From positions 1 through 55,772 of the forward strand of contig CAIQBN010000567.1 in assembly GCA_903870065.1 (NCBI GenBank): a stretch of 55,772 bases of DNA, in the 5' to 3' direction. The notes beneath the pieces were generated by a model. The model saw only the letters and a program-made list of their open reading frames with translations. It was not told the origin of the DNA and did no database searches. Of this stretch, positions 1-55,772 are shown piece by piece. Positions within the stretch are counted from its first letter, which is position 1. Each line of letters begins with the position of its first letter. This DNA comes from an uncultured beta proteobacterium (GTDB lineage: Bacteria; Pseudomonadota; Gammaproteobacteria; Burkholderiales; Burkholderiaceae_C). The position numbers and the translations under genes were made by a program.

Positions 1-1614
1 CGCTCCATCATCCAGTGGGACAAGGATGACCTGGACGCGGTGGGCTTGCTGAAGGTGGATGTGCTTGCGCTGGGCATGTTGAGCGCCATTCGCCGCTGTC
101 TGGCGCTGATCGGCCAGTGGCGTGGCACCACGATGCGCATGCAGGACATTCCCGCCGAAGATCCCGCCACTTTTGAGATGATCTGCAAGGCGGACACGGT
201 GGGCGTGTTCCAGATCGAAAGCCGGGCCCAGATGAGCATGCTGCCGCGCCTGAAGCCCCGCTGCTTTTATGACCTGGTGGTGGAAGTGGCCATCGTGCGG
301 CCCGGGCCCATCCAGGGTGGCATGGTGCACCCGTATCTGAAGGCGCGTGCCAACCCGCAAGCCGTGCAGTACGCCAGTCCCCAGCTCAAAGAGGCCTTGA
401 AGCGCACGCTGGGTGTGCCGATTTTTCAGGAGCAGGTGATGCAGGTGGCCATGGCGGCGGCCGATTTTTCAGCTGGCGAGGCTGATCAGCTACGCCGCTC
501 CATGGCGGCCTGGAAGCGCAAGGGCGGTGTGCATGTGTTTTATGACCGCATGGTCAGCGGCATGCTGAAGAATGGCTACACGCAGGCGTATGCGGACCAG
601 TTGTTCAAACAGATCGAGGGCTTTGGCGAGTACGGCTTTCCCGAGAGCCACGCAGCCAGCTTTGCTCTGCTGGTGTATGTCAGCTGCTGGTTGAAATGGC
701 ACGAGCCAGCCTGCTTTCTGGCCGCCATGCTCAACAGCCAGCCGCTGGGTTTCTATGGCCCCTCGCAACTGGTGCAGGACGCCCGTCGGCATGGTGTGGA
801 TGTGCGCGCTGTGGACGTGGTGCACAGCGATTGGGATTGCACCCTTGAATGCGCGCCATCAGACAATTCAGGGACATCAAAAGGACAAGAGGGACAGCCG
901 GCTGTACGTCTGGGGCTGCGCATGGTCAGCGGATTGCGCGAAGCGGTAGCGCACCGAATTGCTGGGGAACGCAGGCAAACCCCTTTCACTAGTACCCAGG
1001 AGCTTGCCTTGCGTTGCGAACTGGATGCCGGTGACCTCAGGGCGCTTGCCAGTGCCGATGCGCTCAAGTCCCTGTCTGGCCACCGTCGTCAGCAAGTGTG
1101 GGATGCCGCAGCATTGATTCCTGCGCCAGCGCTGTTACGCGGCGTGCCGGTGCAAGAGGATGCCCTGTTGCTGCCCGCTGCGCCGGAAGGCGAAGAGGTG
1201 GTTTTTGATTACGCATCACTTGGGTTATCACTACGCTGCCACCCCTTGTCTTTGCTGCGTGCGCAGCTATCAAAAATGAAGCTTGTTACCGCCGAGCAGA
1301 TGTCGCACATGGCACATGGCCGGCTGGTACGCGCTTGCGGAATCGTCACCATGCGCCAGCGACCCCAGACCGCCAAAGGGGTGGTTTTTGTGACGCTGGA
1401 AGATGAGACTGGCAGTGTCAACGTCATTGTCTGGAAGGCAATCAAAGAGCGATTCCGCCAGGAGGTGTACCAATCACGCTTGATGGCAGTCTATGGCGTG
1501 TGGCAGCGTGACGAAGAAACGGGTGGCGAAGTCCGCCATGTGATTGCCAAGCGGCTGGTGGACTTGACGCCTATGTTGGGGGAGCTGTCGACCACCAGCC
1601 GGGACTTTCATTGA
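1..1614 (+). CDS. dnaE2: Error-prone DNA polymerase DnaE2/ImuC, C-terminal part (5' end outside window)
   Basis: Open frame continues upstream of the listed Met at 40 (RSIIQWDKDDLDAVGLLKVDVLALGML). Motifs VGVFQIESRAQMSMLPRLKP, RPGPIQGGMVHPYL, FPESHAASFALLVY and an OB-fold C-terminus are typical of DnaE2. Confidence 0.93.
   Translation, partial: RSIIQWDKDDLDAVGLLKVDVLALGMLSAIRRCLALIGQWRGTTMRMQDIPAEDPATFEMICKADTVGVFQIESRAQMSMLPRLKPRCFYDLVVEVAIVRPGPIQGGMVHPYLKARANPQAVQYASPQLKEALKRTLGVPIFQEQVMQVAMAAADFSAGEADQLRRSMAAWKRKGGVHVFYDRMVSGMLKNGYTQAYADQLFKQIEGFGEYGFPESHAASFALLVYVSCWLKWHEPACFLAAMLNSQPLGFYGPSQLVQDARRHGVDVRAVDVVHSDWDCTLECAPSDNSGTSKGQEGQPAVRLGLRMVSGLREAVAHRIAGERRQTPFTSTQELALRCELDAGDLRALASADALKSLSGHRRQQVWDAAALIPAPALLRGVPVQEDALLLPAAPEGEEVVFDYASLGLSLRCHPLSLLRAQLSKMKLVTAEQMSHMAHGRLVRACGIVTMRQRPQTAKGVVFVTLEDETGSVNVIVWKAIKERFRQEVYQSRLMAVYGVWQRDEETGGEVRHVIAKRLVDLTPMLGELSTTSRDFH
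1239..1284 (-). repeat. Dispersed 46-bp element, diverged copy F (antisense inside dnaE2)
   Basis: Reverse complement AAGCTTCATTTTTGATAGCTGCGCACGCAGCAAAGACAAGGGGTGG; 21/23 identity to copy E over TCATTTTTGATAGC.GCG.ACGC region. Confidence 0.42.
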
Positions 1615-1641
1615 GGTTTAAATGTCTGTCCATTGGTCAAA

Positions 1642-4419
1642 CTACTGCGCAAGAGTAGAAATCGACATCACTTCGCGAAATCTGCCTGTGCTGACCATTT
1701 CGAGAGCGTCCAACCCATAGCCAATATAGATATGCAAGTCAGCAAGGCTCGACAAATCAATCCGATCGAGAATATCCAGAATAATGGAGTCGTTGTTGGT
1801 CGACAACGCGACGCCGGTCATGAATTCGGCCATGGGCAAGGTCAATCCGCTCCATTGTTTTCGTGCATCCAATTGAAACCAATAGACCGTGCCGCCTGCC
1901 CCCGAATTCGCTGCAACATAGGCGTTGTAGCCACTGCTGTGAGCAACTGAACGCGTGCTGGCGACCCCCAATTGGCCACGCATATCCACACTCAGCGACA
2001 GTGAACTCAGGTCGCCCGACTTGCTGGCCTTCACCAGAAAGGGCGGTTTGACTCCGCTCGGAATGCTGTTGGGAGCAGTTGAATCGAGGTCCAGAAAATC
2101 TGTCAAACTCGTGTTGACCACCAATGTGGGGAACGCCGCGTTGGCAAACGTGCCATCGCCCACTTGTCCGCTCCAGTTTCCTCCACTCGCCCAAACCGTT
2201 CCATCTTGCTTGACAGCAACACTATGGTAGCGCCCCGCGCCGATCTGAGTGAATTGACTGCCCGCAGGTGAAAACTGGGTTGGTATGGCGATCGGGGTTA
2301 GTCCCTTGTTTCCAATTTGCCCTTGGCTGACGTCTCCCCATCCCCAAAGACTGCCATCTTGCTTCAGCGCGATGGTATGACTCCTGCCTGCTGCGACCTG
2401 TATGAAGCCGCTGCCGGGCGCAGCCACTTGCAAAGGTGAACTGCGATTGACAGTTCCGCCATCTCCCAGCTGGCCATATTGGTTGAACCCCCAAGTCCAG
2501 ATACTGCCATCGGATTTGAGTGCCACAGTATGTGAAGCTCCCGCTGCCAGCTGCGTCACTTTGCTTCCAGCCGCCAAAATCATGACAGGGGTTCGCTCGC
2601 ATCGATACCCCGCAGAGGACGGGTCGCACTCTTTGGAAGTCGTGAAGCCCAGTTGACCAAAATAGTTGTTGCCCCAGCCCCAAACGCTGCCGTCGGTTTT
2701 GAGGGCCGCAATGTGTGAATCGCCCACCGCAACCGATTCGTAGCCAGTGCCCGTTTGCCGGGGAGTGAGAGCCGTACACTTTCCGTTGAAACTGTCGCAG
2801 AGCTCGCCAGTGCCCAATGTCCCGTAAAAGTTGTCTCCCCACGACCACAGGGTTCCGTCAGTTTTCAAACCGATGCTGAAATTCTGGCCGACCCCGACCT
2901 TGGAGAAACCGGATGCGATTTGTGACGGAACGCTTTTGTCGGTCAATGTTCCATCACCGAGCTGCCCCCTGTCATTCTTTCCCCAAGTCCATAACGTACC
3001 GTCTTGCCTGATGGCGGCACTATGGCCTGCGCGCAGCTGATGGGGATAGGTTTCGCCACCCTCGCTCACCACTGATGCAAATCCGCTCCCGACTTTCACC
3101 GGCACTGCAAGCAGGTTCACATCAGCTTGCCCGAGCTGGCCATTGTCGTTTGCCCCCCAGGCCACTACTGTTCCATCACTCTTGAGCGCCACGTTGAGCA
3201 CGCCGCCCGAGATATTCTGTCCAGCGCTCACCGCCACAAATCCGCTCCCGATCTGGATGGGTGTTTTTTTGCAAACTAGGTCGATCAAGCTGCCATTGAG
3301 GCTGTACTTCCCGCAGCTTTCATCACCGACTCCGTCGTTTCCAAGCTGCGACTGAATATTGATCCCCCACGACCACAGAGTGCCATCCGTCTTGACAGCA
3401 ATGGTGTACTTATCAAACGATGAAGCGGCGATTGCGGCAAAGCCCGTTCCCACCTGGGTCGGCAAAGTCGTTACAGCGATTGCGGTCGTGCCGTTACCGA
3501 ACTGCCCAGCGTCCGTGTATCCCCATGCCCAAAGGCTGCCATCCGACTTGAGAGCCATGGTGTGACCAGCTCCGGATGCAACCTGGGTATACCCACTGCC
3601 AACCTGAACCGGAGACGACCGTGTCGTTTGCGTCCCATCCCCCAGCGGGCCCGCACCCCACGCCCAGAGGGTCCCATCTGTTTTGATCGCATAGGTTTTA
3701 GCCATGCCTGCATGAGCCACTTTTTGGAATCCACTGCCAATCGAGACCGGACTGTGTCGCTCCGTGGTTGTGCCATCGCCGAGACGGCCTCCCCAATTCA
3801 CACCCCATGCCCAAAGCGTGCCATCGGTTTTCGTCGCAAAGCTCTCATATTCGGCACCAGCGGCGATGGAACTAAAACCAGTACCAACTTGTTTGGGTGA
3901 CAAACTGTTCGCAGTGGTGCCGTCACCGAGTTGACCATGCTCATTGTTTCCCCAGGCCCAAAGCGTCCCATCCGATTTGATTGCCAGTGTGTGGGTTTGG
4001 CCTGTCGCAACTGAACTGAAGCCCGCACCGATCTTGACCGGCACGCTTCGAGCGGAGGTAGTCCCATCCCCCAATTGGCCGAACACATTCTTGCCCCATG
4101 CCCAAAGGGTTCCGTCAGTCTTCAACGCCAATGCGAACCCGTCCCCGGCTGTGATCTTTGCGTAGTTGGCTCCGCCCACCTGGATCGGACTCTTGCTCAG
4201 CAGAACACGACCGAATCCAAGCTCGCCATTCGCGTTATTTCCCCAGGCATACAGATCACCCCCTGAATCAATCGCAAACGACGAATCGCCCCCGGCAGCA
4301 ACTCGCACTGAGCCGGAACCCGTTGCGGCCATGGGTTGCCCTGTGGCCAAGATGAACGATGCGGATATCAGCGCCGCACGTATACCCTTGCCTAACAATC
4401 CTGAAAATAGCTCACGCAT
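1642..4419 (-). CDS. Exported RCC1-repeat (beta-propeller-like) protein with a non-RCC1 C-terminal domain
   Basis: Signal-like N-terminus; many repeats of (K/T)TDGTLWAWGxNxxGQLGDGTTxxxxxPxQVGxGFxxVAAGxxHTxALK; about 150 aa C-terminal extension. Confidence 0.88.
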   Translation of the reverse strand: MRELFSGLLGKGIRAALISASFILATGQPMAATGSGSVRVAAGGDSSFAIDSGGDLYAWGNNANGELGFGRVLLSKSPIQVGGANYAKITAGDGFALALKTDGTLWAWGKNVFGQLGDGTTSARSVPVKIGAGFSSVATGQTHTLAIKSDGTLWAWGNNEHGQLGDGTTANSLSPKQVGTGFSSIAAGAEYESFATKTDGTLWAWGVNWGGRLGDGTTTERHSPVSIGSGFQKVAHAGMAKTYAIKTDGTLWAWGAGPLGDGTQTTRSSPVQVGSGYTQVASGAGHTMALKSDGSLWAWGYTDAGQFGNGTTAIAVTTLPTQVGTGFAAIAASSFDKYTIAVKTDGTLWSWGINIQSQLGNDGVGDESCGKYSLNGSLIDLVCKKTPIQIGSGFVAVSAGQNISGGVLNVALKSDGTVVAWGANDNGQLGQADVNLLAVPVKVGSGFASVVSEGGETYPHQLRAGHSAAIRQDGTLWTWGKNDRGQLGDGTLTDKSVPSQIASGFSKVGVGQNFSIGLKTDGTLWSWGDNFYGTLGTGELCDSFNGKCTALTPRQTGTGYESVAVGDSHIAALKTDGSVWGWGNNYFGQLGFTTSKECDPSSAGYRCERTPVMILAAGSKVTQLAAGASHTVALKSDGSIWTWGFNQYGQLGDGGTVNRSSPLQVAAPGSGFIQVAAGRSHTIALKQDGSLWGWGDVSQGQIGNKGLTPIAIPTQFSPAGSQFTQIGAGRYHSVAVKQDGTVWASGGNWSGQVGDGTFANAAFPTLVVNTSLTDFLDLDSTAPNSIPSGVKPPFLVKASKSGDLSSLSLSVDMRGQLGVASTRSVAHSSGYNAYVAANSGAGGTVYWFQLDARKQWSGLTLPMAEFMTGVALSTNNDSIILDILDRIDLSSLADLHIYIGYGLDALEMVSTGRFREVMSISTLAQ

Positions 4420-4630
4420 GCAATGCCCCCCTTCGTTTCTAAAGATGTCAGCTCAATTGTGTCCTACTGTCGCGGATCACGGCGAATTAAATATGCCGGT
4501 TTATATTGAATCGCCTATGGCAATTTGCAATGGCACCCTCGGGGGCGCAGCAGATCACCCGCAAACGGGCTATTCCACACGATTACCCAGCAGGTGGTCG
4601 CGCAGGGTTTTTTGCTGTGACCACGAGGTC

Positions 4631-5284
4631 CTATCCAGGACCGGACTTGTGAAATTTATCCTGCAGGAACTTGGAGTGATTCAAAAATGCCTGTGCATCC
4701 TGCGTAGCCAAGTCTTCGCCAAGTTGTGCGACTTTCTGGCTTAAATCATCGATCGTCGAAGTAAATGTGTCCTGTGCTGTCTTGCCATTGGATAACAACT
4801 TGGTGGTCGCAAATTGCTGGGGTATCGACAGGTAGGTTTTGAGTGCATCCGGCAGGTAGCTCAGTGCAATGTGGCGCGCATGAAAACTTTCCTCCATGGA
4901 CAGGTTTCCATTGCTGCGCTCCCATTGCTCGAGCAAATTGGCCAGCTGTTTGCACAGATCCAGCACTTTGGTTTGCAGGCTGCCAGCAAGGCGGTTGCCC
5001 GGGTTGTATTCGACTAGCTGGCGCACGGCATTCAGTGCATTGACCATGCTTGTGCGAGCGTCTCCCTGGTCCGCAAACTCCAGATCTTCCCAGGGGGTTT
5101 TTGAGAGTTGGGGGAAGCCGGCCCACAGTCCTCCCACACCAAATCCCATTGCGTAACCCAGCACTGCCAGTGCCGCACCGCCCCACTGGGCCAGGCCAAG
5201 ACCGCTGAGGATCAGGGCGACCGTGGACAGGCCCATGCCACACCAGTTGGCGGGAGACTGAAGAAAATTGCCGATTTTGTTCAT
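4631..5284 (-). CDS. Membrane protein resembling XpaC / 5-bromo-4-chloroindolyl phosphate hydrolysis family
   Basis: N-terminal TM helices; helical C-terminus with YLPDALKTYL...TTKLLSNGKTAQDTFTSTIDDLSQKVAQL, similar in layout to XpaC proteins. Same strand as and close to the VWA gene. Confidence 0.5.
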   Translation of the reverse strand: MNKIGNFLQSPANWCGMGLSTVALILSGLGLAQWGGAALAVLGYAMGFGVGGLWAGFPQLSKTPWEDLEFADQGDARTSMVNALNAVRQLVEYNPGNRLAGSLQTKVLDLCKQLANLLEQWERSNGNLSMEESFHARHIALSYLPDALKTYLSIPQQFATTKLLSNGKTAQDTFTSTIDDLSQKVAQLGEDLATQDAQAFLNHSKFLQDKFHKSGPG

Positions 5285-5317
5285 GATTCGCAGGGCAGTG
5301 GAGCAAGAGTTCCGCCG

Positions 5318-7030
5318 TTATTGGAACGCCCGAATATCCTTGAATACGCTGTACAGCGACGCCTTGCGCGCGTCAAAGACACGTCCACCGGTGACGCCAA
5401 CCAATTGTTTGAGCTCGCTTTCGTTGGCCTCGCCAAACAGCACCATGAAGACCGGAATGGCGCGCACGTCTTCCGGCAACGCGGCATACGCCTCTTTAAA
5501 GGCAGCCAGGTTTCTGCCCTTGTTGACTTCGCCATCGGTAAAAGCCACCACCGAATACTGGTAATCGGGGTATTTTTGTCGTTCGGCGTTCATGTTGGTG
5601 AGTGCCTGCAAGACGGCATCGTACAAGGCCGTGCCACCGGTCATGCGCAGGCCATCAGCAAACTCGCGCACCTCGGTAAGTACTTTTTGCTTTGCCAAGG
5701 AATCCGACTGATCCGCCAGGCCTTTGCCTGTACTTTGTCGTGGCGGGGCAGGTAACTGAAAATGCACGGCCGGGTACGCCTGATCAGAAAATGGCAGCAT
5801 CCATACTTTTTCCCGGCTGGTCAAACGCGCAATTCGACCCGTTAGTGAAGCATCATCGCCGGCGATGTACTGCAAGGATTCAACGAGTTGCTGGCGGCGG
5901 CCATTCTGGTTCATGCTGCCGCTTACATCAAGAACAAAGGTGGACGCGATCGGCGTGCGAAATTCGTTCAAATAGGCACCAATCAAGCCGTCGGCAAGCG
6001 CCCTGTCGGTCGAAAAGGGTAGCTCCACCAACATGCTGCCCTGCGGGAATAGGCCTGTCTGTGCTTTTGCCACCTCCATATTGATGGGGCGGCGCAAGGT
6101 CGTTTTTGCCAGCCAGGTTTGGGCAGCATCACCCTTAAGGTATGCAACCACCTTTTGGTAGGCCTCGCGCTTGGCTTCGTTCAGAAGCATCAGCGGATAG
6201 TCGGCAGTGGCCACGCCCTCATGCGGGTAAATAAGCGTCAGCTTTTCCTTGAGCTTGCCGGACTGGTTTAGCGAGAGCAACCAGCTTTCGTAATTGATGA
6301 AGGCATTGACGCGTGTGTTTTGTTGTTCGATGAACTTTTCACTTAAATACGTGCTGTTGTCTCCGACCAGTTTATAACCCTTGATAAAACCGCTGATCGC
6401 TGCGCGGTCCACATCACTTGCCGTTAGCGCTTCCGACTTTTGCGCAGCTGATGCGACAACGCCCATCAGGGACATGAAGCCCTGGTTGGACGTGGCCGGG
6501 TTTGACAACGCGTACTTGAGCTGCCCGGCCTGGGCCGCCTTGGCAATCACATTCCAGGTCACCTTGCTGGCAACTTCAGGCTTGTCCCAACCCAGGACTT
6601 TGGCCTGGCTTTCACTGACGCCGACCACAACCGGCGACAGCATGATTTTCTCTTGCAACTTGACGCGTGCCTGCCCCTGTGGGTCAGAGAGCAAATATTT
6701 GGCATTGGCAAACCAGGCGGCATCGGCATTGGCCTGGCCGGTCTGGACCGCCTCGGTGCTTTCCATGGTGCCGCCAAACTTGAATTGCAGTGCGACTCCG
6801 GTTGCCTTCAGTACCATCTCCTCCAGTGGCAGGGTGTCTTTCAAGTCGCTGGTGGCCAAAACGGTAAAGGTGGCGGCGGGCGCCTTTGCAGGCGCTTCTG
6901 CCGGCTTCTCGGAGCAGCCCGTGCCAAGGATCACTGCCAGCACAATGGCGCCCAATCGGTTGGTGCGCCCGGCAATGCCTCTTTGTGAAGGAAAGCGGTA
7001 GCCGCAGCGTGCTGCAGTTGGTGTATTCAT
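5318..7030 (-). CDS. Lipoprotein with N-terminal solute-binding domain and C-terminal von Willebrand factor A domain
   Basis: Lipobox-like LGTGC; SBP-like region; VWA region TFVLDVSGSMNQ (MIDAS DxSxS) and VVAFTDGEVNKG. Confidence 0.82.
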   Translation of the reverse strand: MNTPTAARCGYRFPSQRGIAGRTNRLGAIVLAVILGTGCSEKPAEAPAKAPAATFTVLATSDLKDTLPLEEMVLKATGVALQFKFGGTMESTEAVQTGQANADAAWFANAKYLLSDPQGQARVKLQEKIMLSPVVVGVSESQAKVLGWDKPEVASKVTWNVIAKAAQAGQLKYALSNPATSNQGFMSLMGVVASAAQKSEALTASDVDRAAISGFIKGYKLVGDNSTYLSEKFIEQQNTRVNAFINYESWLLSLNQSGKLKEKLTLIYPHEGVATADYPLMLLNEAKREAYQKVVAYLKGDAAQTWLAKTTLRRPINMEVAKAQTGLFPQGSMLVELPFSTDRALADGLIGAYLNEFRTPIASTFVLDVSGSMNQNGRRQQLVESLQYIAGDDASLTGRIARLTSREKVWMLPFSDQAYPAVHFQLPAPPRQSTGKGLADQSDSLAKQKVLTEVREFADGLRMTGGTALYDAVLQALTNMNAERQKYPDYQYSVVAFTDGEVNKGRNLAAFKEAYAALPEDVRAIPVFMVLFGEANESELKQLVGVTGGRVFDARKASLYSVFKDIRAFQ

Positions 7031-8199
7031 TGTCCCATCTCCCTTGCAATGACATCGATCATCTCAGCCATGATTTCAAAACTCGGCGGATCAATCACCT
7101 GCGTCATGTGTTCCTCGACGGTCAGGTTGGCCGCCTTGGCTGATTGCACAAAATAGGCACTCTCGGCAATGCGAAAGCCAAATTCCACCGCCAGATGTTG
7201 CAACTCGGCGTGGTTGGCCAGCAATTCGCCCAGCTTTTTGGAGCGCTCAGACGTTGCCACAAACTGGACTTTGTTAAAAAGGGTCGGTTGCGGATACATC
7301 AGAACCATGCCCGGCCCCATGCCCTTCTTGGCTGCGGCATAACTCACCATTTGACTCTCGTATATAAATGCCATGGGCGTTTTTCCAATGCCAATGGAAA
7401 CATAGTCGTCAAAGTTTCCATTGACATAGTTTTCCTGGTAACCCTGGCGCTTGAACAGGCCCGCCACTTTCAGGGCGGCTTTCTGAGCAGAGTCCTTGTC
7501 GGTGACAATTTCGGCACCATTCACAGCGTAGGAGGTCAATGCCAGGTACATCGCCGCAGAGTTGCTCTTGCGCACGTCGGTGGTGGAGACCAGCACCGTT
7601 TTGCTGACGTCGTAGGCTTGTGAACTTTTCAGGTCCTTCCAGCGTTTTTTGTCCAGCATGGTTTGCGTCAGTTTTGCCAGGTCCACATGCCAGACCCCAG
7701 CGCCAACTTCTTTCGCCATTCCATTGGCTGACAAAATTTGGGCGATTGGTGTCCATGATGCAATGACCAGCGGGGTATAGATCGGTGAATACACAGCAGT
7801 GGTGATGTTGGCCCTTTTGGCAGCATCGGTAATTTGATTGGCTGCCACAACGCCTGATGTGTAGAAAAAGTCAGGTGTCTGACCCGCCACAACGCGTGCC
7901 GCCATGTCCCGCGAGCCAATGCGTTTCACGTTGAGCTTGAAACCATTGTCAAGGAGTACTTTTTGAACGCGCGCGTCCTGAAAGTACTGCTCGACTTCGA
8001 CGGTGATGAATCCATCGAGTTCTTGGACCTGCACTGCGCCGGTGAGCTTGCCGGCCAGTCCGCCCAGTGCGCTGCCCGTCTGCTCGGGTTGACGCCCGGT
8101 CTGGTACATTGAAAAGTAGGCTGCCACACCGAATACAGCGAGCAGCAGTAAGGTGACAATCGTTTTGTTGACTGATTTCATCGCCGCAGTATCGCGCAA
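7027..8199 (-). CDS. Membrane-anchored solute-binding-like protein
   Basis: N-terminal TM (NKTIVTLLLLAVFGVAAYFSMY), then an SBP-type fold. Stop overlaps the VWA gene start in an ATGA arrangement at 7027-7030. Confidence 0.7.
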   Translation of the reverse strand: MRDTAAMKSVNKTIVTLLLLAVFGVAAYFSMYQTGRQPEQTGSALGGLAGKLTGAVQVQELDGFITVEVEQYFQDARVQKVLLDNGFKLNVKRIGSRDMAARVVAGQTPDFFYTSGVVAANQITDAAKRANITTAVYSPIYTPLVIASWTPIAQILSANGMAKEVGAGVWHVDLAKLTQTMLDKKRWKDLKSSQAYDVSKTVLVSTTDVRKSNSAAMYLALTSYAVNGAEIVTDKDSAQKAALKVAGLFKRQGYQENYVNGNFDDYVSIGIGKTPMAFIYESQMVSYAAAKKGMGPGMVLMYPQPTLFNKVQFVATSERSKKLGELLANHAELQHLAVEFGFRIAESAYFVQSAKAANLTVEEHMTQVIDPPSFEIMAEMIDVIAREMGQ

Positions 8200-8356
8200 A
8201 ATCCGATTCAGAACCCCGGTTATATGCGGGTGATGGATTGCCTCGCGTTGTTAAAACCCAGGAGAACTTCATGCCAGTATCCGTGAAGGCGCTTTTTAGT
8301 CATCGCCAACCCCCGTTGCGCTGCAAGGATCAGCCTCGCATCTCGGGATGCGCTGA

Positions 8357-8402
8357 TTGCTATACTAATAATAGCATAAAACGTATATGCCACGAGGGCT
8401 GG
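8357..8402 (+). repeat. Dispersed 46-bp element, copy A (intergenic)
   Basis: TTGCTATACTAATAATAGCATAAAACGTATATGCCACGAGGGCTGG; 33/46 identity by hand to each of copies B and C with no gaps. Confidence 0.75.
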
Positions 8403-8439
8403 ATGGACTTTAGGCCAACATGCGGTGAGATTTAAAAGA

Positions 8440-8925
8440 ATGAGACGACGCTGCCTGGTGGCCGCCACCCTGTTGGTCCTGTGGGCAAGTGCGCCCTTGG
8501 CGGGGACGCTGGACGAGGGCGTGGCGGCGCACCGGCGGGGTGATTATGGATTTGCGTTGGTTACATTTCGCGGCCTGGCCCAAGATGGCAATTTGGCTGC
8601 GCAGTACAACCTGGGGCAGATGTACCGGCTGGCACAGGGTGTCGTTCAGGACCATGTGGTGGCCGCAAATTGGTACCGGCTGGCGGCGCAACAGGGCGAC
8701 GCCCAGTCGCAGTACAACCTGGGCGTCATGCATTTCAACGCGCAGGGTGTTTCCCGCAGTCTTGTTTTGTCCCATATGTGGCTGACCCTGGCCGCGACCT
8801 CGGGTGCCGACAATGCTGTTCGCAACCGCGCCATGCTGGCACGTCAGATGACACCCGAGCAAGTCACGCAGGCACTGCAATTGGCGCGCGAATGCAGGTT
8901 GCGGGACTTCAAGGCGTGTGAGTGA
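8440..8925 (+). CDS. Sel1-like repeat exported protein
   Basis: Signal peptide RRRCLVAATLLVLWASAPLAG; two Sel1 repeats (AAQYNLGQMYRLAQGVVQDHVVAANWYRLAAQQGDAQSQYNLGVMHFNAQGV). GTG at 8425 is an alternative start. Confidence 0.8.
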   Translation: MRRRCLVAATLLVLWASAPLAGTLDEGVAAHRRGDYGFALVTFRGLAQDGNLAAQYNLGQMYRLAQGVVQDHVVAANWYRLAAQQGDAQSQYNLGVMHFNAQGVSRSLVLSHMWLTLAATSGADNAVRNRAMLARQMTPEQVTQALQLARECRLRDFKACE

Positions 8926-8966
8926 GCCAGACCTGTTGAAGCCGGCACCAGCCGGCTGGCGTGTTG

Positions 8967-10880
8967 TTAGTGAATTTTGGCGGCCTCAGCCTCCATCTGT
9001 GTCACCAACTCATCCATTTGGTCCACTACGGCCTGCACCGTTTCACGCTGGGTTAGATCCACACCCGCCTTTTTCAGCTGCTTCATGGGCTCGTCATTGG
9101 CGCCACTTCGCAACAGCGTCAAGTAGCGGCCGGTTGCAGCAGCCCGTGCGTCGGGCGCACCGGTGGTCATGTCCTTGAAAAGTTTCGCCGAGGAGGCAAA
9201 GCAGGTTGCGTACTGGTAGACGTAGTAGGGCGAGTTGTAAAAGTGCGGAATGCGCGACCACGTGAATTTGTAGGCATCATCCACGGTGACCGCATCACCG
9301 TAGTATTCCTTGAGCAGTTTGAGATAGATGGAGTTAAGCGCGGCTGCGGTGACAGGCTGCCCCTGTTCGACCAGTTTATGCGCTTGCAGTTCGTAGTCGG
9401 CGAACAGAACCTGTGTATAGAAAGTGCCAACGATGGAGTCGACAGCATGCTGCAGCAAGAGGAAGCGTTCCCGTGGGTCGGTACGGGTTTCAAGCATTTT
9501 GTTCAGCAGGAAACGCTCATTGGTGGTTGATGCGACTTCGGCCACAAAAATGGTGGGTGCCGATGTGACAAATGGCTGGTTCTCAAAGGACAGTACGCTG
9601 TGCATGGCGTGCCCCCCTTCATGTGCCAGGGTAAACAGGGCGCCCAACGTGTCGTTATGGTTGAGAAGGACATACGGTCCCACTCCGTAAACGCCGGCGT
9701 TGTAAGCACCACTGCGCTTGCCATCGTTTTCATACACATCGAGTCGACCACTGTTCAAGAACGCTTTGTACTTTGAGGCGTAGTCGCCACCCAGTGGTTC
9801 AATCGAGGACAGTACCAGTTCCTTCGACTCGTCATAGGGGTAGGTCTGCGCGGTTTTGAATAAGGGAATTGAGCCGTCGTACAGGTGGTACGACTCCAGA
9901 CCAAGCAGGCGTTTGCGCAGCTTCATGTAGCGTTGCAGCGGCGCGGTGCCGCCACGGACCGTGCTGACCAGGGTTTGCAGGACCGCTGTAGGTACTGCAT
10001 TGGCGTCGAGAGCCGCCTCCATTGTGCTGGGAAAATTGCGTGCCTGGGCAGTAAACCAATCCTTTTGGAGCACACCGTTATAAATCGCAGCGTAGGTGTT
10101 GGCGGTCGCTGAAAACGCGCCAATGTAGGCTTCGAATGCCTTGGCGCGGTCGGCCTGGCTGTAGTTGGTTTGTAATACGGTCTGGTACGCTCCGTGGCCG
10201 AGTATGATTTCCTTGCCATCGGACAAGGTAAGCTTGGGGAACTTGATGTCCGAGGTGCTCAACTCTTGAAACGTGGCTGTGGGCGACTGGTTAAGGCGGG
10301 TTGCATATGAGAGCAGCTTCTCACCTTTGGCGTCCAACACATGGGCTTGTTGTCGGTATTGCTCCAGGATGCCAAACCGGTAGGGTGCCAGTGCCGGTGT
10401 CTGCGCGATCCACTTTTCCATTTTGACCTTGGGAATTTGCAGCAACTCGGGATTGAACCAGGAGGTGCTGGTTCCGAACTTGGCAAATATGGCGCCAACC
10501 CGCTGAAACTTTCCGGCAACTTCCTGGTTTCGGGTGTCGACATCGCGCTGCAACTGCGGGTAGCGGTAAACCCGGTATTGCAAGATGCCGATCTCGTCAA
10601 ATGCCTTGTACGCCTTGAGCACGGCGGCCGGGCCGCTGGCCAGGCTTCCCTTGAGTCGTGCAAAGGCATCCATCTTTGCTTCCATGTCTTTCATTCCAGC
10701 ATCCCATGCTTCCCAATTGGGGTAAATGGGCGAGAAGTCCCAGCGGTATTGGGCTGAAATTTCTGAGCGTACACGGGTCTCGGGCTTGGTTGCAGCCCAA
10801 ATGCTGCTGGTCGTTAGCAGGCATGCAACGCCCAACAGGGCGGCCAGAACCGTTTTCCGGGGTTTTAGCTTGAACGCCAT
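8967..10880 (-). CDS. pepF: Oligoendopeptidase F-type M3 metallopeptidase with N-terminal signal sequence
   Basis: HEGGHAMHS zinc motif and M3B-type overall sequence; N-terminus TVLAALLGVACLLTTSSIWAA. Confidence 0.87.
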   Translation of the reverse strand: MAFKLKPRKTVLAALLGVACLLTTSSIWAATKPETRVRSEISAQYRWDFSPIYPNWEAWDAGMKDMEAKMDAFARLKGSLASGPAAVLKAYKAFDEIGILQYRVYRYPQLQRDVDTRNQEVAGKFQRVGAIFAKFGTSTSWFNPELLQIPKVKMEKWIAQTPALAPYRFGILEQYRQQAHVLDAKGEKLLSYATRLNQSPTATFQELSTSDIKFPKLTLSDGKEIILGHGAYQTVLQTNYSQADRAKAFEAYIGAFSATANTYAAIYNGVLQKDWFTAQARNFPSTMEAALDANAVPTAVLQTLVSTVRGGTAPLQRYMKLRKRLLGLESYHLYDGSIPLFKTAQTYPYDESKELVLSSIEPLGGDYASKYKAFLNSGRLDVYENDGKRSGAYNAGVYGVGPYVLLNHNDTLGALFTLAHEGGHAMHSVLSFENQPFVTSAPTIFVAEVASTTNERFLLNKMLETRTDPRERFLLLQHAVDSIVGTFYTQVLFADYELQAHKLVEQGQPVTAAALNSIYLKLLKEYYGDAVTVDDAYKFTWSRIPHFYNSPYYVYQYATCFASSAKLFKDMTTGAPDARAAATGRYLTLLRSGANDEPMKQLKKAGVDLTQRETVQAVVDQMDELVTQMEAEAAKIH

Positions 10881-11009
10881 GGGATTCCTTTTTGTTGTGT
10901 GCGATTGGAAAAATGGGCAGTGTAATCGGCCTATGGGAATTCAACCAAAAGAACCTCCAGCAGGGCCTGAGGCCTGCAAACTCAACGCTGAACATGCTCC
11001 AGCCGGATA

Positions 11010-11960
11010 ATGGCGCGCATGGCGACGCCGAATTCCTCTGACCCCACCCTGCCCAGCCATTGCCCCAACTGCCAGGCTAAGGTATATGGTCCTTACTGCT
11101 CGCAATGCGGCCAGGAGACGGTGATTGCACGCCTGAGGTTTCGTGATTTTTCACACGAGTATTTCCAGAATTTTGTCAGCCTTGAAGGACGTCTTTGGCG
11201 GTCATTGTGGTTGCTGTTGGTGCGCCCGGGCCAATTGACGCTCGAATTCATCGCTGGGCGGCGCAGACGCTACGTTCGCCCGATTCCGCTTTACTTGACT
11301 CTGAGTTTCCTGGTTTTTTTGTTACTCAATTTTTCATCTTCAGATTCACTGATGCAGCTAGACGGTCCTGAAGCGGCTCCAACTGGCGTTGAAGCCGTCG
11401 TTTTGCACGCCAAGCCACCACGCGAAATATCCCAACCACACATTGCTGCGCGTCCGACCATTGGGGATCAATCAGAGTTGCAGGGTTTGGTGACTTTGCT
11501 GGATCAATTGCCTGGTTGGCTCAAGCCGGTTGGCCAGCGTTATTACATCTCGGTGCAACGGCTCCACGATGATCCGCAGCGAGGCGTTGAGCGACTGGTT
11601 AGCGTGGTGATGGCCAAACTGCCCTATGCGATTTTCGTGCTCGTTCCCGTGTTTGCCGTGATTACCCGGCTCCTGTACTGGCGGCGTGACAGGGCTTACA
11701 GCGAGCACTTCTTATTTGCGTTGCATTTGCATGCATTTGTATTTTTGACCCTGATCGCTGCCTTTTGGCTTGGTGCAGACCTTGCAGCCCCTTTACTATT
11801 TTTGTGCTGGTTGGTCTACCTTGCGCTGGCACTGCGCCGTGTGTTCGGCGGTCGCTGGTGGCCACAGGTCCTGCGCGCACTCGGCTTGATCATGGGGCAC
11901 AGCGTTTTGCTGGGAGCCATCAGTGCGCTGACCATTATTGCCTCGTTGCCAGCTGTGTGA
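11010..11960 (+). CDS. DUF3667-type membrane protein with zinc-ribbon-like N-terminus
   Basis: CPNCQAKVYGPYCSQCGQE followed by FRDFSHEYFQNFVSLEGRLWRSLWLLLVRPGQLTLEFIAGRRRRYVRPIPLYLTLS. Confidence 0.8.
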   Translation: MARMATPNSSDPTLPSHCPNCQAKVYGPYCSQCGQETVIARLRFRDFSHEYFQNFVSLEGRLWRSLWLLLVRPGQLTLEFIAGRRRRYVRPIPLYLTLSFLVFLLLNFSSSDSLMQLDGPEAAPTGVEAVVLHAKPPREISQPHIAARPTIGDQSELQGLVTLLDQLPGWLKPVGQRYYISVQRLHDDPQRGVERLVSVVMAKLPYAIFVLVPVFAVITRLLYWRRDRAYSEHFLFALHLHAFVFLTLIAAFWLGADLAAPLLFLCWLVYLALALRRVFGGRWWPQVLRALGLIMGHSVLLGAISALTIIASLPAV

Positions 11961-11996
11961 TTGCCCCGTCGTGGGCGCGGGCTACGGGCAGTCGAT

Positions 11997-12488
11997 TCAA
12001 GCGGCTGTGCGCACCAGTCGCACCATGTAGCTTGCCTTGCGTGTATTGCCGAAAACTTTTCCGTTGCGAAAATCCACCAGCCAGGCATTGAGGTTGTCGC
12101 TGGTTTCAGGGCGCAACGCCCAGAAAACGCCCGCCGGCGTTGCCGGAAAAGTGGCGCTATCGATTTTTGATTTCTTTTGAGCCTTGTCGACCAGGCTGGT
12201 CAATTCATCCTTGTTTGGAGTACGCCAGCCGGGGTTGGACGCGTCCTGTGTTTTTTTGGCCTGGACCAGGGTCATTTTCGTGGCTTTGCCGGTGCAGGTT
12301 TTACCGTCCCACTTCATGCCCACCACACAGCGCTGCCAGATCAGTTTCATTTGTGTGTCAGCGACTTCCTGACCGTCTGCCGAAACAGTAAAGCGGCTTT
12401 GGGCATGCGCCGAAAATGCGGCGGCCAGGAGCATTGCGGACAAAGCAGCAGGGAACACGACGGGTAACGTGGAGGGGCGAAACTGCAT
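11997..12488 (-). CDS. DUF1566-type exported protein
   Basis: Signal peptide from Met at 12488 (MQFRPSTLPVVFPAALSAMLLAAAFSAHAQ); DxxMKLIWQRC and GWRTPNKDELTSLVD. Confidence 0.75.
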   Translation of the reverse strand: MQFRPSTLPVVFPAALSAMLLAAAFSAHAQSRFTVSADGQEVADTQMKLIWQRCVVGMKWDGKTCTGKATKMTLVQAKKTQDASNPGWRTPNKDELTSLVDKAQKKSKIDSATFPATPAGVFWALRPETSDNLNAWLVDFRNGKVFGNTRKASYMVRLVRTAA

Positions 12489-12607
12489 GGGAATACTCCA
12501 ATTGGAAGAAAAGGTGAAATGGCGCAAACGACGCGACACCTGTGCGATGGATCTTACCAGCGGGAAGGTCTGGTGCGGCTTGATGAAAACCCGCGACGCG
12601 AGGACTC

Positions 12608-13927
12608 TCATTTGGAGGCCTGGATCTTGCGGTACAGCGAGCGCACACTGATACCGAGGCGGGCCGCAAGTTCTGCGCGGGTCCCTTGGTGGCTCAATGC
12701 AAGCTCTCGCCAAGTTTCCTGTGGGTCGTGATGCAGCGCAGGCGTAGTGAATGGCGCGGCATTAGCAGGTGCAAACTGGCGACGCCCGGACTGCTCCAGT
12801 GCTTGCTCAATATGCCGCTGCTGAACTGTGTCACCATCGCATAAGAGTGAGGCACGCTCCAGCAGGTTGCGCAGTTCGCGCACATTGCCCGGAAAGACTT
12901 GGGCTTGCAGTAATGCCAGTCCTTGATCGCTGATCGACAGCGTGCGACCCGTTGTAACCCGCCGCAGCAATGCATCTGCCAAGAGTGTGATGTCTTCGCG
13001 GCGCTCGCGCAAAGCGGGCAGATGAATAGGAAACGTGCTGACCCGGTAGTACAGGTCTTCTCGGAAGCGTCCTTCGGACACCATGCGGTCAAGGTCCCGG
13101 TGCGTGGCTGCCACAACCCGAATATCGGCGTGACGCAACTCGGTGCTGCCCACCCGGCGATAAGTGCCGCTCTCCAGCAGACGCAGCAGCTTGACCTGCA
13201 TACTCAAGGGGATGTCGCCAAGCTCATCAATAAACAAAGTGCCGCCGCTGGCGGCCTCAACCAAGCCCCCTTTGGTTGCCGTGGCGCCGGTAAATGCGCC
13301 ACGTTCATGGCCAAACAGTTCGGACTCAAATAGATTCTCGGCTAGGCTGGAGCAGTCAACCGCCACCAGGGGGCGGTGTGCGCGTGGACTAGCTGCATGC
13401 ACAGCCCGTGCGACGAGTTCCTTGCCGGTACCCGACTCGCCCAACAGCAGCACCGTGGCCTGCGCAGGAGCAACCCGCGCAACCAGCGCCAGCATGCGTT
13501 GGAATGTGGGTGCGCGCCCGATGAGGCTTTGTGCTTGTGCTTGTCCGTGTGCCACGTGCAGCGGGTCCATTTTTTCGATGAAAAAAGCCTGTTTTCCGCT
13601 GGCATCGCGTACCGGTGATAATTCAATTTGAACGTATTCCTCACCGTTTGGCGTGTGGTGCAGGTGCAGTACGCGCTCGCGCTGACCAGACTCGCGCGAC
13701 TGAACTAACGGACACGATTCTCCAGCTTGATCACACGGGACGCTGAAATGGTGGGAAACCTCATAACAGGCGCGCCCGACCACACTGCGATCGGGGCTGA
13801 ATTGGCGACGGTACGCCGCGTTGGCCGCCAGGATGCGGTATTGGGCGTCAAAAAGGATGTGTGGCTCTGCCATACCTTCCAGATAGGACACCAGTTCCGG
13901 TAGAGGCTTTGCAGTGGGTTCTGTCAT
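12608..13927 (-). CDS. Sigma-54-dependent transcriptional activator (PAS, AAA+, Fis-type HTH)
   Basis: PAS region; Walker [15 protein letters not shown] loop in [16 protein letters not shown]-terminal [23 protein letters not shown]. Confidence 0.92.
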
Positions 13928-13960
13928 AGCGCAGGCAGTGTAGTGTCAATTTTGCGAAAC

Positions 13961-14018
13961 TGCCAAATTACTGCCAACTGAATGCCAAGTTAGTGCTAAT
14001 TAACTGCCAAGTTTGGCA
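13961..14018. promoter_or_regulatory. Candidate upstream activator sequence: five 11-bp iterons plus an inverted TTGGCA
   Basis: TGCCAA at 13961, 13972, 13983, 14005 and TGCTAA at 13994, each 11 bp apart; TGCCAAGTTTGGCA palindrome at 14005-14018. Confidence 0.65.
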
Positions 14019-14100
14019 GTCGATGCGCGGAAAAGTGGTTCACCCTCGTTTTCGAAACGTAACTTGTTGAAGTGAAAGGCTATTTTCTAGTGCTGATGGG

Positions 14101-14116
14101 TGGCACGTTTCTTGTA
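14101..14116 (+). promoter_or_regulatory. Candidate sigma-54 (-24/-12) promoter
   Basis: TGGCACGTTTCTTGTA versus consensus TGGCACGNNNNTTGCW: one mismatch, at the -12 C; correct spacing; follows the iterons and precedes the MBL gene. Confidence 0.6.
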
Positions 14117-14212
14117 ACCGCTACATGTCATGAATTGCCGCCAAGCGCTTGTTGACCCATTACGATTTGCAAAAACTTGCCTGGGGCGGGAGTTTCAAAG
14201 CACGGACCTTTA

Positions 14213-14833
14213 ATGTATTTCCGCATTCTTCACAATGAGTTCACTGGCGAGCTGAGCTACTTGTTGGCCGACGCCGATGCGCGCGAGGCGGTTTTGGTGG
14301 ACCCCCATGCCTGTGACTTGCCGCTGTTGCAATCGTTGCTGGCTGAGCGTGAACTGCGCTTGCGCTGGGTGCTTCGAACACACGAACACGATCATCTGGC
14401 ACCAGATGAACCCGCAGCGCTGGCGCAACTTGGAGCTCCGGTCGTGCAGGGACATCGGGCGGCGACTGTGCGCTCCGTCGCACACGGCGATATGCTTGCA
14501 TTTGGTAGTGAGGTAATGACCGTCCTTGCCACACCGGGGCACACCACTGCCTGCCTGAGTTTCGCTTGGCGGGACCGCCTTTTTTGCGGCGGCTTGCTGG
14601 CTGTGGACAGTTGTTCATACCAGCCCAAACCAGCCGCGCCGCGGGCGCTGTGGGACAGCGTGCATCAGCAGGTATTTACCTTGCCTGATGAGACACTGGT
14701 GTTTGTCGGACAGGGGCGCCGCGCAAGGGCGGTCAGCACCGTGCTGGAGGAGCGACGCTGGCATCCGTTTTTTGCCGGCTTGTCACGGGACGTATTTCTT
14801 GCCCGCGTGACGATGCTGCCGCAGACCGTCTGA
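14213..14833 (+). CDS. MBL-fold protein related to ETHE1/glyoxalase II-like hydrolases, with altered metal ligands
   Basis: RTHEHDHL, TPGHTTACLSF and STVLEERRWHP resemble the ETHE1-like family; usual GD and AHDY motifs replaced. Alternative start 14177. Confidence 0.78.
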   Translation: MYFRILHNEFTGELSYLLADADAREAVLVDPHACDLPLLQSLLAERELRLRWVLRTHEHDHLAPDEPAALAQLGAPVVQGHRAATVRSVAHGDMLAFGSEVMTVLATPGHTTACLSFAWRDRLFCGGLLAVDSCSYQPKPAAPRALWDSVHQQVFTLPDETLVFVGQGRRARAVSTVLEERRWHPFFAGLSRDVFLARVTMLPQTV

Positions 14834-14862
14834 GTCGAAGATCAAGAAGGAAAGTAACTGAA

Positions 14863-15285
14863 ATGACAGAGTTATCTGCGGTGCAAGCCACCTCTCCTGC
14901 ACCCTATGAGCGGCTCGGTGGCGCCGATGGCGTGCGCCAGTTGGTGCAACGTTTTTATTCACTGATGGATGAGTTGCCAGAGGCACACCGGGTGCGTAGC
15001 CTGCATCCGCAAGACCTCCAGGGCAGCGCCGAGCGGCTTTATGAGTATTTGTCGGGTTGGTTTGGCGGGCCGGATCTGTACGTGCGGAAATATGGTCATC
15101 CGCGGCTTCGTATGCGTCATAGCCCTTACGCAGTGGGTGCGGCGCAACGTGATGAATGGATGTTGTGCATGAGCATGGCGCTGGCAGAGCAGGTGTTGGA
15201 CGAGGCGCTTCGAGCGCACCTGATCCGCACATTTGGCCAAATCGCAGACCACTTGGTCAACACAGAGACGGGCGCTGCGATATGA
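14863..15285 (+). CDS. Group II truncated haemoglobin
   Basis: PYERLGGADGVRQLVQRFY...YGHPRLRMRHSPYAVGAAQRDEWMLCMSMAL. Confidence 0.9.
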   Translation: MTELSAVQATSPAPYERLGGADGVRQLVQRFYSLMDELPEAHRVRSLHPQDLQGSAERLYEYLSGWFGGPDLYVRKYGHPRLRMRHSPYAVGAAQRDEWMLCMSMALAEQVLDEALRAHLIRTFGQIADHLVNTETGAAI

Positions 15286-15352
15286 GACCGTTTCACAACT
15301 CGCTTTTGACAGAAATTGTTAGCAGAATCGATGGACAGCGAAGGAACACTCC

Positions 15353-16819
15353 GTGAACAACAAGACCGAAAAAGGCCGGCTAATTATTCCAATTGCCGTG
15401 TCAGATGACAAAGGGCCAATAGAGCCGCCACCGGGTGCAGACGCCGAACTGGTTTCCCTTTATGAGGCGCACAAGAAAATCTATCCGCGAAGCGTCTCCG
15501 GGTTTTTTTCCAATTGGCGCTGGGCGATGGTGTTTTTGACACAACTGATCTTTTATGGCCTGCCGTGGCTGGAGTGGGGACAACGTCAGGCGGTGTTGTT
15601 TGACTTAGGCGCCCGCCGCTTTTATATCTTTAATTTGGTGCTTTACCCGCAGGACTTCATTTACCTGACCGGTATCTTGGTGATCTCTGCCTATTCGCTC
15701 TTCCTGTTCACGGCTGTCGCCGGGCGCCTATGGTGCGGTTATGCATGCCCACAGACCGTTTACACCGAAATATTCCTATGGATTGAAAAGAAGCTCGAAG
15801 GCGACCGGTCTGCTCGCATGCGCCGTGATGCTGGCCCATGGGGCTCTGAAAAAATTGCCCGCAAAGCCGGCAAACATGGGTTATGGCTGACATTGGCGCT
15901 CATGACAGGCTTTACGTTTGTGGGCTATTTCACCCCTATTCGCGAGTTGGGCGGCGAATTCTTCCGTTGGGAACTCAGCTCCTGGGAGATTTTCTGGACC
16001 TTTTTTTATGGCTTTGCCACCTATGGCAATGCTGGTTTTATGCGAGAGCAAGTGTGCAAATACATGTGCCCCTATGCACGCTTTCAAAGTGCCATGTTTG
16101 ACAAAGACACCCTCATCGTCACCTACGATGCCGAGCGTGGTGAGCCCCGTGGCGCACGGTCCAAAAAGGCCGATCCGGCCAAGTTGAATTTGGGGGCTTG
16201 TGTTGATTGCAGCCTTTGTGTTCAGGTCTGTCCTACAGGAATCGACATCCGCAAGGGCTTGCAGTATGAGTGCATCGGTTGCGGTGCGTGTGCGGATGTA
16301 TGCGATACCGTGATGGACAAGGTCGGTTACCCGCGTGGCTTGGTGAAGTACTCCACTGAAAACGCAATTCACCAGCACTGGACCAAGGCCCAGACCTTGC
16401 GCCATGTCCTGCGCCCACGGGTGCTGGTGTATTTGGCTATTTTGGGAGTGGTGGCAACCGCTATGTCGGTCAGTCTTTCCATGCGAGTGCCGTTCAAGGT
16501 GGATGTAGTGCGGGACCGTGGGGCGCTGGCGCGTGTTGCTGACGGGGGTCAAATCGAAAACGTGTTTCGCCTTCAAATCATGAACGCGACGGAGGCCACG
16601 CAGCAATTCCGTATTGGAGTATCGGGTTTGCCCGGTCTGCAAGTCGTATCGGAAAACGACATCGCTATCGCATCCACTCAAGCGCGCTGGGTTGCTGTCA
16701 GGGTCCAGGGCGCTATGGACGGTGCCGCCCCAGGATCGCATCCGATTTACTTCGAAATCGCTGCGCAAAGTGGCATTGGGAAGGTAACGGAAAAGGCAGC
16801 GTTCATCGTGCCCCGCTAA
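15353..16819 (+). CDS. ccoG: Cytochrome c oxidase accessory protein CcoG (FixG/RdxA family), GTG start
   Basis: TM segments, WCGYACPQTVYTEIFLWIE, dual 4Fe-4S motifs CVDCSLCVQVCPTGIDIRKGLQYECIGCGACADVCD, C-terminal Ig-like domain. Confidence 0.94.
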   Translation: MNNKTEKGRLIIPIAVSDDKGPIEPPPGADAELVSLYEAHKKIYPRSVSGFFSNWRWAMVFLTQLIFYGLPWLEWGQRQAVLFDLGARRFYIFNLVLYPQDFIYLTGILVISAYSLFLFTAVAGRLWCGYACPQTVYTEIFLWIEKKLEGDRSARMRRDAGPWGSEKIARKAGKHGLWLTLALMTGFTFVGYFTPIRELGGEFFRWELSSWEIFWTFFYGFATYGNAGFMREQVCKYMCPYARFQSAMFDKDTLIVTYDAERGEPRGARSKKADPAKLNLGACVDCSLCVQVCPTGIDIRKGLQYECIGCGACADVCDTVMDKVGYPRGLVKYSTENAIHQHWTKAQTLRHVLRPRVLVYLAILGVVATAMSVSLSMRVPFKVDVVRDRGALARVADGGQIENVFRLQIMNATEATQQFRIGVSGLPGLQVVSENDIAIASTQARWVAVRVQGAMDGAAPGSHPIYFEIAAQSGIGKVTEKAAFIVPR

Positions 16820-17047
16820 GTGATTGCTGGGCATCACCACATCCTGGCAACGCGATTTTGGCCGCCCAGTGGATGACGGCAAGAATGCCAGTCAAATGGG
16901 ACTGCCCGCAGTTGCCTGCCAATTGCCCATCGTTAATGGGGTGTGATTGCAACACTACTGCGCATGCCGAGAAGTGAATTGATGCTGATCAAATATTTTC
17001 CCGGTTGGCAGGTGATAATGAAACATCTCCAACCTAAGGAATCGCTC

Positions 17048-17554
17048 ATGGTCACCAAAAAAAATGCCGTAGTTCAAAATGCGGAGGCATTGACCAAGCC
17101 AGCTCGGGCCACCCCAGCAAAGGCTACCACCAAAACGATCGAGGCTGCCAAGCCCGTTGCCGCTAAGCAGGTTGCAGCCAAAACGGCTGCAAAACCCGCT
17201 GCGCCAACCAAGTCGGCCGCAAAAGCACCTGTAGCCAAGAAGTCTGTTGAAAAGCCTTCGGCTCCGGTCAAACCGGTCGCGACAGTCGCTGCCACAGCGG
17301 TCGTAGAAAGCAAGCAGCCAGCGGTTAAGGCGTCAGGCAAAGCGAGCCCGGCCAAGGCGCCTGCCCCCAAGAAGCCAAAGTCGACCAGCCCGAAGGCGGC
17401 TATCAGCGCCGAGCAGCGTCTTCACTACGTTGAAGTAGCCGCTTTTTATATCGCTGAACGGCGCGGCTTTGAGGCTGCCAACCCAATGGACGACTGGAAC
17501 GCAGCCGAAGCCGAAATTGACCGCCTGATTGCCAGCGGACATTTCGCGCAATAA
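17048..17554 (+). CDS. Lys/Ala/Pro-rich histone H1-like protein with C-terminal DUF2934-like domain
   Basis: Low-complexity AKPxAAKxA tract followed by RLHYVEVAAFYIAERRGFEAANPMDDWNAAEAEIDRLI. Confidence 0.7.
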   Translation: MVTKKNAVVQNAEALTKPARATPAKATTKTIEAAKPVAAKQVAAKTAAKPAAPTKSAAKAPVAKKSVEKPSAPVKPVATVAATAVVESKQPAVKASGKASPAKAPAPKKPKSTSPKAAISAEQRLHYVEVAAFYIAERRGFEAANPMDDWNAAEAEIDRLIASGHFAQ

Positions 17555-17583
17555 GGCGCAAAAGGCGCGCGATGCCGTGGCGG

Positions 17584-17790
17584 CTAGGTGAACGCCTCGA
17601 CCGCCTCGATCGCTTCACGCAGTTCGTTGATGTTGAATATCTCCGAGTGTCCGTTGACTTTCGCAACGGCCTTGGATTCGACACCGCGTTCAAGCAAAAA
17701 CTCCATCATTGCCAGAGCAGACCTACCGTCTTGTTCTGGGTAGTGGATCCATTGCCCGTGCCTTTTTACATGCAAATAGAAGCTATGCAT
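17584..17790 (-). CDS. Small conserved-looking hypothetical protein (68 aa)
   Basis: Strong SD AGGAGGCGAT immediately before ATG at 17790; the longer 94-aa ORF start looks less likely. Confidence 0.5.
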   Translation of the reverse strand: MHSFYLHVKRHGQWIHYPEQDGRSALAMMEFLLERGVESKAVAKVNGHSEIFNINELREAIEAVEAFT

Positions 17791-18124
17791 ATCGCCTCCT
17801 GCGTCGGTTAACACCGTATGTGCATCATCGGCCGCTGTTGGGCTCGCCAAGCTTTGAAATAGTGGCAAAAAAACGGGTCATATTTCCGCTACACGCGGTA
17901 GCAGTAGCCACGCCGTTGCAATGTGTTGGCCTTCTGGATGACGTGCTGCGCCATTGCGACTGCGTAAAAAATCAACAGTGGACGACAGGCGCTATGTGCG
18001 TTTTTGGAGTCCCACGTCCTGAGCACGCAGGGCGGGCCTGCCGCGCAGGGGGCGACGCCATCTGGTGTGGAATCGGCTGGCAACGCCGCTGGCGCTATGA
18101 GCGCGCTGAGCAGGTCTATGTCAG

Positions 18125-20851
18125 TTAACTTGCAATTGCAGCCTGTGCCGCAGATAAGCGCGCAATCGGCACTCGGTAGGGCGAGCAACTCACATAATCC
18201 AGCCCGGCGCGGTGGAAAAATCCCACCGATGCAGGGTCCCCGCCGTGCTCGCCGCATACGCCAACCTCGATGTCGGGGCGCACACTGCGGCCCTTTTCCA
18301 CCGCCATTTGTACCAATAGGCCAACGCCCTTCTGGTCGATGGAGCGGAACGGGTCGTGTTCGTAGATGCCGCGCTTGAGGTAGTCGGGTAAAAATTTGCC
18401 CGCATCGTCGCGCGAGAAGCCTAGCGTCATCTGCGTCAGGTCGTTCGTGCCGAATGAGAAGAACTCCGCTTGCTTGGCAATACTGTCTGCAATCAGCGCT
18501 GCGCGCGGCGTCTCGATCATGGTGCCCAGCAGGTAGTCCAGCGTCTCGCCGCGCTCGGCGAACACGGCTGCGGCCGTGCGGCGAATGACCTCGGCCTGCG
18601 CGTTGAATTCGCGCACCGTGCCCACCAGTGGCACCATGATCTCTGCTTTCACATGCACGCCCAGAGTGCGCACATTGAGGGCAGCCTCGAACACCGCACG
18701 GGCTTGCATCTCGGTAATCTCGGGGTAGCTGATGCCCAGGCGGCAACCCCGGTGGCCCATCATGGGGTTGAACTCGTGCAATTCCTCCACCCGCATCTTG
18801 ATTTTGCCCAGCGGAACCTTCATTTCGGCGGCCATCACACGCTGGTTGGCATCGTCGTGTGGCAGGAATTCATGCAAGGGCGGATCGAGCAGACGGATCG
18901 TCACGGGCAGGTCATGCATCTCGCGGAACAGCCCCTCAAAGTCGCCGCGCTGCATGGGCAACAGCTTGGCCAGCGCCTTGCGCCGCCCGGTCTCGTTGTC
19001 CGCCAGAATCATCTCACGCACGGCCAGAATGCGTTCGCCCTCAAAGAACATGTGCTCGGTGCGGCAAAGGCCAATGCCGGTGGCACCGAAAGCGTGGGCC
19101 ACTTTGGCATCGGCCGGACTGTCGGCATTGGCGCGGATCTCCAGGCGTTTGTATTGGTCGGTCAAAGCCATCAGCGTGCCAAAGTCGCCACTGAGTTCGG
19201 CGTCCTTGGTGGCAATTTTTCCTTCGTAGACTTCGCCCGTGGAGCCGTTCAGAGAGATCCAGTCGCCCTCGTTGAAAACCTTGTCGCCCACCGTCATGGT
19301 GCGGGCCTTCAGGTCGACATGCACGGCGCCAGCGCCGGACACGCAGCATTTGCCCATGCCGCGCGCCACCACGGCGGCATGCGAGGTCATGCCGCCGCGT
19401 GCCGTCAGGATGCCCTTGGCCACGCTCATGCCGCGCAAATCCTCTGGCGAGGTCTCCTGGCGTACCAGAATCACATCTTTGCCGGCCTTGAACCAAGTGT
19501 CGGCTTCGTCCGCAAAAAACACGATCTGGCCGGTAGCCGCGCCAGGCGAGGCGGGCAGGCCGCGCGCAATGGCGTGGGCCGCAGCCAGCGCTGAAGGGTT
19601 GAAAATCGGGTGCAGCAACTCATTGAGCCGGTCCGGTGCCACGCGCTGCAATGCGGTCTTTTCATCGATCATGCCCTGCTTGAGCATCTCCATGGCAATG
19701 CGCACCATGGCCGCGCCGGTGCGCTTGCCGTTGCGCGTCTGCAGCATCCACAACTTGCCTTCCTGAATGGTGAACTCGATGTCCTGCATGTCCTTGAAGT
19801 GGTTCTCCAGCGCGGTTTCTGCGTGCAGCAACTGCTGGTAGATGTCGGGCATCAATTCCTCAAGTGAGGGGTACTTGCTGCGCCGCTCGTCCTCGCTGAC
19901 CAGGGCCAGTTCAGCCCAGCGCTTCGAGCCCACCAGAGACACCTGCTGCGGTGTGCGGATGCCTGCCACCACGTCTTCTCCCTGCGCATTGACTAGGAAC
20001 TCACCATTGAATAAGTCCTCGCCGGTGCCCGCGTCGCGCGAAAAGGCCACGCCGGTGGCGCTGTGGTCGCCCAGGTTGCCAAACACCATGGCCTGCACGT
20101 TGACGGCAGTACCCCAAGAGGCCGGGATGTCATTCAACTCGCGGTACACACAGGCGCGCTCGTTGTTCCAGCTCTCGAACACCGCCCACACGGCGCCCCA
20201 GAGTTGCTCCCACGGGTCGGTGGGAAAGTCACGCCCGATGCGCGCACGAATAAGCGATTTGAAGCGTTGCACCAGTTCTTTCAGGTCGTCGGCGTCCAGG
20301 TCGGTGTCGAGCTTGACGCCGCGCTTGTCCTTGAGCATGTCGATGATCACTTCGAACGGGTCATGGTCTTCCTTGGAAACCGGTTTGAGTCCCATGACGA
20401 CATCGCCATACATCTGCACGAAGCGGCGATACGAGTCCCAGGCAAAGCGTTCGTTGTTGGCCTTACGGGCCAGGCCCACCACCGCCTCATCGTTGAGGCC
20501 GAGGTTCAAAATGGTGTCCATCATGCCGGGCATGGAGGCGCGCGCACCGGAGCGGACCGACAACAGCAGCGGGTCATTGGGGTTGCCAAATTTTTTGCCC
20601 ATTTCCGACTCGAGAAACTGCACGCCGTCGAGCACTTCTTTCTGGATCAATTTCAAAACCGCCTCCCGCCCCTGCTCGGTAAACGCGGTACAGGCTTCGG
20701 TGCTGATGGTGAAGCCCGACGGCACCGTAATGCCCAAACGGCACATCTCGGCCAAGTTGGCCCCCTTGCCCCCGAGCAGGTTCTTCATGCTGGCCGCGCC
20801 CTCGGTGCGGGTGCTGCCAAAAACGTAGACGTATTGTGTAGGAGTGTTCAT
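18125..20851 (-). CDS. ppdK: Pyruvate phosphate dikinase
   Basis: Full-length PPDK: KGANLAEMCRLGITVPSGFTI, catalytic GGMTSHAAVVARGMGKCCV, C-terminal GVCGEHGGDPASVGFFHRAGLDYVSCSPYRVPIARLSAAQA. Start taken at MNTPTQ. Confidence 0.96.
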   Translation of the reverse strand: MNTPTQYVYVFGSTRTEGAASMKNLLGGKGANLAEMCRLGITVPSGFTISTEACTAFTEQGREAVLKLIQKEVLDGVQFLESEMGKKFGNPNDPLLLSVRSGARASMPGMMDTILNLGLNDEAVVGLARKANNERFAWDSYRRFVQMYGDVVMGLKPVSKEDHDPFEVIIDMLKDKRGVKLDTDLDADDLKELVQRFKSLIRARIGRDFPTDPWEQLWGAVWAVFESWNNERACVYRELNDIPASWGTAVNVQAMVFGNLGDHSATGVAFSRDAGTGEDLFNGEFLVNAQGEDVVAGIRTPQQVSLVGSKRWAELALVSEDERRSKYPSLEELMPDIYQQLLHAETALENHFKDMQDIEFTIQEGKLWMLQTRNGKRTGAAMVRIAMEMLKQGMIDEKTALQRVAPDRLNELLHPIFNPSALAAAHAIARGLPASPGAATGQIVFFADEADTWFKAGKDVILVRQETSPEDLRGMSVAKGILTARGGMTSHAAVVARGMGKCCVSGAGAVHVDLKARTMTVGDKVFNEGDWISLNGSTGEVYEGKIATKDAELSGDFGTLMALTDQYKRLEIRANADSPADAKVAHAFGATGIGLCRTEHMFFEGERILAVREMILADNETGRRKALAKLLPMQRGDFEGLFREMHDLPVTIRLLDPPLHEFLPHDDANQRVMAAEMKVPLGKIKMRVEELHEFNPMMGHRGCRLGISYPEITEMQARAVFEAALNVRTLGVHVKAEIMVPLVGTVREFNAQAEVIRRTAAAVFAERGETLDYLLGTMIETPRAALIADSIAKQAEFFSFGTNDLTQMTLGFSRDDAGKFLPDYLKRGIYEHDPFRSIDQKGVGLLVQMAVEKGRSVRPDIEVGVCGEHGGDPASVGFFHRAGLDYVSCSPYRVPIARLSAAQAAIAS

Positions 20852-21055
20852 GGTGGTGGTGGGAGTTAGGAGTAACACAAAGGAAAGACACGTTGACCCA
20901 ATGAAATAGTAGGTAAGCAGTCAATATTTGGTTTAACGCATGTCAATATTTCAGACAATTGCCTGTTGGTGCAGGTCAGGCCTTGTGCGTCTGGCCGGGT
21001 TGCCTCGCGTGGTGGCAACGTGTGATACTTGGCGTCGTTTTTTGGAGAACTCCCA

Positions 21056-22318
21056 ATGGCTCAGTTGAAGTGGTTGGCAATTGGCCTGTTGTCACTTTGT
21101 TGTGGATACTTTGGTCACAAGCTGACCGGGAATTGGAACGGCGCAGCGGTCGGCGCGGTGGCTGTCGCAGTCGTCGCCCATTTCCTGCTGAGCGGACAGT
21201 GGGTACCTGCAGTGGGTACCCTGATATTGGGCGTCTACCTGTTTTTCAACACATTTGGGGACGGCCTTGAATCGGCTGAACGCAAGCGGACGAGTACGCC
21301 GCTTGCGTCGTCAGCGGGCGGCGGCGAGTCGTTAGGCGCTTTGGCTGGCGCGGCGGGGAAGGGCGCAGAGGCAATTGATGGCGTTAAAGCACCGCAGGCA
21401 GAACCAGGCTCGAAGGATGCAGGCGCAGCAAAAAGTGAAACCGGTGCAGGTGCGGGCTCCAGCTCAGTTTTGAAGGATTGCCAAAAGTGCCCGGAATTGG
21501 CGGTTGTTGCCGGCGGCAAGTTTGTGATGGGCCGCAACCTTGATCAGACGAAAGCGGGCGTTGCAGCCAAAGGGTTCAGCGGCGATGACAGCGAGGGGCC
21601 GGCCCACACCGTGACTGTACGCAGCTTCGCTGTGGGACGCTTTGCAGTGACCAGGGGCCAATTTGCAGCATTTGTTGGCGCAACTGGCTACCAAACTGAC
21701 GCCGAACGCCATGGCGGCTGCTTGGCCTGGGTGAAGGACCAGTGGGAAAATCAAGCCACTTACCATTGGAGGTCGGCGGGCTTTGCCCAGACCGATGAAC
21801 ATCCGGTTGTGTGCGTCAGCTGGGATGACGCACAGGCCTATGTGCAGTGGCTTGGCAAACTTTCCGGGCAAAGTTACCGGCTGCCAAGTGAGGCTGAACG
21901 CGAGTACAGCGCCCGCGCCGGGAGCACGACTGCGTTTTGGTGGGGCGACAATCTGACACCGGATCAAGCCAATTACGAGGCCAGGTCAACACCAGTCAAG
22001 GGGAGCGCCGCCAGTGCGCGGGGGGCGGGAACCGTCCCGGTGAATCAGTTTGCCGCCAATCCGTTTGGTCTTTACAACGTGCATGGCAATGTGTGGGAAT
22101 GGGTGCAAGATTGTCGCCATGACACCTATGTCGGTGCGCCGGTTGATGGAAGTGCGTGGACGACCCGATGCACTGACAATCGGCGGGTACTCAGGGGCGG
22201 CGGATGGGCGGGGGACCCTGCGGGGCTGCGGGTGACCAGTCGCGGCTGGTTTACGCCCGACTTTCGCTTTCACGCAGGTGGGTTCCGGGTTGCCAGAAAT
22301 CTGACCAAGCCCAAGTGA
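21056..22318 (+). CDS. SUMF1/FGE-sulfatase-fold protein with N-terminal membrane region
   Basis: CPELAVVAGGKFVMG...PVVCVSWDDAQAYVQWLGKLSGQSYRLPSEAEREYSARAG...YNVHGNVWEWVQD...RVLRGGGW. Confidence 0.87.
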   Translation: MAQLKWLAIGLLSLCCGYFGHKLTGNWNGAAVGAVAVAVVAHFLLSGQWVPAVGTLILGVYLFFNTFGDGLESAERKRTSTPLASSAGGGESLGALAGAAGKGAEAIDGVKAPQAEPGSKDAGAAKSETGAGAGSSSVLKDCQKCPELAVVAGGKFVMGRNLDQTKAGVAAKGFSGDDSEGPAHTVTVRSFAVGRFAVTRGQFAAFVGATGYQTDAERHGGCLAWVKDQWENQATYHWRSAGFAQTDEHPVVCVSWDDAQAYVQWLGKLSGQSYRLPSEAEREYSARAGSTTAFWWGDNLTPDQANYEARSTPVKGSAASARGAGTVPVNQFAANPFGLYNVHGNVWEWVQDCRHDTYVGAPVDGSAWTTRCTDNRRVLRGGGWAGDPAGLRVTSRGWFTPDFRFHAGGFRVARNLTKPK

Positions 22319-22360
22319 ATTGCCCGTGCGCCTGCGCTTAGGCGGCGGACTGGTAGTGCG

Positions 22361-23563
22361 TCATTCAGAGCGCAGTGCTTGAACAGGATCCAATTGGGCG
22401 GCATTGCGGGCAGGCAACACGCCGGCAAGCAGTCCGATTGCGATGGCGATACCTTCGGCCATGAGGACGAAACTGATTGGCGTGTGAACCGGCAGGCCGG
22501 GTACCGCCAAATGTATGATTTGCGCCAAGCCGAATCCCAGCGCCAAGCCGATGGCTCCGCCCAATGCCGACAGCGCAACGGCTTCTCCCAAAAAGAGTCC
22601 CAATATGGTGTGGCGCGGAGCGCCTAGCGCCACCAGCAGGCCAATCTCACTGGTTCGCTCGCTCACGGCAATGGTCATGATGGTGACGATGCCAACCCCG
22701 CCGACCAGCAGGGAAATGCTACCCAAGGCACCCACTGCCATCGTCAGAATGTCCAGGATATTGGACAGCGTGCGCAGCATGTCTTCCTGGGTGGTGATCG
22801 TGAAATCTTCGCGCCCGTGCCGTGCGCCCAGTGTGTTTTTGACCGCGTTGACAATGCGCGCGGCGGGAATGCCTTCTTCGTAGGCCAGATCGATTTTCAT
22901 CATGCCATCACGATTGAAAAGCTCCAGCGCACGGGCAGTAGGTATGTATGCAGCATCGTCGAGATCGACGCCCAGGAACTGCCCTTTGGCTTCGAGCACC
23001 CCAATGACACGAAACTGCAGGTTACCCACCCGCACCCGCGCCCCCAACGGGTTGGCGCCACCAAATAGCTCGGATTTGAGTTTGGCTCCGAGCACGACAA
23101 ATGCGCGGGCATTTTCCAGCGTCTCATCGGGCAGAAACTGTCCGCTGCGCACCTTGATGCTGTAAACCTTGAGCATGTCAGCGCCAACGCCATTGACCGT
23201 GGTGCGGCGCAGGCGCCCATTGGCACTGACCTCGGTGTTGCCCCAGACCGTGGCGGTCATGCCGGTGATGTGGGGCAGGTTGCGCAGTGCGCGGGCGTCG
23301 TCGAGCGACAAAGGTCGCACCGAGGAGGGGATACCGGTTGGCGCCGGGCCGGATGTCTTTACTTTGCCTGGCGAAATGCTGGCGATGTTGGTGCCAAACT
23401 GGGTGAACTCGGCCAAAACAAAGCGGTGAATGCCCTCGCCGATGGAGGTCAGCAAAATGACCGATGCAATGCCAACCGCGATACCGAGCAGCGTTAGAAA
23501 ACTGCGCAATCGCTGGGCCGTGATCGCGCGCAAAGCGAGCGTAATGGCATCGGTTGGCAACAT
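22361..23563 (-). CDS. MacB/FtsX-type ABC transporter permease
   Basis: LRSFLTLLGIAVGIASVILLTSIGEG; FtsX-type C-terminal TM domain. Confidence 0.88.
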   Translation of the reverse strand: MLPTDAITLALRAITAQRLRSFLTLLGIAVGIASVILLTSIGEGIHRFVLAEFTQFGTNIASISPGKVKTSGPAPTGIPSSVRPLSLDDARALRNLPHITGMTATVWGNTEVSANGRLRRTTVNGVGADMLKVYSIKVRSGQFLPDETLENARAFVVLGAKLKSELFGGANPLGARVRVGNLQFRVIGVLEAKGQFLGVDLDDAAYIPTARALELFNRDGMMKIDLAYEEGIPAARIVNAVKNTLGARHGREDFTITTQEDMLRTLSNILDILTMAVGALGSISLLVGGVGIVTIMTIAVSERTSEIGLLVALGAPRHTILGLFLGEAVALSALGGAIGLALGFGLAQIIHLAVPGLPVHTPISFVLMAEGIAIAIGLLAGVLPARNAAQLDPVQALRSE

Positions 23564-23570
23564 ATGCGGG

Positions 23571-24779
23571 TCAGCGTTTGGACAGGGCCTGCACCGGGTC
23601 CAGTCGGGCGGCGCGGCGCGCTGGCAAAACGCCAAACAGGATGCCAGTCACAAGGGCAGTCGAGAGCCCTGCCAGCACGGCCCAGTCCGGTGGATAGGCC
23701 GGAAAGGTGGGATACAACTGGCGGATGACGGCAGCGCCGATCTGCCCAATTCCAAAACCGACCAGTGCTCCTGCCAGTGACAACATGGACGCTTCGGCCA
23801 AAAACAACAGCCGAATGCCACCGCCTGTCGCACCAAGGGCCTTGAGCAAGCCGATCTCGGCCGTTCGCTGCGTTACCGACACCAGCATGACATTCATCAC
23901 CAGTATTCCGGCCACGGCGAGGCTGATGGCCGCAATGCCGGCGACTCCCATCGTCAAAGCGCCCAACAAGCGATCAAAAGTGGCCAGAACGGCGTCCTGC
24001 GTAATGACCGTCACGTCCTGCTCGCCCTCGTGGCGCAGCTTGATGATGTCGGCGACTTGCGCCTTGGCGGACTCGATCGCCTCGCGCCCATTGGCTTCAA
24101 TCAGTATTCGAAACAGCGTATTGCTGTTGAACATCGCCTGGGCCAGCGCAACCGGGACAAAAACCAGTTCATCGGTGTTCATGCTCAGTCCCTGACCACT
24201 GGGTGCCAGCACACCAACGATGCGGAAACGGCGGTCTCCGATGCGCACCAACTGGCCCACGGATGGCCCGGTGCCAAAAATTTCGTCACGCACCTTGGCG
24301 CCGATCACGGCTTCATTGGCACCGCGGCGCCAATCGCCGGCCGCCAGGAATCTGCCCTGTGCAATTGCCATCTGGCGCACTTGCAGGTACTGCGAAACAG
24401 TGCCAGCGACCATCACTTCGCGTAGTTTGCCATTCGCACTAATTTCGGACGTTCCAACTGCCAGCGGCGCGACCCGATTCACTGCGCTGGCGCGTTGAAG
24501 CGCGTGCGCATCATCTATGGTCAAGTCCCTAGGCGTATTGGTAATTGCATTGCCGGGACTAAAGCCACCAGTCTGAGAGCGCCCTGGCAAGACGATGACC
24601 AGGTTGCTACCCAACGAGGAAAACTCGTTCATGACAAAACGGCGGGCTCCGTCTCCCAGGGCTGTCAATATCACGACCGCGGCCACGCCTATTGCCATGG
24701 CCAGGATCAGCAGGGACGCGCGCAGCGGGTTGCCCGTGGCGGCATCGCGTGCAAACCGGATCAGGTCGATGCTGCGCAT
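23571..24779 (-). CDS. MacB/FtsX-type ABC transporter permease (paralogue of the preceding)
   Basis: LRASLLILAMAIGVAAVVILTALGDGARRFVMNEFSSLGSNLVIVLPG; same layout. Confidence 0.88.
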   Translation of the reverse strand: MRSIDLIRFARDAATGNPLRASLLILAMAIGVAAVVILTALGDGARRFVMNEFSSLGSNLVIVLPGRSQTGGFSPGNAITNTPRDLTIDDAHALQRASAVNRVAPLAVGTSEISANGKLREVMVAGTVSQYLQVRQMAIAQGRFLAAGDWRRGANEAVIGAKVRDEIFGTGPSVGQLVRIGDRRFRIVGVLAPSGQGLSMNTDELVFVPVALAQAMFNSNTLFRILIEANGREAIESAKAQVADIIKLRHEGEQDVTVITQDAVLATFDRLLGALTMGVAGIAAISLAVAGILVMNVMLVSVTQRTAEIGLLKALGATGGGIRLLFLAEASMLSLAGALVGFGIGQIGAAVIRQLYPTFPAYPPDWAVLAGLSTALVTGILFGVLPARRAARLDPVQALSKR

Positions 24780-25492
24780 AGTGAGGGTGTCGCAGACGAG
24801 CGGGCAGGTTGTTGGGTGTCTTGGCGGATCGCGCCGTCTTCCATCTGGATTTGGCGTCCTGCACGCGCACCGAGCGCGCCGTCATGGGTCACCACAATGA
24901 GGGTAACACCGCTGGCGTTGAGCCCCTCCAGCAGGCGAATGACCTCGTCCCCGGTGCTTCGGTCCAGGTTGCCGGTAGGCTCGTCCGCCAGAATAACTGC
25001 GGGCTGCATGATGGTGGCGCGGGCGATGGCCACGCGTTGACGCTGCCCACCGGAGAGTTCATCGGGTCGATGTCCGGATCGGTTTTCCAGCCCGTAGTCA
25101 CGCAGGGCCTGAGCCACTCGGCCCGCCCGTTGCGCCGGGGGCAGACCCGCCAATACCATGGGTAGCGCGATATTCTCGGCCGCCGTCAAGCGTGGTACCA
25201 AATGAAAGCTCTGGAATACAAAGCCGATGCGTTGGCTGCGAACTTGCGCCTGTTCATCTGCCGACAAGGTGGTGACATCGCGCCCCTCCAGCCGGTATTG
25301 GCCGGCATTTGGCCGGTCCAGCAAACCCAGCAAGTTCAGTAAAGTGGACTTTCCGGAACCCGATGGTCCCATGACGGCCACATATTCTCCCGCCGTGATG
25401 CGCAGGTTCAGCGTGCGCAGCGCATGGACCTCGGAATCACCAAGGTGAAAAACCCGCTCAATCCCGGTGAGCTCAATTTGGGCAGAGCTCAT
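24761..25492 (-). CDS. ABC transporter ATP-binding protein (MacB/LolD-like)
   Basis: Walker A GPSGSGKSTLLN, signature LSGGQRQRVAIARA, Walker B VILADEPTGNLD. Confidence 0.94.
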   Translation of the reverse strand: MSSAQIELTGIERVFHLGDSEVHALRTLNLRITAGEYVAVMGPSGSGKSTLLNLLGLLDRPNAGQYRLEGRDVTTLSADEQAQVRSQRIGFVFQSFHLVPRLTAAENIALPMVLAGLPPAQRAGRVAQALRDYGLENRSGHRPDELSGGQRQRVAIARATIMQPAVILADEPTGNLDRSTGDEVIRLLEGLNASGVTLIVVTHDGALGARAGRQIQMEDGAIRQDTQQPARSSATPSLCAAST

Positions 25493-26646
25493 TTCTTTGC
25501 TTTGTCATCGACCACAAAGGCGGCGCCAGTTTTGACACCCTCGCGCTCCAGTGAGGTGACCACCCGGTCGCCGGCGACAAGACCTTCCAGCACCTCGGTG
25601 AATTCCCAATTGGCAAGCCCAGTCTTGATTCTGCGCTCCTGCAGGGTACCGTCAGAGGCGGCCACCAGCACGCGGTTGCCTTCTTGCAGGGCCGAGGTGG
25701 GCACGCGAACCACATTTTCGCGCACCGCCAAAATCACTTCAACATCGGCGCTGTAACCCACCAGCAAACGAGGCGGTGCCGTGCCGGGATCAAGCGTTGC
25801 CTCGATGTCGACGGTCCGGGCCTGCTTCTCGAGCGCGGAAACATATGGCGCTACACGCCGAACCGTGCCTGGGAAGGATTGCTTTGGCAAGGCATCGAAG
25901 CTGATGCGCACGGTTTGCCCGGCGCTGATTTTGGGCGCATCCACTTCGTCCATAGGGGCACGCACAAATACGCAAGTGCCATCGATCAGGTCAATGGCCG
26001 GGGGGGTTGGAACGCCCGGAGGCGAGGGGGTGGAGTATTCGCCAACCTCACCCACGATCTTGGCCACAGTGCCGGCAAAGGGTGCATAAAGTACGGTGCG
26101 CTTTTGCTCGACACGGGTCGCGGCGACCCGTGCCAATGTCTGCGTCACGTCGGCACTGGCCGCCTCGCAGCCCGCGCGACGGGCTTGTGCTTCGGCACGC
26201 ACTTGCTCATCCCGCGAGCTGGATATGAAGCCCTGCTTGAACAGGTCGGTCTGGCGCTGGGATTCGCGTTCAGCGTTGGCCGCCACGGTGCAGGCTTCAA
26301 TTTGGCGCTTGCGTGCTGTCTCCACCTGTGTCATGGCCAGCGTGCTTTGGGCTTGCTGGTCGTCGTTCCAGAGCTTCATCAGAAGCTGGCCCTTTTTGAC
26401 CTGATCACCTTCCTTGACGGCCAGGATCTCAATGCGGCCGCCCATGGTTGCCGAGAGTTTGGTGCGCATGCAGGCCTCCACCGTGCCGGCGCGCGTGTTG
26501 GCGATGCTGGACTCGACACGACCCTGGCCAACCTCCGCCAACACGACTGCAATCGGCTTGGGCCGTTTGGACCACCACACAACTGCGCCCGCCAATCCAA
26601 GGACAAGCAGGGCGATGACCAGACGGCGAATCAGGATAGAGGGCAT
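25489..26646 (-). CDS. HlyD-family periplasmic adaptor (membrane fusion) protein
   Basis: N-terminal TM and lipoyl/hairpin-type organisation; overlaps the ATPase gene by 4 nt. Confidence 0.88.
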   Translation of the reverse strand: MPSILIRRLVIALLVLGLAGAVVWWSKRPKPIAVVLAEVGQGRVESSIANTRAGTVEACMRTKLSATMGGRIEILAVKEGDQVKKGQLLMKLWNDDQQAQSTLAMTQVETARKRQIEACTVAANAERESQRQTDLFKQGFISSSRDEQVRAEAQARRAGCEAASADVTQTLARVAATRVEQKRTVLYAPFAGTVAKIVGEVGEYSTPSPPGVPTPPAIDLIDGTCVFVRAPMDEVDAPKISAGQTVRISFDALPKQSFPGTVRRVAPYVSALEKQARTVDIEATLDPGTAPPRLLVGYSADVEVILAVRENVVRVPTSALQEGNRVLVAASDGTLQERRIKTGLANWEFTEVLEGLVAGDRVVTSLEREGVKTGAAFVVDDKAKK

Positions 26647-26713
26647 GCAGGGGCAGTCGGTGGCAAAGGTTGTTTCATTTTAGGTTGAGTCCTGACAAGC
26701 GGGCTTTGCCAGT

Positions 26714-29041
26714 TCAGCGTGCGGATGCTGTCGAGCGTGGTTTTGGTCGGGTCGTGGCACCGCGCACTTCCAGACGCACTTCGTCGAGAATTTCGGTGTC
26801 GGAGCGGGTGATTTGAATGACATGTTTTCCTGGCCAGGGCAGCCACTGCGCTGAGGGACCATACGCAAACGGCTTGCCATCGATCAGCCAGCGCAGTTCG
26901 GAGCCCACTGCAGCAAGGCGCACGCGTTGGTTGGCAGGGGGAATGTCGGGATCCAGTGCAATGATGGTGCCGTTGGTCGGTGTGGTGATCCGGGCGACTG
27001 GTCGAGCCGAATTGTTTGAGTCAATTTGGCTTCTAGCCCTCGTTGAATATACGTTTACAGCTCCTGAATTTATAGCAAAGTTGGTCTGTTCGGTTCCGCT
27101 TAGAAACCATTCAAGTCGGGCAGCTTCGAGCGGTGCTTCAGTACCGCCCGTTGGCTGCGCAGGTTCAAACCTCACCGGCTTATGCACCATGCCGATGGGT
27201 GGCCTGGGCGAGCGTGAGGGTTGACTCTTGTGGAGGTAAGCCATCATTGCAGCCCAGATTGGAGCTGCGCCGGTGGTTCCACTGACATCCCACATGGGTG
27301 CTCCATCGGCGTTGCCCACCCACACGCCGACGGTGTAGTGTTGTGACCAGCCTACGGCCCAGTTGTCACGCATGTCCTTGCTGGTGCCGGTTTTGACTGC
27401 CGTCCAAACGCGCGTTGTCAGCACGCTATCAGTGCCAAAGGTGCGCGCTCTGGCGTTCGGGTCGCTCAAAATGTCGCCGACAACAAACGCGGCCCGAGGG
27501 TCCAGCACGACTCGCCTCTGTGGCCCGGAGTTGGCAATTAAGGTTGTCGGGCTGTGGCGCCCTCCGTTGGCCAGAGTCCGGTAGGCGTTGACCAAATGCA
27601 GCAGTGACACTTCGGCACTGCCCAGGGCCAGGCTGTAGCCGTAATAGTCGCCGTTTTCCCGCAACGGTAAACCCAGCCGAACTAGCTGCTTGTGGAACGC
27701 GTCGGGCGATACCATTGCCAGAGTGCGAACGGCTGGTACGTTAAGCGACGCGCCCAATGCGGTGCGGGCGGATACCCAGCCCTTGAACTGATGGTCATAG
27801 TTTTGGGGAATATAGAGCCCGCCAGCGGTCAGAATTTGGGCCCCTGAGTCCTCAATGAGCGAGGCTGCGGTCAGGCGCCGCTCGGCAATGGCTTGCGCGT
27901 ACAAAAACGGTTTGAGCGTTGAGCCGGGTTGGCGCAACGCGGTAACACCGTCCACCTCGGCGGCGTTGCTCAGGTTGCCGGAGGATCCGATCCATGCCAG
28001 TACGGCGCCCGAGGCATTGTCCAGCACCAACATTGCGGCGTCCTGTACATGGCGACCGGCCAGTTCGTGCAGATGTTGCCGCAGCGTGGCCTGCGCAAAC
28101 CGCTGCAGGGGCGCCATCAGTGTCGTGCGTACGACCGCAGTTCCAGGTTTTGGTGCGAGTTGACGTGCCACGTGGGGCGCCAGTCCCTCACTTGGCAAAA
28201 AATCGCGCCGCTGCAGCGCGGTTGTGGTGAACAGGATCGTGGCATCGCAATTCGTTTCGGAGGGACGCATGGTTTTGAGCACGGTGCAGGCGCGTCGTGC
28301 AACCTGGTCGGCGCCTGCGTTGGGTGCGCGCAACAAGGCGCTCGCCACGGCCGCTTCGCGCGCGTCCAGACCATGCGCCGCCTTTCCAAACAGAGTCCGG
28401 CTCAGTGCGTCAATTCCAACAAGTTCACCTTTGAATGGAACCAAATTCAAATAGGCCTCCAGAATTTGGTCCTTGCGCCAATTGCGCTCCAGCCATTGAG
28501 ATGACAGACCTTGCCCGAGTTTTTGGACCACGCTGCGTCCGCCTGCCCGGTGTCGCAAGGAGGGGTCTAGCAAACCGGCGAGTTGCATGGTGATGGTTGA
28601 TGCACCGCGCGTTTTGGTGTTCCACACATTCGCCCAGGCGGCGGCTGAAACGGCCTGCCAATCGACGCCACTGTGCTCGTAAAAACGCTTGTCCTCAGAC
28701 CATATCATTGCGGTACGCAGTGCAGGCGAGATGTCAGCCAGCGCTACCCACTCGCCGCGGCGCACCATGGTGTCGGTGCGCAAGCGGTGCAGCAATTCTC
28801 CGTGGCGGTCAAGAACCAGTGTGTCGGAGGGTTTATAGCCGGATCTTATCTGGTCGAATGTGCCCGTAGCCCCCGCACAATAGGCGTTCGCTGCTATCAA
28901 AAATGAGCCGACGATTGCGCACAGACTAGCCCAGAACAGGTTGGCGTGGTCTGTACAGATCGGTACACTAGCGCGGCAGAAGCCCATGATGCAAGAAACA
29001 GGTTGAATCTGCATTTTCGCTTGCAGATTGCGGTGCTCCAA
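26714..29041 (-). CDS. pbpC: Penicillin-binding protein 1C
   Basis: Transglycosylase motifs EDKRFYEHSGVDW and GASTITMQLA; transpeptidase RQPGSTLKPFLY and KTGTS; C-terminal BiPBP_C-like ITTPTNGTIIALDPDIPP. Confidence 0.94.
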   Translation of the reverse strand: MEHRNLQAKMQIQPVSCIMGFCRASVPICTDHANLFWASLCAIVGSFLIAANAYCAGATGTFDQIRSGYKPSDTLVLDRHGELLHRLRTDTMVRRGEWVALADISPALRTAMIWSEDKRFYEHSGVDWQAVSAAAWANVWNTKTRGASTITMQLAGLLDPSLRHRAGGRSVVQKLGQGLSSQWLERNWRKDQILEAYLNLVPFKGELVGIDALSRTLFGKAAHGLDAREAAVASALLRAPNAGADQVARRACTVLKTMRPSETNCDATILFTTTALQRRDFLPSEGLAPHVARQLAPKPGTAVVRTTLMAPLQRFAQATLRQHLHELAGRHVQDAAMLVLDNASGAVLAWIGSSGNLSNAAEVDGVTALRQPGSTLKPFLYAQAIAERRLTAASLIEDSGAQILTAGGLYIPQNYDHQFKGWVSARTALGASLNVPAVRTLAMVSPDAFHKQLVRLGLPLRENGDYYGYSLALGSAEVSLLHLVNAYRTLANGGRHSPTTLIANSGPQRRVVLDPRAAFVVGDILSDPNARARTFGTDSVLTTRVWTAVKTGTSKDMRDNWAVGWSQHYTVGVWVGNADGAPMWDVSGTTGAAPIWAAMMAYLHKSQPSRSPRPPIGMVHKPVRFEPAQPTGGTEAPLEAARLEWFLSGTEQTNFAINSGAVNVYSTRARSQIDSNNSARPVARITTPTNGTIIALDPDIPPANQRVRLAAVGSELRWLIDGKPFAYGPSAQWLPWPGKHVIQITRSDTEILDEVRLEVRGATTRPKPRSTASAR
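27033..27078 (-). repeat. Dispersed 46-bp element, copy B (inside pbpC linker)
   Basis: Reverse complement TTGCTATAAATTCAGGAGCTGTAAACGTATATTCAACGAGGGCTAG; 33/46 to copy A. Confidence 0.75.
28866..28911 (-). repeat. Dispersed 46-bp element, diverged copy E (pbpC N-terminal hydrophobic segment)
   Basis: Reverse complement TCGGCTCATTTTTGATAGCAGCGAACGCCTATTGTGCGGGGGCTAC; 27/46 to copy D and strong core match to copy F. Confidence 0.5.
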
Positions 29042-29064
29042 ACTTGCAGATCAGCGCCGACTCT

Positions 29065-29316
29065 TCAATGCTCCAACTGTTGTTTAGAAATCAGATTATG
29101 GGCAAATTCGTAGGCCGCCTGAACTGCCTTTTCCTCGCTCGGATAGTCGTTGGGAACACGACGGCGGGCTGTCGGGTCCTTCCCCTTCAATCGTGCATAG
29201 TTAGCGTCACGCTCCAGTTGAACCCACGACGTCCACCGACCGGTCGCCGCGCGCTGGGTGGACACGGATGCGCAATAGCCGTCTTGCTCTACCACTGGGT
29301 ATCCTGACATCGACAA
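29065..29316 (-). CDS. Small hypothetical protein (83 aa) between pbpC and the alpha-2-macroglobulin gene
   Basis: Co-directional ORF in a gap, not overlapped by a better candidate. Confidence 0.5.
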   Translation of the reverse strand: MSMSGYPVVEQDGYCASVSTQRAATGRWTSWVQLERDANYARLKGKDPTARRRVPNDYPSEEKAVQAAYEFAHNLISKQQLEH

Positions 29317-29440
29317 CTCCTCTCCTAAAGTAAGGTATTTGCCACATTAACCGTTAAGTCTTGTGCACCGGTTGATATTCCCCAAGCAATCGAAAATCTT
29401 CGATGAAATCGTTCATGTAAAAAGAGTAACGCCGACGGAC

Positions 29441-32400
29441 CTATTTTTCTGGTTCAACTCGAACCCGCGCATTGGGCGCCTCGCCGAAGATCTCCGGCGC
29501 ATACATCGCTTCCACCCGGCTGGGAGGAAGTGCGAACTCACCGACGTTATTCAACCGGATCGTGTATTCCATCTTGACAACCCCCTTGGGCAGGTACTGA
29601 TAGTAGCTGCGGAAGGACTCAAAACTGCGCTCCTCGAAGGCTGCCCACCCAAAACCTTCTCTCTTTTCTCCCTGGGTGGCAATCTCGCTGTCGCGCCCCA
29701 ATCCGCTGCCCAGGATGGTGGCGCCACCGGGAACCGGGTCGGTGATCACGGCCCAGGTCATAGCCAAGCTGGCGTTCACTTCCAGCGTGATGCGCAGCAC
29801 ATCACCGCGTGTGTAGCTGCCAGCCGGCAGACTTTTGTTTGCCTGCTCCACCGGTGTGACGGTCCTCTTGATCTGGTAGCCGGCATTGAACGGCTCTCGG
29901 AGCTGCACGGCCGCAACGGATTGCAGCGTCAGCCAAGGCTTGCCAGGGCCCTGATGGGCAACGTTCAGGGTCTCTTTGGCAGCGCTGGTGCTCCACGGCA
30001 GGAACATGCTGTTGTTGCGCAGGTTGCCGGGTGCCGCAGGTGCGCCAAACCAGGTGGTCTGGTTGGCGGCGCCAGAGGCATCGGTGGTCTTGATGCGCTC
30101 GACCTTGCTCCAGTCCACGGCGGCAGTCGCAGTGCCCATGCTGGCCTTGGTGGTACCAGACACAGTGGCCGCCTCAAACTTGGCCGAGAATTTTTCCAGC
30201 GCCAATCCGCCCCACAAATTGGCCGTGGTCGTATGCCAGGCTCCGTGCTGCTGGCGCGCGATGAAGCCGTTGGCCAGTCGGCCCATGTCGTCTTTCCAGG
30301 CCGGGTCGTCGATGACGCTCAACACGAACCGGGCGGTGTTGACGTCGCCGTTTTGCATCAGCCACCACCAGTAGTCATCGCGCTCGGTGCTGAAGACCAT
30401 CTTGGTGCCCTGGTAACTGATGCGGCTGCGCAGAATCTGGTTGGCCTCTGCAATGCGCTTGTCGCGGTCCGGCACATCCTGCACGCGTTTGAGGATGTTG
30501 AGCCAGTCGATCACAGCGTGGGTGGGCCACTGGTTGGGCACAAGGGTGATGGAGCCCAGCATGCGGCCCTGCGCCTTGCCGTACCGCGACAGGGCTTCGA
30601 GCGCCGCCAGTTTGCGGATGTCCAGATCCCCACCTTTGCCATTTCGCGGGCTCCAGAAGTCACGCTGGATGCGCCCTTCCACAAAGGCGATCAGCCCGCG
30701 CTCCATCGGTGCGCGGATCTCGTCGCTTAGCGCAAACATTGGGTTGATGCTGGCGGCTTCGTGCGTGGCGGCCAGCAGGTAGGCGGTTAGCGTGTCGCTC
30801 CCACGGTTGGCCTCGCCGTCACGCGGCGGAAAGTAATTGGCCAGGCCGTCGCCGTCCAGATAACTCGGTATTTGCGCAGCCACGGTTTGCCACAGCCTGC
30901 CGTCGCGCAGGCCCACCGATTTGCTGGCCTTTTGCTCCAGGCAGGTAAACGGGTAGCGGGCAAACCAGTCTTTGACCCCCGGCAAGCCCTCTGCCAGCTT
31001 GGGTTGTAAAGACATTTTCAGACCACCACGGCCGGGCAGGGCGTCCGCCGGGGCGTTCACCTCCAGCGTGAAGGGGCCGTCGATTTGCACCAGCGTGGCC
31101 TGCTGCACCGTGAGGGGCACAGCGGGGATGATGCGTTGGCGCGCCTTGAGTGCATCGCGGGCGCCGGTGACCGTGTCTTTGGCTTCAATCTCCCACAGAA
31201 TCGCTTCCGAGCGGATGTGTGCCAGTTGCGCCGGTGCGGTCACCGTCCAGGCGACCTCGCGCGCATCCCCTGCGGGAATATCCACTGTTTGTGGCTTGAG
31301 TTCGAGCAGGGTGGCCCTTGGGGTCACTTCCACCTTCATCGCCTGCTTGGTCGTGTTGCGCAGCGTGATCTGGGCGCGGAACTGGTCGTCCTCGCGCACC
31401 AGCGGCGGCAAGCCGCTGATGATTTGCAGATCCTGCGTGGCGCGGATGCTGGTGGACCCAGTGCCAAACAAACCGGTGGAGGCGTCGGCCACCGCCACGA
31501 TTTTGAACGTGGTCAGCGCATCATTCAATGGCACCAGCACAACGGCCTGGCCATTGGCGTCCAGCTTCACGACCGGGTTCCACAGCAACAGGGTTTCCAG
31601 TAATTCACGTGCGCCACTCTTGCCACCGCCACCACCGGCAGCCACGGCTTTGCGCCCATAGTGGCGCCGACCGATGATTTCCATCTGCGCCGTGGATGTT
31701 TCCACACCCCAGGAACGACGCTGCAGCATGGCTTCGAGCAAGTTCCAGCTGCTATTGGGCATCAACTCCAGCAACGCTTGGTCGACGGCGGCCAGAGCCA
31801 CCTCGGCATGGGCGGCGGGCTGGCCGTTGGGCAGCTTCACCTGAATGGTGACTTTGGCCTGGCTGCGCACCGCATAGCTTTCCTTGTCGGCCTTGACAAT
31901 GACATCCAGTTGGTGCGCCTTGGTGCCGACACGAATTTCTGCCACGCCAAGTCGGAAGGCAGGCTTGCTCAGGTCCACCAGGGCGGTGGGCGCCACGTAT
32001 TCACGGCCCTCGTACCAAAAGCTGGTCCACCACTCGCGCGGCGCTTTGTAGCCCCATGTGAAGAAGCTGTACCACGGTACCTCGCGCAGGCGGCCACGCA
32101 GTGCCAGCACACTCACGTAGACATTAGGCCCCCAGCCGTCCTTGATCTTGAGCTCTACCGTGGGGTCCTGCCCGTTGAGTTTGACCACCTGGGTCTCGAT
32201 AATTCCTTCGCGCTCCACTGCCATCAGGGCGGTCGCAAAGCGGAAGGGCATGCGCACCTGGAACCTGGCCGTCTCGCCCGGCTGGTAGCTCTTCTTTTCA
32301 GGCAGCAGGTCGATGCGGTCGTGGTTCTCGCCACCAAACCAAAGCTCACCCTGCTTGGTGACATAGACACTGGCGGCGGCCTTAATGCTATTGCCCCCCG

Positions 32401-35400
32401 CGTCCTTGGCGGTGACCACCAGCTCCACCTCACCCGCCTCGTTCAGCTTGGCTTCGCACAGCAGCAGCCCGCGCGCATCGCTCTTTCCGCTGCACACGCT
32501 ACCGAGCTCCTTGACCGTGGTTTTGTTGTCGTAGGTGTAGAAGCCGCCCACCATGCGCTTGCGGGTGGTGGTGACGATGCGGGCGGTGGCCTTGACCTCC
32601 AGCGCCACATCGGCCTGCGGCTTGCCCGAAAGGTCAAGTGCCAGGGCCTGAAACTTGATCTTCTGACTGCCGCCGCCTGACAGACTGACCCAGCCCTCGG
32701 TCTTGATACCGGCCACCACGCCGGCCGGCCACAGCGTTTGCGTGCTGCGGATGGTCTGCAACTCGCCATTGGGGTCGGAGTAGGTGGCCTCCAGCAGAAG
32801 GTCTTGCGGTTGCCGGCGGGCGGGCACCTTGTCAACAATCACTTTGCCAGCGCCGTTTTTGTCCAACGTGAGCGGCAACTTGTCGGCAATGACGCGGGCG
32901 TCGGCCGATGCATCTGCTTCTTCCTCACCACTGGCGCGGTTGTCGCGATCACCCCGGGGGCTCTGGAAACTGAACTCGGCGAAATCGGCATAGTTCAAAA
33001 CCTTGCCGCGCACCAGGGCTGAAACGCGCACCGGCAGGTTGACTGCGCCACCGCCGGCCACATAGTTGATCTGCACATCCACGGGCACGGACTTGATGTT
33101 CACCAACGCTTTTTTCTCGGATGGTGTAATGCGGCCCTCCAGCACTGGCAGGCGGAATTCCTCCACACGGAACTGCCCGGTGAAATAGGCGCGGTTGTTG
33201 CTGCCGTCTTTCAGTTCGACCTGGTAGGCACCGAGTTTGGCGGCGGGTGGTATGGCAAACGTGCTCTCGGCGCTGCGGCCGCCGGTCGCTGTCTTGCGCC
33301 ATGCCAGTGCTTGTGTGTATTGCTGGCCGCTGCCGACATGCGTTAGCACCAGGGTGCCAGGCTGTGTGCTGGTGAGGCCAAAGCCTTGGCTCGTCTCGTT
33401 GCGCAAGATGTGTTTCATGGACACGGTCTCGCCAGCGCGCAACAAGCTGCGGTCGAAGATGGTGTGGGCGCGCGCATCCGGGCGCACTTCGCGGCTGGTC
33501 GGCAGGTTGAAACGCCAGGGTTCGATGCCGCGGTTCCAGTCACTCCAGGTAAACGCCATGTCATCCACCATGCTCCGTCCGTCGCCCGAAGCTTGGGGTG
33601 CACGGGCGCTGACAAAGTAGGCGCTGGTGTAGCTGCCTTCGCCATTGCAGGTCGGAGCCTGCGGTGAGATGCCGCTGAACTTGGCAATGCCTTGTGCATC
33701 GGTCATTGCGTTGGCCACGGCACGACCGGTGCAGTCGGACACCTGTACTGCTGCATTGGCAACGGGTGCGCCCTTGTCGAGGGTGGTCACCCAGGCCAGC
33801 GCGTTCTCGCGGCCCAGCTTGAAATGCACGCCCAGGTTGGTCACCAAAGCCGAGGTGCGGACCACCATCGCGCGTGCGCTGCCATGGCGTTCGTCCAGCA
33901 GCGATGCACCAAGCTTTTGCGATGTGATCTCGACCACATGAAAACCGGGCGATAGGGGAATGCCCACCACTTCAAACGGTCGCTGATCGTTGCTGGTGGC
34001 GGCGGGCAGGTCCAGTGTCTTGACGCCCGCTTGGCCCTGCAACAGCGAGACCATGCGCGACTGAATCTGGTCTTGGTCGTAGATTTCGAATGACCTGGGC
34101 AACGGCCCTTTGACATCCTTGCCGGCGTAACGCCGCGACACCGTGAAGTTATCGTAGCGTTGTACTTTCAAAAACCATTTGATGATGTCAGCGTCGGAGC
34201 CCGGTTTGAAGGTGCTCACTTTGCCGGTGTCTGCTGCGGTCTTGGTGGGTTCGACCTTGAATCCCTTGGTCGGCAGCGCAGCCTCCACATTGCGCAAGGT
34301 GACCGGCAGCATGGCCAAGCCATCGGGTTCGGCAAGGCGTTCCACAATTCCAAAGGGAGCCGCAGCAAACTTGGCTAGTGGTGGCATGGGGTCGGTCGAT
34401 ACTTTTAGGGGGAAGCTGTCTGCATTGCGCAGACTGCGCCCCGAAGCATCCGTAAAGCCCTTGGGAATCTCCAATGTAAAGCTGGTCTGTTCAGCAAAAA
34501 TGGCATTGAAGCTCACGCTATTGATAACGTGGTCTTCGTCAGTTGAAGCGTTGCTTTCGGGTGTAGGGAGGTAGGCGTCTTTATTTGACTTCAGCCGGAT
34601 CCCGTTCAACAGCTTTGCGGATACAGGGGCGCTGAAGCTCAGGCGCATGGGGCGAATCGGCAGACATGCGCTTTGCGCGTTTTCGCGCTCGCAGCTAAAG
34701 GTGGCCGAAAACGGCTCACGCACCTGGAAGTTAAAGCGCCGTTCCACCGAGTTGACCACGCCATTGGCATGGCTGCCAATGGCGGGTGTGCTCACGCCCC
34801 TGCCAAATACCACCTGTACCTTGGTTGCCGGCGTGAGAGTTCGGTTGCAGGCTAATGTCACGACGCTGAGCGGCTCGGCGGCAGCCACTGTGTCAAGGCC
34901 CTGGGCCTTGAGCAACATGTCACGATCCTTGCCCTCAATCAGGCGAATGGCGACCCGCTCCCCTAATCCCTCCACTGAGCACCACACATTGGTCTGGACG
35001 CTGGCAAGCGTGGCTGGGCCGTTCAGTTGCAGGGTAAAGAACTGCTCTTCGTCGATGCGGTTGCCCGTATAGGGTTGAATGCGTTTGACAAACGGTCCGC
35101 TGGTATTGAATTTGTAACTGATAGAACCAGTCAGGTCCTGGCCTTTGGGCGACTTGAAGCCGGAGCGCGTTTGCAAATTGCAGGTGACACCCGGGGGGAG
35201 GTCATTCTCAAACTCAAATACCCAACTGCGGTCGCTCACCCAGCGCCCGGAGCCCTTGGTTACTTGCGCATCACTGCAGGTCAGGGTCAATGGCGCATCG
35301 GCTTTGGGATCTCCAAAGTTAACAGCCTGCTCATCAAGCTTGGCGGTAATTTGCCGGACTTGCGCCACCTCCCCTTGCGGTGACAGGCTGACGATTTGGA

Positions 35401-35467
35401 AGGCCTGCGCTGGCAATGCAGCGCCGACCAGCAGCAATGTGCACAATTTTTTGAGGATTTGGCCCAC
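29441..35467 (-). CDS. Bacterial alpha-2-macroglobulin family protein (YfhM-like, thioester type)
   Basis: 2008 aa, signal peptide, thioester motif TCLEQ in RYPFTCLEQKASKSV, co-located with pbpC as in many proteobacteria. Confidence 0.93.
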   Translation of the reverse strand: MGQILKKLCTLLLVGAALPAQAFQIVSLSPQGEVAQVRQITAKLDEQAVNFGDPKADAPLTLTCSDAQVTKGSGRWVSDRSWVFEFENDLPPGVTCNLQTRSGFKSPKGQDLTGSISYKFNTSGPFVKRIQPYTGNRIDEEQFFTLQLNGPATLASVQTNVWCSVEGLGERVAIRLIEGKDRDMLLKAQGLDTVAAAEPLSVVTLACNRTLTPATKVQVVFGRGVSTPAIGSHANGVVNSVERRFNFQVREPFSATFSCERENAQSACLPIRPMRLSFSAPVSAKLLNGIRLKSNKDAYLPTPESNASTDEDHVINSVSFNAIFAEQTSFTLEIPKGFTDASGRSLRNADSFPLKVSTDPMPPLAKFAAAPFGIVERLAEPDGLAMLPVTLRNVEAALPTKGFKVEPTKTAADTGKVSTFKPGSDADIIKWFLKVQRYDNFTVSRRYAGKDVKGPLPRSFEIYDQDQIQSRMVSLLQGQAGVKTLDLPAATSNDQRPFEVVGIPLSPGFHVVEITSQKLGASLLDERHGSARAMVVRTSALVTNLGVHFKLGRENALAWVTTLDKGAPVANAAVQVSDCTGRAVANAMTDAQGIAKFSGISPQAPTCNGEGSYTSAYFVSARAPQASGDGRSMVDDMAFTWSDWNRGIEPWRFNLPTSREVRPDARAHTIFDRSLLRAGETVSMKHILRNETSQGFGLTSTQPGTLVLTHVGSGQQYTQALAWRKTATGGRSAESTFAIPPAAKLGAYQVELKDGSNNRAYFTGQFRVEEFRLPVLEGRITPSEKKALVNIKSVPVDVQINYVAGGGAVNLPVRVSALVRGKVLNYADFAEFSFQSPRGDRDNRASGEEEADASADARVIADKLPLTLDKNGAGKVIVDKVPARRQPQDLLLEATYSDPNGELQTIRSTQTLWPAGVVAGIKTEGWVSLSGGGSQKIKFQALALDLSGKPQADVALEVKATARIVTTTRKRMVGGFYTYDNKTTVKELGSVCSGKSDARGLLLCEAKLNEAGEVELVVTAKDAGGNSIKAAASVYVTKQGELWFGGENHDRIDLLPEKKSYQPGETARFQVRMPFRFATALMAVEREGIIETQVVKLNGQDPTVELKIKDGWGPNVYVSVLALRGRLREVPWYSFFTWGYKAPREWWTSFWYEGREYVAPTALVDLSKPAFRLGVAEIRVGTKAHQLDVIVKADKESYAVRSQAKVTIQVKLPNGQPAAHAEVALAAVDQALLELMPNSSWNLLEAMLQRRSWGVETSTAQMEIIGRRHYGRKAVAAGGGGGKSGARELLETLLLWNPVVKLDANGQAVVLVPLNDALTTFKIVAVADASTGLFGTGSTSIRATQDLQIISGLPPLVREDDQFRAQITLRNTTKQAMKVEVTPRATLLELKPQTVDIPAGDAREVAWTVTAPAQLAHIRSEAILWEIEAKDTVTGARDALKARQRIIPAVPLTVQQATLVQIDGPFTLEVNAPADALPGRGGLKMSLQPKLAEGLPGVKDWFARYPFTCLEQKASKSVGLRDGRLWQTVAAQIPSYLDGDGLANYFPPRDGEANRGSDTLTAYLLAATHEAASINPMFALSDEIRAPMERGLIAFVEGRIQRDFWSPRNGKGGDLDIRKLAALEALSRYGKAQGRMLGSITLVPNQWPTHAVIDWLNILKRVQDVPDRDKRIAEANQILRSRISYQGTKMVFSTERDDYWWWLMQNGDVNTARFVLSVIDDPAWKDDMGRLANGFIARQQHGAWHTTTANLWGGLALEKFSAKFEAATVSGTTKASMGTATAAVDWSKVERIKTTDASGAANQTTWFGAPAAPGNLRNNSMFLPWSTSAAKETLNVAHQGPGKPWLTLQSVAAVQLREPFNAGYQIKRTVTPVEQANKSLPAGSYTRGDVLRITLEVNASLAMTWAVITDPVPGGATILGSGLGRDSEIATQGEKREGFGWAAFEERSFESFRSYYQYLPKGVVKMEYTIRLNNVGEFALPPSRVEAMYAPEIFGEAPNARVRVEPEK

Positions 35468-35511
35468 GGTAGTTCCTTGCTTGACGCAGCACGATTAGCC
35501 GATTTGGATTC

Positions 35512-36261
35512 CTAGTCCAAGCCGTAACGCGACCAGAGCTTTTTGAGTACGCCAGCGGCTTCCATTTTGGAAAATAATTGGTCAATCTCCTTGACGTCAG
35601 GTGTGCTACCTTTTCTGACTAATGCGGTATGTGAGTACGTCTGATCAAAACGGTCGGACACCAGCAGTTGCGTCGCTGCCTGGGGTACCTGAATAAGGTA
35701 GCTTTTGAGGTAGGACTTGGTTATTACCGCCACGTCGCCGCGTTCAGCAAGCAGGTTACGCAAACTGACTTCATTGTCAGGACTAAAGGTGATCCGGAAG
35801 TGTTGCGCCAATTGTGCCGGATCGGCCTCGAAATTGGCAAAACCATAGTGGTATCCCGTGACGCCCAAAATATGCTTGTCGTCCAGTGTTTTGAAATAGT
35901 CCTGCCCCCGCCCTGGCGTCTTTCGGGCCACGTAGACCTCGCCATCGCCTTGAAGAAATACTTTGCTGGCGTCAACCTGGCTTGCATCCCAGCCCCACTT
36001 GATGCTCTCAAATAAAATGACGGTGAACGAGCCATTGGCCATGTCGCGGTAACGTCGGTTGGGCGATGTGTCGACCAGGTGAAACTCGTAGGTGTTTTGA
36101 AACTGATTCATGGCCTGAACCAGGTCGCTCGTCAGACCGCCGGACTTGCTAACGAACGGGAGAAACGCATAGGCGCCCACGTTAACCCGTTCGCCGGCCC
36201 ACGCGTGCGAAAAAACACCATGCACTGCTGCGAACAAGAGGACGCCTAGGATATGTTTCAT
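35512..36261 (-). CDS. Periplasmic substrate-binding domain protein (family 3-like)
   Basis: Signal peptide MKHILGVLLFAAVHGVFSHAWA; SBP_bac_3-like layout. Confidence 0.7.
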   Translation of the reverse strand: MKHILGVLLFAAVHGVFSHAWAGERVNVGAYAFLPFVSKSGGLTSDLVQAMNQFQNTYEFHLVDTSPNRRYRDMANGSFTVILFESIKWGWDASQVDASKVFLQGDGEVYVARKTPGRGQDYFKTLDDKHILGVTGYHYGFANFEADPAQLAQHFRITFSPDNEVSLRNLLAERGDVAVITKSYLKSYLIQVPQAATQLLVSDRFDQTYSHTALVRKGSTPDVKEIDQLFSKMEAAGVLKKLWSRYGLD

Positions 36262-36305
36262 GGCATTTTCGGGTGAATTGAGGAGATGTGGGCTGCGATT
36301 GGAGC

Positions 36306-36851
36306 CTAAAGGTACTCGGACCTGATCTTGCGGTAGGTACCGTCGTTCATGATGGATTTGATGCCTTTATCAAACAGTGGAATCATGGCTGCCGGCAATT
36401 TGAAGCCACGCCGAATGCCGACGGTTTTAGCTTTCAGAGCTTCCAGACCCCTGAGCGATTCAAATGTACTGTGGCGAGCGAAAATGCCAAGTTCAGTGCG
36501 CTTGACTGGAATGTTGGTGAAATCCGTAAAGGCGCGGCGCGCATCTGTCAACGTGTAGGCAAATGCACATTCGATGTCACTTGCAACGCCCAACGACAAG
36601 TCGCGCTCAAGCCTTACCCAGGGTAATATTTGAAAGCCCACCTTGATTCCCACTCCGCGACCCGCTTCGGCAATCGTATCGACGTCGATACCCCTGACCT
36701 CAGTCCCATCCTGGATAACGTAGGGCGAAAACACATCGCTGAAGCATGTGATTTCTCTAGGGTGACTCCAGCATGGTTGCGCCGGTGCAACGACGACAAT
36801 GCATAGGCTGCGCGAGAAACTGCGATGGAATCGGTGCGCGATAGGAGCCAT
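36306..36851 (-). CDS. Shortened periplasmic substrate-binding domain protein
   Basis: Starts like a family 3 SBP and ends with FDKGIKSIMNDGTYRKIRSEYL, but only 181 aa. Confidence 0.6.
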   Translation of the reverse strand: MAPIAHRFHRSFSRSLCIVVVAPAQPCWSHPREITCFSDVFSPYVIQDGTEVRGIDVDTIAEAGRGVGIKVGFQILPWVRLERDLSLGVASDIECAFAYTLTDARRAFTDFTNIPVKRTELGIFARHSTFESLRGLEALKAKTVGIRRGFKLPAAMIPLFDKGIKSIMNDGTYRKIRSEYL

Positions 36852-36928
36852 GTGCGCTATCGTAATCCACTTGGCACCAGTTGGCAGCGCCTGACCGATG
36901 CCGCGTGGTCAGCGCAGCAAAGTTGACT

Positions 36929-37420
36929 TCAAAAGAAGCAATCCGGGTAAATGAGGCGTGCTTGCTGCAGCGCCCGGTCGCCCATCGCAACCAGTTCGCG
37001 CACGGCGGATTGGGCGACTGGTGCTGACGCCAGTCCTGCTATTTCCTCAAGATGGCGGTTGGCCTGCAACATTTGCTGGAGGTCGCGGATGGTCATGTCC
37101 AGCAGCTCGAAGGCCAATTGGATCGCCATGGCGCGACTTCCCTCCTGCTCCCTTGGCAGCATCCCGTGAAGGTAGATGGTTCCTAGGCAAAGTGCGTAGA
37201 TGCCCTCATGTGCGATCAGATAGCGGCCAACCGTACTGAGTTCGGGTGTTTTTGCGTCTCGTAGTGAGACGATGGCATTGGACAGAAAGCGAAGGGCGGC
37301 AACTTCATCGAATCGCACTTTCTGGAGTTGCTGGCTCCACAGCAAAAGTTCGAGCTGGGTTGTCGGGCGCTGGAGTAGTGTCGTATTCATACCATTTGTC
37401 CTATTGAATCGATGGTTCAC
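36929..37420 (-). CDS. Hypothetical helical protein
   Basis: 163-aa ORF in otherwise uncoded interval; family not recognised. Met at aa 11 (MNTTLL) may be the true start. Confidence 0.5.
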   Translation of the reverse strand: MNHRFNRTNGMNTTLLQRPTTQLELLLWSQQLQKVRFDEVAALRFLSNAIVSLRDAKTPELSTVGRYLIAHEGIYALCLGTIYLHGMLPREQEGSRAMAIQLAFELLDMTIRDLQQMLQANRHLEEIAGLASAPVAQSAVRELVAMGDRALQQARLIYPDCFF

Positions 37421-37534
37421 TTAGGTTATCGGCATGTTTGACAAAAACTGGAGCAGTGTGATTCATTGGAGCCGGCCGAAGCTGGGAAAAGACACCCGCC
37501 TTACGATGTGCCGAGGTTGGCGGCACACATTTCT

Positions 37535-38650
37535 TTATCCCAGAAGTGCCTGGGCAAACTCCCGTGCGTGAAATGTTTCAAGTTCTTCAAGCTTTTCGCC
37601 GACGCCGATGAAATACACAGGCACTGGCCGTTCGCGTGCTATGGCTGCCAGCACGCCGCCTTTGGCGGTGCCATCGAGCTTGGTGATGATCAGTCCAGTG
37701 AGGGTCAGGGCATCGTCGAATGCACGCACTTGGGTCAAGGCGTTTTGACCAGTGTTGCCATCAATAACGAGCAAGACCTCATGGGGTGCCGAGGGCTCGG
37801 CCTTCTGGATGACACGTTTGATTTTCTTGAGTTCTTCCATCAAGTGCAGTTGTGTTGGCAGGCGTCCCGCTGTGTCGATCAAAACCACGTCCTTATTACG
37901 TGCCTTGCCCGCGCTGACTGCGTCAAAACTCACCGCCGCTGGGTCGCCGCCCTCCTGGCTGATGATATCTACCAGGTTGCGGTCAGCCCAGACACTGAGT
38001 TGTTCGCGTGCGGCTGCTCGAAAAGTGTCGGCGGCGGCCAGCAATACGCTGGCACCGTGCTCGGACAAATGCCGGGTGAGTTTGCCGATGGAAGTTGTCT
38101 TTCCGGCGCCGTTGACGCCCGCCACCATGATGACGGTTGGGTGGTGCTCACCAATTACAAGGGGCTTTTGCAGGGGCTGCAAAAGCTCGGTCAGGGTGGC
38201 GATCAGGATGTTCTTGAGAGCGATTGGATGTGTTACCCCGCTGTCTCGGACTTTGCGGCGCAGTTCGGTCAGCAAGAATTGCGTCGCTGGCACGCCAGCA
38301 TCCGCCATCAGCAAGGCATCTTCCAGACTTTCGTAGAGTGCCTCATCAATAACCGAGCCGCCGAAAACAGTTGAGATGCCACTGGCGGTCTTGCCCAGAC
38401 TGGCCTTGAGCTTATCGACCCACTTTTGCCGCTCTGGCGGTGAAGTCGCGGGGTCTGGAATATCGATCGGGATTACCAAGGCACTGCCAATGAGCGATGG
38501 TGCCCCACCCGGCGCAGCAGTAGGCATGGATTGGGTAAGGGGCGATGCCGGTGCAGATGGCAGCGGCGTGGCGGACGCGGTGGTCGGGGAAGGCTTGGGC
38601 TTCTTCTTGAAAAAACTGAACATAGGGGCTTGCAGTTGGAATTTCTCCAT
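37535..38650 (-). CDS. ftsY: Signal recognition particle receptor FtsY
   Basis: NG domain: GVNGAGKTTSIGKL, DTAGRLPTQLHLMEELKK, TKLDGTAKGG, PVYFIGVGEKLEELETF. Confidence 0.96.
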   Translation of the reverse strand: MEKFQLQAPMFSFFKKKPKPSPTTASATPLPSAPASPLTQSMPTAAPGGAPSLIGSALVIPIDIPDPATSPPERQKWVDKLKASLGKTASGISTVFGGSVIDEALYESLEDALLMADAGVPATQFLLTELRRKVRDSGVTHPIALKNILIATLTELLQPLQKPLVIGEHHPTVIMVAGVNGAGKTTSIGKLTRHLSEHGASVLLAAADTFRAAAREQLSVWADRNLVDIISQEGGDPAAVSFDAVSAGKARNKDVVLIDTAGRLPTQLHLMEELKKIKRVIQKAEPSAPHEVLLVIDGNTGQNALTQVRAFDDALTLTGLIITKLDGTAKGGVLAAIARERPVPVYFIGVGEKLEELETFHAREFAQALLG

Positions 38651-38834
38651 TCTATGAAACAGCCGCCTGCTTCCACCTTACGTCAGGTTGATGGTGTTTG
38701 AATCCAACCACCCGGCACCGGGCGGCCCGTAGCCACGTACGGATTGTTAACCTAGGGTAATCCCGACCGATTGTTGCCAACCATCGGTCCGATCAGGCAG
38801 CACAATTACCTATGCGATCAAAGCCATCCATTCA

Positions 38835-41165
38835 ATGATCCACATACTGGTAGTCAATGCAGCGGTCAGCCTGATCATGGGCTGCGCCTTGGTGCTGGTT
38901 TGGCGACGAGATCCTGCCCAATCGTTTACCCGATACATTGGCTGGGCCAATCTGGTTCAACTATTGGTTCCGGTGACCTATTTGGTCAAGTCGCAGGGCG
39001 GTCAGTTGCCCGACGCGACGGGTAATTTTGCATTAGCCGGAGTAGCGGCGGTGTATTCGACCCTTTTGTTGGTGGGTACTGCGCACCTTGCAAATCGTTC
39101 ATTGCAACGAAGGACAATTTGGATCACTTTGTCGCTACTGACAGCACTGAATTTGTCTGCAATCGGGTTTGGCGGGCCACGACTGGGGCAGGCCAGTATG
39201 GCAACCATTAACACGGTTTTGGGGCTGATATGCACTTACTGGCTTTGGAACGCACGGATCGAGCGTTTCCATTCTGAGAAATTAGTCGGCCCACTGTTGG
39301 TCGCACTGGGCCTGATCCAGTACATCTTTGTGGTTTATGAAGATGCAGGCGCCGCCCTGCTAGCCACTGTCGGCGCACTGCTGCGATTAACGCTTGGACT
39401 GGTCTTGTTGTATGCAGCGCTGGATCGGGGTGCGGCTGCAACCCTCAAATTGCAGCGCCGCTTCGAGCGCCTCACCGAACGCTCGCGCCAGGGAATCATG
39501 ATCAGCTTGGGTGACCGCAGCATTGTTTATGCCAATCCTGCCTGTCTTGAACTCTACGGCGTTGACACGTTGGAGCAGTTGCAAGTGGCAACCGTCGCCC
39601 GCACGATTCCCAGGGAAGAGCGTGTCAAGGTGGGGCGCATTTTGAGTGAAATTCAGCATGGGCAGGAAGACGATGCGTCTTACGAGGCACTGCGCCATCG
39701 TGCGGACGGGAAGCCAATGTGGCTGCGGTTTCACTATTTCCGTGCGGAGTGGGATGGGGCACCCGCGGTACAGGTATTGATTTCGGATCAAACTGACCAG
39801 CACCGTGCCAGCGAGGCGCTCATTTATCAGGCACTGCATGACGATTTGACTGGACTGCCCAATCGTGCAGCCATGCTTCAAAGCCTGCGAAAACGCTGTG
39901 AGTCAGCCGTTAATCCTGTGCGTTTCGTGCTGATCTTGATGAATATTGATCGCTTCAAGTTGTTCAACGAAGCGCACGGCCCGTCCATGGGGGATGAAGT
40001 CTTGAAGGTGATGGGGGAGGCGCTACGTACGGCAATGAATGGTGACTGTGAGGTGATGCGGTTGGCTGGCGATGAGTTTGCACTGCTTTCCGGGGCAGAT
40101 GGAAGCGGCGATATGGCCGTCGAAATTGTCAAGCGCGTGCGCAATTTGCTAGCCAAACCATTGCCCATATCCGGGCAGGAGTTTTTTTTGGATGTGTCCT
40201 TGGGTATTGCCCTGTATCCCAGCAGCGCGCGTGATGCGGAATCATTGTTGCGGGCCGCCAACGCGGCGATGCACGTGGCAAAACGTACACCGGGAACCTC
40301 GTATCGTTTGGCTGAAAAGGCATTTGAACGCGGGTCGAGCAATGCCCTTGAGCAAGAGCAGGCCTTGCGGGCCGGCTTGGAGCGAAGAGAGTTTCAGCTC
40401 GTGTACCAGCCCAAGATCGACGCCCAAACCGGGCAGTTGACCAGTCTGGAGGCCTTGGCCAGATGGCAGCGTCCGGAGGTCGGGCAGGTTAATCCGGTCG
40501 AGTTTATCGCTGCCGCAGAGCGCACCGGTCTGATCGGTGCATTGGGTACCGCGTTGTTGATTCAGGCCTGTCAGCAGATTGCAGTCTGGTTGAAGGAGTT
40601 TGGGATGTGTGTTCCGGTGGCGGTGAATGTCTCGCCATTGCAGCTGTTGGACCCCCGCTTTCCCAATTTGGTGGCGCAGACCTTGCAAAACTGTGGCATT
40701 TCGGCGCAATGGCTAACTTTGGAAATTACCGAGAGCTCGGCGGTGCAAAATTTGGAACAGACCACCTTGCAAATTGAACAGTTGCGCATCATGGGTGTGC
40801 ATGTTGCGATGGATGATTTCGGCACAGGATTCTCATCGTTGAATATGCTGCGCAGTTTGCGCTTGCATACGGTAAAAATAGATCGGGGACTGATTGACCC
40901 TTTGCCCTCTGCGGACGCGGTCGCTGTCGTGCGGGCCATTTGCCAATTGGCTGAAGCCTTGCACTTGCATGTCGTGGCTGAGGGCGTGGAAACGGCGTCG
41001 CAGGCGGGTGCAGCGCGTGCCGCAGGATGCGGGGAGTTGCAGGGATATTTGTATTCCAAACCGCTAGTGCCATCAGAGGTGGGGCCATGGCTTGAGCGCT
41101 TGGCAACACGCTACTCCGACGAAGACATGGAAAGTGCGACCGAGTCCGTTAAGCTCGGGGAATGA
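38835..41165 (+). CDS. Membrane PAS-GGDEF-EAL protein
   Basis: Multi-TM N-terminus, PAS, degenerate LAGDEF, EAL domain SLEALARW and AMDDFGTGFSSL. Confidence 0.93.
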   Translation: MIHILVVNAAVSLIMGCALVLVWRRDPAQSFTRYIGWANLVQLLVPVTYLVKSQGGQLPDATGNFALAGVAAVYSTLLLVGTAHLANRSLQRRTIWITLSLLTALNLSAIGFGGPRLGQASMATINTVLGLICTYWLWNARIERFHSEKLVGPLLVALGLIQYIFVVYEDAGAALLATVGALLRLTLGLVLLYAALDRGAAATLKLQRRFERLTERSRQGIMISLGDRSIVYANPACLELYGVDTLEQLQVATVARTIPREERVKVGRILSEIQHGQEDDASYEALRHRADGKPMWLRFHYFRAEWDGAPAVQVLISDQTDQHRASEALIYQALHDDLTGLPNRAAMLQSLRKRCESAVNPVRFVLILMNIDRFKLFNEAHGPSMGDEVLKVMGEALRTAMNGDCEVMRLAGDEFALLSGADGSGDMAVEIVKRVRNLLAKPLPISGQEFFLDVSLGIALYPSSARDAESLLRAANAAMHVAKRTPGTSYRLAEKAFERGSSNALEQEQALRAGLERREFQLVYQPKIDAQTGQLTSLEALARWQRPEVGQVNPVEFIAAAERTGLIGALGTALLIQACQQIAVWLKEFGMCVPVAVNVSPLQLLDPRFPNLVAQTLQNCGISAQWLTLEITESSAVQNLEQTTLQIEQLRIMGVHVAMDDFGTGFSSLNMLRSLRLHTVKIDRGLIDPLPSADAVAVVRAICQLAEALHLHVVAEGVETASQAGAARAAGCGELQGYLYSKPLVPSEVGPWLERLATRYSDEDMESATESVKLGE

Positions 41166-41839
41166 ATAAATCCAGTAAACCGTCTTCCAGTCTGGCCACT
41201 GGCAAAGCCAAGGCAGTGGGCAAAGCTGCCCGATTGCCTGTACACAAACGTCAACCTGGCGAGGTGCGCTTGATTGGCGGGCAGTGGAAGCGCATCAAAC
41301 TCAAGGTAGCCGACAGACCCGGGCTGCGGCCGACGCCTGACCGGGTGCGGGAGACTCTTTTCAACTGGCTAGGGCAGGACATGACGGGATTGCGCTGCGT
41401 TGATGCCTTTGCTGGAACTGGCGCACTAGGATTTGAAGCTGCATCCCGAGGCGCGGCGCAGGTATTGTTGGTAGAGCAGGATAGTGTTTTGGTCGCCCAA
41501 TTGCAGCGGGTGCTGATTCAGTTGCAGGCGCTGGAGTTACCACAACCGCTGTTGAATCAGAAATTACTGGTCGAACGGGGCGAGGGGGTCGCGGCCTTGC
41601 GCGCGTTGCCACCCGCTAGTCAGGATGTGATCTTTCTTGACCCTCCTTTTGATGGCGATTTTTACGCATCAGCCTTGCAGGCGGCCGCGCGCGCGCTTGC
41701 ATCAAGTGGATTCATTTATCTTGAAGCACCTAAGTCCTGGGATGCCGAGCAGCTTGAAGCCGTGGGTTTGGTGCTGCATCGCCACCTCAAGGCGGGCGCT
41801 GTTCATGCCCACGTCTTGCGCGCTGTTTCGTCCGTTTAA
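41162..41839 (+). CDS. rsmD: 16S rRNA (guanine966-N2)-methyltransferase RsmD
   Basis: RVRETLFNWLGQDMTGLRCVDAFAGTGALGFEAASRGA; DPPF motif; start overlaps previous stop (ATGA). Confidence 0.94.
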   Translation: MNKSSKPSSSLATGKAKAVGKAARLPVHKRQPGEVRLIGGQWKRIKLKVADRPGLRPTPDRVRETLFNWLGQDMTGLRCVDAFAGTGALGFEAASRGAAQVLLVEQDSVLVAQLQRVLIQLQALELPQPLLNQKLLVERGEGVAALRALPPASQDVIFLDPPFDGDFYASALQAAARALASSGFIYLEAPKSWDAEQLEAVGLVLHRHLKAGAVHAHVLRAVSSV

Positions 41840-41889
41840 TGCCACTGCATAATTGATTTCTATCAAGCCCCATAACCACGAAGCCCGCC

Positions 41890-42381
41890 ATGCCAAAGAC
41901 CGTCATTGCCGTATACCCTGGGACGTTCGACCCAATTACCTTGGGGCATCAGGACCTGATTCGCCGTGCGTCTGGCCTGTTTGGCGAACTCATTGTGGCG
42001 GTGGCAGCAGCCCACCATAAAAAGACCTTGTTCAGCCTTGATGAGAGATTGGCAACCGTGCGAGAGGTCGTCAGCGCATATGGCAATGTGCGCGTGGAGT
42101 CATTTACCGGGTTGGTGAGAGACTTTGCTCTCCTGAATGATGCCCAGGTAATGCTCCGAGGTGTTCGATCCCTGACCGACTTTGACTTTGAAAGTCAGCT
42201 TGCCGGCATGAATCGCGCGCTTGCTCCCAATATTGACACCGTGTTTCTCACGCCGGATTCCCGGTATCAGCACATATCGAGCACTCTGGTGCGCGAAATA
42301 GCCACGCTCAAGGGCGACGTGTCGCAATTTGTCGCGCCGTCAGTGAACACGCGGTTACTGCAAAAACTGAAAGCCATGTAG
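41890..42381 (+). CDS. coaD: Phosphopantetheine adenylyltransferase
   Basis: AVYPGTFDPITLGHQDLIRRA; ISSTLVREIATLKGDVSQFV. Confidence 0.97.
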   Translation: MPKTVIAVYPGTFDPITLGHQDLIRRASGLFGELIVAVAAAHHKKTLFSLDERLATVREVVSAYGNVRVESFTGLVRDFALLNDAQVMLRGVRSLTDFDFESQLAGMNRALAPNIDTVFLTPDSRYQHISSTLVREIATLKGDVSQFVAPSVNTRLLQKLKAM

Positions 42382-42431
42382 GCTCTTGCGTGTTAGGTCT
42401 ATTGTTCAGAATAAATTGAGTCAGGAATGCC

Positions 42432-42866
42432 ATGAAAATTTTGTTGCCAGTCGATGGTTCTGAGTTGTCGCTGGAGGCGGTGCGCTTTGCCATTCGTATG
42501 AGTCAGGCAGGAATGCGAACCGAAGCGGTGCTGGCCAATGTGCAAGAGCCCGCAACTCTTTATGAAGTGTTGGTGGTGCATGACCCCGAGTTGATTAATC
42601 AGGCCAGCGCGGATGCGGGATTGCATGCCTTGTTACCTGCGCAGGCCTTGCTGGATGCTGCGGGTGTGGAATATGAATGTGAAGTTGCCAAGGGCGACCC
42701 AGCACACACGATTGTGGAGATGTCCGAGCGTTTTGAATGTGACTTGATTGTGATGGGTGCGCGTGGAAATAGCACCCTGCGCAGCGCCATGTTGGGGTCG
42801 GTGTCCAACGAAGTGCTGCATGCCAGCGCAATGCCCGTAGTGATCGTCAAGCCCAGTGAAGTTTGA
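42432..42866 (+). CDS. Universal stress protein
   Basis: MKILLPVDGSELS...DLIVMGARGNSTLRSAMLGSVSNEVLHASAMPVVIVK. Confidence 0.93.
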   Translation: MKILLPVDGSELSLEAVRFAIRMSQAGMRTEAVLANVQEPATLYEVLVVHDPELINQASADAGLHALLPAQALLDAAGVEYECEVAKGDPAHTIVEMSERFECDLIVMGARGNSTLRSAMLGSVSNEVLHASAMPVVIVKPSEV

Positions 42867-44461
<1,595 letters not shown>

Positions 44462-44515
44462 GCCGTCGTCACGAATTAGATTCCTTCAGTGAGCGTGCCC
44501 ATCTGGTTACCGAAA

Positions 44516-44893
44516 CTAACGGGCAGCGCTTGCATGGGGGCGCGGTTTTGTCGAAATCCGCCGCATTCTTAAGAGATGTGGCTCGGCAGGCTGGGCTCTT
44601 ACCTCAGGAGGAACTCGCTTGGTAGACTTTTTGAGGTCGGCTTCCTGCTGCGCCTGGGCTTGTAAACGCGTTTGCTCCATTGCCTTGGCCGTTGCCACCT
44701 CCTTGCGAATTAAGGCATCAGAGTCGGCCTTTTGAGCCTTGGTACGTGAATCCTGGGCATCGATCAGTACTCCATCAACACAGGGAGTTTGACTGTAGCT
44801 GTTGCCACATCGGTATACATTTTGCCCGCTAGCCCTCGTAGTTGCTACGTTAAAAGCTATAAATATAATAGCAAAAATAGTTGGGTACTTCAT
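44516..44893 (-). CDS. DUF4124-like exported protein
   Basis: Signal-like [41 protein letters not shown]; start overlaps pth stop (ATGA). Confidence 0.75.
44829..44874 (-). repeat. Dispersed 46-bp element, copy C (encodes signal region of the DUF4124-like protein)
   Basis: Reverse complement TTGCTATTATATTTATAGCTTTTAACGTAGCAACTACGAGGGCTAG; 33/46 to copy A. Confidence 0.75.
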
Positions 44894-45543
44894 ATGGACT
44901 CCTGGGGGCGCGAATGAACGACGGTTGGCGGTGCCGCTCCTGGCGCTGGCGCGGCAGTATGCGCTCGAGGTGGTTTGCTGGTGTGCACCAAAAGGGTTGC
45001 CTTATCCATATCACCAGCCAGAAAAGCAGGGACTGCCTTCAAGCACCGGTCAATACATTGGTCTATAGCAATGCGTTGATCCAACATGGGCTTTTTGAGT
45101 ACCCAGTTGACCACCTCGGATTTGTTGCCGGGGTGGCCGATACCCAGCCGCAGACGCCAGTAGTCGCCGCTACCCAGTTGGGCATGAATGTCGCGTAGGC
45201 CATTGTGCCCCGCATGACTGCCACCGAATTTCAACTTCACTTGGCCCGGGGGCAGGTCGAGTTCATCATGCGCTACCAATATGTCATGCGGTGCAATTTT
45301 GAAAAATCGCGCTAGCGATGCGACCGACTTACCTGAAAGATTCATGAACGTTTGGGGCTGCAAAAGCCAGATCGCGTTTCCATGAAGGGTTACACGCGCC
45401 AACAAGCCATGGTGAGCCTTCTCGAAATGGAGTGCGGTTTGCAACTCTTTGGCCACGGCATCGATCCACCAAAAACCTGCGTTGTGGCGGGTGGCTTCAT
45501 ATTCAGCGCCAGGGTTGCCCAGGCCGACAAATAGTTTGATCAT
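44890..45543 (-). CDS. pth: Peptidyl-tRNA hydrolase
   Basis: [65 protein letters not shown]. Confidence 0.96.
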
Positions 45544-45604
45544 CGATGAAGGTTGGTGTGGGGTTGCGTGTGATGGTAGGTCAAATTGATGGCCTTTCCA
45601 AACG

Positions 45605-45632
45605 ACTACGGCCCACCGAGGTGGGCCGTAGT
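45605..45632 (-). terminator. Strong hairpin downstream of rplY
   Basis: Perfect 12-bp stem ACTACGGCCCAC / GTGGGCCGTAGT with 4-nt loop; no clear T tract on either side. Confidence 0.5.
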
Positions 45633-45661
45633 TTGGCTGATAAAGCTAAGTTCTTACAAAT

Positions 45662-46342
45662 TTATTTCTTGGCTGCAGGTGCTTTGGCTGCGGGGGCCTT
45701 GGCTGCTGGAGCGGCTTTTCCGCCCTTGCCTGCCGGTGCTGGGGCAGCTGCTGCATCTGCAGCAGCTTCAGCCGAGGCTTCAGCTGCCGATGTCACCACG
45801 GACACAACAACCGGATTTTCCTTGCCGCGAACGACCGCTTTCACGCCATTTGGCAACTTGATGTCACTCAAATGCAGCGAAGTGCCTTTCTTGAGGCCGC
45901 TGAGATCCACAGCGACAAATTCAGGCAGATCGGCTGGCAAGCAGGAAATGTCGATTTCATTGAGCACGTGCGTGATCAGGCAATGGTCAATCTTGAACGC
46001 GGGGGACTCTTCCTGTCCGTTGAAGTGCATCGGCACCTTCATGTGCAACTTCGTAGTTGCGTCCACGCGTTGGAAGTCAATGTGCAGAATCAATTGCTTA
46101 TAGGGGTGCATTTGCACATTACGCAGCAGCACTTTGCTCTCTGCACCGGCCAGTTCCATGTCCAGAATGGATGCGTGAAAGGCTTCCTTTTTGATGGCAT
46201 GCCACAGCGCATTGTGGTCGAGTTCAACTAGCAATGGTTCACCGGTTCCACCGTAGACGATACCGGGTGTGCGACCCGAATTGCGGAGACGGCGGCTCGC
46301 ACCCGTACCCTGCTTGGCGCGCTCAAAAGCGACAAATTTCAT
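45662..46342 (-). CDS. rplY: 50S ribosomal protein L25 (Ctc form)
   Basis: [45 protein letters not shown]; Ala/Lys/Pro-rich tail. Confidence 0.94.
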
Positions 46343-46448
46343 AACTTACTCCTGAAGGAGTCCACCGCGACCAGTGTGACTCCGGTTTAAAAAAACGCCA
46401 GTTGACTGCAGGATGCAGCGGCGTCTGCTTTTTGTTCCGTTCAGTTGC

Positions 46449-47426
46449 CTAAAACAGGTTTTCCTGATCCGAAAACAAACTCATGACCGACTCTCCTTTT
46501 GCGATGCGCTGGATCGTTTCAGCAATCAAAGGAGCAACAGAGAGTTGGCGAATTTTTTGGCACCGTCTGGCGGCTTCACTTAATGGAATCGTATTGGTCA
46601 CCACAACTTCATCAAGTGCGCCACCATTGGCGATACGCTCGATTGCAGGGCCGGAAAAAATTGGGTGCGTGCAGTAGGCGTACACCTGTTTGGCGCCACG
46701 AGCCTTTAGCACTTCGGCCGCCTTCACCAAAGTGCCGGCCGTGTCGATCATGTCATCCATGATGACGCAATTGCGGCCATCGATTTCACCAATGACATGC
46801 ATCACTTCACTGACGTTGGCTTTTGGGCGGCGCTTGTCAATAATGGCCAGATCACAACCCAGCTGTTTGGCCAGTGCGCGTGCGCGAACCACGCCGCCGA
46901 CGTCGGGTGAGACCACAATCAGGTCTTCGTAATTCTTCTGGCGCAAATCCCCCAAAAGCACTGGCGAGGCGTAAATATTATCGACCGGTATGTCAAAGAA
47001 TCCCTGGATCTGATCAGCATGAAGATCCATCGTCAGCACCCGTGCAACGCCGACAGCCTGCAACATATTTGCAACGACCTTGGCCGTGATTGGCACGCGA
47101 GTGGAGCGCGGGCGGCGGTCTTGTCGTGCGTAGCCGAAGTATGGGATCACTGCGCTGATCCGCTCGGCGGATGCCCGCTTGAGTGCATCCACCATGATGA
47201 GCAATTCCATCAGGTTGTCGTTGGTTGGCGCGCATGTACTTTGCACCACAAATACGTCCCGGGCGCGCACATTTTGGTTGATCTCTACGGTGACTTCACC
47301 GTCAGAAAATCGGCCAACGGTTGCAGCGCCCAACGAAATGCCCAAGTGGTCTGCAATATCGGCGGCCATGCCAGGGTTGGCATTGCCAGTAAAGACCATG
47401 AAGTCTGGGGGGGGTGAAGCCTGCAT
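46449..47426 (-). CDS. prs: Ribose-phosphate pyrophosphokinase
   Basis: [41 protein letters not shown]; the longer ORF runs into the tRNA, so start set at [12 protein letters not shown]. Confidence 0.95.
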
Positions 47427-47503
47427 GCGGGTTCCAGCGATTAGAGAAGATTTATGTCTGTTCGTTGCGCGTGCGGTGCCCGGACCAGCCCGGACAACAG
47501 TTT

Positions 47504-47580
47504 TGGCAGGGGAGGAAGGATTCGAACCTTCGCATGCTGGAATCAAAATCCAGTGCCTTAACCAACTTGGCGACTCCCCT
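47504..47580 (-). tRNA. tRNA-Gln (TTG)
   Basis: Cloverleaf: AGGGGAG acceptor pairing CTCCCCT, CTGGA-TTTTGAT-TCCAG anticodon arm, GGTTCGAATCC T arm, encoded CCA. Confidence 0.92.
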
Positions 47581-47619
47581 ACACAGGTAGGCAGCTAACC
47601 GCTGCCAACCGCTAAACCG

Positions 47620-48480
47620 TCATTTTCCATCGCTAGTTGCCCATCCCAACAAGGGGTGAACATCCAAGTTGCTGCACAACCTGACTTGCAGAGCGCTTGG
47701 CGCGCTACTGATATCAATGTCATGCAGCAGTTGCGCAAAAACAGCACTCCCAGAGCCTGTCATCCTGCCGCTGAGCCCCTGTGACTTCAGCCAATCGAGG
47801 GCTTGAGTAATGCCGGGGCACAGCTTCTGTGCAACTGCTTGCAGATCGTTCTGGCCGTAACTAAAAGCATTGCCAAATGCATCTGCAGCGAAGCCTGAAA
47901 TTATAGCAGTTTTGGAGTCGCGCTTTAGGTCCGGGTCAGAAAAAATGCGTTGCGTTTCCAATCCTGCCTGGGGCTTGGCGACGACAAATTTGGCGGCCGG
48001 CAAGTCCAGCGGCGTTATATCTTCACCGATCCCCTCAACCCAGGCATTTCGCCCGCGCAGAAAAAAGGGCACATCGGCGCCCAACTCCAGACCGATTTGC
48101 TCCAAACTGTTGAGCGGAAGCTTCAGATTCCAAAGCTGGTTCAATGCCAGCAGAGTCGATGCCGCATCCGATGAGCCACCGCCCATGCCGGCCTGCGCCG
48201 GTATCGACTTCGATATTGCAATGTGTGTACCCAGTTTGCAGTGGGTTGCCTGTTGCAATGTCCGTGCAGCGCGTATGACCAGATCGTCAGCCGGCAACTC
48301 CCAGGTGAGGTCCTCGCGCGTGATTTGTCCGTCCAGCCGCACATCGAAATGCAAGATGTCACACCAGTCAATGAGCATAAAGACCGATTGGAGTAAGTGG
48401 TACCCGTCAGGACGGCGACCCGTAATGTGGAGGAACAGGTTAAGTTTTGCGGGGGCGGGTATGTCGTAGAGCGACTGCAT
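47620..48480 (-). CDS. ispE: 4-diphosphocytidyl-2-C-methyl-D-erythritol kinase
   Basis: PAPAKLNLFLHITGRRPDGYHLLQSVF; PAQAGMGGGSSDAASTLLALNQLW. Confidence 0.95.
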   Translation of the reverse strand: MQSLYDIPAPAKLNLFLHITGRRPDGYHLLQSVFMLIDWCDILHFDVRLDGQITREDLTWELPADDLVIRAARTLQQATHCKLGTHIAISKSIPAQAGMGGGSSDAASTLLALNQLWNLKLPLNSLEQIGLELGADVPFFLRGRNAWVEGIGEDITPLDLPAAKFVVAKPQAGLETQRIFSDPDLKRDSKTAIISGFAADAFGNAFSYGQNDLQAVAQKLCPGITQALDWLKSQGLSGRMTGSGSAVFAQLLHDIDISSAPSALQVRLCSNLDVHPLLGWATSDGK

Positions 48481-48500
48481 ACGGCTATTGTCCGGACAGT

Positions 48501-48998
48501 TTATTGATCCAAAATGATCTTGAGTTCTACTGGCGGCTCGGGCGAGTGCCTGAACGCGCGCAGTCGCCCTTTTGCGATGTCATCCAACTCGACTTGCCAG
48601 CCTGGCGTATTCGGGCTCTCCCCCCTTAACCAGCCAAACAGGCTGGCAATGGGTATGACTGAGCCAGTCGCGTGGCGAGTGAGGGCGTCGATCGAGGTGA
48701 ATTGTTGTTCCTCGCCAGCGCTTGCCATCGTTGCGCCATTGGCATTCCATTGGAGGCGTGCGGCAGTGCTCCCCAAGGGGGTGAGGAGCGAAAGTTTGCC
48801 CGCTTGGGCATCGCCTTCAAGATCAAAGTTCGTTGAGAATGCTTGCGCAGGGTCAGACTGAATTTTTAACTGCATACGTCCTTGCCAGCGCAACTCTTGT
48901 TGATTAAATGGTGCTCTAGCCCCCGTATCAATTGCACAACCAGCTATAAAAAATATAGCAATTGCCATCCAACACAAACGCATGCCAATGCGCAACAT
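48501..48998 (-). CDS. lolB: Outer-membrane lipoprotein LolB
   Basis: Lipobox FFIAGC; RWQGRMQLKI; position beside ispE and a TPR gene as in many betaproteobacteria. Alternative starts 49016 or 48983. Confidence 0.88.
   Translation of the reverse strand: MLRIGMRLCWMAIAIFFIAGCAIDTGARAPFNQQELRWQGRMQLKIQSDPAQAFSTNFDLEGDAQAGKLSLLTPLGSTAARLQWNANGATMASAGEEQQFTSIDALTRHATGSVIPIASLFGWLRGESPNTPGWQVELDDIAKGRLRAFRHSPEPPVELKIILDQ
48916..48961 (-). repeat. Dispersed 46-bp element, copy D (encodes LolB signal/lipobox)
   Basis: Reverse complement TTGCTATATTTTTTATAGCTGGTTGTGCAATTGATACGGGGGCTAG; 31/46 to copy C without gaps. Confidence 0.7.
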
Positions 48999-49002
48999 GG
49001 AC

Positions 49003-50736
49003 TCAGTGATCACCACGCAGACGCCGCATGGTATCGACCAGCGTCTCGTTGTCAGGGTTTAACTTGGCACCCTCGTTCCAAATGGCTCTGGCTTCCTCGC
49101 GTGCTCCACTAATCCAGAGAACTTCCCCGAGATGGGCTGCTATTTCAGCGTCGGGGCGGGCTTGAAAGGCTTCTCTGAGCAACCGCTTTGCCTCGGCAAG
49201 ATTGCCGGAACGAAATTCGACCCAGGCAAGACTGTCAATAATAAATGGATCATTTGGCGCAAATGTCAGTGCTTTGCTGATCAGTTCGCGCGCTTCGACC
49301 AGGCGGATATTGCGATCTGCCAAGGAATATCCCAGGGCGTTGTACGCATGGTGGTACTCCGGTTTCGCCTGCATGACTTTTCGCAATAGGCGCTCCATTT
49401 CTTCGTTTTTGCCGATTTTCTCAGCGATCATCGCTTGGTCATAAATTAGTTCGGTTTCGTCTGGATAGACGGAGGTTGCATCCTCCAGCATTTGGTATGC
49501 CGCGGCATACAAGCGGTTGTCGCGCAACAACTGCACTTCGGCATTCAACTTTTCCAATGCGTCCGAGGCATGGACCTCGGGAACGTCCCGAATAAGCTTG
49601 CGGGCATCTTCAATCTTGCCTTGGCGCGCCAATATTCCCGCGCGGCGTTTTTGTACACGAAGAGCATCCGAAGGACTGTCGATCTTGTCTAGATAGGCGT
49701 TAGCTTCAGTGAGTTTTTTGTCCTGTTCGGCAATTTGTGCCAACAGTAAGTATGCCTGGACCAAGCCGCGCGACATGGCGCCCTTTGGGTCAGCATCCGC
49801 ATTCTTGGAACTCAGGTCGACAAACTTGCTAAGGGATGTTTCGGCCTTTTTCAGAAACTTGTCTTGCAATTCAAGGGAGCCCTGCAACAACCAAGCGTCG
49901 GGAAAATCTGGATTTTCTGCCGTTAGCGATTGAGTTTGAAGGTAGGCTTCCGCGTACCGTTGGGAATTGATGAGGCTGCGTGCGTACGCCATTCGCACAT
50001 TGGGCGCTGGCGTTCCCGCCAAATAGTGACGCACAAGTTTCTCGGCATCCGGAGTCTTCGGGGTCATCAGTCCAATGGCGAGCAGTACCGGTTCGACCGC
50101 AGTAGGGTCCAGGGTGGTGCCGCGACGGGCGGCATCAAGCGCACCTTCTACATCGTCAGCTTGTTGGCGCAACACGCCGACGGCCGCCCAGGCGCTTGGA
50201 CCGGTGGCGCGGTTTAAAAACTCCATTGAAAGGGCTTTTTCCACTACGCTCGCAGCCAACTTCTTGTCAGTGACCCTGGCGAAATACCGCGGAATCAAGC
50301 TTATGGCTCCTGCGCGCTCGGCGGGCGCCATTCCAGCCAATTCACGTTTTAGCGGTTCGTACGTCTGCGTAATCCGGTTCAATCCCAACAGAATTTGGAA
50401 CTGAAAGCGATTAGCCTCCTTGGACGACGGAAAAGCACGTGCCCATGCCTGCGCCGCGTCTAGCGCCGCTTCACCGCTGCGCGCGCGCAATGCAATTTCA
50501 ACGGCACGCTCATACAGCCGCGGTGCGTTGGCCTTGCGCGCCGCGTCCAGCATCAGGGAGTAGGCCGCGCCGTGGTCACCGGCCTGCTCAGAGAGTTCGC
50601 TGACCAATAATTGGTACAGTAATTCACCGTCCAAATTGGAGTTATCGGGGTCTTGTGCCCTGGGTGCGGCGCTAAGCGCGGTGCCGCAAATGCAGGCCGC
50701 CGCAATGAAGATGGTAATAAATCGATGGATTCGTGA
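49003..50736 (-). CDS. Exported tetratricopeptide-repeat protein
   Basis: Signal peptide MSRIHRFITIFIAAACICGTALSAA; TPRs such as EYHHAYNALGYSLADRNIRLVEARELISKALTFAPNDPFIIDSLAWVEFR. Confidence 0.88.
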   Translation of the reverse strand, partial: SRIHRFITIFIAAACICGTALSAAPRAQDPDNSNLDGELLYQLLVSELSEQAGDHGAAYSLMLDAARKANAPRLYERAVEIALRARSGEAALDAAQAWARAFPSSKEANRFQFQILLGLNRITQTYEPLKRELAGMAPAERAGAISLIPRYFARVTDKKLAASVVEKALSMEFLNRATGPSAWAAVGVLRQQADDVEGALDAARRGTTLDPTAVEPVLLAIGLMTPKTPDAEKLVRHYLAGTPAPNVRMAYARSLINSQRYAEAYLQTQSLTAENPDFPDAWLLQGSLELQDKFLKKAETSLSKFVDLSSKNADADPKGAMSRGLVQAYLLLAQIAEQDKKLTEANAYLDKIDSPSDALRVQKRRAGILARQGKIEDARKLIRDVPEVHASDALEKLNAEVQLLRDNRLYAAAYQMLEDATSVYPDETELIYDQAMIAEKIGKNEEMERLLRKVMQAKPEYHHAYNALGYSLADRNIRLVEARELISKALTFAPNDPFIIDSLAWVEFRSGNLAEAKRLLREAFQARPDAEIAAHLGEVLWISGAREEARAIWNEGAKLNPDNETLVDTMRRLRGDH

Positions 50737-50777
50737 CATCAGACCATAATAATCCAACCTGATTGACCGTTTTATTC

Positions 50778-51593
50778 ATGCCTGAACTACCCGAAGTTGA
50801 AGTGACTCGCTTGAGTTTTGCCGACCGCATTGCCGGCGCTCGAATTGTCGGCGTGCGCGTGGGTAAACCGCTTCGGTGGCCGCTCCAGGTTCTGCCGGAA
50901 GTGCTGGTCGGGCAGCAGGTTGTTCGCGTACGCCGAAGAGGTAAGTACTTATTGCTCGATCTAGACCGCGGTATTTTGTTTATTCATTTGGGCATGTCGG
51001 GAAGCTTATCGTTTGTTAGCAATGCGCCGACCAGTGGAAAGCATGATCATTTCGACCTGGGCACATCACAAGGCGTACTGCGCCTCAACGACCCTCGTCG
51101 CTTTGGCGCAGTCGTGTATGTCAATTCCTTGGATGAACCGCTTGCGATCAAATTGCTTGGCAAGCTAGGTATGGAGCCGCTGGACCCTGGCTTCGACCCT
51201 GTGTTGTTTTATGAACGCATTGTTCGCCGAAAGGCTCCAATCAAGCAAGTATTATTGGCGGGAGATGTTGTCGTCGGAGTCGGCAATATCTATGCTTCTG
51301 AGGCACTTTTTCAAGCAGGGATTCGGCCGACCGTGCGGGCTTGCCGCTTATCGCGACCACGGGTCGCAAAACTATACGAGTCGGTTCGCGATGTGCTGGC
51401 GCGCGCCGTCACGAAGGGCGGCAGCACACTTCGTGATTTTTCCAACGCGCAGGGTGAGGCAGGTTATTTTCAATTCGATGCAATGGTCTATGGACGTGAG
51501 GGATTGCCTTGCAAAGTCTGCGGGACACCCATTCGTGCAATCCGCCAAGGCCAACGCGCGAGCTTTTTCTGCGGTCAGTGCCAAAAGCCGTAA
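50778..51593 (+). CDS. mutM: Formamidopyrimidine-DNA glycosylase
   Basis: MPELPEVEV; zinc finger [26 protein letters not shown]. Confidence 0.97.
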
Positions 51594-51598
51594 AGGCG

Positions 51599-53599
51599 AT
51601 GACGGGTCACAATGCTATATTGAGCAGCTTGACGGGGGACGACTTGACTACTTCATTTAACGAACAGTTTGATCAGCTTGGCACATGGCGGCGCGAGTTT
51701 GCCTTGCGACTAAAGTTGCTCGGTGAATGGATGAAGGACAACGAACTGCTGGATGCCGCCGTTGACGAGCGGTTGCGCCGCCTGGGCACCCAGGTGCGAT
51801 CCGACAAGGTGATGGTGGCATTTGTCGCGGAGTTTTCTCGCGGCAAGTCAGAGATGATTAATGCCGTTTTTTTTGCTGGTTATGGCCGTCGAATCATGCC
51901 GGCCAGCGCCGGTCGAACAACAATGTGCCCTACGGAGATGGGTTATGACGCAGATGTACCGCCATGCTTGCGCCTACTTCCCATCGAAACCCGAATGCAG
52001 CCTCAGGCGCTGATGGAATGGCGCATGGTTCCTGAAAAGTGGACCAGAATTGATCTCGACGTCAACAATCCGCAGCAGTTGGCTTCGGCCTTGGAAAAAG
52101 TGGCAGAAACCCGAAAAGTGACACAGGACGAGGCTCACGCCCTGGGGTTTTGGCATAGCCAGGCGCCGGAAGACAATCCAATGGTTGACGCTCAGGGCTT
52201 GGTCGAGGTTCCCAAGTGGCGCCATGCTTTGATCAACATTGCCCATCCGTTGCTCAAGCAGGGGCTGGTCATACTGGATACGCCCGGATTGAACGCCATC
52301 GGTGCTGAACCGGAATTGACGGTTAGCCTGATTCCACAAGCCCACGCCGTTGTGTTCATTTTGGGGGCCGATACGGGTGTGACCAAGTCCGACCTGTCCA
52401 TCTGGCGGGAACATCTAATAACTGAAACCGATACCGCCGAAACGCGATTGGTTGTGTTAAACAAAATTGATACCTTGTGGGACGATTTGAGTACCGCAGC
52501 CCAGATTCAAGCGCAAATAGACCGTCAAAAAGTCAGTACTGCCGATATTCTTGGCATTCCTCGTGATCGGGTTATCGCGGTGTCAGCCCAAAAGGGTCTA
52601 GTAGCCAAAGTTACGGACGATGACGAACTGCTGCAGCGAAGCTGTCTGCCATTGCTCGAAGATGCGCTGGGCCGCGGCATGATGGGAAAACGGCAAAAAA
52701 TTCTCGGCGATGCGATGGCTGTAGGTATTGGCGATTTGCGCGCCGAGACAGGCCGTGTGATAAATATCCGCAAACGCGATCTGACCGAGCAAATGATGGA
52801 GTTGAAGGGGTTGCAGGGCAAGAATGCGGCCGTGATCAAGCACATGCGAGCGCGTATATCGCAAGAGCAGGCTGAATTCGATCTTGGAGGAGCCAAAATT
52901 CATGCCGTGCGTTCGGTGCATTTGAAACTTTTGCGCGAGGTGTTTGGAATCCTGGGGTCAACAGCGCTCAAGACAGAAATGTCGCAATTGAGTGGCAAGC
53001 TGATGGAAAAGGGGCTCAAGCTTGGTGTAAAGCGAGCCTATGGCGAAACGTTTGACCGTTTGAGAGCCAATCTGCAAAAGGTGCAGGCGTTGTGCGGTGA
53101 AATTCAGTCGATGCTGGGTGCGACCTTTCGCCAGTTGAACGGTGAACATGGATTTTCATTGCAGGCGCCTCTTGAGCCGCAAATGGCGCAGTACCTCACT
53201 GACTTGGACATGGTTGAGCGCAGCCACATTCAGTATCTTGGCATTGGCAACGCATTCAAGCTGGCGCAACCTGAATTTGCAGACCGGTTAGTGCGCGCGC
53301 TATCAACCAGACTGCGCAGCATCCATGAGATGGCTTTGAGCGATGTTGAGCTGTGGAGTAAGTCCGCTGCGGCACAACTTGATGCGCAACTGCGTGAACG
53401 CCGCAGAAACTTCACCCGCAGAATTGAGGCCATTGACCGCATTCAACAGGCCGCTGGTGGGCTCGAAGACCGCATACAGGACATTGATCAACAGGAGGCA
53501 GCCCTGGGGCAGGTTGAACTCAAGCTGATCGAACTGACCGATTACCTGATATCTGCCAATCAACCCGCCAAAAACCCGGTAGACATCGAGTTTGCCTGA
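51599..53599 (+). CDS. Dynamin-like large GTPase
   Basis: P-loop VAEFSRGKSEMINAVF, conserved T in TTMCPTE, DTPGLNAIG, LNKIDTLWDD; long coiled-coil C-terminus. Confidence 0.86.
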   Translation: MTGHNAILSSLTGDDLTTSFNEQFDQLGTWRREFALRLKLLGEWMKDNELLDAAVDERLRRLGTQVRSDKVMVAFVAEFSRGKSEMINAVFFAGYGRRIMPASAGRTTMCPTEMGYDADVPPCLRLLPIETRMQPQALMEWRMVPEKWTRIDLDVNNPQQLASALEKVAETRKVTQDEAHALGFWHSQAPEDNPMVDAQGLVEVPKWRHALINIAHPLLKQGLVILDTPGLNAIGAEPELTVSLIPQAHAVVFILGADTGVTKSDLSIWREHLITETDTAETRLVVLNKIDTLWDDLSTAAQIQAQIDRQKVSTADILGIPRDRVIAVSAQKGLVAKVTDDDELLQRSCLPLLEDALGRGMMGKRQKILGDAMAVGIGDLRAETGRVINIRKRDLTEQMMELKGLQGKNAAVIKHMRARISQEQAEFDLGGAKIHAVRSVHLKLLREVFGILGSTALKTEMSQLSGKLMEKGLKLGVKRAYGETFDRLRANLQKVQALCGEIQSMLGATFRQLNGEHGFSLQAPLEPQMAQYLTDLDMVERSHIQYLGIGNAFKLAQPEFADRLVRALSTRLRSIHEMALSDVELWSKSAAAQLDAQLRERRRNFTRRIEAIDRIQQAAGGLEDRIQDIDQQEAALGQVELKLIELTDYLISANQPAKNPVDIEFA

Positions 53600-53601
53600 G
53601 C

Positions 53602-54663
53602 GTGGGTTGCGCACCGGTGAACTTTGCCGAAAGGGTAGTGGCGTGGCAATCGATACATGGTCGAAACGATTTGCCGTGGCAGAGTTCACGGGATCCCTAT
53701 CGGGTATGGCTTTCGGAAATCATGCTTCAGCAAACCCAAGTTGTCACGGTGTTGGCGTACTTTGCGAGATTTGTCACCCGATTTCCTGATCTCAACGCGC
53801 TCGCCGCAGCGAGTCTTGATGATGTATTGGGTTTATGGAGTGGATTGGGGTATTACAGTCGTGCTCGCAATTTGCACCAATGTGCTCAGCGGATCAAGAT
53901 GGACCATGGCGGAAGATTTCCCAGTACTGCACAAGCACTGGAGTTGTTGCCTGGAATCGGACGTTCCACTGCTGCCGCGATTGCCTCCATCTGCTTTGGT
54001 GAGCGGGTCGCGATACTCGATGCAAACGTCAAACGGGTATTAACACGGGTGCTGGGTTTTGACGCTGACCTTGCACTTGACGGAAATGTTCGCGCCCTTT
54101 GGGATGCAGCAGCCCAACTATTGCCTTCCGATCCTGAGGCAGCGGTACACATGCCGCGTTATACCCAGGGGATGATGGATTTGGGCGCCACCGTATGTTT
54201 GCCAAAAAAACCTGAATGCCCAACCTGCCCGGTGCGGGATGGGTGTGCTGCAGCGCACGCGGGTGATCCGCAAAAGTATCCGGTGCGCACCCGTACACTC
54301 AAGCGAAGTAGCCAATCGCTCTGGCTCTTGTGGATTCAATCTACTGACGGACATGTCTGGCTTGACCAACGTCCCGCACCGGGCATCTGGGGCGGATTGC
54401 ACTGTCTGCCGTTGTTTGACAGCGAAGATGCCTTAGTACAGTCCTTGCCCGCCCATTGTCGGATTGAATTGCGACCGCTCACTGTGTTCACCCATGTGCT
54501 TACCCATAAAGATCTGCATCTGCATCCCTGGCAACTGAAGTTGAGTAACCAGTCAATGCAAACGATAGTGCGCAATACGGGGAAATGGCAAAGTGCCGAC
54601 GTCTGGCCGCATTTGGGGATGCCCGCACCCATACGAAAGCTTTTGCAGCATGGAGTGCCTTAA
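53602..54663 (+). CDS. mutY: A/G-specific adenine glycosylase, GTG start
   Basis: PWQSSRDPYRVWLSEIMLQQTQVVTVLAYFARF; LPGIGRSTAAAIASICFGERVAILDANVKRVL; 4Fe-4S Cys motif C-x6-CPTC-x5-C (CLPKKPECPTCPVRDGC). Confidence 0.96.
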   Translation: MGCAPVNFAERVVAWQSIHGRNDLPWQSSRDPYRVWLSEIMLQQTQVVTVLAYFARFVTRFPDLNALAAASLDDVLGLWSGLGYYSRARNLHQCAQRIKMDHGGRFPSTAQALELLPGIGRSTAAAIASICFGERVAILDANVKRVLTRVLGFDADLALDGNVRALWDAAAQLLPSDPEAAVHMPRYTQGMMDLGATVCLPKKPECPTCPVRDGCAAAHAGDPQKYPVRTRTLKRSSQSLWLLWIQSTDGHVWLDQRPAPGIWGGLHCLPLFDSEDALVQSLPAHCRIELRPLTVFTHVLTHKDLHLHPWQLKLSNQSMQTIVRNTGKWQSADVWPHLGMPAPIRKLLQHGVP

Positions 54664-54683
54664 CAATGGCCGCCGGTTGGGAG

Positions 54684-54760
54684 TGGTAGGGCGTGTAGGA
54701 CTTGAACCTACGACCAAAGGATTATGAGTCCTCTGCTCTAACCAACTGAGCTAACGCCCC
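54684..54760 (-). tRNA. tRNA with CAT anticodon (Met, or lysidine-dependent Ile2)
   Basis: GGGGCGT acceptor pairing ACGCCCT, anticodon loop CTCATAA, T arm GTAGG-TTCAAGT-CCTAC, encoded CCA. Confidence 0.9.
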
Positions 54761-54794
54761 AAACCAGCGTGGATTGTAATGGCCTTGGCGTGCG

Positions 54795-55772
54795 CTACTT
54801 GTGGTGACTCAGCGCGTTGCTCACCAATTTGGAAGTAATGTCCACAATTTGGATCATCCGGTCATACGCCATACGGGTTGGTCCGATGACGCCCAAGGTA
54901 CCTACGATTTTGCCATCCACTTCGTAGGGACTGCTGACAATTGACAAATCTTCGAACGGCACAACCTGGCTTTCGCCACCAATGAAAATTCGGACACCCT
55001 CTGCCTGGCCAGTGATGTCCATCAACCGCATTAATTGGGCTTTTTGCTCGAATAACTCAAAGGCTCGCCTCAGGTGCCCCATATCACTGGAAAAATCAGA
55101 CACCGACAGCAAATTTCTCTCCCCAGAAATAATCACCTCATCCTGAGTTTCAATGATTGCTTCCGAGCTGACCTTGACAGCCGCTTGCATGAGTGCGGCA
55201 ATTTCCGAACGGAGAGATTCCACTTCCCCCAGCAAACGCTTGCGGACATTGTCAATGTCAAGTCCCACATATTGGCTATTTAAAAAATTGGCCGCTTCAA
55301 CCAGTTGCGTCTGAGAATAATCGAGCTCAGTGAAAATTACACGGTTTTGCACATCGCCATCGGGCGACACAATGATGACCAGCAGGCGACGTTCAGACAG
55401 CCGTAAAAACTCAATATGCCGGAAAACCGAAGTGCGCCGTGGCGCAATCACGACGCCAACAAATTGCGACAAATTGGACAATAGGTTCGCTGCATTAGAG
55501 ATCACCTTTTGCGGTTGATCTGGCGCAAGTATGTGACCGCCAAGCTGACTTGGCTGCACAGTCAACATCGTATCGACGAACAATCGATAACCCCGCGCAG
55601 TAGGAATACGGCCGGCCGATGTGTGCGGGCTCACAATAAGCCCCAATTCCTCCAGATCAGACATCACATTGCGAATCGTTGCCGGTGACAACTCCAGTCC
55701 AGACGCGCGTGACAGCGTGCGGCTACCAATGGGTTGGCCTTCGGCTATGTACCGCTCTACCAGCGCTTTCAA
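54795..55772 (-). CDS. hrcA: Heat-inducible transcription repressor HrcA (5' end beyond window)
   Basis: [66 protein letters not shown]. The first listed residue is a TTG at the window edge, so the true start is probably upstream. Confidence 0.95.

Follow-up and report, generated by a model that had tools for sequence, protein, structure and literature searches.

The window analyzed here is a 55,772-nucleotide stretch of DNA from an uncultured beta proteobacterium. It was found that five head-to-tail half-sites, each exactly 11 bp from the next and closed by a palindrome, lie between the gene of a FisR-like sigma-54 activator and a divergent sigma-54 promoter. The five repeats are very probably docking sites of the neighboring FisR, as judged from sequence comparisons. 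It is likely that the array is a FisR enhancer (UAS) through which sulfide or persulfide would switch on an MBL-globin-ccoG operon, transcribed from the sigma-54 promoter at 14101. Since the half-site, its phasing, and its placement between fisR and the promoter recur at most orthologous loci, the array is most simply explained as an enhancer of the protein encoded at 12608-13927.

Five phased half-sites beside fisR

The sequence TGCYAA starts at positions 13961, 13972, 13983, 13994, and 14005, in steps of 11, 11, 11, and 11 bp. On the forward strand, the half-site units are unit 1 (TGCCAAATTAC, 13961-13971), unit 2 (TGCCAACTGAA, 13972-13982), unit 3 (TGCCAAGTTAG, 13983-13993), and unit 4 (TGCTAATTAAC, 13994-14004). 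The core is TGCCAA in units 1, 2, 3, and 5, and it has one mismatch in unit 4 (TGCTAA). Unit 5 and an inverted TTGGCA ending at 14018 form the palindrome TGCCAAGTTTGGCA at 14005-14018. This palindrome includes TGCCA-AGTT-TGGCA, which is a FisR-type dyad in view of the recurrence of TGYCA-N4-TGRCA described below. The window array has six half-sites in total, five direct and one inverted. The possibility that the direct units are overlapping dyads was ruled out by inspection, as the position of the inverted partner is mismatched in units 1-3.

TRF detects the array independently. An earlier reading of this DNA, made from the sequence only, had placed five half-sites 11 bp apart at the same starts, with a palindromic last one, and both the sequence and TRF bear this out. 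Its expression "perfect helical phase" is slightly strong; the 11-bp steps are exact, but 11.0 bp per step against 10.5 bp per turn results in a drift of about 2 bp across the whole array.

The array is real and is not a product of chance. When the 286-bp intergenic region was dinucleotide-shuffled 2000 times and any hexamer with a period of 8-14 and one mismatch was allowed, none of the shuffles reached five units; the maximum was 4, seen twice, while the observed run is 5. Under the same criteria, no run of 4 or more units besides the array was found in the 55.8-kb window, and no three TGCYAA at 11 bp were found elsewhere in the assembly, which comprises 5.4 Mb in 703 contigs. Although this assembly is fragmented, named strains (e.g., L040, L041, and L047) show the same architecture, which argues against an assembly artifact.

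Regulator, promoter, and putative target operon

The regulator gene, at 12608-13927 on the reverse strand, encodes a FisR-like sigma-54 activator of 439 amino acids. The protein has a PAS-like N-terminal domain, an AAA+ domain with GAFTGA, and a Fis-type HTH, and matches Pfam PF08448, PF00158 (E 8.5e-67), and PF02954 (E 6.9e-07). Thus, it has the sigma-54 AAA+ and Fis-type HTH domains of FisR-type activators. It also has the three conserved regulatory-domain cysteines of the Cupriavidus type; C54, C65, and C72 form the motif C-x10-C-x6-C in the N-terminal regulatory domain. I take the cysteine spacing of Cupriavidus FisR to be identical to this. The Cys triad is present in all 90 rows of the FisR tree, and the GAFTGA of the window protein is found in 83 of the 90. 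The array starts 34 bp before the fisR start codon, and this short distance may point to autoregulation of fisR.

A -24/-12 (sigma-54) promoter, TGGCACG-TTTC-TTGT, lies at 14101-14115 on the forward strand, 82 bp past the dyad, and matches the pattern TGGCA[CT][AG]N4[CT]TG[ACT]. The array lies about 83-140 bp upstream of it, in agreement with the earlier estimate of about 85-140 bp upstream of TGGCACG-N4-TTGT. A UAS is expected to lie some 80-200 bp ahead of its -24/-12 promoter and to recur at orthologous operons. The array is within this range, and the half-site, the phase, and the distance recur, but the exact array does not. The same pattern is found target-ward in 64 of the 94 upstream regions described below. 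The -12 element is TTGT at 14101-14115 and TTGA or TTGT in most of the relatives' promoters, whereas the consensus is TTGC.

The likely targets are three genes on the forward strand. The first (14213-14833) encodes a persulfide dioxygenase (PDO)-like MBL-fold protein with altered metal motifs, as indicated by structure matches and a homologue alignment (best solved-structure matches, 9rhq and 4ysb; also ETHE1 4chl). The second (14863-15285) encodes a bacterial-like (truncated) globin (PF01152, E 6.6e-36), and the third (15353-16819) encodes CcoG/RdxA/FixG (TIGR02745 above the cut-off). In the MBL-fold protein, the HxHxDH motif is one residue short (THEHDH; THHHD or THQHD in relatives), and a G replaces the expected aspartate of the metal-binding GD. 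Since the 12 aligned homologues have the change in common, it seems to mark a conserved family of altered-site proteins or pseudo-enzymes and does not look like a sequencing error.

The window fisR is divergent from this PDO-like gene. Orthologous fisR genes often face cydAB (cytochrome bd oxidase), as in L115, L035, L047, and L051. This suggests that the regulator may switch on a sulfide-tolerant oxidase. Other orthologous fisR genes face Rieske-globin-MBL-ccoG operons or a TehA-like transporter gene, and the gene faced by a distant orthologue (L010/L119) is SQR (3sz0, E 1e-162). The fisR-facing genes fit the protection of respiration from sulfide. Among them, only SQR is directly concerned with sulfide, so that sulfide is a putative signal for the window's FisR.

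Half-sites and phasing in orthologous regions

The fisR orthologues were taken from close relatives, a collection of genome contigs, 400 genomes of the family, and 398 genomes of the order. After the removal of near-duplicates, there were 94 upstream regions (the window included), counted before the order-level set; for replication at the order level, 27 regions belonging to further families were used. Four or more TGNCA words per 180 bp before the promoter were found in 69 of the 94 regions (73%), compared with 2.8% of the controls (1853 windows elsewhere in the same loci). Most of the relatives' regions have 3-7 half-sites. When a half-site is read on the TGYCA strand, the preceding base is C in 64%, resulting in the consensus CTGYCA, and the spacer columns between half-sites are near uniform. 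Among the 94 regions, three orthologues (L122, L129, and L130) have no TGNCA cluster beside fisR; perhaps their targets lie elsewhere.

Half-sites of the same direction are most often 9-11, 19-22, 31-33, or 43 bp apart, and the counts fall between these values. The regions were de-duplicated by shared words, and the window was excluded from the period estimate. The same-direction period is 11.0 bp (vector strength R=0.54), a value reached by 0 of 500 nulls; these shift each site by up to 12 bp and thus preserve local density, though not shared ancestry. Leaving out the first turn does not abolish the signal. For inverted TGYCA..TGRCA pairs, the peak is at 8-9 bp, corresponding to a 13-14-bp dyad, and the period is 10.4 bp (0/500 nulls). 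In the 27 regions from other families, the periods are 10.3-10.7 bp overall and 10.5-10.7 bp for the same-direction spacing, with 0/500 nulls in each class.

The 13-14-bp dyad TGYCA-N3/4-TGRCA is the commonest arrangement across the regions. The N4 form is present in 37 of the 94, and an N3 or N4 dyad in 53. In 17 of the 25 regions having both an N4 dyad and a promoter, the dyad ends 82-88 bp before the promoter. Outside the window's family, L247 and L250 have a pair of TGNCA-N4-TGNCA dyads separated by about four helical turns (41 bp). As a genome-wide predictor of FisR targets, TGYCA-N4-TGRCA was too unspecific, with 84 places in the assembly against 13 for a reversed-pattern control.

Direct arrays and dyads

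Runs of 3 or more same-direction half-sites in 10-11-bp steps were found in 8 of the 90 tree rows. The run length is 5 in the window and L204, 4 in L207, L213, and L186, and 3 in L140, L145, and L221; a strict regular expression scores the window run as 3 (unit 4 has TGCTA), and it was hand-set to 5 for the tree. On the 90-row FisR tree, a quick tree with many open forks, the direct-run label changes 7 times, and at least 5 changes are forced by well-supported branches. Thus, direct arrays arose repeatedly. When the 400 family genomes were searched for four TGYYA units at 11 bp without regard to fisR, 14 had a match, several of them in simple repeats. One match other than the window, G330:C237:2585-2622, is immediately upstream of a fisR of its own, at 2757. 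In L005, the closest same-genus orthologue, the terminal palindrome is kept, the steps are 11/10/11 bp, and TGACA and TGTCA variants occur. The arrays of the nearest relatives have fewer units than the window's five.

In summary, the five-fold direct array as such is not widespread among the orthologues; the half-site and the phase are conserved, but the arrangement is not. The sequence-only reading had proposed enhancer-type sites for the adjacent activator, a view to be given up if the array were not conserved upstream of orthologous operons, and the comparison speaks against it in part. What survives is the half-site (C)TGYCA with its phasing and placement, which most FisR orthologues share in their upstream regions, in the family as well as in other families of the order, while the five-fold arrangement has to be given up as a conserved trait. 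The reading had also described a tandem array of direct half-sites and called it unusual, which is somewhat too strong. The five direct units are there, but since the window also has the 13-14-bp dyad, its array is not purely direct, and this dyad is what relatives most often have. CbrB and Nla28, discussed below, are precedents for such arrays. Furthermore, since TGNCA is self-complementary except for the middle base, the distinction between "direct" and "inverted" is smaller than it seems; only the middle base and the outer C tell the orientation of a half-site. Such near self-complementarity may be the reason why the arrangement can drift.

A possible mechanism and its alternatives

The C-terminal HTH of FisR would read TGNCA half-sites (consensus CTGYCA), and selection would keep several of them within about 60 bp on the same helical face, with a defined spacing to the promoter. 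The allowed arrangements would be a 13-14-bp dyad, head-to-tail repeats one turn apart, or both. In the window, the six half-sites may gather FisR subunits on one face and aid the assembly of the AAA+ ring, which would contact sigma-54 by looping. The inducer would be sulfide or persulfide. A stronger version, which I regard as tentative and rather doubtful, is that FisR reads phase and not symmetry. One TGNCA half-site would serve each subunit, the six in the window would serve one hexamer, and orientation would be optional, so that enhancers drift between dyads and head-to-tail arrays with the half-sites kept on one face. The agreement of six half-sites with the subunit count of a hexamer may be a coincidence.

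Tandem units can arise by slippage, and the dyad is the commonest conserved element. The terminal dyad at 14005-14018 might therefore be the functional part alone, with the four upstream units being leftovers of slippage duplication. This is unlikely; the units share TGCYAA but differ outside this core, whereas copies from a recent duplication would be alike, and many lineages have extra phased half-sites beside dyads. The at least 5 tree changes needed for direct runs also speak against it. It is quite improbable that an OmpR/PhoB-type response regulator, instead of FisR, binds the array as a multi-box operator. Regulators of this type recognize direct repeats in tandem, spaced about 11 bp (hexamer-N5-hexamer), the spacing and the head-to-tail orientation of the array match the generally known PhoB/PhoP style, and the TGTCA variants in relatives resemble the PhoB core. 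However, the fisR-side half-sites across the order are mostly inverted N3/N4 dyads or stand in 8-, 9-, or 10-bp steps, which misfit a reader of fixed 11-bp direct repeats only.

An 11-bp TTGGCA array automatically yields overlapping GG-N10-GC. The array might thus represent minus-strand sigma-54 promoters facing fisR for its autoregulated transcription; three TGGC-N9-GC elements exist on the fisR strand of the window, and the geometry gives a short leader ahead of the fisR start. I consider this very improbable, as one of the 94 regions has the full pattern on the fisR strand, against 64 that have it target-ward, and the 10-bp steps of relatives (L213 and L204) destroy GG-N10-GC. Hardly credible is an intrinsic curvature element that aids looping and contains no protein site. 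The spacers of the window are indeed AT-rich and in phase, but those of relatives can be non-AT-rich (gcggc, gaacgc, and gatcgc in L204) with TGNCA kept, the uniformity of the spacer columns gives no sign of such a bias, and the inverted dyad would be left unexplained.

If the array is a FisR enhancer, a recognition rule can be predicted for a widespread sulfide-sensing activator, namely CTGYCA in helical phase with a dyad-promoter distance of usually 82-88 bp. The natural series from dyads to head-to-tail arrays of five lets dyad symmetry be tested against one-face half-sites as the basis of ring assembly.

Comparison with known systems

The literature search made for TGTCA in connection with sulfide and sigma-54 gave no match. 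The FisR proteins of Cupriavidus pinatubonensis and Acinetobacter baumannii resemble the window's FisR as sigma-54 activators of sulfide/persulfide genes (PMC9774590, PMC12170894, PMC7315123). In reviews, Cupriavidus FisR is said to sense reactive sulfur through three conserved cysteines (PMC9774590; see also PMC12170894), a Cys-based sensing that parallels the Cys triad of the window protein. The A. baumannii fisR has a divergent predicted sigma-54 promoter, and its protein is without the cysteines (PMC7315123). Unlike in these two systems, the putative target operon in the window is MBL-globin-ccoG.

The enhancer-binding protein CbrB of Pseudomonas putida resembles the window system in that it uses several short subsites that are non-palindromic and share one helical face, with variable spacing and a cumulative effect (PMC6296734). 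The CbrB subsites, TGTTAC, are 20-25 bp apart in mixed orientation, while those of the window are one turn apart with five head to tail (PMC6296734). Nla28 of Myxococcus xanthus is similar in that 3-5 tandem imperfect half-sites, nearly self-complementary, lie upstream of sigma-54 promoters. It differs in its half-site, CT(C/G)CG(C/G)AG, and in its variable spacing with a mean of about 25 bp; the accessible part of that report describes no fixed helical step (PMC9765219). NorR requires several enhancer sites as a scaffold for a higher-order oligomer, to which the window array may be likened, but it has three enhancer sites and senses NO through a GAF domain (PMC2941729).
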